64,000 nucleotides of DNA from Punctularia strigosozonata HHB-11173 SS5 (Eukaryota; Basidiomycota; Agaricomycetes; Corticiales; Punctulariaceae). Made by a program: the position numbers and the translations under genes. The stretch is taken from the NCBI RefSeq assembly GCF_000264995.1, contig NW_006767440.1:1021788-1085787 (forward strand), in the 5' to 3' direction. This document shows positions 1 to 64,000 of this stretch, in pieces (position 1 is the stretch's first letter; each line of letters opens with the position of its first letter). Under the pieces are notes generated by a model that did not search any database, was not told the origin of the DNA, and saw only the letters and a program-made list of their open reading frames with translations.

Positions 1-1
1 T

Positions 2-133
2 CTTGACCCGGACATGTACGCGATGCCGATACACTCGGCGCTCGTCGATCTTGTAGGACAGCTTCTGCTCGTCGTGTGTTTCGAGATCGTGTCGAAATTG
101 GGGGCCGACGTGCGAGCTCCACAAGGAGGGTGA
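2..133 (+). CDS. possible 3' end of a gene cut by the window edge
   Basis: Frame 2 is open from the first base for 43 codons and ends in TGA at 131-133. The reading contains a hydrophobic stretch (VDLVGQLLLVVCFEIVS). The minus strand is also open here with codon use that looks equally coding, so strand and reality are not settled. No family is recognised. The 190 bases after it, up to the PRO1 stop, hold nothing else I can name. Confidence 0.2.
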   Translation, partial: LDPDMYAMPIHSALVDLVGQLLLVVCFEIVSKLGADVRAPQGG

Positions 134-325
134 TATATACGGGGATGGAGCCTCGATCGTAGACACTGAATTATCTTCACTACCTCTTTTAATACCTTGC
201 ATAACTTATATCCCTGTCTTCCTGCCTCGCAGTTAATCGCACAGTCGATCCTTCTGATATATTGCACGAAAGCGAGGAAAACAGGCAAGTACTCTGACGC
301 AACCAAGATTCGCCCCTAGACCTCT

Positions 326-2232
326 CTAGGGCGGAACACGAATGGTTATGTTTTCGACGACGTACTCTGAATCTGCATACCCTAGAAGTTGCGGGATGTA
401 GGAGCTGTCAAGCAACAGGAGATCGTAAGGCTGAGTCACAATGGAAGGAAGCAGGCTGGACCGACCTCTTGAGACCCTTGACTCTCGATATCTGCTCCGA
501 GTTGTAATTGGCGAGGCCTCGACCGACTTCGAGATATTGCCAGTCTTGCTCATCAGGTTCTTCGGTTACTACGCTTCCTTCTCCCTGCGTGAATGTGGTG
601 GTGGTGCTCTCGACCACCGTCTTGAGGGTGTTGGAAGACGGTATGTTGGCAAGCGACTCTAGAGATGACGACAAAGGCTCCAAGGAAACGATCGAAGAGC
701 TCATAGATGCCGCCGCTTGGATGACGGGCGTCGGGGGCTCACTGACGCTGTCCACCGTCGACCTTCTTGTTGTCGACGAAACCGTGAGGTTGGCTCCCTC
801 GTGTTCTCCTTCCTGTCTCCTTACTACGATCCTCACCGCCTGTCCAGCCGCAAAAGCCCCCTCGACGCCTACGACGCCTACGGGCAGCAAGCGCCCGCCG
901 GATTCTCTTCGCGACAGCACGGCGTGTGCGCCGGCGTCGATGATGACGCTGCCCGACGGGTAGAGCGTGTGCGACGTCCACGATTTGAGGTCCCGGAGTG
1001 GGGCAGGAGAAGGCGTGAATAGCGTGTGAGGGGGGCGGGCAGGGGTGACAGTGCCGGATGCCGGCGCAGAGTCGGGATGCGGCAGGTTAACGGTTTTTGG
1101 AGTTGGGGTTGGAAGCTCACTCGCTTCTGAACCAGAGCCAGCGCTGAGCGAAGACGGGGTAGATGGAAACGGGGCAGTCGGGGAGAAAGGGGCTAGCGAG
1201 TGGTTGTATTCGATGATGTCGAAGATCGCGTGGGGGCGTTTTGAGGAGGTGATGACTGTTGCGACGCCTGCTGCCGTCGCGATTTCAGCTGCGATGATTT
1301 TGGTCTCCATGCCGCCTGTGCCAAGGCTCGATCCAAGCGTCGATGTGCTCACTATAACACGATGGATGTCTGGTAGGTATATGGAGGATATGGTAACTGA
1401 CCTTGTTTGCGGATCGCGCTGATGGACTCCACGACCTCTATCTGGCGCGCGTTTGGGTCCCTTCGCGGATTGGAGGTGTATAATCCGTCGACGTCGGTGA
1501 GGAGGAAGAGGTAATCGGCATGGATCATTGCGGATGTTATGGCCGACAGAGTGTCATTGTCGCCAAATTTGATTTCCTATGCAATATGCGATTGATTTAA
1601 CGAGAGCGGTACTGATTGGAAGTGAAACGTACGCTGACAGAAACCGTGTCGTTCTCGTTGACTATCGGGACGACACCCATGGACAGAAGTTCTGTGAAGG
1701 TGTTGGCTGCGTTTAGATATCGAGTTCGCTAGAGCGGAAGTTAGGTCGGTATAGCTTGAGCCAATATCCAGTACGTACATCAGCGATATCGCCTCTCGTC
1801 AACAAGACTTGCGCTATGGGCTGTTCAAATTGGCCAAATAGGTTGTCCCAAAGCGCAATGAGGCGTCCTTGACCAACCGCAGCGAGAGCCTGCAAGCTAG
1901 CATGAGAATAAATACAGTATCGCACTAATGTCAGGGACGATATAACTCACCTGCTTCCCTGCTAGGCTCTTCGGTCTGCTCGGCATGTCCATCCTCTTGA
2001 GTCCAACAGCGATGGCACCCGAGCTGACCAGCACCACCTTATGCCCAGCAGCACGAAGGTGCACTACGGTTTCCACGAGAGCCGACAAGGTCGACAGAAG
2101 AGGCTGATGAGTCTTCTCATGGACGATAGAGGACGACCCTTAGACATCGACGTTGGTCTAGGTTGTCCAGATCGCTGAGAGTGTGTTCGTACCCAGCTTG
2201 ATGACAATCGTGCATGGTCTTGACTTCACCAT
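326..2232 (-). CDS. PRO1: glutamate 5-kinase (gamma-glutamyl kinase)
   Basis: Catalyses ATP-dependent phosphorylation of glutamate, the first step of proline synthesis, in the cytosol. The protein starts [19 protein letters not shown] at 2232, the usual amino-acid kinase start. Later exons give [19 protein letters not shown]...[46 protein letters not shown] and [12 protein letters not shown], all hallmark segments of the family. A C-terminal PUA domain follows (ILDAGA-like region [12 protein letters not shown], then [19 protein letters not shown]), interrupted by a long Ser/Thr-rich insert at about 660-900. The last exon, [20 protein letters not shown], is reached through a short intron at about 400-460, so the open frame that stops at 408 is not the true end. 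The ATG at 2232 is preferred over upstream in-frame Met codons because the family begins just before the IKLGTN motif. Confidence 0.92.
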
Positions 2233-2395
2233 CGCTGATAGGGCCAGATCCTGCGCAGGTCCTGGTCGCGGTGACTGAGGTTGGAATGCGAGACGCGAAT
2301 GCAAACGGCGTCCCACGGTCGGAAATTTAAACTTATGTTCCACAGCACGGCTGTGAGGTGGGCATCTCCGGGGTACAGGGTTGTCCTTGGATAGA

Positions 2396-2637
2396 CTAAT
2401 CCGTGGACAGGCTCCTAATACCATCCGCTCGTACCGTGTCTCGCTCCTCAATCCTACTTGCGCGGGCGAGGCTGATTCCGAAAGGGAGAAGGGAAGTGAT
2501 GATCATGTGCAGCACTGGATTATGTCAGAGCCCTTAAGCGAGTTTCCTTTTATATCGGCGTAAGTGAGGAGCGGACACGGTAGAGCGGCTGGCCAAACTC
2601 GACATTTCAAATTACGGCAGGAGCTCGGCACACCTCG
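2396..2637 (+). repeat. left terminal inverted repeat of the gene-capture element
   Basis: About 242 bases, matching the reverse complement of 4098-4343 almost throughout. The outer limit is approximate: similarity fades at the GGAT near 2397. It starts 164 bases upstream of the PRO1 start codon, so it lies in or next to the PRO1 promoter. Confidence 0.75.
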
Positions 2638-2824
2638 CTACCACCCAACATAGGGTCTCGGCTAACATTAATCTTCTTGCTCTTTTCGTAGTTTTAGTTT
2701 CGCGATGAATATACCGTCAAATGCATGATACATCCACGCTCCAGGGTCAAAAGTGCTCCCCGGGATTTGACTGCCAAGTGTATTGACATATGATATAGCT
2801 GTTGATCTGTCCTGTCTGGAGTGA

Positions 2825-3358
2825 GGACAGCGGAGACAGGACCGCCGGCTCGCGCGCGCGGATAACCTGGCGCAGCACGCGAGGACGCACGCGCGTGCGG
2901 ATGCGGAGGGCGTCGCGCACGTCGACAACGGGGTGTATGCGCACGAGCCGGAGGACCCGCGTGCGGACGAGGCCGACGTCGATTCGGAGGATGAGATTTA
3001 TGCGCAGCAACAGCAGCAACAACAGCAACAGCAACAGTACGCGACGTCCTTCGGCGTACCGAGTCAGGCGCAGGTCCAAGGTCAGGGGATGGCGTCCGAC
3101 TGGGTGCAGACCGCCTTCCCCGGCGCGGCGGCTACGGCTGCCGCCGTTCCGCCCGCGGTCGCCCACCTCCGCCACGGCAGCGGCGTCTCGTCCTCCTCGC
3201 TCGGCTCCACCAACTCGCTGCAGCTGCACTACCGGTACCTCTCGCCCGACTCGGCCTCGTCGCTCTCCGCGCCGTCGACCACGATTGCGCCCGTCCGCTT
3301 GTCGAGCCTGAACCGGAGCCCGTCAAGCTTGTGCCGGATGGTGTCGACGTCGTCGTAG
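2825..3358 (+). pseudogene. captured fragment of a C2H2 zinc-finger transcription factor
   Basis: The plus frame reads RLARADNLAQHARTHARADA, the helix and H-x3-H half of a C2H2 finger of the FSRADNLAQHxRTH type found in fungal Msn2-like regulators. An acidic stretch, an 11-residue polyglutamine run (3007-3039) and a Ser/Ala-rich region follow. A TGA at 2822-2824 lies just before it and the Cys pair of the finger is missing, so this is a gene piece and not a working gene. The tail of the frame past about 3250 overlaps the next fragment on the other strand. Confidence 0.55.
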
Positions 3359-3560
3359 GGCAGGAGAAGATCACCGAAGCCGGAGCGCGAGGTGAGCGAG
3401 ATGATTGCCACGATCGACCCTGGCGGGGCAGTTAGGTGCAAGCCCATCCTAGCGCGTCGGTGCAGGATGTGGACGACGATGCCGATGATGCCGATAAGTC
3501 CGAGAGCCGCTGCCAGGCCATGTGCAGCGAGTTCACTGCGAACAATTGACCTACGTACAA
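3229..3560 (-). pseudogene. captured fragment of a fungal multi-pass membrane protein
   Basis: The minus frame gives a hydrophobic segment (AALGLIGIIGIVVHIL) followed by PPGSIVAIISLTSRSGFGDL and KLDGLRFRLDKRTGAIVVD. The SRSGFG...LRFRLDKRTGAI pattern matches the C-terminal end of large unnamed membrane proteins common in Agaricomycetes, as I recall them. It has no start or full domain here. It is joined upstream to an unrelated SAC3-type piece near 3540-3560. Confidence 0.5.
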
Positions 3561-3742
3561 TGTTAATTCTGGACATTTGCTCGAGTCAGTGGAGGTCATA
3601 TCATGAACAAGTACAACACACCGCTGCGGTTTTGACCGTGGAGCAGCATTAAAATCCGGTACGCGGTGAACTCCTCCACTTTGCCAGGGATGCCGAGCTC
3701 GTAGAGCCCGCGGAGCATCGTCTGACAAGCGTTGTATTCAAC
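3540..3742 (-). pseudogene. captured fragment of a SAC3/GANP-domain (Thp3/LENG8-like) gene
   Basis: The minus strand reads VEYNACQTMLRGLYELGIP then VEEFTAYRILMLLHGQNRS, matching the SAC3/GANP segment of Thp3/LENG8-type mRNA-processing proteins (EYNxCQTxLxxLY ... EFxAYRILYxLHxxNR). A GT-AG intron-like stretch separates it from ELTLYVGQL, the next SAC3 piece, so intron sequence appears to have been captured with the exons. That points to DNA-level capture. Only about 50 residues are present. Confidence 0.55.
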
Positions 3743-3829
3743 CATGTCCCTCTGTTCTCATGGATCGCCGACGGGAACAGTACCTGTACGTCGATCCCGA
3801 TCGCGAGCGGGGACGAGAGCGCGATAAGA

Positions 3830-3956
3830 AAGCGGGCCAGAGCAAGCGATTCTTGGATTCTTGGATATGGACGACCACGCGCGGAGGGCTGCGGCCGCAC
3901 TGGAGAACATGGATGACCCGGAGGCGGCGAGGAAGATCGGATACGACAACGATTAG
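3830..3956 (+). pseudogene. captured C-terminal exon of an unknown gene
   Basis: The plus frame from about 3830 reads ESGPEQAILGFLDMDDHAR then RAAAALENMDDPEAARKIGY and DND, followed by TAG at 3954-3956. Its codon use and acidic tail look like a real C-terminus. A GTT/GGT simple repeat (about 3978-4022) follows. I do not recognise the family. The opposite orientation to the SAC3 piece argues for an independent capture. Confidence 0.35.
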
Positions 3957-4097
3957 AGGCAGGCGGACTGAAGGGTGTTGTTGTTGTTAGTGGTGGTGGT
4001 GGTGGTGGTGGTGGCAGCGTGGTGGCGGCAAAGTGCAGTGGGTCTATTTCGCTGTGCAGAATAATCCAAGCCCTAGGTTGAGTGTTGCTGAGAAACT

Positions 4098-4343
4098 GAG
4101 GTGTGCCGAGTTGTGCCGTAATTTGAAATGTCGAGTTTGGCCAGCCGCTCTACCGTGTCCGCTCCTCACTTACGCCGATATAAAAGGAAGGTCCCTAATC
4201 CCAATTTGGATCTGACATAATACATGTCTTAATATGGATACTAACTCCCATCCCTCTCGGATTCAGCCTTGCCCACGCAAATAGGATTGAGGAGCGAGAC
4301 ACGGTACGAGCGGATGGTATTAGGAGCCTGATCCGTGGATAAC
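4098..4343 (-). repeat. right terminal inverted repeat of the gene-capture element
   Basis: Inverted copy of the left arm. It contains small indels relative to the left arm, for example around 4196-4235, so the arms have diverged somewhat. Its outer end runs directly into ATCCGCGGATACG-type repeats of the next element. Confidence 0.75.
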
Positions 4344-5140
4344 CGCGGATACGAACCGTTTCGCACGGATACAATTCGGATCGGATTAGTTCTCACGGAT
4401 TACGGTGTCGCGCTGATATCGTACCATCCGTGTTCAACTCGGGTTTCTGGTGTCCCGTGCACTCTCTGACTGTTCACTTGTACCTACGAAAGCATTGTGA
4501 ACGACAGTCATTGGTCCACCCTGGACCTGTCTATGTCAAGGAATTCACCTCCTGAATCGCCTGTATCATTATCCCATGCACTTTCGCCATCACCAAGCTC
4601 TTCTTCGCAATTCTCATCCAAACGAGCTTCCGACGCATTATCACGGCAACACTCCCAGACTGACGAGAATGACAAACAGGCAACTGTCGAGCCGTCACAT
4701 AAGAGGAGAAAGCGGACAAAATCTGGCCTATACAGCGAGAGTACTGAACAGGTTTGGGGCAAACCTGACTCGGAAATCATTGGTACGCAATCCAGTTGCA
4801 GAGCCTGCGTGCTAGAGTTGCCGTAGGTTCCTGGGTAGAGGCTCCTTGGTTTGATCTCGAAGAGACTACACGACTCGTAGACGACACGTCACAACCACTG
4901 AGAGGGTGACTTATCACTCAATCTCCGTGAACTCCCCTTAGATTCACTATACTATAGACCTTACATGTCGCATCTACTCTACACTCCATACATAGACCCT
5001 CAGATTCGATGTAATCTAGCGTACATACCTAGTATCCGTATGGATGTCACAATCCGCGGTATCCGCACGGATTGAATCCGCGCAGATATTGACCCGTGAA
5101 TGTTTCGGCGGATGGATACGGATCATATCCGGATTCATCC
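4344..5140 (+). mobile_element. decayed hAT-like sequence with subterminal CCGCGGAT/CGCACGGAT repeats
   Basis: Both ends carry repeated, often inverted ATCCGCGG, CGCACGGAT and GGATACGGAT words (about 4340-4430 and 5030-5140), the arrangement of hAT subterminal repeats in basidiomycetes. Inside, a plus frame from about 4497 to 4780 gives a Ser-rich, basic stretch with KRRKRTKSGLYSE, which resembles the disordered N-terminus of hAT transposases. No catalytic domain is present. It may instead be an extension of the neighbouring TIR element. Confidence 0.35.
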
Positions 5141-5564
5141 AGGGAAAAGCCTGCCGGGGTAGACACCCGAGCCGCCGTGGACAGAAGAGTAAACATCGCC
5201 AACCCATGCCAATCCCTGGCTTATGGCGAACCATCTCCTGTCAAGAACAAGCCATTACATATCGATCTGCAAGCCTGAGTTTGTCTTGGAGTATCTTCGA
5301 CTCGACCTTTGTGTAGCTCGGTGAGTGCTAAGCTCTTTTTTTCTGTATGGCTATCGCCTTGTTATGAATGGATTGCAGGCGCGGCGACTGGCGGGGCCTC
5401 ATATACGTTGGAGGCTGGTCGATGCGAGTTGCGCATTTCTTATCACAGCGATAGACACCGTGTAGTAGATACAGCACACAAATACATACTGCACAGGCAA
5501 AAGGCACATACACTGGGCGTAGACGACCACTGTTACAGTGGTGGTCACTGGTTCGCGAGCTCAC
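5141..5564. other. intergenic, no gene seen
   Basis: Lies between the hAT-like remnant and the stop codon of the minus-strand pseudokinase. Open frames here are short and lack recognisable motifs. It probably holds the 3' untranslated region of the kinase gene. Confidence 0.5.
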
Positions 5565-6952
5565 TTATGATGTCGGCGTGGCAATACCTCCTCTGACACT
5601 CGCACTCCTTCGAGGTACCACATCCTGTACCCGGATCCAATCTCCGCCTATATCTTCGAGAGCGTCGACAACAAAGCTCATTGAGGGTCGCATCGCCGGT
5701 TCCGTTGCCCAGCACAGCTCCAGCAAGCGCCAAAGTCGATCAGATATGAGTTCGGCGTGGGGCCGAAGGACATATGGCGCGGCGGGTCTTTCCGGCTTTC
5801 CTCCTCGCGTCAGATGCCTTATAACTTCGTACTCGCTGTCAAGGTTGGGGAAAGGGGCCAATAGCGTGAATGCCTAAGAAGCTTGTCAGATCAGTCAATG
5901 ATTAAACTGTGGGTCATGCTCGCCTCGAGACATGTGCATGCAAATGACCAAACGTCGCTGGCGATGGTATATTGCCTGAACTCAGGAAGAAATGCTTCCG
6001 GTGCTGTCCACTCGCAGGCTAGCTGTGCGGTCCTTCTTTGCGGGCTACCGTCGCCGACGATAGCGGCAAAATCGAACCCTGCTAAGCGTGCGTGCTTCCA
6101 GCGATCCACGTATATGTACCACTGTATCGGCGTGATTTAGTTTCGTTATCAGTCAAAGCTACATCAACGCACACCGCGAAGGTTTCCATGAACGATGGAT
6201 TCTGAATGCAGATACTGGAGTGCTTCGGCCGCCTCCAGGAGCTGGTTTATTGTTCAGCCGACGATGCCTGGTAACGAAGACGATGACTGCACCAATCTGT
6301 GAATCTTCGCATTCCCGACTCTCTGTCTGTCGATGTACTCGACCAAGTTGCCATTGTTCATCCAAGGTGTGACGGTTACTGTCCATACCGCGGGGTCGAA
6401 CGTACCAACATCCAGCCCGGTGAGAGGCAAAACGTGAGGATGTTCGGCGGCTTTCCATACGAGCATAGCATGGATGAATCGCTGTGGAAATATTTAGCGC
6501 CGAAATACAGACGCGCGAATGTTGTAGGAGGCGCGACCTTCTTCGTCGTGTGGTAATCCGAGTACCGTTTCAGTGCCACCACGCGACTCTGTAGCAGGCC
6601 TTTGTGGATATCTGCCCATATTCCGGAACGCGGGTACTCCGGAGTGCGCTGGATTCCGCGGACGCAAAGTGCGGCAGGTAAATGGCGAGAGTGGTGTATC
6701 AACTCGGTCAGCACCGCGATGAAGTGTTTCTTCTGCGTTGGATTTGGCGGTGGGAATGAGTGAAGGAGTATCTAGGGCCGCAAGATGAGACTCCCATTGC
6801 ACGGCATATAGGATATAACACACTTCGCACACGAAGTCGATGAGCTTTCCTGCGTCACTACGAGTGATACAGAGCCGCAATGGAGCTTCCACGATGACAT
6901 ATTTGACTTGGATATCCAGCTCGGTAAAGAACAAGATTGGATCATATTCCAT
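5565..6952 (-). CDS. TKL-family pseudokinase (probably the C-terminal half of a tandem kinase)
   Basis: Spliced exons give a kinase fold: IWADIHKGLLQSRVVALKRY (glycine loop and VAIK lysine), VTPWMNNGNLVEYI (hinge), ALQYLHSESIVHGNLRG (catalytic loop), VDRWKHARLAGFDFA (DFG region), ACEWTAPEAF (APE), ASDVWSFACTCLEA and WATEPAMRPSMSFVVDALED. Introns are read at about 6257-6301 and 6122-6170. In the catalytic loop Asp is Asn (HGNL in place of HGDL), and the DFG site reads GFD, so phosphotransfer is unlikely. VAIK Lys is kept. The Met at 6952 could be a start, but a 64-base intron (6955-7018) joins it in frame to the kinase upstream. Agaricomycetes have large TKL expansions, and the target is unknown. 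Confidence 0.7.
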
Positions 6953-7010
6953 AGCTGAACATGTGAGAGTAAAGTATCATGAGTAGATGTGTATACCATG
7001 GAGCATGTGA

Positions 7011-8448
7011 TCACTCACCGATCTCAAGGATGTCGTCTGCTCCCCATCCGAAGTCGACGGACTCAGGGTGCACCAGCGCAGTCCCGGTTGCGATCTCGTC
7101 AAGCGGGCTCTGCCTCAGCATGTCAACCATTACCTCGGATACCTGCTTAGCGGTAGGTCTTCTAGCCGCATCCGAGTCCCAACACTGATCGGTAAGGTCC
7201 CATATAGAATCAATCGTAGATGCTCCGAGGTCGAGCTGAGATGGCCTGGTAAGACGTCGACCTCTACTTATCGCAAAAACGACTTGATGGTCGTATGCTA
7301 TGTCGGGGAAAGGGTGTTGCCGTGTGAATGCCTACAGATTCATCGATGAATCGCCTAGGCCGTGTGACAATGGCAGCATACCTCCAAGCAAAGGCAGCCA
7401 AAAGCGTAAACATCGGTTTGGGTGTTTCGTACAGCGTCAAGGAATAATTCCGGCGCGTTCCATCGCCATGATCCAGTAGTCCTGGTGGCGTTCGAGGTTA
7501 TGCCCGTTCCCTCTGCCATTAGCGACAGTCCAAAATCTGCAAGTTGCGCATGCTTCCCGGTGTCGATGAGAATATTGCTCTGACAAGATCGTCGATAAGT
7601 ACACGTCCAATTTTTGGTCCACAAACCGACTTACACATCGTAGATCACCGTGTACGATGGATTGTGAGTGGAGGTAATGCAGCCCTTGCGCCGTCTCCGA
7701 GAGCTGTTCGTGCTATCAGTCCAGCCACGGGGCATTGATGACGGACTTCAGTGCAACGTACCAAACGCTTGAGCTCAGCCGGTCGAAGATCCTCCTTGAT
7801 GATGAAGTTGAGCATATTCCCGTTCTCCATCCATGGAGATACCATAGACGTGTGTGCAATCACTGACACGTCACTGGCTTCTAGGCCCAAAAACGGGAGA
7901 ACATTGGAATGTTGAAGATAGTGCCAGTTGATGACCTCTCTGCAAAGTTTTTCAACCAGTACATCTTTCTGGGTCCCGTCCCAGACGCGTAGACGTTTCA
8001 GGGCGACCCTTCTCCCGTGGTAGACACCTTCGTATATGTCCGCGAATCCGCCGAATGCGACGGCGTTGGGAGATACCGAGTCAACCGTGACAAATAAGGA
8101 GGAGGGAAGGTGATCGAAGGTTCGAGCGAGTTTCACAATCAGTTTACTCAGTTGAGTGCGGAACCCAACCTCAGTCCCGTCGTTCCAGATAGTCGTGTTG
8201 GTAAGGGCCTGAAACAAGAGTCGGATACTATGGCAATGAGAATGGACGCGCTATCTCACACGATACAGGCTGTCGATCAACCTCGGCGCTTCTACTCGAG
8301 ATATCAAAACATCATTTGCCCTGTCGCCGCGCCGCAAGTGATCCCCAATGATCACCGAGGACAAGATGTCCAGTTCCTTATCGTTCAACTCTGGAGATGA
8401 CTCATGAGAAGAAGTTCGAGTATGACCATAATGGGTGTGATTCACCAA
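7011..8448 (-). CDS. TKL-family protein kinase (probably the N-terminal half of a tandem kinase)
   Basis: Starts at 8448 (MVNHTHYGHTRTSS) and is joined through an intron at about 8208-8256 to ALTNTTIWND. Motifs in order: FGGFADIYEGVYHGRRVALK (glycine loop, Lys), VSPWMENGNMLNFI (hinge), GLHYLHSQSIVHGDLRC (catalytic Asp present), NILIDTGKHAQLADFGLS (DFG intact), SWRWNAPELF (APE), TDVYAFGCLCLEV and WDSDAARRPTAKQVSEVM. HGDL in place of HRDL is usual for Agaricomycete TKL kinases. The frame can stop at TGA 7011-7013, but that TGA lies inside a strong GTGAGT donor, and splicing there reads through into the pseudokinase. Substrate unknown. Confidence 0.75.
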
Positions 8449-9054
8449 TGGTGACTGTATCCTGTGTCTCCGATTGCACGTACACCCAAGGACTCGGATC
8501 TGTACTAGATACTACTCCATCTTGAGAGAGCCCGTTCTCCTGACTCATATTGAGTATTTCAAGGGTAAATAGAGCACGCCGGACGATAGCATTAGGACGT
8601 TAAGAGGAGCTATCGTCGCCAGTATGGATGTAGCATGAGATCAAAGCGAGGTCCGGGGCATCAACGCCCGTAGCATACAGGGGGCGGCTGTGCTTGGGCG
8701 TTTGTCTCTGGCTCCGTTGATGACCGAGCCAATGCCACGACGCTTTGTTCGCTCCAGGATTCGGGAACTGGACCACTTGGACTTTTCGAGACCCAAAATA
8801 CTCTACAGAAAACCTCATTACGACATGACCGTTCTCGACGTTACGCCTATTCATGTCCGAATCAAAAGTTCACGCTCTGATAGCTCTTGCTCTTACTCTA
8901 ACCGCGACTTTCAGCTGATCGGAATCCTCAGATCGGCATGATCCGGATGTCCTTCTGACTCGAGCCAACACAGCACGAGAGTTATGGCACCTCTACGGCC
9001 TCCGCCCGTGGGGAAAGGGCGCCGCGTGCATAGGCCCAATGGCGCCCGACGGCG
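8449..9054. other. intergenic, no gene seen
   Basis: Separates the divergent kinase gene from the duplicated promoter of the PB1 gene. Short open frames on both strands have no recognisable motif. From about 8985 the composition becomes GC-rich. Confidence 0.45.
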
Positions 9055-9326
9055 CCCGCGCAGGCCGCCGATGGGTATCTTCTGCTCCAAACGGAAGGAG
9101 CAGGCAGACGAGGCCGCCGGACGGCCGCCTTATGGCGTCGCCGTGCCCTCTATGAAGTTGCCCGAAGGTTACCTGAGCTCGCGCTATAAACCCGCGCTGG
9201 CCGCCGATGGGTATCTTCTGCTCCAAACGGAAGGAGCAGGCAGACGAGGCCGCCGGTCGGCCGCCTTATGGCGTCGCCGTGCCCTCTATGAAGTTGCCCG
9301 AAGGTTACCTGAGCTCGCGCTATAAA
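9055..9326 (+). promoter_or_regulatory. tandemly duplicated core promoter, two 136-base units, each ending in a TATA box
   Basis: Units 9055-9190 and 9191-9326 differ at only two or three positions. Each contains GCCGATGGGTATCTTCTGCT, a long GC-rich middle and CTCGCGCTATAAA at its end. The TATA boxes are at 9185-9190 and 9321-9327, exactly one period apart. The second lies 47 bases before the PB1 gene ATG, fitting a short leader. Very high identity implies a recent duplication or gene conversion. Confidence 0.75.
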
Positions 9327-9373
9327 AGCAGGCTCGGATACCGCTCTCCAACATCCAGTTCAGGATATTCGCA

Positions 9374-10534
9374 ATGCCTTGCAACTTCAAGTTCACCAAC
9401 ACTCACTCTCCTACTCGCACCGCTACCTTCTCCAGCCCCCCTCGCTGGAGCGTACTCGCGGAGAAGCTCGCAAATCTGTACAGTATCCCCGCGTCCAGCG
9501 TGGGCGTCACGTATCGCGACTCGGAGGGCGACGAGGTCACTCTCAACTCTGAGGAAGAGCTCGCCGATTTCTATCTCACTTCCCTTCCCAAAGGTCAAAC
9601 CATCCTATTCAACGTCGTCGAACTCGGTCAGGAGCCTGCCAGCACAGAGAGCCGAGCACGCTCTGTGACGCTTGATGATGACGGCGTGAAATTCAACGAG
9701 GAAGATCTCATGGAGATGGACGAAGGCATTGAGAAGCTTGACATCGAGTCCGAGTCGAGCGATGACGAGTCGGAGTCAGCTGCTGGCGATGCCCCGCCGG
9801 AGGGCACCACTCGCAGTGGAAGCGCCGTCACGACGGTCGTATATGAGGTTATGGCCGACGGAGCGCGCCGCATGGCCGAGGACGACGCCGCTCCCCGTAC
9901 TCGCGACACCGATAATGATCCCCGTGCGCTGTGGGCCGAGATGATGTTCGGCCGCCATGCCCACGGCATGTTCTGCAGAGGACGTGGAGGACATGGACGA
10001 GGCGGCGGACGCGGACGCGGCGGGTACCACGTGCACCAATCCATGCACCTCCTCCATCGCATGCGCCCCAACGAGCCATTCCAACAACCCCCGGCGCCGC
10101 CAGCATTCGGCATGCCGCACGGGGGACCCGCACCCTTCTGGCGACCGCCCTTCGGTCCGGATCAGCACGCGCCGTTCCCGCCTCACGCGCCCTTCAACGA
10201 ATTCCATGGTCCGGGTCATGTACTGCCTGATATGCCTCCTCACCATCATGCGCACGGATTCCCCTTTGGTCCAGGCCCTCGTGAAGGTTTCGACACTCGA
10301 GGACGCGGTCGGGGCATGCACGGCCGGGGCGGCGCGCATCACCACCGCTTCCACCCGTTCTTCCGCGGATTCGATGGGGATGCAACCCACGGCGGACCAA
10401 CTCGCCCTGGTCCTGGTGCCCGTCACCACCATGGTCATCACCACCGCGGCCGTGGCGGATTCACGCCGCCTTGCGCACGCTTCGAAATATCTTCGCCTCA
10501 CCCCCATCTATCCATGCCCCCGTTATGCTCTTGA
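9374..10534 (+). CDS. PB1-domain protein with RGG- and His-rich tail
   Basis: Single exon, 386 residues. Residues 1-85 form a PB1 (Phox/Bem1) fold: MPCNFKFTN basic strand, then WSVLAEKLANLYSIP, VTYRDSEGDEVTLNSEEEL (the acidic OPCA-type motif) and a last strand TILFNVVEL. Residues 100-165 are acidic and serine-rich. After about 200 the protein is low complexity, with GRGGHGRGGGRGRGG and other RG repeats, Pro/Phe-rich stretches and His clusters. PB1 domains pair with other PB1 proteins, and RGG tracts bind RNA or drive condensation, so a scaffold role is inferred. No known full-length homologue comes to mind. It is driven by the duplicated TATA promoter. Confidence 0.75.
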   Translation: MPCNFKFTNTHSPTRTATFSSPPRWSVLAEKLANLYSIPASSVGVTYRDSEGDEVTLNSEEELADFYLTSLPKGQTILFNVVELGQEPASTESRARSVTLDDDGVKFNEEDLMEMDEGIEKLDIESESSDDESESAAGDAPPEGTTRSGSAVTTVVYEVMADGARRMAEDDAAPRTRDTDNDPRALWAEMMFGRHAHGMFCRGRGGHGRGGGRGRGGYHVHQSMHLLHRMRPNEPFQQPPAPPAFGMPHGGPAPFWRPPFGPDQHAPFPPHAPFNEFHGPGHVLPDMPPHHHAHGFPFGPGPREGFDTRGRGRGMHGRGGAHHHRFHPFFRGFDGDATHGGPTRPGPGARHHHGHHHRGRGGFTPPCARFEISSPHPHLSMPPLCS

Positions 10535-10994
10535 GCAGCTTCAGCATCGCAGTATCCTTGCATTTATGAACGATGTCTCTTTACCATAGTTTGGTTCACG
10601 ATTCGGACCAGGACGTAAGTACATAGGTAGTTAGTGTATGAGATAATCAGATAAAAACTCGAATATATATATATATGCGTTTCGGCGCGACAAAATTGTG
10701 TGATAATATCCTTGGACGTTGAGTCATGATCATAAGCATGTAAATTTGCCGTCGACCACATACCACATTTCGTTCGTGTTGAAGATCTAATCGCGGCGAC
10801 GGTCGAGGTGTTACCTCCGATCAAGGGCCGGAAAGCTGTGCTCAGTCACGTGATAGTGGGGAGAGATATAGCCTCGCCTTTGCCGCAACTTTTCTCCAAC
10901 GTCGACGCTCGGACAGCCGTTGTCCACCTCCTGTGAGGCATTCATTTGCTTCACCCTCGTCCTCCCCAGCCGTCCATCCTCTCGCTCAGCTGAA
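10535..10994. other. intergenic region before eIF2A
   Basis: Contains the PB1 gene 3' end, an (AT)n run near 10666-10676 and the eIF2A promoter. No gene motif was seen on either strand. Confidence 0.5.
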
Positions 10995-13905
10995 ATGGCT
11001 GTACCATCTCAGCAATACGCTTGTCAGTTGCATCTGCCCTGCCGGTCTTTCGGTCTTTGTTGTTGACTTGACGGCAGTCCGCGCCCAGAAGAGCCTTGGA
11101 CTCGTTGGGGGAACCCCAGACTACGCACCCTTGGAAGCATTCAAGGCCCCGGAATCTGCGGCGAGGACGTACCAGTACAGCTCCGATGGTCGTCTCTTCG
11201 CTCTGGCACTCCCGGAGGGGTACGTGGAGCCCCCAAAACTCATCTCCGAGTTCTCCGCTCACACGTCAGCAGCGTGTTCATCTATCAAGCCGAATCCGCT
11301 CAGCTCCTACAGCAGCTCCAGATTCCCGGCGTGGTCGAGATCAACTTTTCCCCTCGAGGAACTTATATCTCGACATGGGAGCGGCCAGGTACGTCGCACC
11401 TGCCTCGCACGACCTCGCTGATCACGCCTCTTCACAGTCAAACTCGACGATGGCTCTCAGCACAAGAACCTGCGCATCTTCTCCGTGTCCACCGGCGAGG
11501 AGCTCGCGTCGTTCACGCAGAAGTCGCAGGAGGGTTGGGACGTGCAGTACACCATCTCCGAGTCGCACGCGATCCGGTTAGCGGGACAAGAGATACAGGT
11601 TTTCAACCCGGCGGACTGGTCCAAGGGTGTCGTCGACAAGCTCAAGGTTGAGGGCGTCAAGAGTATTACCCTGAGCCCTGGGCTGAACCCATCCGTAGCC
11701 GTGTTCATCGGCGAGAAAAAGGTGCGCGCGCGTTCATAATTGTATTCAACTAACCAATATAGTAACCATTGACACTTCGTCAATCAGGGTGCACCGGCCA
11801 TCATCCGCGTGCTCGGCCTTCTGTCCCTCAACAGTGCTCCCACGGGCCAGAAGACCTTTTACAAGGCTGACCGGGCGACCATCAAATGGAACACGCTCGG
11901 CACGCAGGTCTTGATCCTCACGCAGACCGATGTCGATGCGGCCAACAAGAGCTATTACGGCGAAACGGGCCTCTATCTTCTCAGCGCGGCGGGCAACTTT
12001 GACTGCAGGGTCACGCTGGACAAGGAGGGTCCCATCCACGACTTTGCATGGAGTCCAAACTCGAAGGAGTTCGGCGTCGTCTACGGCTGTGAGCGTCTTG
12101 TCTCCTGATTGCTCCGATAACATCTCATCGGCCTTTCGGTAGTCATGCCCGCGAAGGCCATGATTTTCGACCAGCGCGTGCGCACGCTGCACGACTTCGG
12201 CGCCGCCCCGCAGAACTTCATCTCCTTCAACCCGCAAGGCCGGCTCGTCGCGCTCGCCGGCTTCGGCAACCTGGCGGGGAAGATCAACGTGTACGACCGG
12301 CGCACGCTCGCGAAGGTCACCACGATCGACGCCCCGAACACGTCGCACTGCGAGTGGTCCCCGGACGGCCGCTTCCTGCTCACCGCGACGCTCTCCCCGC
12401 GCCTGCGCGTCGACAACGGCATCAAGATCTGGCACTGCACCGGCCCGCTCGTGCACGTGCAGCTCACGGACGAGCTGTACCAGGTCGGCTGGCGCCCGAC
12501 GCCCGTCGACGCCCTGCCGCCCTTCGGGCAGGCGCTCCCGCCCGCCCCGGCTCCCGCGCCGAGCGTCGCCCTNNNNNNNNNNNNNNNNNNNNNNNNNNNN
12601 NNNNNNNNNNNNNNNNNNNNNNNNNNNNNNNNNNNNNNNNNNNNNNNNNNNNNNNNNNNNNNNNNNNNNNNNNNNNNNNNNNNNNNNNNNNNNNNNNNNN
12701 NNNNNNNNNNNNNNNNNNNNNNNNNNNNNNNNNNNNNNNNNNNNNNNNNNNNNNNNNNNNNNNNNNNNNNNNNNNNNNNNNNNNNNNNNNNNNNNNNNNN
12801 NNNNNNNNNNNNNNNNNNNNNNNNNNNNNNNNNNNNNNNNNNNNNNNNNNNNNNNNNNNNNNNNNNNNNNNNNNNNNNNNNNNNNNNNNNNNNNNNNNNN
12901 NNNNNNNNNNNNNNNNNNNNNNNNNNNNNNNNNNNNNNNNNNNNNNNNNNNNNNNNNNNNNNNNNNNNNNNNNNNNNNNNNNNNNNNNNNNNNNNNNNNN
13001 NNNNNNNNNNNNNNNNNNNNNNNNNNNNNNNNNNNNNNNNNNNNNNNNNNNNNNNNNNNNNNNNNNNNNNNNNNNNNNNNNNNNNNNNNNNNNNNNNNNN
13101 NNNNNNNNNNNNNNNNNNNNNNNNNNNNNNNNNNNNNNNNNNNNNNNNNNNNNNNNNNNNNNNNNNNNNNNNNNNNNNNNNNNNNNNNNNNNNNNNNNNN
13201 NNNNNNNNNNNNNNNNNNNNNNNNNNNNNNNNNNNNNNNNNNNNNNNNNNNNNNNNNNNNNNNNNNNNNNNNNNNNNNNNNNNNNNNNNNNNNNNNNNNN
13301 NNNNNNNNNNNNNNNNNNNNNNNNNNNNNNNNNNNNCACGGGCGGTACCGCAGCCCGGCGCCAGGGGGGAGGAGGCACGTCCCCGGCGCGCCGCCCAAGT
13401 CGCCGCCGCCGCCGCCGCAGGACGGGGAGAAGAAGGGGCAGAGGAAGCGGAAGGGGGGGAAGGACAAGGAGAAGGGGGGCGCGGGTGGTGGTAGTGCGGC
13501 GCCGAGCGGGGCGGCGACGCCCGTCGTGCCGCCCACGCCGCCGAACGAGGATGCGAAGCCGACGCCTGGCAAGCTCGAGCTGAAGGTGAACGGGAATGGA
13601 ACGCTGCAGGTGCCCGGGGAGGCGGGGAACAGTGTGCCGCCGACGCCTGGCGGCGAGGCGGGGCTGGACCCGGTGGCGAAGAAAGTGCGGAATCTGAACA
13701 AGAAGGTCAGGGCTGCTTTTTCTGTTTTGGATCGGACGTCACGATCGCTGACGGGACGTTTGTATGCTACCAGCTCAAGGCGATCGACGAGCTGAAGGAC
13801 AAGCAGAAGAAGGGCGAGCGGCTCGAGGCGACGCAGTTGAAGAAGATCGAGACCGAGGCGGAGATTCGGAAAGAGCTTTCGACGCTCACGAACAGCGCGG
13901 CGTGA
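10995..13905 (+). CDS. eukaryotic translation initiation factor 2A (eIF2A)
   Basis: The first exon is MAVPSQQYA; a GT-AG intron leads to FRAQKSLGLVGG and then YQYSSDGRLFALALPEG. WD/beta-propeller segments follow: VVEINFSPRGTYISTWERP, NFDCRVTLDKEGPIHDFAWS, FGVVYG and FISFNPQGRLVALAGFGNLA. After an assembly gap the C-terminal basic tail appears: GRRHVPGAPPKSPPPPPQDG, lysine-rich KKGQRKRKGG, and after a last intron LKAIDELKDKQKKGERLEAT to STLTNSAA and TGA at 13903. eIF2A is a monomeric factor that can deliver initiator tRNA independently of GTP and acts in non-canonical initiation. The start at 10995 is chosen because it splices cleanly into the conserved N-terminus. Confidence 0.9.
12573..13336. 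other. assembly gap of 764 N inside the eIF2A gene
   Basis: The run of N interrupts the eIF2A coding region in a very GC-rich stretch. Coding reads on both sides belong to the same gene, so the missing part should be propeller and linker sequence. Translations that cross it are not meaningful, and the gap length may be an estimate. Confidence 0.98.
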
Positions 13906-14152
13906 TCGTACCCGCGCCGCGCCGCACCATCCCACGTTGCTTCATCTTCATTTTTTTCCCCGTCGCTGCGCTTTCCGTTGTCGTCTCTTTCTTATTTTGT
14001 CGTCGCGTCGCCGTGTGCGTCGACTTGAGTAAAGAGAAAACAAAAAATGTGTTTTTATTCGAATGGAGAAGGGACCTTGTCACGCGAGGTTTTCAGCATC
14101 CATCCCCGCATGTCCCTCCCAATGACGCGAAAGAAAGATCTACAAGGTACAT

Positions 14153-15998
14153 TTACGGCGCCGCGGCGCACTCTAGCAGCTTCTTCCCGCCGCCGCCGCC
14201 GCCTTCGGGGTAGTCCCCGAAGTCCCAGTCAAAGCAGTCGACGCAGTCCTCGTCCTCGTCCACGAGCGGCGGCACCTCCGACTCGTCGTCCCAGTCCTCG
14301 GCGAGCAGCTTCTCGACGATGACGCTAATCCCGTGCGTGCGGATGTCGACCGCCCAGCCGAGCCTGTTGCGTTTTTATCGTTTATGTCATGCCAATCAGC
14401 AAGGGGGAAGGCGGAGAGAGAGAGAGAAAAAAAAGAAAGAGAAAGAGGGTGGGGGGGATGAAAATTAATAATAAAACGAAAAGAATGTAACGTACTTGGT
14501 GATGGTGTCGTACCGGAGGAGCTTGCCCTGGTGGCAGCGCGACTCCATCGCGTACCCGGCGAGGGCGCAGGTGGAGGCCATGCCGGTGCAGGTCCCCTGC
14601 GCGAGCGGGTCGGCGGTGTGGTAGACGTGCGTGATGTGCTCTAGGTTCGGCTGGATGTTGACGTGCGGTCAGGGGGGGTCGGTTCTTTGTCGACTCGCGC
14701 GGGGATATATATATATATATATAGGGGGGGAACGGGGGGGTACGTACGGGGGAGGGGAGGTGCAGTCTGCGGGCGGCGAGGCGCTCGGGAGGTGTTTCGA
14801 AGCCGACGGTGGGCGCGCCGAAGGTGGCGCCGAGGAGGGCGGCGAGCGAGCCGCCGAGAGAGTGGCCTGTGCGTTTGTATATCATGTCAGATATCCCGCC
14901 TTTTCGCGGTCGGTCAGATCGAGAGCCTGACCTATCAGCCAAACGTTCGAGTTGGGGTACATGTACGTGATGTTGTTATACAGGTTCTGGCGAGAAAGAA
15001 AAAAAGAAAAAAGGACGTGAGCCGGCCGCGCGCTCCCCGAAAGAGGTGATCGTGAAGGATGATGATATGGAAATGGGCCGCTCACGGTGCCGATCTGGTA
15101 GAAGGAGCTGTCGTCGGTCAGGCTCTGCTCGAGGCAGTCCTGGTCACATTTACCGCCGCCGCGGTAGCAGCCGCAGACGGGGGACCAGGTGGGGCCGACG
15201 CGGGCGCAGCAGCAGGAGAAGAGGAGGTTGTCGTTCAGCTTGTCCTTCTTGACCGTCGGGCCGCCGCCGCCGACGAGCCAGCCGGCGGAGGTGCCCTTGA
15301 TGGAGACGACGACGGTGCTGTTGTCCTCCGTCGCGAAGACGTGGCCGCGGAAGCCGTCTGCGTCGGGTTCCCAGCCGAAGGGGTAGCTCTATTTGGGGGT
15401 GTGGGGGGGAGGACGTAAGCAGAAAGCGGAGGGGGGATGAAATGAGATGACGCACGACGTTCCAGCCGTCGGGGAGGTCGTACCAGTCCTTGTCGCCCGG
15501 CTCGGAGTAAGCGTTGTTCGCCATCATCGCGAGTACCTGCAGCGTGCGCCTGCTGCCGATGTCGGGCGCGACGACCTCGACGGGGTCCCAGTCCACCGGG
15601 CTCGTCGTCAGGTTCGCGGACGCGTGATTCCGATCGTGGCCGTACTTGAGCAGGAGGTCGCGGCCGTGTCTGCGCGCGGCGGTGAACGCGGCGAAAGAGG
15701 ACGGCCGGTGGGTGGTCGCGCGGCGCGTGCGTGCCTCGTAGACCGTGTAGGGCGAGTCAGAGTCCAAGTCCAAGTGTAGAGGCCCGGACTGATCTAACGT
15801 GAACGCGAGCGCGTCCGAAGGCGGCAGCCGGACGTCGCGGAAGATGGTCCGGGACGTGTTCAGGGAGACGGCGTGCTCGTGGCGCAGCTCGAAGCGGAGC
15901 GTCGGCGTCGGCGTCGGCGTTGGTGGTCGTGATGTCGGGTCGTTGAGGAAGAATAACGACAACAATATGCGCAGGCTGGCCGGCAGGAGGCTCAGCAT
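14153..15998 (-). CDS. ATG15: autophagic vacuolar phospholipase Atg15 (class 3 lipase)
   Basis: Starts at 15998 with [18 protein letters not shown], a signal-anchor membrane segment. Family segments follow: [43 protein letters not shown], a Cys-rich stretch [10 protein letters not shown]...[34 protein letters not shown] and [20 protein letters not shown]. The last carries the GHSLGG nucleophile Ser and is restored by an intron at about 14876-14930. The C-terminal part has [20 protein letters not shown] and ends in an acidic [19 protein letters not shown], then TAA at 14153. Atg15 travels by the MVB route to the vacuole and breaks down autophagic and Cvt body membranes. Divergent from the GH5 gene, 192 bases away. 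Confidence 0.93.
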
Positions 15999-16190
15999 CG
16001 TGCAGCCCGGTGAGGGACACAACCAAGTCGAGGCCGGGCGGTGCCTCCGCGCCGGAGATGACCGCCCAGGGCAGGATTCACTGCGCACCGGCACATCCTC
16101 GGCGCCCCCCGCGCTCCAGCGCATAGTGGTTCGACCCACTCATCTTTTTGTACTTATCTCTTGTTCTCTCTCTCCCCCACCACCACAGCG
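15999..16190. promoter_or_regulatory. shared divergent promoter of ATG15 and the GH5 glucosidase
   Basis: Only 192 bases separate the two start codons, so the genes must share or overlap promoter sequence. A pyrimidine-rich tract (about 16144-16180) lies next to the GH5 start. No TATA box is obvious. Co-regulation is an inference from distance. Confidence 0.55.
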
Positions 16191-18944
16191 ATGCCCAGGG
16201 TACCGTCCATATCGCCCGCGACGGGCCTACCGACGCCCCCCGACTTCGTGCACACCACCGCCGGCCAGTTCGTCGACACCACCGGACGCACCCTCCTCCT
16301 CCGCGGCATCAACCTCTCTGGCTCGGCGAAGGCCCCCGTGGACAAGCCGAGCTACGTGATCGAAGGGCTCTGGGACGACGCCGAGGCCGGCGGGAGCAGC
16401 TTTGTGGGCAGGCCGCTCAACCTCGATGACGGCTCGGCCGACGTGCACCTCGCGCGCCTGCGCGGCTGGGGGTTCAACATGCTGCGATACGTCGTGACCT
16501 GGGAAGCGATAGAGCACGAAGGACCGTGAGTGCCACGTCTCCGTGCCATCCCAAGCTGCATCGCACTGAACGAGCTCTCCAGAGGCAAGTACGATTACGA
16601 GTTCATGGACTACACCGTCCGCGTCCTTAGGAAATGCAAGGAATACGGCTTCCGTATATTCATGGACCCGCACCAGGACGTGGTAAGTGTCGCCTGCCTT
16701 AACCCCCCCCCTCCCCCGCCCATGTATCGCACACCCTCACCACGCGCTCCTCCCGCTACCTAGTGGTCTCGCTTCTCCGGCGGGTCCGGCGCCCCCTTCT
16801 GGACCCTCCACGCCTGCGGCTTCGAGCCGCGCAACTTCACCACTACCAGCGCCGCCTTCGTCCACGCCGAGTACCCTTCACCCTCCTCCCCGGACCCGGC
16901 CTCCTTCCCGGCCATGATCTGGTCGACCAACTACATCCACCTCGCCTCGCTCACCCTCTTCACCCTCTTCTTCGCCGGCCGCGACTACGCCCCAAAGTGC
17001 GTCCTCGACGGCGTCAACGTCCAGGACTACCTGCAGTCGCACTACGTCGCCGCGATGGGCGCGCTCGCGGACCGGATCCGCGCCGCCGGCGACCTCCTCG
17101 ACGACTGCGTCCTCGGCTGGGACAGCCTGAACGAGCCCTCGGAAGGGCTCATCGGCTTCCCCGACCTCGACTCCACCTCCGCCAACTCGACCGCGCAGCT
17201 CAAGAAGGGCCCGACGCCCACCGCCGCGCAGTCGTTCCGGCTCGGCATGGGCGCCGCGCAGACGGTCGAGGACTGGGATTTCGGCCAGTTCGGGCCGAAA
17301 AAGGTGGGCGAGGTGACGATCGACCCGCGGGGCGTGCGCGCGTGGGCGGACCCGGGGATGGAGGACGAGCGCGGCGTGCACCCCAAGTGGGGCTGGACGC
17401 GCGATCCGGGCTGGAAGCTCGGCACCTGCCTCTGGGCGCAACACGGCGTCTGGGACCCGGACTCGGGCGCGGTGCTCGAGCCCGAGTACTTCAACCGCCG
17501 CCGCCCCGGTTCCTCCTCCTCCTCCTTCTCCTCCGAAAACGCGGCGGTCGACTTCAACGCGGACTACTGGGCGCCGCACTGGCGCGCGTTCGCGGCGCGG
17601 ATCCGCGCCGCGCACCCGGAGGCGATCCACTTCGTGAACCCGCCCGTGTTCAGCGCGCCCCCTCCCCTGGACGAGGCCGACCTCCGCGGGCGCGCGGCCT
17701 ACTCGGCGCACTACTACGACGGCCTCACGCTCGTCTCCCGCCACTGGAACTGGTTCAACGCGGACGCGCTCGGGATGATGCGCGGCAAGTACTCGAACGT
17801 CCTCCAGGCGATCCGCGTCGGCGAGGGCGCGATCCGCAAGTGCCTCGGCGAGCAGCTCGGCGTGCTCAAGCGGGACGCGGAGATACTGGGGCCGTACCCG
17901 ACGCTGATCGGCGAGATCGGGATCCCGTACGACATGGACGGCAAGCGCGCGTACGGCCGCACGGACGGCGGGCGGTACAAGGGCGACTACGGGCGCCAGC
18001 AGCGCGCGCTGGACGCGAGCCTGAACGCGACGGACGGGGCGAACGCGCTGAGCTACACGATCTGGACGTACTGCCCGGACAACGGGCACGAGTGGGGCGA
18101 CGGCTGGAACCTCGAGGACCTGAGCGTGTGGAGCCCGGACGACGCGAAGGGCGGGGAGGGACAGCGGCGGTACCGGATGAGCGCGGCGGAGCTCGGGATG
18201 GGGCCCTCGACGCTGTCGCTCGCCACGCTCAAGGGAGGAGGAGGAGGCCCGGGGGAGGAGGACGCGGAGGGGCGCTGGGACGGCCTGTACGCGCTGCTCA
18301 CCGACGGCGCGCGCGCGCCCAAGGCGTTCTGCCGGCCGTACCCGGTCGCGACCGTCGGCATCCCGTCCCACATCGCGTTCGACATCGCCAAGGCCGAGCT
18401 CAGGCTCGCCGTCCGCGTGAGCGCCGACGACGCGCCGCGCGTCGCGTCCGAGGACGCCAGCCTGTCGACGACGTCGCTGGCGCTGGACAAGGACGACGAT
18501 GACGCGCCGGCGACGGAGATCTACGTCCCGCTCGTGCACTACGCGAGCGACGCGGTTCTGGGCGAGCAGAGCCGGGCGGCGGACGCGGACGCGGACGCGG
18601 ACGACGACGACGACGGGGCCGGCGCGGCGTCCCGGGCGGAACTGCTCCCGCCCGACGCGCGGCCGTCGCAGGCGGCGTCGTCGACGACGCTGGTCGTCAA
18701 GGCCGGCGAGCCGCTCGCGCTGGACGTGGAGGTGTCCGCGGGCCGGTGGGTGGTCGAGGGACAGACGCTCAGGTGGTGGTACCCCGTTCCTGCCGCGGGC
18801 GAGCCCGAGGTGGAGTATACGATCGTCGTCAGGCGGCGGGGCGGGGCGATCAAGACGGCGGAGGAGGTCGAGGCGGAGCGGAATGCGAGTTGTTGGGGGC
18901 TCGGGGAGTGGATGTGTCCGTTGGAGGGGTGCGTGGTGATGTGA
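16191..18944 (+). CDS. GH5 (subfamily 12 type) steryl-beta-glucosidase / glucocerebrosidase-like
   Basis: Three exons: 16191-16525, 16583-16682 and 16764-18944. Residues near the start read [16 protein letters not shown], the GH5 first strand, then [20 protein letters not shown] and [20 protein letters not shown]. The acid/base is in [14 protein letters not shown] and the nucleophile in [13 protein letters not shown]. The C-terminal third is a beta-rich domain with acidic inserts ([14 protein letters not shown]). This architecture matches fungal Egh1/EgCrP2/Sgl1, which hydrolyse ergosteryl-glucoside in vacuoles or cytosol, though some relatives cut glucosylceramide, so the substrate is not certain. 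There is no signal peptide. Codon use is extremely GC-rich. Confidence 0.87.
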
Positions 18945-19150
18945 TGTGCGTGGAGCGAGGATGGGATTGGGATTTTATAGACGCTCTTGGGTGTGACGAT
19001 TCTTATAGACGCACGCGCGTACTCCGCGCTGCTCGTGGACGGACCGACTGACTTGCTCGCGACAAAAACGACGTATACCCTCATCTTGTAATATTTCTGG
19101 TAATTAGTCTGTGATATACATAGCTGACTGTGACGAATAACAAATCTAGC

Positions 19151-19993
19151 CTATGGCGATGATGGAGGAGACGGAGTCCGATCCGCTTCCTCCGGGTTGG
19201 CATTGGCAGTATTAGTGCGAGGGGCTTCGAGCGTTCGCGGTGTGATGGGCGGCAGCTGTATCGGGTTGTCCGTGAACTCGGCCCATCCTCCGCGAAGACC
19301 GAATTCCACGACGCGCTCCAATATCCTCGTCAGCTCAGCGTTCCTATAAGAGGAAGAAATTCAAGCTCGTTTCAGCGCCGCCCGTCTTTGGCGATGAAAA
19401 AAAAAAACGCCAGACCGCGCCCAAATCGGCTCACCTCTGGTTAACCTCCTCGTACCGCTCCTCCGTGCTCTTCGCGTACTCGTCCAGCTTCTGGTTCAGC
19501 TCCTGGACCTTGCTCGCGAGGTCCTCGAGCGAGTCGTCCACCAGATCCCGACGGCGCGAATTCGACCGCGACGAGCGCCACGTTTCCGCTACGATCAGCA
19601 GCGCCGCGACGCCGAACAGGAAGCCCTCGGCCAACGCGTTCGCGCCGTTCTCGATGGCCCTGTAAACGCCCGCCCCCCCGTAAGACGCCCAGTGGACCCG
19701 GGTTCTGAGAGAGAGAGAGGCAGGTGGGTAAAACGCACTTGGTTTCCGAGAGCGGCCGAATGTTCTTCGCGGGCTCGCCGAGGAGGCTGGTGCGCAGCCT
19801 GACCTCCCCTCGGTGCATTCTCTGTGCGAGCGCAACGCATAGCCCTCGGAACTTTTCGTGTTGCTTGGCCTGAGTCTTTATGGTGTTGCTGATGGGCTTG
19901 GCTAAAGTCTCCAAGTGGATGAGGACCGGTGCAGCGCGCGGGACAGAGTATACTCACTCTGATGAGCAGTGTCCCTAGTTTAGCGCTAGCCAT
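19151..19993 (-). CDS. OPA3: OPA3-like mitochondrial protein
   Basis: Exons read MASAKLGTLLIR, then TLAKPISNTIKTQAKQHEKF, RGLCVALAQRMHRGEVRLRT, AIENGANALAEGFLFGVAAL LIVAETWRSSRS (membrane segment) and a coiled coil DLASKVQELNQKLDEYAKST, followed by NAELTRILERVVEFGLRGGW and a disordered tail with TAG at 19151. The KxGTLxIRTLAKPIxNxIK start and the GxxFxVAxxLIxxE segment define the OPA3 family, a mitochondrial membrane protein linked to optic atrophy 3 in humans. The start at 19993 is the family's usual Met. Converges with the GH5 gene (206-base gap). Confidence 0.9.
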
Positions 19994-21364
19994 TTCTATG
20001 TCCGATGGAGATCAGAGGCGACAGTTATATCTGCAAACAGAGATGAGGGAGAGAGTGGACGTGACGGCTCGGTGTGCCCCAGCGACGCGGATGCCGAAGG
20101 CTAACGCGTTCTTCCGAAGGTGCCGGGATGAGGAATATTATATTGATAAAGATGAAATAGAGCAAAAAGGTCTGCGAAGGGCACGAGCCCGAGCGCGAAC
20201 TGACGACACGTCCTGGTCTCGGAAGACTAATTCGGCGAGTCCTGCTGGTTGCGAAATTGCTTTCCTGGCCAGTCAAGGACAGATTATTCCATGCTTGCTC
20301 ACAGCTTACGCCGCGTGAAGCGATGGTCACCAAATTTTCTCGAGGGGACGGTCTTGAACCAGCGCACTGCGGAACTGGACCGCTGATAAGAACCACCTCG
20401 CATTCCCGAGTTGGGGCCGTTACAGCCACTGAACCACGGGGGCATACATTACCGTGTATTTGCAGCCTTCATACCGTTTCGTAACGTGCGCAGTCAATCG
20501 CTGAGCGTTTGTTGGCGCAACCTCGCTTGAACTCACTCCCACGTACAGCTTCAGGACTGTTCCCGATTCCTGCACTGAGCGCTGTGCTTGCCGATAATCC
20601 GCCTTCCCCTCCTCTTGAAGTCTGTTGACACCACCCACGCAATGGATAGCCTTATTTTTGGAGATGCTCGCTGTCCTTAAGCTTTTCTTAGATGGCTTTC
20701 ACGAACGCGACGACATGAAGGACACGTTTGGCATCATGCAAATGAGTCGATGACTCCGAGAATCACGCCTGCGCCCGTCGACAATCCACGCGCCAGTCTG
20801 CGCTCAATTGACCCTGTCTATTATGAGGGCCGCAGCCGGCGGCAGCGCCATGCCAGAGCAGCCTGCAGCGGAAATCTTGACGTTTCACCGGCTCCTCTGT
20901 TCTATATCACCTTGGACCTCGACGTCATCTGTAGCTACACACGACCGATGCCGCAAGCACGGCACGTCGCCCAGAAGACGAAGCGTCCTGCGCATGGGCT
21001 CACCAGCCGGTGCTTCCTACCTGCGGTACCGAGGCCTGGACGAGTCCCCATCTTGGGAACGGGGGCGCCACAAATTACGGCGCCTGAAACCTTCGCTCGA
21101 ATGGTATGCATAACAGGACACCATCCGTGCCTCGATGCTGTCGCAAGCTCCTCTTCAACCCGACTGGCGCCCCCGGTCGACGACAAAGCCTACGACTCGG
21201 ATACGCGATCTCCTCCATGGTTGACTGGCACAATCCAACAACGATCGCTTTACAGTACCGTAAATATCCCATCTCGAACTTCATTCCACTCGGTGTTGGC
21301 TTCATCTGACATCGACATCGACAGAGGGATTTATCAGGCTTTCCCATTTCCTCACCGGTGTAAC
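19994..21364. other. intergenic, apart from the SINE-like head no gene recognised
   Basis: A minus frame at about 20458-20638 (LQEEGKADYRQAQRSVQESG) looks mildly coding but has no start, splice partner or known family. The rest has many frames broken by stops. The upstream part serves as the OPA3 promoter and the downstream part as the DUF6533 gene promoter. Confidence 0.4.
20330..20445 (-). repeat. tRNA-derived, SINE-like head with A and B boxes
   Basis: On the minus strand GTGGTTCAGTGG (20426-20437) matches a pol III A box and GGTTCAAGACC (20350-20360) a B box. The 5' end GCCCCCG looks like an acceptor strand, but no matching 3' acceptor follows. The 65-base A-B spacing is too long for an ordinary tRNA without an intron. 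A tRNA-derived SINE is the best fit. The body may run on towards about 20150, where T-runs occur. Confidence 0.35.
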
Positions 21365-22742
21365 ATGGTGCGCAAAATACTGAATATAAGGTGGATGGAG
21401 AATAGCCGCCAATCTTGCAGCAGCTGCGAATTTGCGTTATCTCTTTCATATGACTGGAGTATCATCAGACGCAGACGACCTTGGAGATGGACGATGGTGG
21501 TAAGCACCCCGTACCTTCCCCTCCACCGAATACCAGACTGACGATGCGTGACAGCCCTACCTTATCATCCGATATAGTAATTTGCTGTTGTGTATGTTCA
21601 TCATCATCGGGGCCGATATGGAAGGGTCCGCGCACATAAACTGCACGGCGAGTGGCGTTGTGTTATTAACCTTGACATGCCCAGCTCACGCGTCATCCAC
21701 AGTGGTGGGAGATAATAACGCTTGTACGGAATATGACCGAGCCACGTCATCCGAACTTAGTACCGTCTTCCAGGGCCTTGGATATCTCGTCGTCGTATTT
21801 GCAACCGCGCTCCTGGGCATTCGTGCGTGAGTCTCAACGTCATGCTCGACTCTGGATGCCCCTGACAGCCGCGAGTCAGTATCGCTCTGTTAGGTGGAAC
21901 GTGGAGAATAATCATCCTCGGGACGTCTATATGGATACTCGACACCGGCTTCAGTTTTTTCGGCACGTCGCGAACTTTTCCGTGTACCCTCAGGCTAGTA
22001 TATATACTCACGATCACTGTACCGACAGGAGCAACCCGGGTACGCCTATCGCGCACAGCTTTTTCGCGTCCTCGCGTAACGTTCTCCCCTATATATGTAG
22101 GCCCCAGAGCGGATCGTCGAACAAAGCAGCGCTGGACTCTGCATGCCGATAAAGACCGAAAGAAACGCGTATTTTGCGCTCGTGAACACGGTCACCCACT
22201 TTATATTTCTGACCATGATGATGGTGGGGCTGCGAAAGACGAGGTATCCCGGTAAACTATGGAACCTGGCGTACAAGCAGGTATGCCGGGGCTCGACGGT
22301 CTGTGAAGGGGGCACTGACCCTGTTCATTAGGGCATCGTCTGGACGCTTGTTCCCGTGCTGCTGGAAATACCTAACGTTGTAAGTCGTGATCGGTCGAGG
22401 AGACTTCGTGATAGTGTCTGTACTGACGGGACAATCGTCCTGTCAGATATTCCTGGTCCTGGACTTGAACGGTAGGTATCTAGCATGGACACCGGTTCAC
22501 GGCTTATAAAGCTCCGTTACAGATGTCATCAGTGTAGTGCGTCCTCGTGAAAATAGATACTGGCGTATCTTACTCTGGCATAGGTGTTTGAGACGGTATT
22601 CACGGTATTCCTGTGAGCGACAATGTCCGTTGGCTGATGGTGATTCAATTCTCACCAAGTTAACCCCAGGGCAATCGTCGTAACAAGGATCTACCGGGAC
22701 ATGTCGGAATTTTCTCCTGGTCCAAACGAGCGAGTGGTTTGA
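21365..22742 (+). CDS. DUF6533-type multi-pass membrane protein
   Basis: Several short exons give SYDWSIIRRRRPWRWTMV, joined to PYLIIRYSNLLLCMFIII. This is the DUF6533 N-terminal pattern (YDxLLT...RPW...KxLYLxxRY). Further membrane segments are GLGYLVVVFATALLGIRA, LLGGTWRIIILGTSIWIL, NTVTHFIFLTMMMVGLRK and GIVWTLVPVLLEIPNV, then IFLVLDLND and the typical end AIVVTRIYRDMSEF with TGA at 22740. About seven helices are expected. These proteins are abundant and unstudied in Agaricomycetes. The Met at 21365 is in frame, but the first exon is uncertain. An alternative acceptor at 22785 would remove the stop and add a tail ending near 23004. Confidence 0.65.
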
Positions 22743-23004
22743 TATTGATCTCCGCAAGGATCGCTCATCATGGCGTCGCAGGCTGACGACCAGCATGGTC
22801 CGACGAATGAATATCGGATGCTCAGACGATCAGATCACGCCTCACACAACCACGTCGCAACGACCGGAACATACGGCACTTACTTGCCTCCAGCTCCCGT
22901 TATACGTGAGTACAGATCCGTATTTCCGGTGAGTCAGATCGTAGGTAAAGTCTGAGACGACGCGTCTTGACGTATGATTGGTAAATCTAGTCGTCAAAGT
23001 ATAA

Positions 23005-23496
23005 CGGACATGCAAATTCGTGGAAGTACCGACCCTCATATCAGGGCGTAGGGCCTAGGTTCCTGGAAAGATGCGCACATTTTTGACACTATAAGAGCAT
23101 GAACGAAGCGACTCATGGGCTGGATTCTACACGAAATTTGTTGCCTTAATCCGTTGCGAAGGATGTTGCCTTGATCCGTTCGTTATACTGACACGCTCAG
23201 TAAGTAGTACAACCGCTGTAAATACTAATTTTATACCATTGCGATTTGGTGGAGTTTTCCGTCAGAGACGACTGTAGGCTGAACGTTCGAATACTTGCGA
23301 TGCACTTCAATCGGTAGCGCGCATGATGGCGAACAAATAACTCTCGAGCAAACTGAACTCTTCTCAACGAAGCCCACGTGGGGAGCACGCGAGCGAGGTC
23401 CGCGAGGGCCGGCGCCTCTCTCCTCCGCGACTTGGACAACGCTGGGGCAGTCTGCTACAACCTGCATATCCCGCCAACATCATCTCTTTGCCAAAC
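23005..23496. other. intergenic region before CDC73
   Basis: No gene motif on either strand. A tandem-like pair, TTGTTGCCTTAATCCGTTGC and GTTGCCTTGATCCGTTCG (about 23139-23180), is a short imperfect direct repeat. Confidence 0.45.
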
Positions 23497-25152
23497 ATGA
23501 GCGCCTCTGACCCTCTGATTGCGCTGCAAGAAGCCATAAAGGCGAAAAAACCCATAACATACGCCTCAGACGGATCGCCCACACCCTCACTCGCGTCTGC
23601 ATCCCACATCGTCCTCTCTACGTCCCTTGCGCTACCAAAGTCCACACCGACGCGGCTACGGCGGCCAGGGGCAACTTCTACGGACCCAACAGCAAGCCCT
23701 CAGGACTTCTTCTCGCTCGAGGCCGTCTATCTCGCATGGCTCTTACGAGAAGCGAGCAGCGCAGAGTACATGAAGCAGGCGCGGGAGAACGGCCTGCCGG
23801 TGGGCTTCGTGAGCGTTACGGAGAGGAAGGGGTTGGTGGACTGGCTCGAGGGGAGGACGGCCAGTCACGAGCGAGTCGTGCCGCTACAAGGTGCATTACG
23901 GTTCACAGTAACTCGTTCCGAAGCATTTCCCTGACCGTCGTACGTTCGTCGGAAGGCGAATCAACGACACCACCCGGGACCCCACCGAAACATGGCTTCT
24001 TCGCGAGTCTACCCTCGACGTCTGCGTTGGCGTCGTCTCAGCCGCAGGCATCACCGGCCAAGCGCCGATACGTCGCGGACGCGCAGGACGTTGAGATTGT
24101 GAAGAAGATCAGGGCAAACGAAATTGAACTGCGAGACCGGACGACGGTTCTTCGCGGCATCAAACCGAATGTAGGTCTTTCCTCCTTTGGTTCTCCGTTC
24201 CGAACCAGCGTCGAGCCTGAGCCACTCGTTCCCAGAACTTCTCCGCGCTCAAACTGCTATACTCCGAGAAGCTCAAGAAACTGAAGGACCCAAAGGGCGG
24301 AAGCGCATCCGCCGCTACGCCAGGTTCGTCTTTGTGTCCCCCTGTCGTCCTCGTCCATATGCCTGTCCTGAACGGCTGTTTGTTTCGCGTAGACCCCAAA
24401 CATCTGGCACGAAAAGCCAAGAACATGAACCCCATCATCATCATCTCGTCCTCCCCCACCGCTCTCGTCACAATGTATAACGTGAAACGGTTCCTGGAAA
24501 ACGCTGTGTTCGAGACCTCGCTAGATGCTCGCGCGCGCGCGACGGCGGAGGGCAACCCCAAGCCGGAGGATCTGATGCCCATATATCGCAGGCGGACAAA
24601 CATCGACTCCTCTGGGTGAGTGCGGCGCCAACGCTGAAATGTTGCGCGCATACGCATCCCCGTGTGCTAACATCCTTTGCCGGATTGTAGCCGCGAGACC
24701 GAGAGTCAAGTCAAGTACTACGTCGTGGATGGCGTGGAGGCTCTGGCCAAATTCGGTCCCGACGCATGGGACCGTGTGGTATGCGTCATGACGACGGGCC
24801 AGGCATGGCAGTTCAGGAAGTACAAGTGGCCGGAGCCCAAGACGCTCTTCCACCACGGTGAACAACCCCCGCACCTTCTGCTCAATGCCAGTGTTAACGA
24901 AATCGATGCTTTCCACAGTCAAGGGCGTGTATTTTACGTGGACGAACGATCCGGCCAATCCTTCAGTAAAGGATTGGAACGTGACTGAACTCAAGGTACA
25001 AATTCCTCCACCGATAAAGCGTCACAACAGACTAATCAGCACATCTCTAGATCGACCGAAACAGACGACACGTTGACAAGGCGGTCGTAGCGCACTTTTG
25101 GAAGATCCTCGATGCATGGACGCAGGCGAACAAGCCATGGCTCATGAAGTAA
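23497..25152 (+). CDS. CDC73: Cdc73, subunit of the Paf1 transcription elongation complex
   Basis: Begins MSASDPLIALQEAIKAKK. The N-terminal half has SLEAVYLAWLLREASSAEYM and RRYVADAQDVEIVKKIRANE IELRDRTTVLRGIKPN. The C-terminal Ras-like domain (PF05179) reads MNPIIIISSSPTALVTMYNV KRFLENAVF, YYVVDGVEALAKFGPDAWDR VVCVMTTGQAWQFRKYKWPE, GVYFTWTNDP and KAVVAHFWKILDAW, with TAA at 25150. Cdc73 links the Paf1 complex to RNA polymerase II and to histone modification in the nucleus. Several introns of 50-70 bases interrupt it (for example about 24333-24390 and 24616-24690). The family and full length both fit. Confidence 0.92.
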
Positions 25153-25307
25153 CATGCACACCTTTGCTGCTTGCCAACCAGTACATCTATCTTGCACATG
25201 CGTGTTTGCCGTCTTTGTGTGTACATCAAGCCCCGTTCCAACATTCTGACGCGTGGAGATCGAAGAGTTGACCGTCGACGTGCGAGGGCGGCACGAGATA
25301 TGCATCA

Positions 25308-28300
25308 CTAAGTGCTTCCTGTAAAAAATGCGGTGACCTTCCGCCGAACCACTGATTCCCCAAACTGCTCACTAAGCCTTCGAGTTACCTCTGGGTCGTC
25401 TGAGGCGAGCAAACGATCTTCGGTCGCTCCCCAGGTTCTCCGAGTTGTCCACCCTTCGCTACGGCGCGCCGAATGAGGATGTGTTTTCTCCATGCTCCTC
25501 GCTCGATTCGCCGTGTCGGTGGTGTTGGGGCTGGGGCCATCGCTTAACCTTAGTGGTAGCGGGGGAACGACGGACGCCCGTCGTTGCTCCCGCCGGAGGG
25601 CCTCTTTCCATCGGCCCTGTCGAGACAGTTCCAAGAAATCACCGGCGCGAGTTGCCTGTGGCGGGGTGTACCCCACCGACATATCATCAGCTGAAGGTTC
25701 ACGGGACGCAAGGAAGCTGTTTTTCAAAGGAGAGTCCGAACGTCGGGAAACGCGACGGGCTGGCGGTCTACTCGCAGAGGAACTCCGGTGACTTCTCTGG
25801 AAGGACATGTTGACAAACGACCTCGGTTCTGATCCGTAGTGCTCGACGTCCTCAAAGGCCTTGTCGACGCTTTCCTCTGCGAATTCCTTGAGCCTCTGGA
25901 TGACCTGCTCCGTCTTTCCGAGGTCGTTCGTTCGAGCGTGCACTCGCTTCACGACGTTGACGTGGAAGCCGTGCGTCTCCGCTATACGCGCCATGACCGT
26001 CTCGTACCCAACCCTTTGCATATATGTGAGGTCGTCGACGGAGGAACGAGACGCTGGCGACGATCGCCCGGATGCAAATGAACTGTGTGCCGAACTCAGA
26101 GGCGCGTGCAACCATCCCGAAGTACGGCGAGCTGGGGAAGACCGTACGCTTGATCGGCGGTATGTGACCTTCTCGCGAGCCAGGGCAGCGAGTAAATCGA
26201 TGTATGGGATCTGTTCTGCTGCTGAGAAGCCCCCAAATGTCTGTCGCCGACGGTGTCGGGCTTGACGTCTACCAGAGACATCAAGATCAGGCGAACCTTG
26301 TGACTCGTCGAGGAAAGGATCGTCGCCGGCTTGTTCGCGTAAATGACGGGACAGACGTCGGCCTCGTGGCGGATCGGAAGCAGGATGCCCGTCAAACTGC
26401 AGGCGACCGGGTAGAGGCGCATGTGAGGGTGCCAGGCCGAGGGGCGGTTCTCTGGCGGCACCCAGATATCCTGATGAAACCGTCGATCTCCGCTTTGGGA
26501 ACCCTCCCCTTTCCGAGGCTCGTTCTGCAGAGGAAACGGCAGCGGCCTCTAACCTGTGCGCCTCCGTGTATCGCTGCAAAGCACGTTCTGTATAGGACGG
26601 CGTCGGTGCGAGGCCTGGCTTTCCGAAGGGACCTGCATTATGAGTTGTGGAGAGAAGTGCCTCGTCCAGCTCTGATTCCTGTAGTGGTTCTTGATCGGTT
26701 TCCTCGTCCTCCTCTGGGTCTCCTAGTACATCGAGCACCTCATCAGCTGAACTGCCCCCGTCATCCATTATATCGTCCAGATCAACGCTCTCCGTCGAAG
26801 CCAAGGCCTCCTCCGCGTCTCGTTCACCGAAGACGGGTTTTTCAGATGAAGATATCTCGGCATGGGGGGTGGAAAGATTGCGGATATTTGAGACGGGCTG
26901 TGTGCCAATGATCTGTGCGCGCAGCCTTTCTTGCTCGGGTTCGCCCAGAATTCGCTCCTTGCCCTTCGCCGAGTGCGAGCTCGGCGGAGCTGCAACGTGT
27001 GATCGTCCGTCCACTCCCGTCGGGGTCGTTTCCCTTTCGCTAGAGGCCGCTTTGACCTTACGCTTCTTTCGCCTAGGTGGCCATTCCGAGACATGCCCTT
27101 CCGCGACCGTTTTCGAGTGCTCCGTCGCCCGTTCGTAGTCCTCGTCGTCCACGCCGCTTGCACGACGTTTTCCGGACGAGAAACGGGAGCGACGTCGTGC
27201 GTCCGTCAAGGCGTTGATGTACGGGCCTTCCTCGAAGTAGGGCGCCTCTCGGGGAGCCCGTTTTTGCGAGAAGGACGGGCGAGAAGGAGTTGTCAAGGAT
27301 AGTTCAGGTTGACGAAGCTGGGTTGTGACGGTGGGGCTGCGACTGAAGTCGGTGAAGGCGTCGGTTTCGGCAGTTGGGGCGACAGAAAGCTCTCGCTGCG
27401 CGTGGGCTCCGGACCCATTCTCCGTATGGATGTTTTCGCCTGCGACTACGCGGGTTTCCCGATATTTATGCGCTTTGGTCGTGGGGATGACGTGAGTGCC
27501 GGACTTGACGGGATGAAGATCGGTATCGTCGAGCCCAGATGTTTCGGCTTCGACATCCACGGCAGCATCTCCATCAAGCCCGGACGGAGGTGGTGTCGGT
27601 TCTTGTGTCTGCACGAAGCTATCAAGATAGATTTTGAGTAAACAGTGACGTTGCGGTAGAAGACAACATACGAGTCGAGGAGGCTCGTATCGTCTGATTG
27701 AGATAGTGGACCTCGTGGCGTCGATTGCGCAAGCTGCGATGCGGAGAAGGTAACGTCCAGCAGCGTACGTTCAGTAGCGCTGGATCGCGGCTCCTGAGAC
27801 CAGATATGGGCGCTGCGTTGCATTTTAGTCAGCCTTGGTCTGACATAAACGAGAACGAGAAACATAAACTAACGAGGTGGCCCGAACCTTGTCCCTGTCC
27901 CTCACCGGGGCATGTTGTGTGGGCGTTACCCCCTCTTCCTGATGCCTCTTAGGGATCTCACCAGCATCCTCGTCTTCATCATTCGAGGGACCGTCGAAAA
28001 TTTCGCCCCCATAGTCATCTGAAGGAGGAACGTCGAACGACTGGGCCCTCATACTCCGCCGAGTATCCTCTGCCTGCGAGACAGGAACATTCCGAATTGC
28101 ATAACTGAATTGAGAACCCTGAACGAGCGTTCTGGAAGAGTCTTGGCTTCTTTGTGGGGGTGCATCAATCCCATATCTGCTTCGTCCCAAGGGTGGCGAC
28201 CGTCCTCGCGCAGTTCCTTCTTGAGTCCGATTTCTGGTTGGTTCTCCTGCGGAATTACCCTCGGCCTGTAAAATTCGGGTTCCTGTGCGAGGCGGACCTG

Positions 28301-28781
28301 CTGTTCGTGTCTCCTGTACACCAGAACGACGCGGCTTCTCCCGCTCTCTGTCCTCTTTCTGGGTGCTAACCTCATGCTTGCTGTAGGCTGAGGTACCTTC
28401 GGAGAGACGAACAATCCGGATATCAGGGTTCTCCGTCGGCAGGCCTCGCCGTTCTTGGTACTTCAGAATCCTGTGATTGAACCAGTCTTTGCGGTGGCAG
28501 TAGCGATCTCGCCATGAATGCCATGTATGTCTCCGAGCCCAAGGCCAAGTGCCGTCAACCTGATAAGGCGAAGGAGAGACAGATCATCACAGACAGCACG
28601 ATGAAATAGTGCCCGTAACGTGACGAGCAAAAGTATAACGTACGTCTTGGACTAATCTTTGATATAACGCGTTTCCGGAGCGACCTGCTACACCGGGGTT
28701 GTATTTGGCAATGTACTTTACGAGTAGCTGGTCTTCATCCGAGGTAAACTTTACGCGACCAGGCCGACTAGCAGTTGTCAT
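25308..28781 (-). CDS. RAP1: Rap1-type Myb telomere-binding protein
   Basis: The N-terminus reads PGRVKFTSDEDQLLVKYIAK, then GRSGNALYQRLVQD and, after an intron at about 28561-28644, TWHSWRDRYCHRKDWFNHRI. This is the Rap1 Myb pattern (FTxEDDxLLxxYIA ... GRxGNxLYQxL ... TWxSWRxRY). A long disordered, charged middle follows with several introns. The last exon carries 768 residues from 27614, including a basic PPRRKKRKVKAA stretch (nuclear signal), GYETVMARIAETHGFHVNVV and a C-terminal WGATEDRLLASDDPEVTRRL then FGESVVRRKVTAFF. Rap1 sits on telomeric DNA or shelterin and controls telomere length and silencing. No BRCT domain was read. The start may be 28781 or 28808. Confidence 0.72.
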
Positions 28782-29078
28782 CAGGGGGAATGAAGACTCA
28801 TGAAACACCAGATACGAACGGCGCGTTGCTCATGCCTTCTGCGCGTGTCGTCGCGGAAGGTGGGAAAGAAAACGCGCAGCACGTGCCACGCGCCTGGAAA
28901 ATCTTCGACGTCATATTTGAGCGTAATACTACTAAGTTACTACCGGGCATAAACTGCTAAGGGGTGCTCCATATTCTTATAATCTAGTTGTTTATCTTGT
29001 CTAGAAATCATCTCCCTTGCACACAGACACTCGCTCTACTGACATATACCGCTGGGGCTTGGACAAGACTCAGGTTGA

Positions 29079-29707
29079 ATGACGAAGCGTCCTCCGTCTG
29101 CTTCAGCGGGCAAGCGGCCCAAGAAGTTTGTGGAGGGTACAGTGAGTATATATCGAAGTCATATTGCGATCATTATTGAAATCTTTTACCGCAGAGCACG
29201 GCGCTTGAGCTTGCAGCTTCAATCGCAGCCCAACAGGAGAAGAAAACTCAGGATAAGACGGACGCGAACAAGCGCAGAGTATCCCATAACACGGAACATG
29301 TGCGTATCACTACTGTATCTCTCGAGTGTACTGTAGCGAACGTACCGCTTATGACGATATGCTTATAGTCGTCTCCTACTGTTACTACTCGAGATCGAAA
29401 GTCTCGAAGCTCAGGGTCGCAGAAACTGGTACGCATATGTGATGCCGGTGAATGATGCTCTTATGAGCTTGAGCTTGACGCTCGCTCACAGAAAGCCGTC
29501 AAGGAAGTTCTTCTCGCTCGACAGAAGGAGAAGACTAAGCTGCGGCGGAAGCGAACTAACAAATCCGATACTACGGCCGACCCGACCTCAAACGTCTTTC
29601 GGTCCACGGCAGATCGGGAGCCAGCCGCCACTGGCGCCTCCGCAACCGCAACCGCAGACCAGGCAGCAAAGGTCAAGCCAGGACGCAAAAGAGTTGCATT
29701 CGCATGA
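29079..29707 (+). CDS. small basic protein of unknown function
   Basis: Four exons splice cleanly. MTKRPPSASAGKRPKKFVEG T ends before GTGAGT at 29142; next come STALELAASIAAQQEKKTQD, SSPTVTTRDRKSRSSGSQKL and KAVKEVLLARQKEKTKLRRK, ending PGRKRVAFA with TGA at 29705. Introns end in CAG or TAG and are about 50-70 bases. It is about 155 residues, basic and probably helical in the middle (an alanine/glutamine-rich coiled coil). I recall similar short proteins ending in KRVxFA in other Agaricomycetes but know no function. Confidence 0.55.
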
Positions 29708-30208
29708 ACACCATCCTGAACTACCATCGAGGAGGCCCTCAGGCATTCCTCTGCTCAAAGTCTCCACCTTGCAAGCAGGCCGCGATGCCAAGTAGCGCTG
29801 TCCTCCTGCGGCTTGGGATACGCTCCTTTGCCACGGGGATCGATAGACCATGCCAAGCCTTCGCTGCACTCTGAACCGTGCATCCGATATCTTGCGACAG
29901 TTGGAGCAATATGCAGGCACGGGATTCAAGGGACGCATGCGCTCTGTGGATGAAGTTTGGGCAGATAGTAGATCCCATCAGCATGGATCTTTCACGGACT
30001 GCTCGAGCTGGATTGTGCTTTGGGAGATTTCCAATGCAGGAAACGAACGGAGATAGGATGACAGTCCTGAGCTTCAGGTTCAGGGCTGAAATGTAACATG
30101 TTTAGCCATCGTGCCAGGGATGTATTACATTGTGCATTATACCTAAACAATATGTGTGTATGATCCTCAGGACCACCGTTCGGACACCGTAGCATATTTG
30201 TCACCCTA
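29708..30208. other. intergenic between convergent genes, no gene seen
   Basis: Lies between the 3' ends of the small basic protein gene and the endonuclease III gene. Open frames are short and unrelated to known motifs. Confidence 0.45.
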
Positions 30209-31733
30209 CTAGCGCGCCCGTCCCTGAGGTTCGTCAGGATCCTCCTTGCACGCGATCGGTGATGGTGCGACAGTGTCCTCTTCCACCGCTATTGTCACCT
30301 GAGGAGTCGCGCTGTCGAGATCTGATTTCATCGCAAGTACTTTCCTCATTTTCACATTCACGACCTTCCGTGCGCTCGGACAGAGATTCTTCCCGGGTAA
30401 CTCGCACAGATCGCAGCGAGGACCGATCGGTAGGCACACCGTCTATAACCATGCTATGAACATGAGACGTTTCGGGAGTGTGATCGACCTTACCTGACCG
30501 AACCCTACAAGCATATGATTGATCTCTGGGTGTAGCTCCTTGGGCAGCCATGACTGTAGATTGAGCCTGCTAAACACTTGAGCATTGTCTATCGGTATGA
30601 TCTGTTCGTCATGATCGCTGACCTCGTCTCTTCGGGATTCTTAGTTGGCGGTTTGTGCCATCCAAGTCTATTCGTGATGCGATGCACATGAACGTCTACC
30701 CCTATACCGGAGTTCCTGTCCATGGTCTGTCAGCCCAGGTATCACGCAGGTGCTGTGGAAGATACCGACAGTTTCCACGCCACTTGCAGGGCGAGGAACG
30801 CCATTTTCGGCCCGACGCCTGGCAGTGAACACAACTCGTCAACGGTCTTGGGCACATCCCCATTGAACTCGTCCTTAAGCATTTGAGCAGCTTTCTTGAT
30901 ATATCTAAGGGATTCCGCCATGAGCCTAGCAAAATTCATCCGGGCATCGGAAACCGTACGTGGTCTTTCGCCTCCAGAAGCCGACCTTGTTGATCGCGTC
31001 GGATACGAGGTCCTCGGCAGCGCCTATGACTGCGTCAATCGTGATGCTCCCGCCAAGAGCCGCGCGCAGTTTCTTAACGGCGGCATCGGTGACTTCGTCC
31101 TTGGTTTGCGAGGAAAGCATCAACGATACGAGTGTCGAAAACCGTTGACTCTGACATCCGACCTCTGTAAGATGTCGAAGTAAAGGGGTCCTATGGACCG
31201 CACTACACCTTCGCGTCCTTCTCTTCGTCTTGTGCGCGTTCACATCCCATCGTATCTACTGGTGCTGTGATCTTTGCGCGCATTTGTCGTATGGTATTGT
31301 ATGTTTCCTCCCAGTTGGCGGGAGCGGGATGAGGAACCTCTAGCGATTGAGGGACCGGCTTAGCCTTCTTCCGTGGAGAAGTCGAGGTAGGCTTGCGGTC
31401 CTGGTCCGCCACAGAAACGGCTACATCATCTAGTGAAGACCTCTTCCTTTTGACATTCGAAGCACGTCTCTTTCTAGAGGGTCCAGAAACAGCATCCTCC
31501 ACGTCAAGCATAATCGACTCGACCTTCATCTCGCAAGGAGTCTTGTTCTCCTCCTTGACATCTTTGGATGAATTCCGCGTACGTTTCGACCTCCTGAGTT
31601 CGGCCACATCTTCTTCGTGTTTAACAGCAGCACCCTGAGTCGAGGGCTCAAACAAAGTGACGGCTGAGTGGAACGCGCTGCGTCGTGCACGTAAGCGTGT
31701 ACTCGGAGACGGAATTTGTTTGGATGCGGACAT
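30209..31733 (-). CDS. NTG1: endonuclease III homolog (bifunctional DNA glycosylase/AP lyase)
   Basis: Starts at 31733 with [20 protein letters not shown] and a basic, disordered nuclear-targeting region of about 160 residues. The catalytic domain reads [45 protein letters not shown], then [36 protein letters not shown] (helix-hairpin-helix with catalytic Lys in GPKMA), [15 protein letters not shown] (catalytic Asp) and [16 protein letters not shown]. The iron-sulphur loop [19 protein letters not shown] keeps all four Cys with C-x6-C-x2-C-x5-C spacing. The enzyme removes oxidised pyrimidines in base excision repair in nucleus and mitochondria. A disordered tail ends at 30209. Confidence 0.93.
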
Positions 31734-32204
31734 AAGAACGCGTAGTATGATGTGGATGAGTCAAGTGTAGAGTGCACTGCGAGTCTGGCGCAGTGTCTTA
31801 GAGTAGTCACCGGAGCAAGTAAAATGTCGCAGAGATGTGGTGATCCTTCTCGACTCTTGCAAAGATTCTGATGATCGTGGTCCTGGGGCATGGTGACGAG
31901 GAGCGACACTGTCAGGCGCCCAAGCACAGCCGCCCCCTATATGCCCTACCTGCCGGTTAATTAACCGCGTAAGTATACTCACCGTAGCGGGACTGTAGTC
32001 CCTTCACGCCGACCTACGGTAATGCAATCTCGCTGCTCTCTGGTTCCATGTGAGGAGGTACGGACGCGGGTCCTCGTCTCCGGGTGCGACCAGCTCCGTG
32101 CCAGGATATGATTGGTCAAGCAGCACCTTGAGCCAGCAGAAATAAAAAATCCAGCTCTAAACAATGGAGAAACGAGAGACGAAGTAACAACGGTAATGCC
32201 ATCG
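31734..32204. other. intergenic, promoter of the endonuclease III gene
   Basis: Both flanking genes are on the minus strand. It holds the 3' end of the MFS transporter transcript and the endonuclease III promoter. No gene motif was seen. Confidence 0.45.
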
Positions 32205-35101
32205 CTATCGCAAGGTGGCACCGTCAGGTGGACGTATCCCTGGCCCAGCAAGGTCATTATCTCCTTCTTGCTCCTCTTCCAACCTCTCCACTATCCCCTC
32301 TCCGCGTTCCTCGTCGTCCTGCACCTTCTTCCCCGGCGCGTGATCCAACTCCTTCTCGGGCACCTGCGGAACGCGTTAACATTAGCTGACCCGACTAAAC
32401 GTCCGAGACGATGTTTCCAGACGCACCGCCAATCGGACGAGGAAGGCGAGCCCGGTCGCGACCGCGGCGAAGGTGAACACCGCTTTGATCGCGATCGCGT
32501 ACGAATCGCGAGCTTTGCGTTGCAGCTCTGGAGGCAGATGGTGAACCAGCTGTGCAGAATGCCTGATGGACGTGATGATCTAGCGAACGAGGAGGGGATT
32601 GGTAAGCGGCCTTTCTCCTGCAAGCGTATTGACGTATCACTAACGCGATGTGCATCAGGTCCGTGAATACGACGGCGGAGCTCCTTGTCGAGCCTCGATT
32701 GGAATAATGCGGACGAAATTGCGACACCGCCCACTTGACCTAGAAGCGACGACGGGATCAGGGAGATTCAAGGACTGCCGAAGTCAACGTACCGATTCCT
32801 CGGAACAAGGTTCCGAATCCGGTGCCTACAGCGACAGCATTCTCTGCGGTAGGCAACAGTCAGGACAGAGCGAAGGTACACGCTGAAGTGACGAACCAGG
32901 CAAGTGAGCTAGCATGGCAACTAAACACGATTTCAACTTGAGTACTCGAAATCTCATGAGGATGTATGCGCACTCAGCATAGTCTGCAGTACCACTGCGT
33001 TTCCAAAGCCCATAGGGATCTATATATCTTTCAGCTCAGCGAGGTCCCACGATATCGGTGATAGCAGGACGCACGATGCTTAACCATTCTTGCACAAATC
33101 CCGAGTCTTCTCTTATTTGCGTGATGAGAAGGCAGGCGATGAAGGGAAAGATTCCGCAAATCGTGCTGAGAAGCTTGTACTTCCCCGTTCGGTGAAGCAT
33201 CCAGCTGAAATTGCGTCAACTCAGGCTACGGGTTACCTAATCATCCTCGAAAAATACGACGCACCCAGCAAACAGAGAACCTGTTGACATGGATATGCTG
33301 TTCGGCGTCATATGCAGACCTTTAACGCCGTGATATCAGGCCAGTCGGTTTTTTCATGACGATCGCCCGAGACACGTACCGGCGTTTGACGCGCTCCTGA
33401 GAAGAACCGTCTGGAACCACATCGGGAAGAAGAACTGGATCGCAAAGTTGCAATTGGCCACGAGAAAGTTGCTGGCCGAGACCAGCATAGTGATCTTGTG
33501 TCGTAGCAGCCACGGCGCCATCACCGGCTCGACCGCCCACCGGAGTTCGATGTAGACAAAAAGGAGCGCCAGGACGAATCCGAGGACGAGGGGAACGATG
33601 ACGCCTACGCTTGTCCACTGGAACAGGGAGAGTTGAGCGGACACAGCTCGCTTTTGATACAATGTGACATACCGAATACTCCAAATTGAAGCGATTTGAG
33701 AGGAATATCAACACTGAAAGGACCTGTGGAATACATGAGGCCAGTCTCTGAGCAGCGTTACGAGTTGCGTACGGCACCCATCAACACGAGACTACCGGCG
33801 TAATCGATGCGCTTGAGGATCTCTTTTGTGGTTTGCCCCTTTCCCTGCAATGCCTAAGCGTGAGCCTTCCAGTGCGGTACGTTGATGAAATTGAAACTCG
33901 CGGGCGTGACATATCGCAGGTTCCAAGATGTCAGCAAGATGGAGACGAGGAAAAGAGGCGCCTGGGTTAGGAAAGCCCAGCGCCACCCAAACCTGGGGAG
34001 AATTTGAACGTCAAAAGGCGTACAGGTGAATATCGCGATAGTTGATACCAGTCGGTCAGCAGCCCGCCGATGGGACCTCCGAGGCCCATTCCGAGCTATG
34101 GATCGTAATAAGTACCCGGGCCACGTCTTTTGGGGAGCAGCTTACCCCGTTGAAGATGTTCATGATCCCTTGGGACAGTCCACGTTCCTGCAGGACGTTG
34201 AACACAACAAGATAGACCAGAAATACTTCCTAGACACTAACTCGTAAGGAGTACATATCGCTCGTGATAATGCTAGAGCATGGAGTGAATACATGCACAA
34301 TACATGAGAGGGTTCGACGCACCTTGCGGTCACAAACACGCCTCCTCCTCCAATCCCACATAGCTACGAGATTAAAAATGAGTTCTAGTATACTGGTCAT
34401 TAAGAGTCACTGACGAATCGTGCGAGTATGAGTGTTTCCATATTCCGGGACAATCCGCAAGCCAGCGTCCCGAGCCCCGCAAAGATGACGGCGCACTGGT
34501 TTGCCCCTCTGCGCCCCAGGACGTTACATAGTCGCCCATATAGAGGCGTAAACGTGCAGGTGGCGAGGAGATAACTTCAAGCAGACGGAATTGAGATCAT
34601 GAGACGGCACAGAGCAGTGTACTAGTATATCCGCACGCTGTGCCGAGCCAACTGGCCTGGTTGGACTTTTGGAACTCGGAGGAGATGGAAGGGATCACTG
34701 CGGCCAGTGTGAGTGTAGTGTTCCTCAATATCGCCCAGCGAACGCACATGTAGCCACAAGTGTCGCTGAGAGTATCGTCAGCCACGAATGTGATCAGGCA
34801 ACGGATCTGACGTACTGTTCACTGCCTATACTAGCAACAAATGAATCGGCCACAGCGTTCAAAGAATCTAGACAACGATAGGACCACAAGTTCCACGTAC
34901 TGAAAGAAAGGTAGCGACCCAAATGCCTGCGAGGATCCCATACCGGGTCGAACGGGTGATCTCCAGCGGCCCTACTCCTTTGGCCTTAGCTTTCAGACTC
35001 CTTGAATGTGAGGAGCCAGAGTCGGAAACATCTTCATCTCTGCGGATCGTCGAGGACGACGCGCTTGACAGTAACGGATCCCGTTCCGAGGGTGCAGACA
35101 T
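32205..35101 (-). CDS. MFS transporter, probably of the vacuolar basic amino acid (VBA) type
   Basis: Starts MSAPSERDPLLSSASSST at 35101. ERDPLL fits the acidic dileucine vacuolar sorting motif. Many exons give a 14-helix MFS fold: AAVIPSISSEFQKSNQASWL GTA, YLLATCTFTPLYGRLCNVLG RRGANQCA (motif A), FNGLGMGLGGPIGGLLTDW FGWRWAF, GSLVLMGAVLSVLIFL, IVPLVLGFVLALLFVYIELR and FLVANCNFAIQFFFPMWFQT. The C-terminus, RHSAQLVHHLPPELQRKARD SYAIAIKAVF then VRLAVR and an acidic Glu-rich tail, stops at 32205. Fungal VBA proteins import Lys, Arg and His into vacuoles, but related DHA2 members export drugs, so the substrate is open. Confidence 0.82.
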
Positions 35102-35349
35102 CGTGAAGGGAGCTCTGAAGAGCTATGGGTGCTCACGCGCGCCGAAGTCGTCCCGCTTTTGTACGGCTGCAGCACGGAGAAAGAAGCGAGGGCTCAATTT
35201 CAAATTCAATTATGCAAAAACCCCAGAAATAGCTCCGAGATCCGGGTTATGGTCGCTGTGCGCTCTACACGGTTCATCGTCGACGTCTATCTTACAGCCC
35301 GACGCTTGAGTCAACGGAGTCGAGAAATAAGGAGAACGCAAAGCCACGA

Positions 35350-36390
35350 TTAAAACTCGACGATCAGCAACCTCCATTTTCTCTTCCGCTGTTTCAGCTC
35401 TCGGCGTGCTCGTTTCCTCGACTGACGATCATCCTCCTCTAGATGAATATCACTCGTGCCTGGAGGGATGTAATCTAACTGCTGGTCACGGTCCGGGAGT
35501 GGTCCATCCCCTCGACCGCTGAACCGCGTCTCACCCAAGGCAAGGACGACATCCATCCGGCGCGGGTTGAAGAATCGCTGTTAACGCACGAATTTTTAGC
35601 GTCAGGATTTTTATCCGCGCGCGGGCAGGATTCAGAATCCGACGTACGGAGTTCCAGATGTCGATCAGTTCGCCGACGACGCCTCCCTTGCGTTTCTTCA
35701 TGTACCGCTCCATCGCGAGCGAGACGAAGATGCCCGCGAGGCCGACGTGCAGCGCGAGCGGGACCAACCCCGCGACGACGCGTTGACTCGTCTTCAAGAG
35801 CGCGGCGATCGCGATATCCTCGAGGAACCTGGGTCGGGGGCGAAGTCAGCACAGAAACCTCCACATCTCGGTTACATTTTTTTTTTTGGCTTGACTCACC
35901 GGACCCAATCCGCCTCTTGGACGTTGTGCGTCGCGAACGGGTGCGGCTGGCCCGGCCAATCGGCGACGTGGATGGGTGCGGTGAGCGGGAAGCCGTCGGT
36001 GAGGAGGACGCTGCGGCACCGGACGGACATGTACCGGAACGGGGCGAAGGTCAAGGCCGGCGACGGCGCCGGTGGTGGACGCGAGAACGATGGCGGGAGC
36101 GGGTTGAGAGGGTCGCGCGGGGCGACGAACTCGTTCTTGATGCGCGCCAGCAAGGACGGTTTCTCCCGTGCCGGGGTTGACGGTGCAGGTTGAGGGATCG
36201 ATGGCGCAGCTTCGTGATCCCAGTCTGAAGCAGGGTATGCGTATTGGGGTGGATGTTCCGCTCGACGATGGGTCGCACTGATAAGATGCAGTGGGTGCTC
36301 TTCATAGGACGGCAGATGCCCGCTGCCATGCATCGCGATGCCGGACATTTGTGGGTGTAATCGGACGTTGATTCCAGGGTTGATCGACAT
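35350..36390 (-). CDS. conserved Agaricomycete protein of unknown function, paralogue 1
   Basis: Start at 36390 (MSINPGINVRLHPQM). The core reads LARIKNEFVAPRDPLNPLPP SFSRP, GQPHPFATHNVQEADWVR, then LLKTSQRVVAGLVPLALHVG (hydrophobic), AMERYMKKRKGGVVGELIDI WNS, RFFNPRRMDVVLALGETRFS and a basic C-terminus ending at 35350. Two introns are read, at about 35836-35896 and 35585-35650. The same core with identical intron positions is in the next gene upstream. One moderately hydrophobic segment could be a membrane anchor. I know no function. Confidence 0.68.
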
Positions 36391-36807
36391 CGCCTGCAGC
36401 GGGTTTTACTTGGGCAGTTGAATCTGGTGGGAGGAGGTTATAAGGAGCACTCCGCAGCGACACAACCTTCGCGTTTTGTAGACGACTGGCTCCCCGGCGA
36501 CTGGAAGACGAGTAGTGTGCGCCGTGACGTCCGCTCGCGGTTCGTGCGCAGGAGACTTGCGCACAAGACGAGCCTGCTTTCGAACGTGTTGGCCCTTGGC
36601 GTTCATCAACCTCCATCCCACATCGTAGCTTTCGAGACTTTCACTGCATCATGTGCGGCAACACTCGCGCCGGGGCGTCCTTGCCTATCGCTTTCGCTGC
36701 GTCGAGAGAAGAAAAGCACGGACGATAAAAAACGATGCATTGCAATCTCTCAGAAGAAAAAAAACAAAGTTGAGAACATGCAACGAACAACGGCGCAGGC
36801 ACACAGA
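36391..36807. other. intergenic between the tandem paralogues
   Basis: Holds the promoter of paralogue 1 and the 3' end of paralogue 2. A long plus-strand open frame crosses it (36418-37536) but is only the shadow of the minus-strand gene and has an Arg/Pro-rich, non-biological composition. Confidence 0.55.
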
Positions 36808-38244
36808 TCACAGAGGGATCACCACAAGCCGCCACGGCTCCTTATGCTCCCTCTTGCGCTCCCTCCGCTCGGACCTATCCCCGCGCCTGCGCCCCCTCCT
36901 CTCCGCCTTCTCCGCCCTCCTCATCTCCCTCCGCTCGCGCTTCGCGGCGCGCCGATCGCCCGCTCCGTACATCATCCCCGGTCGTCCGCCGCCCAGACCG
37001 CCCATTCCCATCCCCATGTCGCCCGCTCCGAGCCTGCCGCCGTAGTTGAAACCGTCGCGTGGCCGGCCGGGTTGTTGTCGTTGCTGGTGGTGTTGATCAT
37101 GTTGGCTATGATGGTGGTCGGAGAGCGAATCGGAGGAGCTGGAGGACGAGGACGAGGAGCGGGACGAGGCGCGACTGAGCGCCGGGTAGAACTGCGCATC
37201 CGGGAGCGCCGCCTCGGTCTGTCGGCCGCTATAGCGCGTCTGCCCTTGGGCGAGGACGACTTCCATACGCCGGGGATGGAAGAAGTGCTATGGGAAAAAA
37301 ATACGTCAGTAAAGACGATGGTGATCATCGTGGTTTTGAGAGGCATTACCTGGTTCCAGACGTCGATGAGCTCGCCCACGACGCCCGCTTTGCGGCGCTT
37401 CATTCCCTTCTCGATCGCGCGCGATACGAAGAAGCCGGCGAAGCCGATGTGCATCGTCATCGGGAGCACGCCGGCGACGACGCGTTGGGTGCCTTTTAAC
37501 CGACCGGCGATTTGGAGGTCTTCCAAAAATCTATAGGGGCAAACGATGTGACGGTCAGGACACCGCGTTACCGATACAAATAAGAGGTTAAACGAACCTG
37601 GTCCAGTCGGCTTCTTGGATGTCGTGCGTCGCGAAGGGGTGAGGCTGCCCTGGGGCCGCGTTGCTCAAGGCGGGCGCGATGAGCGGGAAGCCGGCGTCGA
37701 GGTGGGAGCCTTTCGAGGTGAGCGCCATGTAGGGGAAGGGGCCGTAGGGGAGGCGCGAGTCGGCGGTGCGCGCGAAGGACGGAGGGGGCGGGTTGAGCGG
37801 GTCGCGAGGCGCGACTTTGTCCTTCACGCCGGACCAGAAGCCGGACGAGGACCCTCCGCCTTGAGAGAGGGAGGCATCGTCGCGTTGGGTGGGGGCGGGT
37901 CCGGGACGCGCGCTGGAACCAGATGCGGCCGGCTGGCTTCTGTCGAGGGTGGAGGGAGATGGAGGGCGGAGAACGACCGGAGAGCGGGACGGCTTCTCGG
38001 TGGGGTATTGTTGGCGCGACGCAGCGGAGGGAGGGGGGAAGCTGTGGTCGTCGTAGGACGGGGGAGGAAGGTCCGTGTCGACTCCCGGTGGAGGACCGAC
38101 GGGGGGCGCGAAGTGGGAGGACGGCGTCTGTCCCTCGAAAGGCGCGCTGGGTCCGGGGCTGCTTGACGGAGCGAAGGCTGGCTCTGGCATCGACAGCGGC
38201 TGCCTGAAGGGGTTGTTGGACGCGAGCTCGGGTGTCTTGGACAT
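36808..38244 (-). CDS. conserved Agaricomycete protein of unknown function, paralogue 2
   Basis: Start at 38244 (MSKTPELASNNPFRQPLSMP). A Pro/Ser-rich disordered N-terminus leads to the shared core: KDKVAPRDPLNPPPPSFAR, GQPHPFATHDIQEADWTRF, LKGTQRVVAGVLPMTMHIGF AGFFVSRAIEKGMKRRKAGV, VGELIDVWNQ, then FHPRRMEVVLAQGQTRYSGR. The tail is poly-Ser, His/Gln-rich, then RG-rich and strongly basic (KRERREMRRAEKAERRGRRR), ending at 36808. It shares intron positions with paralogue 1 but has a much longer low-complexity tail. Function unknown; the conserved middle implies a real domain. Confidence 0.7.
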
Positions 38245-39235
38245 TGTTCGATACGTAGATGTATGTGTGATCTACGACACCCTGAACGCGCAGGGCCTTT
38301 ATATCAGCGCGGCACGGCTGATTAGCGTGCAGACGCATATCGGGGGCGACGGCAAAACGGCAAATCGAAATGTGGCTAAGTGTGTGATGGGGGCGATGAC
38401 GGGATGGAGAGGTAGGTTATATTTCCGGCGCGGTCCCAATAGCGGAACAACCACTGAACAACCGGTTGCCGCACCGCACGCCAGTACGTGCGGCTTGGCG
38501 CACACAGTGCATCCACGGTTCCCGTGAGCTGTATAACAGCCGACACACCGCTTCAGCTTTTGCCATAGACTCGCCTTCGATAGCAGGATAACCATGTTCA
38601 CCGCCGCCGCCGTCTATTACGTGCAAGCTACACAGCTCTCCGTTCTCATCTGAACTTTTACCCGATGGAAACCCGCTCCATTCAATTTCAAGTCAGATGT
38701 GACTCTACGAATCTAGCTGGAGCTGGAATTCAGTGAATTCAAAACGGGTCGATGTAGATGGCTTATATCGTTCTCCTTGGGACACATTCAACGTCCAACT
38801 TGAACAAACATCCAACCTGACAGTTGATCTCAACATATGTGCATAGCGATTGTCTCTTGCCCAAACGAGACCTCCGCATTGGTGACGTTTCGGAGACTGT
38901 ACTACATATGCACGATGCCGCTACGAGACGTCCCGCTCGCAAGAACTTGCCCGAAAGTAAAGCGCTTGTGTATGCAGAACATCTAGTCTTCGCTTCATAC
39001 AGGCAGCTGTGCGACTGATGTCGACGGGAACTTGGTGCATGGCGTCAGTCTTTGCGTGCCCGCGCCCTAGTTACGATCTCGTAAGCTTTCCGCCGTGTTT
39101 TAGCAGCTATGTGCTCTCGTGGGGCAATTTGTTGAACTCATTCCAGCGGCTCAGCTATGTCCCCGAATTGCGGACGCTCTGTGGTATTTGGTAATAATCA
39201 GCATTGCAGATGGGGTCAGGGCATCCGTACCGAAC
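38245..39235. other. intergenic, about 1 kb, no gene seen
   Basis: Between the start of the paralogue 2 gene and the 3' end of the first single-pass membrane protein gene. Only short frames without motifs were seen. Confidence 0.45.
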
Positions 39236-40729
39236 TCACCCCGATGCATGGTTATGAGACGCCTCTGCCACTGCTAGCTCATATGTCGGCGGTGGGCCAC
39301 CATACAAATCGTCGATTTCCGGCTCTCTGTCCACACGCAGTTCTTCAACTCGCGGGCTCGCTTCGCGCGTACGTCCTCGCCTTGCGGTGCGATGCGCCTC
39401 GCGGCGTGAAGATCGGGATGGTTCACTTCTTTCCCGTCGGGCCGCAGACGCACTCGTGCGCCCGTACTCACGGTCCGCGGACACGACAGAGGACGTCGAC
39501 GACACCCTGCAATCCTGCCCTAACCGCGACGTCGCCGTCGCCGACGACGTGAGCGGGCGTTTTCGTGGACGCGATGCTCTGCGGGCGGTCTCGAGCGCCG
39601 AATGTTCGGCGTTTCTCCTTTCGCGACGGCGAGCACGACGCGCACCGTCCGTTACGGGCCGCGGGGCCGAGTGGTGGTTATCCGGCGGGCTCCAAGGGGT
39701 GACCGTGTTATCCGGAAGTGCTGCAGCTGGTTCATATGGTCAAAAATCGGTTCGGGCGGCTGTCGCCGAGGGTCTCACAAGATGCACCTGCTCTGCCCCT
39801 TCGCCGGCGCCGTATGACGCAAAAGCCGACTAGAAACCCGCAAACGACGAGCAGTCCGACAGCGATGCCAGCGACAATTGGTATTATTCTTGGCTTGTGA
39901 ACATTGGCACCATCGCTCGAGTTGCTCGGCGAAGACGGCATGATGCTAGACGACGGAGCAGCAGATGTGACTTGTGGAGGAGAGGTGCTATTCAAGTCCG
40001 TGGCATCGACGAATCTAGAGGATCTCCGTTGATTAAGACGATTCGTATCAAAATCCCGTCGCGCTCACGTGTAGATAGCATAGTCGAACGCAATATACGA
40101 TTCGTTGTTAGCTTCTATCAGAAGGCTGTGTGTTCCGGGGGTTAATCCTTCGCTGCTGTGCACATTCACGTTGTAGAGAAAAATGTTGCTGGGATCGGGC
40201 TCGTGGACATAGGTGCCTACGACCGTCTGATTGAGGGTGAACGTCATGTTGGCTGCGGTCGTGATATGTCCACCACGGACCGCAGGCGCTACGGTATTGG
40301 GCACTATACAAAATACATAGATGGCCTGGCAAGCGAGGTCAGCACATCAATCGGGGGTGGTTCTCAGTGAACTGACGGAACCGGTAAAAGTCAATGTCAA
40401 AGAACGCGCTTGAGCTTGCGGATTGCTGATTGGATCGTTGGTCGCATCGTGCCAGCTCTCATCGAACGCCAAGGAACGATCGGGCTGGACACCACATCCA
40501 GGACAGTTAGGTCCGTAACTCCAGCCGGTCTGGGCAGCTTACAGGTAAGCACAATGACGTTTCGCCTCGATGAGCGCTTCTGAAGACATACCGGCGAATA
40601 CGACGGCATTTCCCCAGTCCTGGCATCCCCGTTGTGATCGTCAATCGTGTAGTTCAAGATGGAAGCGCGCGCTAGCCATAGCAGATGATGAAGAACGTGG
40701 ATTCTCCAGAAGAAGCGTGCTAGAAGCAT
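39236..40729 (-). CDS. secreted single-pass membrane protein of the YTIDD type, copy A
   Basis: Start at 40729: MLLARFFWRIHVLHHLLWLA forms a signal peptide, followed by SILNYTIDDHNGDARTGEMP. Later exons give GWSYGPNCPGCGVQPDRSLA, FDESWHDATND, LTLTFTGS, IYVFCIVPNTVAPAVRGG, NMTFTLNQTVVGTYVHEPD, LYNVNVHSSEGLTPGTHSLL and SYIAFDYAIYT, an extracellular beta-sandwich with N-glycosylation sites. A Ser-rich stalk leads to the membrane segment PIVAGIAVGLLVVCGFLVGF CVIRRRRRGR. The cytosolic tail ends GGPPPTYELAVAEASHNHA; PPTY is a PY-type motif that could recruit a Nedd4/Rsp5 ligase. The family is large in Agaricomycetes and of unknown role; surface sensing is a guess. Confidence 0.75.
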
Positions 40730-40964
40730 AGACAACGGGACGATGGGACTGTCGTGAGAGAGAGGAGCAGTAGCATTTGAGCAATGCGGTGGGATGCTCG
40801 ATGACCTCGAACTCGAATACGGCGAGGCTATGCGTAGGTGGGTATGACACCTGTATTTCCGCAGCGCGGGTTGATCCCAACAGAAATCAGTGGCCAGCAC
40901 AGCCAAGGATGAGTTGTTCCCCGTAGTGGAATATTCTGAATGAGAGTACCGAGAAGATAGCGTC

Positions 40965-41125
40965 GCCATCGAAGGAGCTTCGCCCCCGTTCGTGGTGTTT
41001 CAGCGCCAGCAGGAAACTCTATCTGAACGAGGACATGGTCTGAGTCAGGCATACTCCACTACTTGATACATTGCGCCTCAGTAGCGTCAGCGCTGAACGC
41101 TATGTTTGCCAGCGGGTGTGAGGGG
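40965..41125 (-). repeat. duplicated upstream block of copy A
   Basis: Matches 43510-43670, including TTTCAGCGCCAGCAG, TCTATCTGA, GAGTCAG-GCATACT and the GTAGCGTCAGCGCTGA word. It lies about 240-400 bases upstream of the copy A start, and the partner lies at the same distance upstream of copy B, so the local duplication took the promoter along. Confidence 0.6.
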
Positions 41126-41279
41126 GATACGAAGTTGATTGTCAGTCTCAGCGTTGTGAATGATGATTAAACGGTCGATGAAGCCAAGGACCGTAATATT
41201 ATGTTGATAGTCGATGTTCTAATGTGTCGAGGTTATGGAGGCAAGGCTTGACAAGCTTGAAGCTTGAGCGGCGAAGATA

Positions 41280-41730
41280 AAAGTTGGCTATGTTTGACCC
41301 TCAGGCTCCGCTTGTACTACCACCGGGCGCCCGAGGCCCAGAGGGTAATTTCCACGCCACAGCCCGAGTCGACCTCAGTGGCACTGAGGTCGACGCCGCG
41401 ACTTTGGATCGAAGTCAGGTCGCCGACTTTGCGACTATCCGTTCAACCACCGCGCCCAGTCGCGCGACTGGGCTAAGCGAGCCGTGAGCAAAGTCGGGGC
41501 ATGCTGTAATAGGCATGCTGCCTTGATGCCGCATTCAACGTCCGAGTGTCGGAGTGCCATGACATTAGACTCCGCATCCGCTGCCCTTCGGCATATCACG
41601 TGTTTTGCGACTTCCTGTCTTAGTCGCGACTTGAACCGAATAGCCGCATGATCCGCGACTTGGGACTTGACATGCGGCTAGTCGGCGACTTGGACATCAC
41701 CGGACCTCACGCTGGACTTGACGTCGTGAA
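41280..41730. repeat. palindrome-rich repeat between the two membrane-protein copies
   Basis: Contains two perfect palindromes: a 13-base inverted pair (GTCGACCTCAGTG and its complement with one base between, about 41369-41395) and GCCCAGTCGC with its complement at 41454-41473. Repeated GTCGCGACTTG or CAAGTCGC words continue to about 41700. On the minus strand GTGGTTGAACGG and TTCGATCC, about 40 bases apart, resemble pol III boxes. No protein is encoded. It is probably a nonautonomous element, family unknown. Confidence 0.4.
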
Positions 41731-41894
41731 AGTATAGAGACGGTCACTATACAGCTCCCTGGCGCAGGTAGCTGCACCCTCTAGAGGATCGTCCTGCAGA
41801 ACAATTTACTAGCTCATAAATATCTCTGAATCGCGGAGGTTCTGCATCCGACATTCAGCTCGCAAACCCTGTCGACGTGTTCGAAGTGCCACAC

Positions 41895-43322
41895 TCACCC
41901 CAAGACAAGAGTTCGAGACGCTTCTGCTACCGCTCGCTCGTAGGTCGGAGGCGGACCACCAATTACGTCGTTGAACTCTGCCTCTCTCTTGACACGCAAT
42001 TCCTCTGCTCGCGGGCGCGCATCGCGGTGCTGTCCCCGCCTCGCGGTGCGATACCCATTACGGCGTGGAGTTTGTGACAGTTGGTATCTGCGCCGTTGAC
42101 TGTCATACTCACCCAGTGCCCTATTCCTCCGGTCCTCGACCGAAGCAGGCGATGTTGACGACAGGTGGTGGTCCTGCCCTTGCCGTGTCGGCGCCGTTGT
42201 TGTCGTTGCTGACATAAACAGCCATTTGCGTGGACGCGATGTTCGGCCGGAGGTCTCGAAGGCCGCGTTTTCAGAGCTGTTTCTGCTACGAGCACGACGT
42301 TCGCTGTTCGTTGCGAGCTGTGGAGTTGCGACTGTTTCAGATGGTCAATATCGTTTAGGCAGTGTTGCCAACGTTCATACGGTATGCACCTTCTTTATTT
42401 CTTCGCCTCCGCCACATGATACACAAGCTACCAAACAGAAGACTAAAAACAGCGAGCAGTGCGACAGTGACGCCAACAAGGATTGGTAGCATATCTGATT
42501 TGTGCGTGGTACCGCTGAAGTTGTCCGGATCGGGCGGGGTGCTGCTGGACGACGTAGTACTCGAAACGACTGGTGAGGGAGAGGTGCTGCTCGAGTCCGT
42601 GCCATCGACAAATCTGAATTTCTCTATTAGTTGAACGATGTCCTATCGAAGCGTATGTCGCGCTCACGTATAGATCGCGTAGTCGAACGCGATATATGAT
42701 CCGTAATTGACTTCTATTGAAAGACTGTGTGATCCGGGATCCAATGCTTCGCTGCTGTGCACATTCACATTGTAGAGGTATACATCGCTGGAATCTGGCT
42801 CGCGGACGTAGGTGCCTACGACCGTCTGATTGAGAGTGAACGTCATGTTGGCCGTAGTCACGGTCGGTTTAACAGTGTTGGGCACTATGCAAAAGACATA
42901 GATGGCCTAATATCATGGGAATGTGTTCAGCAGATTCATAAGGTCAGTACTTCAGCGACTTGCAACAGGGGAGGAACTGACGGAACCGGTGAAGTTCATT
43001 GTCACCGACCGCGGTGATGGATCGTTGGTCCGAGTCGCATCGTGCCAACTCCCATTGAATGCCATAGTACCATTCGGCTGAACGGTACATCCGGGACAAT
43101 TAGGACCATAGTTCCAGCCACCCTGATCCGCTGCCGTGTCAGCATTACTATGCGCTGCCTCAAGAGTGTTCCTGGAGGCATGCTGACCAAATACCCCGGC
43201 AACTTCCCGGTTCTGGAATCTCCATATAAGTCGTCAATCGTATAATTCATGACAAGAGCATTTGTTAGCCACAGCAGATGACAATAAAGCAGGATGCTCC
43301 AGAAGATACGTGCTAATATCAT
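41895..43322 (-). CDS. secreted single-pass membrane protein of the YTIDD type, copy B
   Basis: Start at 43322: MILARIFWSILLYCHLLWLT (signal peptide), then MNYTIDDLYGDSRTGKLPGY. Later exons give the same fold as copy A: PNTVKPTVTTANMTFTLNQT, VVGTYVREPDSSDVYLYNVN and SHSLSIEVNYGSYIAFDYAI. A stalk of Ser/Thr/Pro and the membrane segment DMLPILVGVTVALLAVFSLL FGSLCIMWRRRR follow, then a tail ending IGGPPPTYERAVAEASRTLV. The PPTY motif, intron layout and tail are shared with copy A, while the membrane segment differs in sequence. The two genes form a head-to-tail tandem duplication. Confidence 0.75.
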
Positions 43323-43509
43323 GGACGGCGGACGGTTGCAGTGAGAGGAAGGAACAATTCTTTGGATGACTCCTCAAATACAAGAAGGAGATGGGTGAGT
43401 GGGTATTTCATCTCTCTTTCGGCAGCCAGGGCTGATCGCAACAAGGACCACTAGCCAGCATAGCCGAGGTAGAGTAAAGAATAACTTGTTTCCTGAGGTA
43501 GAATAGGGG

Positions 43510-43670
43510 TATCCTCAACGAGGAGCGCTTCGCACCCGTCCTTTGCGTTTCAGCGCCAGCAGAAGAGTCTATCTGATGGAGAACACGGCCTGGGTCAGAT
43601 ATACTTCAATGCATGATACATCTCGCCTCGGTGGCGTTAGCGCTGAGCGCTGCATATCTTCGAGACCCCG
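43510..43670 (-). repeat. duplicated upstream block of copy B
   Basis: Partner of the block at 40965-41125. Identity is high enough to align by eye through TTTCAGCGCCAGCAG...TCTATCTGA and the GGCGTTAGCGCTGAGCGCT word. GCGCTGA and its inverted form may be a regulatory site, but this is only inferred. Confidence 0.6.
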
Positions 43671-44283
43671 CCGCCTCCCCCGTCGACGAGCCTGGCGCTC
43701 CCACCCCACCATTGCTACGGCTACCAACTCAGCAACGCGAGTGTGGGTGATGCTTTGTCCCCGATTGTACTCCAACGAGTGCACAGCGCGGCAAAATACG
43801 GAGCTATGATCGACTCTCATGATTCGTACCGATACTTGAGCACGGGAGAGCAAGCCATCGATATGCGCCCGGAGTGGCTCACGCTCACAGGACTGTCCGC
43901 AAAACGCTCAATCGAAAGGAGTTACTGCCATGCAAGTTCTGCACCTCTCGTCCCTCTTCAGAGCGCGTCTTTGGTCAGAAACATGTATTCAGTAATGAAT
44001 ACAAAGCACAAGGAAACATCATGAACGATACTGTCAACGATATAATGGCGTTGTCTCCCCAGGCAGACTCTAGAGCGTGAAGACAGTCGTTCACGCAATG
44101 GGGCATCACTGGTGTGTGACTCAGATTCCCACGCTTCAGAGGAGTCAGGTTGAGCGAGTCTCATCCCCGTCGCCACCACGCTTCAGCAACACGTCCTCTT
44201 GCTGCAACGGTTCTCCGACACCATTCCCACTCTCTTCTCTTTCATCGTGCGGTTCCCCGTAACCCGAATTGACCACAATAAAG
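43671..44283. other. intergenic region before PRP4
   Basis: Divergent region between copy B and the PRP4 gene. No gene motif; frames on both strands are short. Confidence 0.45.
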
Positions 44284-46959
<2,676 letters not shown>

Positions 46960-47240
46960 AAGGAGAGATGGATATCATCTTCGCGTTCGTCCATAGATAC
47001 CAGGTGCCACTGAGCCCTGGTGCAATCTTTGTACGAACTACCCCATGATCACTGATAATCAGATGCATTATACCTGCTGACTAACAAGACTCCAAGAAAG
47101 GGCGACTCGTGCGAGGCTTCTGGTGCCGCGGCAAGCTATGATGACGAGCATGAGCATGAACGGCGCTATTTATTCCGTCTGCTCCCCGTTCTCCCATCGT
47201 AGTCGCGGTTCCGATAACGACTCTCACCAGAGTTTGAAGG

Positions 47241-48999
47241 ATGACCACGACGAGGTCCTTGCCCCCTTTTGACGAACTCCCTCACTTCCATGAGTTCAGT
47301 GGTTGTGCTTGGGATGTTTGGCCGGCAGATGATCAGCTTGGCACTCTGAATCTACTCACTGATGACGTCGTGAGACGAGCGGCGCAAGAAGAGATCAAGT
47401 ATACTCATTTTCTTGATACATCCTATCCGTGTTGACCACGTTACCTCCTGTTGTGCAGGACTGGCGTAACGGTCTCGTTGAACTGGTGCGTCACTCATGA
47501 AGTCCATGGGCTACCTAGCTGACGTACGCAGGCCTATCAACTTCCCTGAGAAAGTTAGTTCTTGCGTGCTCAATAGAGTTGCACACTTCTGTAACTCCGA
47601 ATCATAGCCATTCTTCAAGCGCAAGAAACCGGAGATTAAGAACATTGCATTGGTCAATGGCGACCCAAGCAAGGCTATGCGAGACGACGAAATCCATATC
47701 GTATGTGTTCGCCTTGAAGACTCATTGCACAATGGTGGCTGATGTCCGATCTAGAACACCCAATCCGGTACGGTCGCGCTACCAAGATTGTATCCACGCA
47801 GGCACTGATTGTTCCTCCTTAGGAAGCCAATGGGATGGGTTGAAACATTTCGGGGTGCTGAAATACGCCGTGTACTATAAGAAGTGGGTCTGGATTACTT
47901 ATCGTTGACAAGTGCGAATATGAACGGATGGACGCAGCACGCCAGCCTCCGACTTTCCGGTGGGGGAGGTCACGGTCAATGACCCTTCCAAAGTTACCGC
48001 ACAGTTTCTGAGGTTCGGCATTCAGAGTAAGCACTGCTATCAAGTCTCCTCTCTTCATACGCTCAACACTGGGTACGATCGACAGATTGGGCTAATCATG
48101 GCATCTGTGGACGCGGTGTTTTGCTCGACATGGTCAACTACTACGAGGCAACAGGTCGCGACTTCGATCCCTGGGTGACGCAATCGGTCACCTTGGACGA
48201 TATTGAAGGCTGCGCCAAGGCTCAAGGTGTATCTTTCAGGCCTGGTGATATACTCCTCCTTCGTGTTGGTTTCATCAAGAAGTACTATGCCAGTACTCAA
48301 GAGGAGAAAGACTCCCTCAGCGGCAGGCCCACTGAGAATTTGTACATACGATTTGCTAGGCGTCTTTCCGACACGATACTCATCCTACAACAGCGCAGGG
48401 ATTGAACAGTCAGAAGATATGAAACGCTTCCTCTGGTGAGTTTCAACCTATCGCATTTGCGATAGCAGTCTTATCCGTTGTCCAGGAACAATCACTTCTC
48501 TGCTGTTGCATCGGATCAGCCCTCACTCGAAGTGAGCATGTTCGGAGACTTCATGCCTGATAATTGTGTTGATGCCCTTGCAGCGTTGGCCTCCGCCACA
48601 GGGTAGTGCATATCTCCACGAGGTTGGATCTTTCTCGTGCTTCGTTTATCCGCGCTTACAGCACGTAGACGCTCCTGGGTCTGTGGGGAATGCCAATTGG
48701 CAAGTGATATGTCATGCTTCGCAATAGTATACTCAAACTGAAAGTTTCACACAGGAGAGTTCTTCGATCTGGAGAAGTTGTCCACCATTTGCGCAGAAAC
48801 TGGCAGATACACGTTCTTCTTCTCTTCCTGGCCGCTCAACGTGTAAGCGCGTTTGCACCTTGCATTTTCACTGATCACCTGAACGATATGACATACAGCC
48901 TCGGGGGAATCGCAAGCCCGCCAAATGCCGCGGTTAGTGTTCCTATTTGACTGCGAACGCATCGTGGCTCAGTCATGCTTTGAATAGGCCTACTTTTGA
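47241..48999 (+). CDS. cyclase-family (PF04199) metal-dependent hydrolase, copy 1
   Basis: Starts MTTTRSLPPFDELPHFHEFS and continues CAWDVWPADDQLGTLNLLTD DVVRRAAQEE. Further exons: VSLNWPINFPE, FFKRKKPEIKNIALVNGDPS, NTQSGTQWDGLKHFG, DWANHGICGRGVLLDMVNYY EATG, SVTLDDIEGCAKAQGVSFRP GDILLLRVGFIKKYY, FLWNNHFSAVASDQPSLE, TLLGLWGMPIGEFFDLEKLS, ETGRYTFFFSSWPLNV and LGGIASPPNAA. The final exon AYF ends at 48999, found by analogy with copy 2. The family contains kynurenine formamidase and related amide or lactone hydrolases. The usual HxGTHxD metal motif reads QSGTQWD here. About eight short introns. Substrate unknown. Confidence 0.8.
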
Positions 49000-49203
49000 G
49001 GCAAGTCGGATCGCGGCATTCTGTGTATATGTATCATAAGTTCAACCTTTTGTACGCTAGTTCGCATGCGTCATCGCTGAAATTGGGTGGGAAATCCAAC
49101 GACCGCCTCGATTGCATTACATAAAGTTTGAGGGACTCTATAAGTATATGGAACCGGCTGCGTCTCCAGTCCCACAGGACGTGCCCCCTGTCTTCAAACG
49201 ACC

Positions 49204-50974
49204 ATGGCGGCCCAACGGCTACAGAACATATCTCATCATCTTGGCGTGTCCGGTAACTCGACAGAGGGCCTTCCAACATTTGACGAGCTACCGCAATTCC
49301 ATGAATACAAAGGCTGCGCGTGGGGCATTTGGGGCAACGAGGATCAGCTGGGGACGGTCAATCTCCTCTCTCCTGATGTCGTCCAGAGAGCTGCGCGCGA
49401 GGAAGTCCAGTAGGTGGCGGCAAATATTTTTCTTACTTGACTTCATGCATACGCGGTGATATTAGGTCTGGACAACGTGTCTCTTTGAACTGGTGAGAGG
49501 AGATGATAATATGGAAATATGCTTACAATAATTGGCTGTAGGCCGATAAATTATCTTGCACAGGTCAGCCGTATCCACCGAGTCGATGATACAAGGACGA
49601 AACGTCTCCATTAGCCTCTTTTTGGAAGGAAGCCAGCCTCTATCAAGGTTCTTGAATCCCGAAGAGGTCCTTGGCGCCAGATCCCGAACAGGGATGATGA
49701 GCTTAATCTTGTGAGTGGAATATTCAACGTGTTCAATGGATTGGACTGAATGCGGATTGCAGAACACCCAGTCAGGAACGCAATGGGATGGCCTGCTTCA
49801 CGTCGGAGTCTTGAAGCACGGAGTTTTCTACAACAAGTGAGCATCCAAGGTCCTTCTGAGGTTGCGCGATGCGAACACTGTGACCATCCACCAGTTTCCA
49901 GGCATCCCTGTCCCCAGTCGGGGAAAGAACAATCCGTCCAGACAACATGAACGATGAAGCGCTCAAGCTGGGAATTCATAGTTCGTAGCGGCACTTGAAA
50001 TTTCCCTGATGCCGCTGAAACACCTGGTCTCGCAGATTGGGCACAGCATGGCATTTGCGGTCGAGGCGTCCTGTTGGATTTAGTTGGATACTACACGGGC
50101 TCGGGAAAACCCCTACCGTATGACCCCTGGGCAAGCCACTCTATCACGGTTGCTGAGCTTGAAGCCTGTGCGAAAGCGCAAGGAACCGAGTTTCGAACCG
50201 GAGACATACTCATGATCCGCATGGGATTCATGGAGAAGTGGTACGCAGGCTCAGTGGAAGAGAGGAACACCTTGACAACATCTAAAGCTTTGTGAGTCTT
50301 ATCATTCGCGGGGTGCAGCATATATTCTCGTGCTTACAGACAATTCTGAAGCACCGGATTGGAGAGGTCTGATGATATGCGTCGCTTCCTCTGGTGAGTG
50401 TTTGAGATCACCTATACGAGATACGTATCCCCTGAATCGCGTCTTCTGGAGGAACAACCACTTCGCTGCCGTTGCATCAGACCAACCGGCACTGGAAGAC
50501 GTGGTGAGTATCTTCTGGAGCAATTCGACAGTCTTCGCTTTAGCGGTTACTGACTCAACAGCATATCAAGACCTTGGAACGACCCTCACTGCATGAGGTA
50601 TCCACACCATCGTGAATGAGCGATTTCGAGTCTGACACAATGCATTGATCAGACGCTCTTGGGGCTTTGGGGCATGCCTATCGGTAAATCTGGATAGAGG
50701 TTCGAGTTGACATGACTTACTCGGTCCATGGTAGGGGAGCTATTTGACCTGGAGGCATTGTCAGCAACCTGCGCCAAGACGGGCCGTTACTCTTTCTTGT
50801 TCACCTCTTGGCCGATGAATGTGTACGTAGCTTTGGATCTCGCAATCCGTGCCGTCAATGACACTGTCTTTGCATAGGATCGGCGGCGTTGCCAGTCCTG
50901 CGAATGCTGCGGTAAGTCGGAAGAGCACCTTCAGAGCATCACTTGCACTCACGACGACTTAGGCCATGTTCTGA
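49204..50974 (+). CDS. cyclase-family (PF04199) metal-dependent hydrolase, copy 2
   Basis: Starts MAAQRLQNISHHLGVSGNST, then LPTFDELPQFHEYKGCAWGI WGNEDQLGTVNLLSPDVVQR. Later exons parallel copy 1: VSLNWPINYLAQ, NTQSGTQWDGLLHVGVLKHG VFYN, DWAQHGICGRGVLLDLVGYY TGSG, SITVAELEACAKAQGTEFRT GDILMIRMGFMEKWYAGS, RFLWNNHFAAVASDQPALE, TLLGLWGMPIGELFDLEALS, TGRYSFLFTSWPMNV and IGGVASPANAA, then AMF and TGA at 50972. Intron positions agree with copy 1, so the two arose by tandem duplication. A segment near 49560-49700 reads less well than in copy 1 and its exon limits are uncertain. Confidence 0.78.
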
Positions 50975-51201
50975 CCGTTTACTCGACTGGCATCTGATGG
51001 CGCAAAAAATCAGTGGAACCAAGGAGTCTGAAATATACTTCGTGTTGACAACAATCGTCGGAGTATCCGCACCACCAGAGATGTTGCCTGAAGCATACTC
51101 AATAACTTGTAGCGTGAATGCATAAAGCGATTATGGATACCGAACACCGGAACTACATGACAATAAAACGTACATCGCTTCGGCGCATTTACAACTCCGA
51201 A

Positions 51202-53401
51202 CTAGATGTCCATGCTTCCCGTCCGCATATGCACGTCCTGACTACCCCCGGCTGCTCCCTCGTCATGGGCATCTTCACCAAAGTCTTGCGGCATCCAGTC
51301 AATGTCCTTCGCCAGCAGCTCGCTCGCCATCCCGGCGCCCCCCTCGACGTCGAATTGGGAGTTGTATCCGCCACACCCAAAGCCGAGGAACACGCTCCCC
51401 GTCCTGCCCGCCTTAAGCCGAGGAGAATCCGTGCCGCCCTTTCCCGAGCTCTGGAACGTCGATTGCGGTTGTCCGTGTGCATACCGCTGGAAGGAACCAT
51501 ACGAAGGCATGATGCTCGACACATCGTTCGAGAGCGTGATGACCCGCGACGATGAGGGCGTTGGCGAATCCGGTGCGCGCTGTGGGGGTGCGAGCCGCGT
51601 GAACGAGTTGTCCGAACTTGTCCCGGCGGAGTCCATCAACGAGAACTGCGATTTGGTGGGCGAGGGAGAGCCTGGGTTGGGCGGCGGCGAGGACGAGGTA
51701 GGGACCAGGACCTTTCCCTGCGACCCGGCGTCCAGGTCCGAGAGGCCGATACTCGCCTGCGAGGATTCCACGGAGACGGGCTGCGACGTGGATGGCTCGC
51801 CCCTTGCACGCGGCTTGTTCTTCTTCTTCTTGCTGACAGACTTACGAGAGGAGGATGCCAGTATCTGCACGAGATCGAGTTTGGGAACGCCCTTGCCGGG
51901 CGAGACGTACGGCACCCGCTTCTGCTTCGGTGCCGGAGTGCAGGGAAGGAAACCTTGCTCCGGCAGATCAGAAGCGGGAGGCTCGGTTGGATGGCTGGGA
52001 CTTGGGAAAGGCATTGTCTTTGCTTTCTTGACCGGTCTGCTTATCCGCTGCGGATCTTCTGAGGGCGGCGTGAGAGGTCGCTTCGGCTGCGGACGGCACG
52101 GTGTCATGTCCAGCACAGTCTTGCGTGGTGAGAGGCGAGTCGAGGACGGCAGTAAGTCCGGCAGGGAGCCGTGGTGCCCGATGGATTGGTCTTCTAGCGT
52201 CCTGGAGGGCTTGGAACCAGAGCGGTGGTTGGGTTGAGGAGTGGCGGGAGGTGAGGAAGGCATAGAAGGTCTAGGTGCTTTCTGAGTTGACACCATGGGG
52301 GGATCAAAATGTTCATACTGAACAGGCCAATCCGTGAGCGTTCCGTAGATTTACCTTCAGTCAAGAGGGCGCGCATACATACATCAGGTAGCTCCTCTAA
52401 ATCTGCATCTGGAATAGCGTCTTGTTTGGCGGGCCCATCAGTAAGGTCGATGATAGTCGGATCTGGTACTCCCGGGGCCATCTGGGTCGAATGTGCAGGA
52501 GGTTGGAAGTGCGCAAACTGGTTTGGACCCCGTCAGACGGTATGCTGGTTACAACCTTCAACGGCTCACATCTGTAGGTTCTTCTACGAGTAGGTTGGCA
52601 GCATCAATGTCCGATTGCGTTTCGGCCGCATTCAATCCCGGTATGATGGTCGATTCGTCCGCGGGAGATATCACATCACGGCCCTCTTTCTGAGTAGATG
52701 CAGCAGGTGGATCGAAGGCAGCATACTGAAGAAAGAGTAAGGTGCGTCGTTGAATCGAAAGTGAAAACGCATACATCAGTCGGTCCTTCGATGACGGGGG
52801 ATCCAACGACGTCTTCTGGACTTGACAACTGCGGCGGAGCCTGAGATGTAGACGGAAGCGGAACGAGTGAGGCAGCCGACGTCGTAGCGCTGACTTGCCG
52901 CCGAAGGTCGGATACAGAGCGTATCGGTTCCCTGGCCGTCTCTTCCACGATAACTTCGGCCTGCCATTGGGCGACCTTCTGATGCAGGTCGTTCGAACGA
53001 GAGGGCTTTTCCGGACTGGACGCACGTAACTTTGGCTGCTTAGGCTTCGACTTGACCCATTCCTCCCACTCCTGCTCCGTGTCAGGCAGGAACCACTCGA
53101 AATCCTTCTTCGGCTTCATCCGCGCACTGCGCGCTCTTGGTTTGTTCACGCCAATCTTCATCGCCCCGCGGAATCGAGTCTTGCAGACCGTGGTCTGTAA
53201 GTATTCACGGAGGAAGATCCACTTGGGCTCTGAAGGGTCACCCCGGGCCTGCTTGAACAGCTCCTGTGCCCCTGAGCGGATACGCGCCGCCCTCATCTGA
53301 AAACCAGGAGACGGTGGTCGAACTGGAGGAAGACGGAGGTCCAATTCCGAGATTTCTTGACGAGATCTCAATAATCGTTGTGCGAGGGTTTCGTCGCCCA
53401 T
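51202..53401 (-). CDS. large disordered protein of unknown function
   Basis: Start at 53401 (MGDETLAQRLLRSRQEISEL). An N-terminal region of about 120 residues looks folded and basic: RAARIRSGAQELFKQARGDP, WIFLREYLQTTVCKTRFRGA, NKPRARSARMKPKKDFEWFL, PDTEQEWEEWVKSKPKQPKL. Short exons follow at about 52560-52680 and 52310-52480. The last long exon (from 52296) is Ser/Pro-rich with PKKKAK-like basic patches, several SP/TP sites and a C-terminal FLGFGCGGYNSQFDVEGGAG then DIDWMPQDFGEDA. It may be a nuclear, CDK-regulated protein judging by SP/TP density, but no family is recognised. Confidence 0.6.
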
Positions 53402-54844
53402 TTTGATAGACTGCGGGCAGCCAAGCAGGCCAACAGGTCCGAGGGGCGCTTGTTGTTAACTCAAGAGGAGGAGTCCGAGATGACAAGTGCAAAGGCCAGG
53501 CGGGTATATGCGCACGTTAGCAAAGAGCTAAAGGCTATTGAGTGAAACCAAGCACGTCGAGCTCAACGGTGCTGGTCGCTGTCTGCTGCCAACATGTTGG
53601 AGGATAGTTGTGGCGTAACGTCACGCCGCGTGTGACAAACGCGTGACGCATCTGACTCGCCGTGGTTTACTTATCGTCTCGGGTGCACGGCAACGTGCAT
53701 GATATGAACGCATGTCACTTTACCGACATCGACTTTCATGCATACTTAGCATCAGACATATGACTCTCAATAAGTAATCAGTTGGATTGGGCCAGTCCGT
53801 ATCCTGAGAGCACCCGCGCGGAAACGTCCGTCTGACATCTGGTCTGCGGGAAACTGCAGCCGCCAGTCAAATTACCAAGCAGTGGACTCATCATGATTCG
53901 GGTGCCTTTGTTGGCCTCCTTGCAGACTTGAGGAGTGTATTGACGTGATAAACACATAACAGAAGCGTCCGGTGAGTTCAATGGAGAACCATACGCTGTA
54001 CGGCGATGAAGCACCGCATTGTACTCCGCCCCTGCATGACGTATTTCATCGTGGATGGATGCGAAGAATGGGTGGACGTGCGCTGAAAGATCTTGTTGCG
54101 CACCCGTTCTGTCCTGTTGGTGCCGAAGAACAGGAGGGATATGCATGTGCTCCCGTGTGGACGCCCGAACATCTGCTTCACAGCTTCCCGGCGCGTTGTG
54201 ACTGACACGATAGCAGCTATGAATAGCCGCGCATTCGTCATCGAGGACCTTCGTGAGCGCGCAAGGAATAAGAAAGGGCACGCGCACCACTTCCTGAGAT
54301 CCAGCAGAGATACTGTTAGGGCCATATTGCTCACGGGAAGGGTGTTGTGTTAATAATACACTTACCCTACGACCCGGCAGTGGCGTCCATATCATGGTTC
54401 CTGATGTGAAGGGAGTAACGTGTTGCGATGAATCCAGCAGCGTTCACTGGGTAACCTGAGCCTAAAGTCCGAGAGTAATGCTCCTTGCGGCGTCCACTGT
54501 CGAAGAGGTGCATACTAGCACACCGGACTGGCGAAACGACGAGTAATCAGACAGTCCACGGTGACGTTGACCTCTCCATCCCACATTCATGTGCGATTCC
54601 ACTCATACGAGGCCTCGCCCGGAAGGTTTATCTTAGGGACTGGCCGTCGTACATGAGGCTTGATGAGAGATATGGTCATTGCGGCGGCTGCCGCTGGGGA
54701 AGGTGATGGTCCAGAATTGAGTTGCGAGGCTGTGCTTTTACGTGTTTAGTGACCGTGGGAGCCGAGGTGTTTCACGCGTTCACCACCAACCTCGACGCCA
54801 TCGACGACGCCGACCGGATACCCCCCCGCTCGCCGCGGGCCACG
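53402..54844. other. intergenic, about 1.4 kb, no gene recognised
   Basis: Divergent region between the disordered protein gene and shugoshin. A 205-codon minus frame at 53778-54395 has no motif and no coding-like composition. CGTGACG-type words occur around 53617-53650. No RNA gene was recognised. Confidence 0.4.
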
Positions 54845-56798
54845 ATGAGCAGACGCGAGTCTCGCGCCTCCCTCATAGGAGTCCGCCAGAATGACGCCCT
54901 CTCCGAGTTCGAGAACTGTACGTCCTATCTCTCGGCTATGACCGCTGGAGCCACGCCTCATCCTGTTGATATAGTCAAGAAGAAATTCCTCCTCGCGAAC
55001 AAGCACATCACAAAGTATGAGATGGATTGATCTCTCGCGTAGAATGTGTTCTTATGGCTGCGCAGACTAAACTCGACATTGAGCACGAAGATCGAGGAGT
55101 TAAATGCGCAAATATCAACCCTCTACGTCGAGAACCTCCGCCTCCGCGCCTCCGAGATCGCACTCAAATCCCAGCTTAAACGCGAGCGAGCCAAATCGCA
55201 GAAGATAATGGCAGAAGCCGACTCCGCAGTTCGTACCATACCAGATCCATACCGCGTGTATCTCTCAATATCCACTGCTTTCTAGATCGCCAATTTCACC
55301 AAGCATTTCGGCTTCCTTCACGAATCATACAATGTCCCTCGCGGCGCCCCATCCTCTCCCCAGCGAGACCCGCCACCCCCTCGAGCACGCCGACCCGTCC
55401 CCGATCCCAACGCATCCCCTCCCGTTCCGCGCCTTGCCCGTGCCCCTACGATACCTGGTATTTACGAAGAAGACGAAGAAGGGTCCCATTCAGAAGAACC
55501 TCCCAGCCCTACCCCTGCACGTCGGAGGACGAAGCCTCGTACCTCGATATCTACTTCCAGCTCATCCTCACGCCTCCCCTTACCGACTCGCGTCAGCTCT
55601 CCTCCACCAGTTGACCTCGAAGAACAACTCGCCCGCAGAAGGAAGCCGACGCGGCGACAGAGTGGGCTGTTGGCGAAGGTCTCCTCGGACTCGTCCTCGC
55701 TTTCCGGCGTAGAGCGCCCGCCGAGCCCTGCATACGGCTCCCCCGCGCGCCTCGAGGCCGGACGTGCGGAAAGGGCGAACGAGGTGGTCGCGACGGGTGC
55801 TCTGGTTGACGCCGACGAGGATATCGACGAGGTCGTCGTCTTGCCTCGGCGGAAGGACAGGGACCGGGGTTCGGATCAAGACAGGGACAAGAAGGCGACG
55901 AAGTCTAGTCGCAGCGGCGAGAGCGGCAAGGAGCGCAAACGACACCGCGACGGGGACGAGGGCTACGACCGATCATCCGAGCAATCCAAGTCGAACCACA
56001 AGTTTCAGGACGTCACCAACTCGCCGCGGTCGCGGAGCCGCGACAGGGCCGCCCCCGGTGCTTTGGCAGCGGCGGCCAAGGAACTGGGCAGCGATAGGCA
56101 GCGTACACCGGATCAGGACGCTGACGCGCTCTTTGGTACTCGCACGTTCCTGACTACGCCTGTCACTACCCCGCCTGCTCCTGATGCCTACCCGACCTCG
56201 GAGAGCTCAAGCCCGCCTGAACCGTCCTCGCTTGACCCCAATATGGAGACAGACGATAACAGGGGACGACGAGCGAGGAAGAGTGTTAACTATGCGGAAC
56301 CAAAGCTGAACACGTATGTGTATTATTGATCGGCCAGCGAATTCTGGCTGACGCTTGTCCCCTTGTAGTAAAATGCGCAAGCCGGCCGGCGCAGACCCAG
56401 CTCCAACCGTAACGAAGCGGAAGCGGATGTCGACTTCGTCGTCTGCGCCCAACTCCCGAGGATCCGATACCTCTGCACCCGCACAACCAGGGCAGTCCGA
56501 GATCCCCCTTGCCGATGGCGACGACACGGCACGTCGCGGCGAGGACTCGCCTGCGGTAGTGCGTCGTTCACGAAAGATGCGCCCCGGCGAGATGGATCGA
56601 GCAGATGAACAGGAGGACGAGAGCGAAGGTACCCAAGCAGACGCCGAGATTGGCTTTGGTACACGTCGGGATTGGTCCGAGGCCGTTCCCAATTCCACGA
56701 GCCTCGGTCGACGGCGAAGTGCGCAGATAGCGCAGGCGAGGATTGGGATCATCACTATGGAGGCTGCGGAGGAGCGCCGTCATAGCCTCGCCATATAG
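54845..56798 (+). CDS. SGO1: shugoshin, centromeric cohesin protector
   Basis: Starts MSRRESRASLIG. Introns at about 54919-54973 and 55017-55065 restore the coiled coil FENFKKKFLLANKHITKLNS TLSTKIEELNAQIS then TLYVENLRLRASEIALKSQL, the shugoshin N-terminal domain that binds PP2A-B'. A long Pro/Ser-rich and charged middle follows. The C-terminal SGO motif is GRRARKSVNYAEPKLNTKMR KP, completed across an intron near 56315-56367; it binds phosphorylated histone H2A. The protein ends AEERRHSLAI at 56798. Shugoshin protects centromeric cohesion in meiosis and mitosis. Both signature domains are present. Confidence 0.9.
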
Positions 56799-57232
56799 GC
56801 GACAATGTCTTCTGCCTATCGAGGAGTGTTCACATCAAGATTTCGAGCGGTGATCATGAACGTACGGCGCGGAGGACCGGAGACCGCCCCTCTCATTAAC
56901 CTATTTACCCCCCTTACTCTCTTTTTACGTCGATGCACGCACATGCCTACTAAGCTATGGTGGTATTCTGACTCTAGACGTTATGTTACTCCGTGATATG
57001 GGCCGACAAGGTATGATGTATATGTGCATGTATTTGTATAATGGTAATTGGTCGGTTTTCACGTCGTACATACATATATCTCTCGCGAGGCGACAGCGCC
57101 GCTGTGGCTCAAAGCAAACGCGAATGTGTAACCGAAATGACTGTCCTCCTTCAGCCTTGAGAGTGGAGTGCGCCAAGGCAGCCTGACTGCGCACGCGAAG
57201 CTTTGCTGCCCGCTGCGTGTACTTATGGCACC
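56799..57232. other. intergenic, no gene seen
   Basis: Between shugoshin and the PP2C gene, both on the plus strand. Contains 3' untranslated sequence and the PP2C promoter. Confidence 0.5.
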
Positions 57233-58826
57233 ATGACCTTCACTAAGGCTTTCCAGCGGCGAGGTCTGCACGCGACTCGCAGAGCGGCGGGCACTGGCTA
57301 CGGACACGGTCGTTATGCACTGGTCGCAGGAACGTCTGTCGCCATCGCTGCAGGTATCGTTGTCTCGATATCTGGCAAGGATAGGGCCCTGCAGCTGGAC
57401 TCTGATAACAATCCGAATGTTCGCTCTCTGGCTTATGAGCGTCGTCCTTCCAAAGGAGAACATCTGCGAAAACTCGATCGCACGACAATTGATCAAAGAC
57501 TCAACGCAGGCGCAGAGTCGCATGTGGTCGACACCCGCAGTGGAATATATCGCTATGACGTGGCTCAACTAGCGAGGTGAATCTGCGAAATTGCGTTCGG
57601 ATAGGAGAAACGCTCATATTGTTCCATTCTCAATAGCAACCAGCCGTGCGAGGATGAGCATACAGAAGTTCAGCTACCTGTCCCCTCTGGTATCTGGTCC
57701 TTCTTCGCCGTCATGGACGGCCATAGTGGAGGAGAGACCAGTAAATGGTTACGAGAGAACCTCATACCTGCTGTTGCCGGCGCCCTCGCTGACCTCTATG
57801 GTGCGGTATCGCGACAGTGTTCATACGTATCCCTACCTGAGGCAGATATCGAAAAGAATATCAAAGCGACTTTTCTACGATTGGACGACGACATTGTCAA
57901 TGACGCGGTTGAACGAGCTCTTGCCTCCGAATCCAAGGAGGCAGCTGTGCAGCTTCTGGCTCCGGCTTACGCGGGATCATGTGCATTGCTGGCTTTCTAC
58001 GAGTCCGACAGCCGAATACTCCGCGTCGCCATCACAGGGGACTCCCGTGCAATTTTGGGACGTCGCGTGCAGGATGCAAACGGACGAACTCGCTACGAAG
58101 TCCGATTGCTGTCGACGGAACAAGACGGGCACAACGTGGCCGAGGAATATCGTCTGAACGCCGAACATCTTGGCGAAGTTGTGGTCAAGAACGGTCGTGT
58201 ACTGAGCATGGGACCCTCCCGGGCGTTCGGAGACGCACGCTACAAGTGGGGCAGGGACGTCCAGGCAAGGCTCAAGAGGACATATCTCGGACGATCCATC
58301 TTCCCCGACGTCAAGACGCCGCCCTACCTGACGGCTGAGCCAGAGTTAACCATGACGAAGATTAAGCCAGGGGACTTCATGATTATGGCGTCCGATGGGC
58401 TTTGGGAGAGCCTCAGTAGCGAGGATGCGGTGGGTCTTGTAGGGTGGTGGCTAGAAGGCAAGCACGATACATCAACGAAGGAACCGAAGCATCTTCCCGT
58501 GGTTGCCGATGAGGAAAGCCTCGAGGGACCGTCAGTACGCTATCGACAGTGGAACACGAAGCAGCGCTTTGTCAACGTCGACAGCAACGCAGCGACGCAT
58601 CTCATCAGGAACGCACTGGGGGGATCTGATCAGGACTTGTTAGCGGCATTATTGAGCATGGGGTCTGCTCGGTCTCGAGTTTACAGGCGAGCTTCTGACC
58701 CTCTGTTCATTTCCGTTGACTGACAAGATCTTGACCAGGGACGATATCACAGCTACCGTAGTGTTCTTCAACGATGAATCAGATTCATCTAATGGCTCCA
58801 CCGCCGTTCCAACACAGTCCTCTTGA
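57233..58826 (+). CDS. PTC5: mitochondrial PP2C-type protein phosphatase (Ptc5-like)
   Basis: Starts MTFTKAFQRRGLHATRRAAG, an Arg-rich mitochondrial presequence, followed by a membrane segment YALVAGTSVAIAAGIVVSIS. The PP2C fold shows NQPCEDEH, FFAVMDGHSGGETSKWLREN, PAYAGSCALLAF, VAITGDSRAILGRR, LSTEQDGHNVAEEYRL, MGPSRAFGDARYKWG, DFMIMASDGLWESLSSEDAV and, after a last intron at about 58672-58737, DDITATVVFFND. The metal-binding Asp residues in DGHSG, SDGLW and DDIT are kept. Ptc5 relatives act in the intermembrane space or matrix and dephosphorylate pyruvate dehydrogenase. It ends at 58826. Confidence 0.88.
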
Positions 58827-58996
58827 CGTCTACGCTCCCCGCCGGTGAGTGACCGAGCAAACACGGGCGCACTATCCGGCCAGATTTTGGAGGAGTATTC
58901 GTCTGCAAACCAAACCGCCCGCGATATCGAATGTCACATGTCGTTCATCAAGCCGGGCCAGAAACAGTCACTCCCAGGTTTTCCTTGGTTCAGCTG

Positions 58997-59260
58997 TGAT
59001 GGTGTAGAGCCCGCATAACTTATGATATATCATGGTGACCCGACCGGGATATACCGATCCGGGACCGGATCACGTGCGCGTTCGTTGGTACTTAAGTTTG
59101 CGATATGGTTGTCTTTCCCCTTCACCTAGACCACGACAGCCCGAAAGCCGCGATGCTCACCCCCTACAGACGTTTCGCACGTCTCTCAGCTCGTGAGCGG
59201 GATAAGGTCTGAGCATTCTAGTCCTCCTCGACCGACTCTAGCAGGGTCCGGCTGTAACAC
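58997..59260 (+). repeat. possible solo LTR (fossil)
   Basis: Begins TGTGATGGTGTAG and ends GGCTGTAACA, giving TG...CA ends, and contains a core-promoter-like GGTACTTAAG stretch. The size, about 264 bases, suits a Ty3-type LTR of basidiomycetes. No second copy or internal retroelement coding region is in the window. Flanking target duplications were not found, so the call is tentative. Confidence 0.25.
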
Positions 59261-60373
59261 GCCGAGTGGTGCACCAGACAAACAGTCGTGCTCCTTCTGA
59301 CCCGGAGACCCTGGCCACCAGGAGAGGGCGGGGACGCTGGCTTTGGGAAACACCACGAGGACTGGGCGAGCAACACAACACCTCCGTCTGCACATGTCGT
59401 GGCGCCAGAAGGGTTTCGGCCTTTTGGGTTCCTCGACACCATCTACCATCGGCGCCATCCGTCTTCGGGCGGCGTTTGGGCCTTTGAAACCGAACGAACC
59501 TTACGGGGAGCAAGTCGATTCGTCGACAGTCGCGTGCCGGTCATTGTACCGGTTTGGCAATTGCCAATCTCCTATGCACTCTGATCAGACGATGTTACAC
59601 TCCCGACACATCGAGCGCTCAGCTCCGTGTTGGTCTCTTTGGGTAGCGTTCCAGCACCCAGACCCGGCATCCCTAGCCGCGGACTTGGCATCCCAGCCAA
59701 GAGCACGCCCGACGTGGCGTTGCATCGGGTTGCATTCAGCACCCAGACCCCGCCCTCCCCGGCGGTGACCCTCCCCTATAGCGAGGAGTCCTGTGTAGCA
59801 AATTCAACGTCTTGTGCATACGGTCGCGCGGCCCTCAAGCCTGCGCGTTTGTGACCACCGCCTTAGGTGGCACGTCCCTCTCGCCGTTTGGCGAGAGGCG
59901 CTTTGCTGCTGACCAAGCGCGAAGGACGGCCTCTCCATTGGAGTAGTCGGTGGAGTGGATCGCGACCCGCTTATTTGGTTTCCCGCTCTTGCAGGGTGTC
60001 CTGTGGGAGGGCGCACGAGGTAGACGGGTGTATGATGGTGGTCCATGTATGTGTTCTTGTCCTTTGGTGCACTTCGCGGCTCGCATCTTTGCGAAACTCG
60101 ATTCAGACTACTCTTGGGCTGTCGCGCCAAATTTTTTCCATCCCCATGCTCTTTTCGAGCAGTTCCTGCGATATTTGAATATATCCTATGCTTAGTACAT
60201 CAACGCAATGATTATGGGACTGAGCGGAGTGATGATGATGGTCAATCGCCCCATGTGCTGGATCTTTTCCTGAAAAACGTAACATTAACATGGCAATCAT
60301 TGTCGATACAGGTTCGACAAATAACATGAGAAATGCGATGAAGTGTCGTAACGAACGCGCAAACGTTTCCAAT
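59261..60373. other. unexplained repeat-like GC-rich region
   Basis: Open frames of similar length occur in several frames of both strands, which points to GC-rich repeat DNA rather than a gene. A 9-base perfect hairpin, CCTCTCGCC-GTTT-GGCGAGAGG (59877-59898), and a repeated AGCACCCAGACCC word (about 59651 and 59738) are visible. Not rDNA, as far as I can tell. The last 200 bases include the 3' end of the CSC1 gene transcript. Confidence 0.35.
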
Positions 60374-63300
60374 TCATCGATCATGACCGCCAGACCATTC
60401 TTCGTCTGGAGGATTTCGGGTGACCTGCAGGTGTATATCGTCAGTACCATGCCACACCCTTCTGCATGTACCTACCTCTACGGTTCCCTTGGCATCCATC
60501 GACGACCCCAGATCGCTGGCATCCACGCCGGCTTTCTTAAACTCCTCCACCAGCAACTCGCTGAATCCAAAAGTATCCTTGGGCAGCCATACCCACATCT
60601 GATCCTCATACGTGGACGGATGATCAAATGCATGATCTTCAAACTCTTCGTCCTCCGATTCTTCGCCTTCACCCCTTAACGCCTCCGCGGGGGGATCGAA
60701 CGCGGGGAAAGGCGTGGGTTTCTTCTCCGACTCGCCCGATCTGCGGCTCCGACTCGAAGACTTCGTCTGACCTGAGCGCCGAGAGGCACCGGATGTAGGT
60801 CGATCGAGCTCCTTCGCATCTTCTAACACCTGCTTGGACGTTCCCGCCGGGGCCGACGTGCCATGGGCAGCTTCCTGCGTGATGCCTTGCCCATCTGTCT
60901 CGTGCGTCGTCGGCCCATCTGCTAAGCCTCGACCCTTCTCGGGTTTGGCGTCGACTTGGCTGTCTTTACTGTTGCCTGTACGCTGGCCTTCGCCTACCTG
61001 TTCAGCTATATGCGTCTTGAAGGCTGTAGTAGGAGGAGCAACAATCTTCTTGAGCGGGCGCATCCGCCGGCGGACAACAGACTTTATGCCTATGCCCCGT
61101 AAGTTGAGGGTATGGCAAACATTGGATAAATTCAACATACGATCGCGGTTGAACAGGTCAATGACCTCTTCTTCCGCCTGGTTAAGCGGACCAGGCAGTG
61201 GGATAGGCACGCCGTCGTGAGGTTGCGTGGTGCTGTGCTTCCTGTATCGTTGTGCCATCTTCTTTGTCGCCAGGGACATCGGTAAATACTCCGTGATAGC
61301 TACATGCGTCGATTATGAGAGAACGCCATGGCTGTATGCGTGGACCGTTGCACGTACGCTTGAAACTCCTCGTTACGAGCAACTGATAGGCAAAGGTTAT
61401 GGCCAGGAGAATCAACATCAAGACACCTTCGACGATGGGCCCTGCGGCCGAAACCGTCGGCGCGGTGATAGCGCCGGGAACCTTCAGGAAGAACAAGCAT
61501 GCGAGGCAAATCTGTTCGATATACAGTCCGACAACTGTGATGACAGCATCGGCAAAGCTGATTGGAGAATACGACAGAATGGACTCACAAAAGTTCGAGA
61601 CTGCAATAGGGAAGTATAAGCCGCCTTGTGCGATGTCAGCATGATGTCTTTACCAACTTCTACAAACGTACCAGTTTCAGCTTCCTCCGGCTGATCGAAA
61701 ACCTGCGTAAGCACTGAGAACAGGCTCGTCAGATTTGGGCTACGCGGCTATGAGAGTGAGCTTACAAAACTTCCAGGCTACATATAAGAGCGAAAAGCCG
61801 AGTAGCGCAAGCCCGTTAATGAGCGGTGAGATCACAGAATAGGCGAACCCTATCGTTGCGAGCAGTGAAAGACGGGGAAGAGTAGTACCGAAGTCCGCCT
61901 AGTAAACCGAGTTATCGATATGGGACGGATTCAATTAAGGGAAGTTCGGCAATACACACGGATGGCATGAGGAAGGTTACCTGATAACGCAATCTGATGG
62001 TGAGCATCGGTCTATGCGAGTATTTCAAAGACCTACGCCGTAGGCCTGCCTCGGTGTCCTCCCGAGGAACCATTTCTTGACGTAATGCATTATGAGCGGT
62101 CCAAGTTGAATCAACGCGCTCGCAGCTCCACTTAGACCTTGCGTGGCTATTGCGTGGAAGAAGCCGCCTTAGTTACGCTCCATGCCTCACCTGAGATATG
62201 TCAAGACTTACCCATGTATGTCAAGAAGAATATAGCTGCATTTGGTAAGTTCCTCGCGAGGTTCTCGACGGCTTGTGCGGGCGTAGCGAGTATCTATGGA
62301 CGAAAGCGGGTTCAGATCATAGATCACAGAAAGATGCCGAGTGCGTTCTCACCTGAGCAATCGCGGATGTGATGCCGGAGGTAAGTGTGACGATGAGGAA
62401 GCCGTGTATCACAAGGAGCGCAAAGTAACGCTTGTAGACGCTGACGTCGACCAGAGAATGCAGCGGGATGCATTCATAAACCGCCAAAACTAGCATCCAT
62501 ACGTTAAGCAAAGGGAGGTAACGTATGCCCTCGAATGACGCACATCGTAGGATCATGGGAAGAAGTAGCATGAGTATAGCAAGTAGTATCGGAGGTAAAA
62601 CGCCCGTAATAATTCCGGGTACGGGCGTCGGCGCTGTTGGGACCACGATCATCAGTTAGGATCATCGAGCAACTCTCAAAGTCCGGAACCTACCCTTGCA
62701 AACCCAGCGTAACCATCTAAAAACCATGCGATGTGAGTATAGGATCATGCAACGATATCGCGTGTGAAAGACAGACCTGGCCTCTGAGCAAAGGCCCTCC
62801 AGATTGCTGACTGTCCCCACGAAGGCGACGGGGAACGCCCATAGGATGATGAGGGCAATGGTCGCGGCCCAGGATATGACATATCGTGTCCGGACCTCGT
62901 AAGCACCATCCTGGCAGAGTGTCGTTCAGTGTTGGTGATAGCCAGAACCCACATGGACACCTACATCTAAGTTCTTCCAGATCACGTCTCTGGGAGTCAC
63001 TTCGAGCCATTTGTCGGCCATCATCAAGGGCTAGAAATACTTGGGTAAGCTAGTGTGGTCCCGTGAAAGGTTTTGCATACTGACCTCATGGTAGCTGACA
63101 CATTGTGCCAAGACGTGCGCGCCGAGTTGCAGATTACATTCGATGAAGGCGGAGCCCAGGGGCTTCTCGTTGCCTAGCCGGTGACGCAGCTGATCGATTT
63201 CCTCGTTCAAGCGCCCGATCTCGTCCTGGGCGCAACGTATTAGACGATAAGGTATAGCAGATGTTTATATCCTACCTTGCAGTACTCGATCGTGTCCACT

Positions 63301-64000
63301 TTACGTCCTATTCCCAGAGCATGCAATGGACCGATCCTATGCCTCGGCCATTGGCTTTCCGGTACGAGATCCTTCAAGGAGTCTAACGATGCGGCCTGCG
63401 GCTTGAGAGGATCGGGATCAAAGACGGATTGCGGGAGGTTGAGCTTCTCCGCGTCCGTCTCCAGTTTTCCCTTTCTCCGCATCTTATCGACCTTCTTGAC
63501 CTCCTTTGTATGGGCGGACTGGCGACGGTTCCAATTCTTCGTCGCGGTGCGGAGGAGCTTGGAGCACGCCTTTTCCAGTTGGGCACAGGCCTTCTGTCTT
63601 TCTTCAAATTTCTTGTTGAGCTCCTTGGTATCGCGATAGATCCATATGTGTTCCACGCCTCCAGGCACGAAACTGGCGAACTCCCGTAGTTGATGTTCTT
63701 CGCCCAGCTCCTCCGGGAGCGAAGTGACAAGGACCGTTCGAGCGCGGGCTTGGTGCGAGTGCGACTTGCTGATCAGATATTGGTGCCGAATATGCACGAA
63801 GTGGAGCATCTCGCGACGGATCATATAAAAAACGAAGAAGGTGAGCAGGTATATGACGACGATGTGTGCGGCGAGCCGATTGTCCAGGGAAGACGTGATA
63901 TTGCTCCAGGAAAGCTTGGTGAGGCCTTGTTGGGACGAGCCTCTGACATCCGCAGCGTCGACCGGGAGCAAGATAGGCCAGGTGACGAGCGTGAAAACGA
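60374..64000 (-). CDS. CSC1/OSCA-type calcium-permeable mechanosensitive channel (DUF221), 5' end beyond the window
   Basis: The coding region enters at the window end, reading WPILLPVDAADVRGSSQQGL, then NRLAAHIVVIYLLTFFVFYM IRREMLHFVHIRHQYLISK. The cytosolic domain has ARTVLVTSLPEELGEEHQLR EFASFVPGG, a Lys-rich helical stretch and GSAFIECNLQLGAHVLAQC. Membrane exons follow to about 61300 (SCPVAFVG-type stretches, then GGLYFPIAVSNF and GPIVEGVLMLILLAITFAYQ LLVTRSFKR). The last exon (60374-61279) is a 300-residue cytosolic tail, disordered, with ESEDEEFEDHAFDHPSTYED and an end VTRNPPDEEWSGGHDR. The family forms osmo- or mechanically gated cation channels and lipid scramblases. About ten introns were seen; the start is missing. 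Confidence 0.87.

Follow-up and report, generated by a model that had tools for sequence, protein, structure and literature searches.

TIR transposons are known to shuffle gene fragments on a large scale in plants and, from recent work, in animals. Pack-MULEs are said to have been reported from rice by Jiang in 2004, and one Pack-MULE can hold pieces of several genes. In the animal work, most single-copy Pack-TIR cases were explained without movement (PMC8277862; here and below, statements on cited papers apply to the passages of each that were available). The fungal cases found in print are either single-gene transduplications or genes adjoining MULEs: besides the histone H3 case compared below, an ORF within a Tc1/mariner element is a further fungal transduplication (PMC3538342, PMC6710886), and MULE-associated gene expansion has been described in Rhizophagus (PMC8647823). 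In the available text of a kingdom-wide screen (PMC10799480) and of a survey of transposable elements in a wheat pathogen (PMC4522978), Pack-MULEs are named only as plant background. Among the matches listed from open-licence literature, mostly without subscription journals, there was no fungal MULE-type element with pieces of several host genes. Pack-type elements are a known kind, and the fungal host group is little described for them; a preliminary description of the locus analyzed here had called multi-gene capture rarely described in fungi, which agrees with the literature among the matches listed.

We analyzed a window of 64,000 nt (C8:1021788-1085787, NW_006767440.1) from Punctularia strigosozonata HHB-11173 SS5 (GCF_000264995.1) and searched the genome of 33.57 Mb in 32 contigs, labelled C1 etc. 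All copy counts are lower bounds, because the genome searches score best candidates and several stretches read N. KDZ transposases are numerous in this genome, which also has short introns and a STE gene with C2H2 fingers; no tRNA was detected when the window was scanned. Our reading, held with high confidence, is that window positions 2408-4330 form a non-autonomous Pack-type TIR transposon, most likely a MULE, whose four-gene cargo was probably captured before it landed in an hAT-like element.

Boundaries of the element and its insertion site

The Pack element spans 1923 bp (window 2408-4330) and contains no N. It had been placed at 2396-4343 in the preliminary description; the element is real, and the extra bases correspond to a 9-bp duplication and a few flanking bases. 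Its ends are inverted repeats, 94% alike between 2408-2487 and 4251-4330 and 96% alike between 2537-2619 and 4114-4196. A gapped alignment of the two arms gave 206/247 identities (83%, E 5e-63), with ends of ~230-247 bp, which bears out the ~245-base inverted repeats first described; the arm-to-arm difference was concentrated in a mid-arm stretch of ~60 bp. The 13 outermost bases of both arms are CAGGCTCCTAATA, and ATCCGTGGA stands directly outside on either side (2399-2407 on the left, 4331-4339 on the right) as a perfect 9-bp target-site duplication. Within the window, the 33-bp terminus has two occurrences, one per element end, against a chance expectation of 0.00. We denote the ends of the element family CAGGCTCCTAA, with termini 5'-CA..TG-3'.

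The left terminal inverted repeat (2408-2636, plus strand), delimited by the arm alignments, begins with CAGGCTCCTAATACCATCCGC, and its terminus is also found at other loci. It is followed by a left subterminal sequence (2637-2810, plus strand) that is common to family members on C15, C14 and C1: under lenient scoring, element positions 1-403 match the C15 copy at 75% and the C14 copy at 70%, and positions 1-382 match the C1 copy at 81%. The right element end (4062-4330, minus strand), comprising the TIR and a subterminal part, matches C15 at 90% and C14 at 82%, and these element positions (1655-1923) are common to the copies at both loci.

The Pack element is nested in an hAT-like element (2376-5153) that bears an 8-bp target-site duplication, CCGGGGTA, at 2368-2375 and 5154-5161; this duplication length, the usual one for hAT elements, belongs to the enclosing element and not to the Pack element, with its 9 bp. 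The left end of the hAT-like element (2376-2407, plus strand) begins with CAGGGTTGTCC and matches an hAT copy without the insert on C10, the one other copy found by the genome search. The remainder of this non-autonomous element (4340-5153, plus strand) is 99% identical to C10:759903-760639, with ~83 bp absent from the C10 copy, and its 97-codon frame had no Pfam match. The C10 copy is flanked by a perfect 8-bp duplication of a different sequence, gagcagtg. Joining the window flanks through one ATCCGTGGA gives an alignment that runs uninterrupted along the C10 copy, which is an exact empty site with a single copy of the 9-bp sequence. Insertion as a unit is marked by the 9-bp duplication and by this empty site; that the element was already loaded when it inserted is suggested by the dating set out below. 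The neighboring gene has AA_kinase and PUA domains (Pfam), and we read it as glutamate 5-kinase-like; counted from its likely start codon (2230-2232, minus strand), the hAT-like element begins ~145 bp upstream and the Pack element ~175 bp upstream.

Four cargo pieces and their donor loci

Between the arms lie four cargo pieces, ~1135 bp in all, that match continuous loci on four other contigs (C12, C10, C11 and C20) with identities of 94% (piece A), 91% (B), 98% (C) and 92% (D). The whole-genome DNA search returned one other long match per piece, and the four-piece cargo is present in only one copy in the assembly. The proposal that the element holds pieces of four unrelated host genes in mixed orientation is confirmed by these donors: relative to the donor frames, A and D are in the plus and B and C in the minus orientation, and matching loci were recovered for all four pieces elsewhere in the genome. 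The pieces do not form one normal locus in this genome, their counterparts being on four different contigs.

Piece A (2842-3281, plus strand, sense) consists of the end of C2H2 finger 2 and downstream coding sequence of a STE12-type transcription factor (418/446 columns, C12:238345-238784), and its donor locus matches the STE (E 5.9e-49) and zf-C2H2 (1.6e-9) families of Pfam. The C2H2 finger piece first described is real to this extent, with only the terminal part of finger 2 included. A 34-bp CAG-type repeat within piece A also matches C9. To its left, at the left junction, are 31 bp (2811-2841, plus strand) for which no source was found, a 71-bp query (2780-2850) having matched its own place only.

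Piece B (3282-3538, minus strand, antisense) is part of an unnamed gene (91% over 288 columns, C10:1545840-1546121). Its BLAST match begins 31 bp earlier, inside A, and the A/B boundary was set by reading the junction; from 3282 on there are 13 mismatches in 257 columns. One hydrophobic stretch is seen in this piece by reading. Between B and C stands a 7-nt filler, CGAACAA (3539-3545, plus strand), which is absent from both donors at the junction.

Piece C (3546-3779, minus strand, antisense) derives from a SAC3/GANP-like gene (230/234, C11:655808-656041) and contains the last part of an intron, one exon, a second intron that is complete (3569-3621, 53 nt, GT..AG) and the beginning of the exon after it. 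The intron of the preliminary description is real, and the family named there is matched by the donor (SAC3_GANP, E 1.1e-5 and 4.9e-5) on both occasions below the Pfam curated cut-off.

Piece D (3780-3983, plus strand, sense) is coding sequence from close to where an unnamed open frame ends (176/191 columns for 3780-3970, C20:231006-231188), with a strict match to 3970 and the last 13 bp, to 3983, placed by lenient alignment. It carries an 8-bp duplication, which causes a frameshift, and a Trp-to-stop change. The donor frames of B and D had no Pfam match; what had been called a membrane-protein C-terminus (B) and a further C-terminal exon (D) are thus matched by donors on C10 and C20, respectively, without any Pfam family to name them. 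Piece D is followed by a filler rich in TTG/TGG repeats (3984-4061, plus strand), for which no source was found: it matched its own place only, in a genome search that skips simple repeats. The fillers between and around the pieces accordingly measure 31, 7 and 78 bp.

Read by eye, the junctions show 1-2 bp of homology (A/B), the 7-nt insertion (B/C) and a blunt join (C/D), with a 4-bp deletion near the end of D. The breakpoints of pieces A, B and D fall within frames that stay open further along the donor, and C breaks in an intron on one side and in an exon on the other; as far as the frames show, the pieces derive from central or later portions of the open frames of the donors. Donor loci searched over as much as 9.9 kb, in part reading N, gave no arm match at E 1e-3, and six 11-mers with at most 2 mismatches to the terminus were seen there, none then carrying the next motif. 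Since the 53-nt intron was kept whole in piece C, the copy was made from DNA, and not as a retrocopy, from which introns are removed. We infer that the interior of a family element was replaced during break repair with repeated template switching, the replacement consisting of copies of segments of four unlinked genes whose donors would have stayed in place.

Two readings would deny that this is a transposon with captured cargo. Some frames do remain open across the junctions (2933-3358 on the plus strand, 3229-3576 on the minus strand), as might be expected of an ordinary host locus, either a chimeric gene or tandem gene remnants, that merely resembles a transposon; this reading is refuted by the exact empty site and is also opposed by the 9-bp duplication, the four donors on four contigs, the mixed orientation and the frameshift and stop in D, and we give it hardly any credence. 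The probability of an assembly artefact joining unrelated reads, which might be suspected from the N stretches of the genome sequence, several of them beside family ends, appears negligible as well: there is no N in the element, the target-site duplication is perfect, and the divergence from the donors, 1.7-5.1% in addition to indels, means that the pieces are not misplaced donor reads.

Family copies, arm structure and superfamily

The exact-terminus pattern occurs 8 times in the genome, including the 2 occurrences in the window element, and arm queries together with this pattern place the arms at no fewer than 11 further loci (a count that takes in C5:7257-9089 and C10:22420), as the preliminary reading of a transposon family would have it. 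Six copies have two ends, namely those in the window, on C14, C15 and C9, at C8:92769-94450 (L059) and at C3:876964-878711 (L060). Five of these six have 9-bp duplications, perfect in the window, C14, L059 and L060 and matching at 8/9 positions in C15; none was recognisable at the C9 copy, whose interior is made up of various other short repeats in mosaic fashion, and no host gene was seen in it. An element with a MULE+SWIM transposase surrounds the C15 copy, and the corresponding empty site is found in the copy of this surrounding element on C3.

Over their full length, the C15 and C14 copies are 82% alike. On C15, the 614-bp interior has its other genome match at C14 only and contains no MULE or KDZ match; these are therefore copies without gene pieces of known source. 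The family thus exists without cargo at C14 and C15, and the same ends stand on the window element, as in Pack-type elements. A different cargo was found in one case, on C1, where a copy with its end at C1:2372004 stops at element position ~382 and a GH3 glycosidase fragment (PF00933, E 4.7e-15) is attached at the break. The fragment is 519/543 identical to its donor at C18:97815-98357; one end of this copy is visible and the other is in N. By reading, the donor frame on C18 continues for about seven codons past the breakpoint and then runs into N. The copies at C10:1440382 and C1:4010052 are 99.7% identical over 361 bp, and both run into N. A DEAD/DEAH helicase-like frame follows the C14 end near 646789 and was considered as a candidate for another gene capture; no donor for it was found in the genome search.

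Each arm contains an internal inverted repeat. In the left arm, the outer half (2421-2450, plus strand) pairs with the inner half (2565-2592), and the counterpart in the right arm is formed by 4288-4317 and 4141-4168. Folding of the left arm beats 199 of 200 shuffles (z -2.95). Over 14 arms (13 distinct), 27 pairs were standard in 88.5% of cells, compared with 83.8 after shuffling, a value that none of 500 shuffles reached. Compensating changes were found in 15 cells over the 13 distinct arms (shuffled mean 4.7, 0/500), and seven pairs had changes on both sides (reached by 8/500 shuffles); further pair types in the arms were not raised in number (289/500). Slid controls drop to 30-45% paired, a contrast to be read with the fact that the 27 pairs were drawn from the window arm and that a structure drawn from one member tends to beat slid controls. 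RNAalifold alone predicted 11 of the 27 pairs, one of them covarying. The alignment leaves out the second, identical arm of L059, the arm at C1:4010052 (99.7% like C10), C5:7257-9089 and C10:22420. Each arm may represent two inverted copies of one recognition motif or a hairpin, and the data do not separate the two. The internal repeats also suggested a composite of two solo mini-elements; this was rejected because the outer termini are common to both arms, a single duplication flanks them on the outside, and the design recurs in other copies.

The absence of a transposase from the element, as first described, was corroborated: none of the 3 MULE and 48 KDZ matches in the genome falls inside it, and its longest ORF has 169 aa (the Pfam scan covered two of its frames). 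No transposase with the ends of this element was found in the genome, in which some family-copy interiors read N. The 3 MULE-domain matches sit in other elements, a C15/C3 family having different 36-bp ends and the C10 match having no inverted ends that we could find. The MULE-domain element beside the C15 copy was considered as the autonomous partner and rejected, as the C15 copy is nested in it and the ends differ. The autonomous relative suggested earlier as a search target was not found among the three MULE matches.

The Pack element has inverted ends and a 9-bp duplication, whereas Helitrons have no inverted ends. Helitrons also make no target duplication (PMC4289320). MULEs, in turn, make 8-11 bp duplications, and their ends commonly measure hundreds of bp (PMC6446971); in the present family the duplications are 9 bp and the ends measure 230-247 bp in the window and ~440 bp at L059 and L060. 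This combination of a 9-bp duplication and long ends fits Mutator-like elements, and because no transposase with these ends was found, MULE membership is likely rather than proved. Alternatively, the element could belong to a superfamily other than MULE whose duplications are also long. KDZ (Zisupton/Kyakuja) is an example, and for it speak the 48 transposase matches against 3 for MULE and the 5'-CA..TG-3' termini, as for Kyakuja (PMC12730594). We consider this assignment doubtful, as Zisupton makes an 8-bp duplication and Kyakuja a 7-bp one, in families described without inverted ends in the available text of the same source, compared with the 9 bp and the inverted ends of 230-440 bp found here. 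KDZ elements were thus rejected as the mover, being abundant but not fitting in duplication length.

Timing of capture and comparison with known systems

With indels not counted, the pieces differ from their donors at 16/434 (A), 13/257 (B), 4/234 (C) and 7/183 (D) positions, in sum 40/1108, and these differences are homogeneous across the four pieces (p 0.26). The hAT copies of the window and of C10 differ at 2/190 and 4/576 columns, in sum 6/766, with one of the six differences sitting just outside the hAT end. The two proportions are distinct (Fisher p 5e-5); for piece C alone (4/234) there was no significant difference from the hAT copies (p 0.26). Because the divergence of the pieces from their donors exceeds that of the hAT copies, capture seems to predate landing, provided that the element was never present in the C10 hAT copy, and this comparison of sequences suggests that the loaded element jumped into its present site after capture. 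The dating is open to doubt, in that the pieces may stem from a divergent donor allele. Among coding differences between pieces and donors, 23/39 fall at third positions (p 0.001 versus one third), so part of the divergence arose under selection. We considered selection on the cargo and rejected it, since this excess is explicable by constraint on the donors and is hence no evidence for function; the chimeric cargo is probably decaying.

The same dating bears on in-situ capture, according to which an unloaded member entered the hAT-like element first and gap repair afterwards copied the pieces into it, the loaded element never having moved; transposition-independent gap filling has been proposed for single-copy animal Pack-TIRs (PMC8277862). 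The single-copy state of the cargo in the assembly and the little-homology junctions with filler fit such a course, and the duplication and the empty site fit it equally well. We regard it as rather improbable, as the landing appears younger than the split of the hAT copies (6/766), compared with 40/1108 for the pieces (Fisher p 5e-5), and as all four donors are on other contigs, compared with 59.8% of animal cases on the same chromosome (PMC8277862). On the reading that we prefer, capture before landing, the loaded element would have been moved in trans by a transposase, presumably of a MULE, recognising its ends, and would have landed by a 9-bp staggered cut within a young hAT-like element.

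With four donors identifiable, intron sequence retained, the empty site exact and capture dated relative to landing, the element provides a small, tractable fungal case for how capture happens and whether loaded elements move. It resembles the animal Pack-TIRs in having host DNA between TIRs, short or no breakpoint homology and insertions at some breakpoints, and differs from them, as far as the available text describes them, in its four donors on other contigs and in evidence that favors movement after loading (PMC8277862). As in the hAT elements of Pyrenophora and Mycosphaerellaceae with a transduplicated histone H3 gene, host gene sequence lies here inside a fungal cut-and-paste transposon; that case, as described in the passages available, involves one gene in a hAT element amplified to 26 or 471 copies, and here there are fragments of four genes and 9-bp duplications (PMC3538342, PMC6710886). 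The gene-bearing Helitrons of Pleurotus ostreatus are likewise basidiomycete transposons with extra genes, but they are rolling-circle elements without target duplication and, in the available text, without reported capture of fragments of the host's own genes (PMC4289320). As in MULEs with multiple TIRs, there is more than one copy of the end motif per arm; in those elements the second TIR is mostly tandem, whereas here the motif is inverted inside each arm (PMC3310237).

The closest likeness is to plant Pack-MULEs, which are also non-autonomous and have long inverted ends, 8-11 bp duplications and host gene fragments (PMC6446971). The present element differs from them in its fungal host, in a cargo found in one copy, in pieces that, so far as visible, stem from central or later portions of the donor frames and in a superfamily assignment without an autonomous partner as proof. 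On balance, we lean towards a working basidiomycete Pack-MULE system, in which one TIR family would have repeatedly copied fragments of unlinked genes, the GH3 fragment of another copy included, and the four-gene element would have jumped as a unit. If this is true, the jump of the loaded element fell within the lifetime of a young hAT copy, and cut-and-paste transposons shuffle exons in mushroom-type fungi in largely the way known from plants.

The enclosing hAT-like element and its neighboring gene

The hAT-like element that encloses the Pack element spans positions 2376-5153 of the window and is flanked by an 8-bp duplication (CCGGGGTA). This element is young and non-autonomous. A genome search recovered at least one further copy with 99% identity, and a Pfam scan of its 97-codon frame (window 4533-4826) returned no match. 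The nested insertions lie approximately 145-175 bp upstream of the likely start of a minus-strand gene (window 408-2232) with AA_kinase and PUA domains, which we read as a glutamate 5-kinase.

Family copies with candidate gene cargo

Probably, a second loaded element of the family is located on contig C1 (L029:4075-5005), where a family end abuts a fragment of a GH3 N-domain directly, the donor of this fragment being on C18; the other end of this copy falls in Ns. On C14, a family end is followed by a DEAD/DEAH-like helicase frame (L032:4137-5090; E = 2.2e-5, under the cut-off), for which a genome search found no donor. The stretch adjoining this frame has at least 27 further matches in the genome.

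Degenerate and cargo-free copies

A degenerate copy on C9 (L033:4799-5987) has an interior made of abutting pieces from at least three other repeats. Two copies without gene cargo (L027:4349-5646 and L028:4236-5592) carry, by reading only, two putative tRNA A/B box-like stretches. Four further copies (L059, L060, L030, and L031) have N interiors behind near-identical family ends, and these could hide an autonomous copy.

A MULE+SWIM element and transposase counts

A MULE+SWIM transposase element is present in two copies, on C15 (L027:~4255-9413) and C3 (L051:~3984-6369), which are 91-93% alike. A family member is nested within the C15 copy, and its empty site is visible in the C3 copy. Genome-wide, the domain search identified 48 KDZ transposase-domain matches against 3 for MULE.
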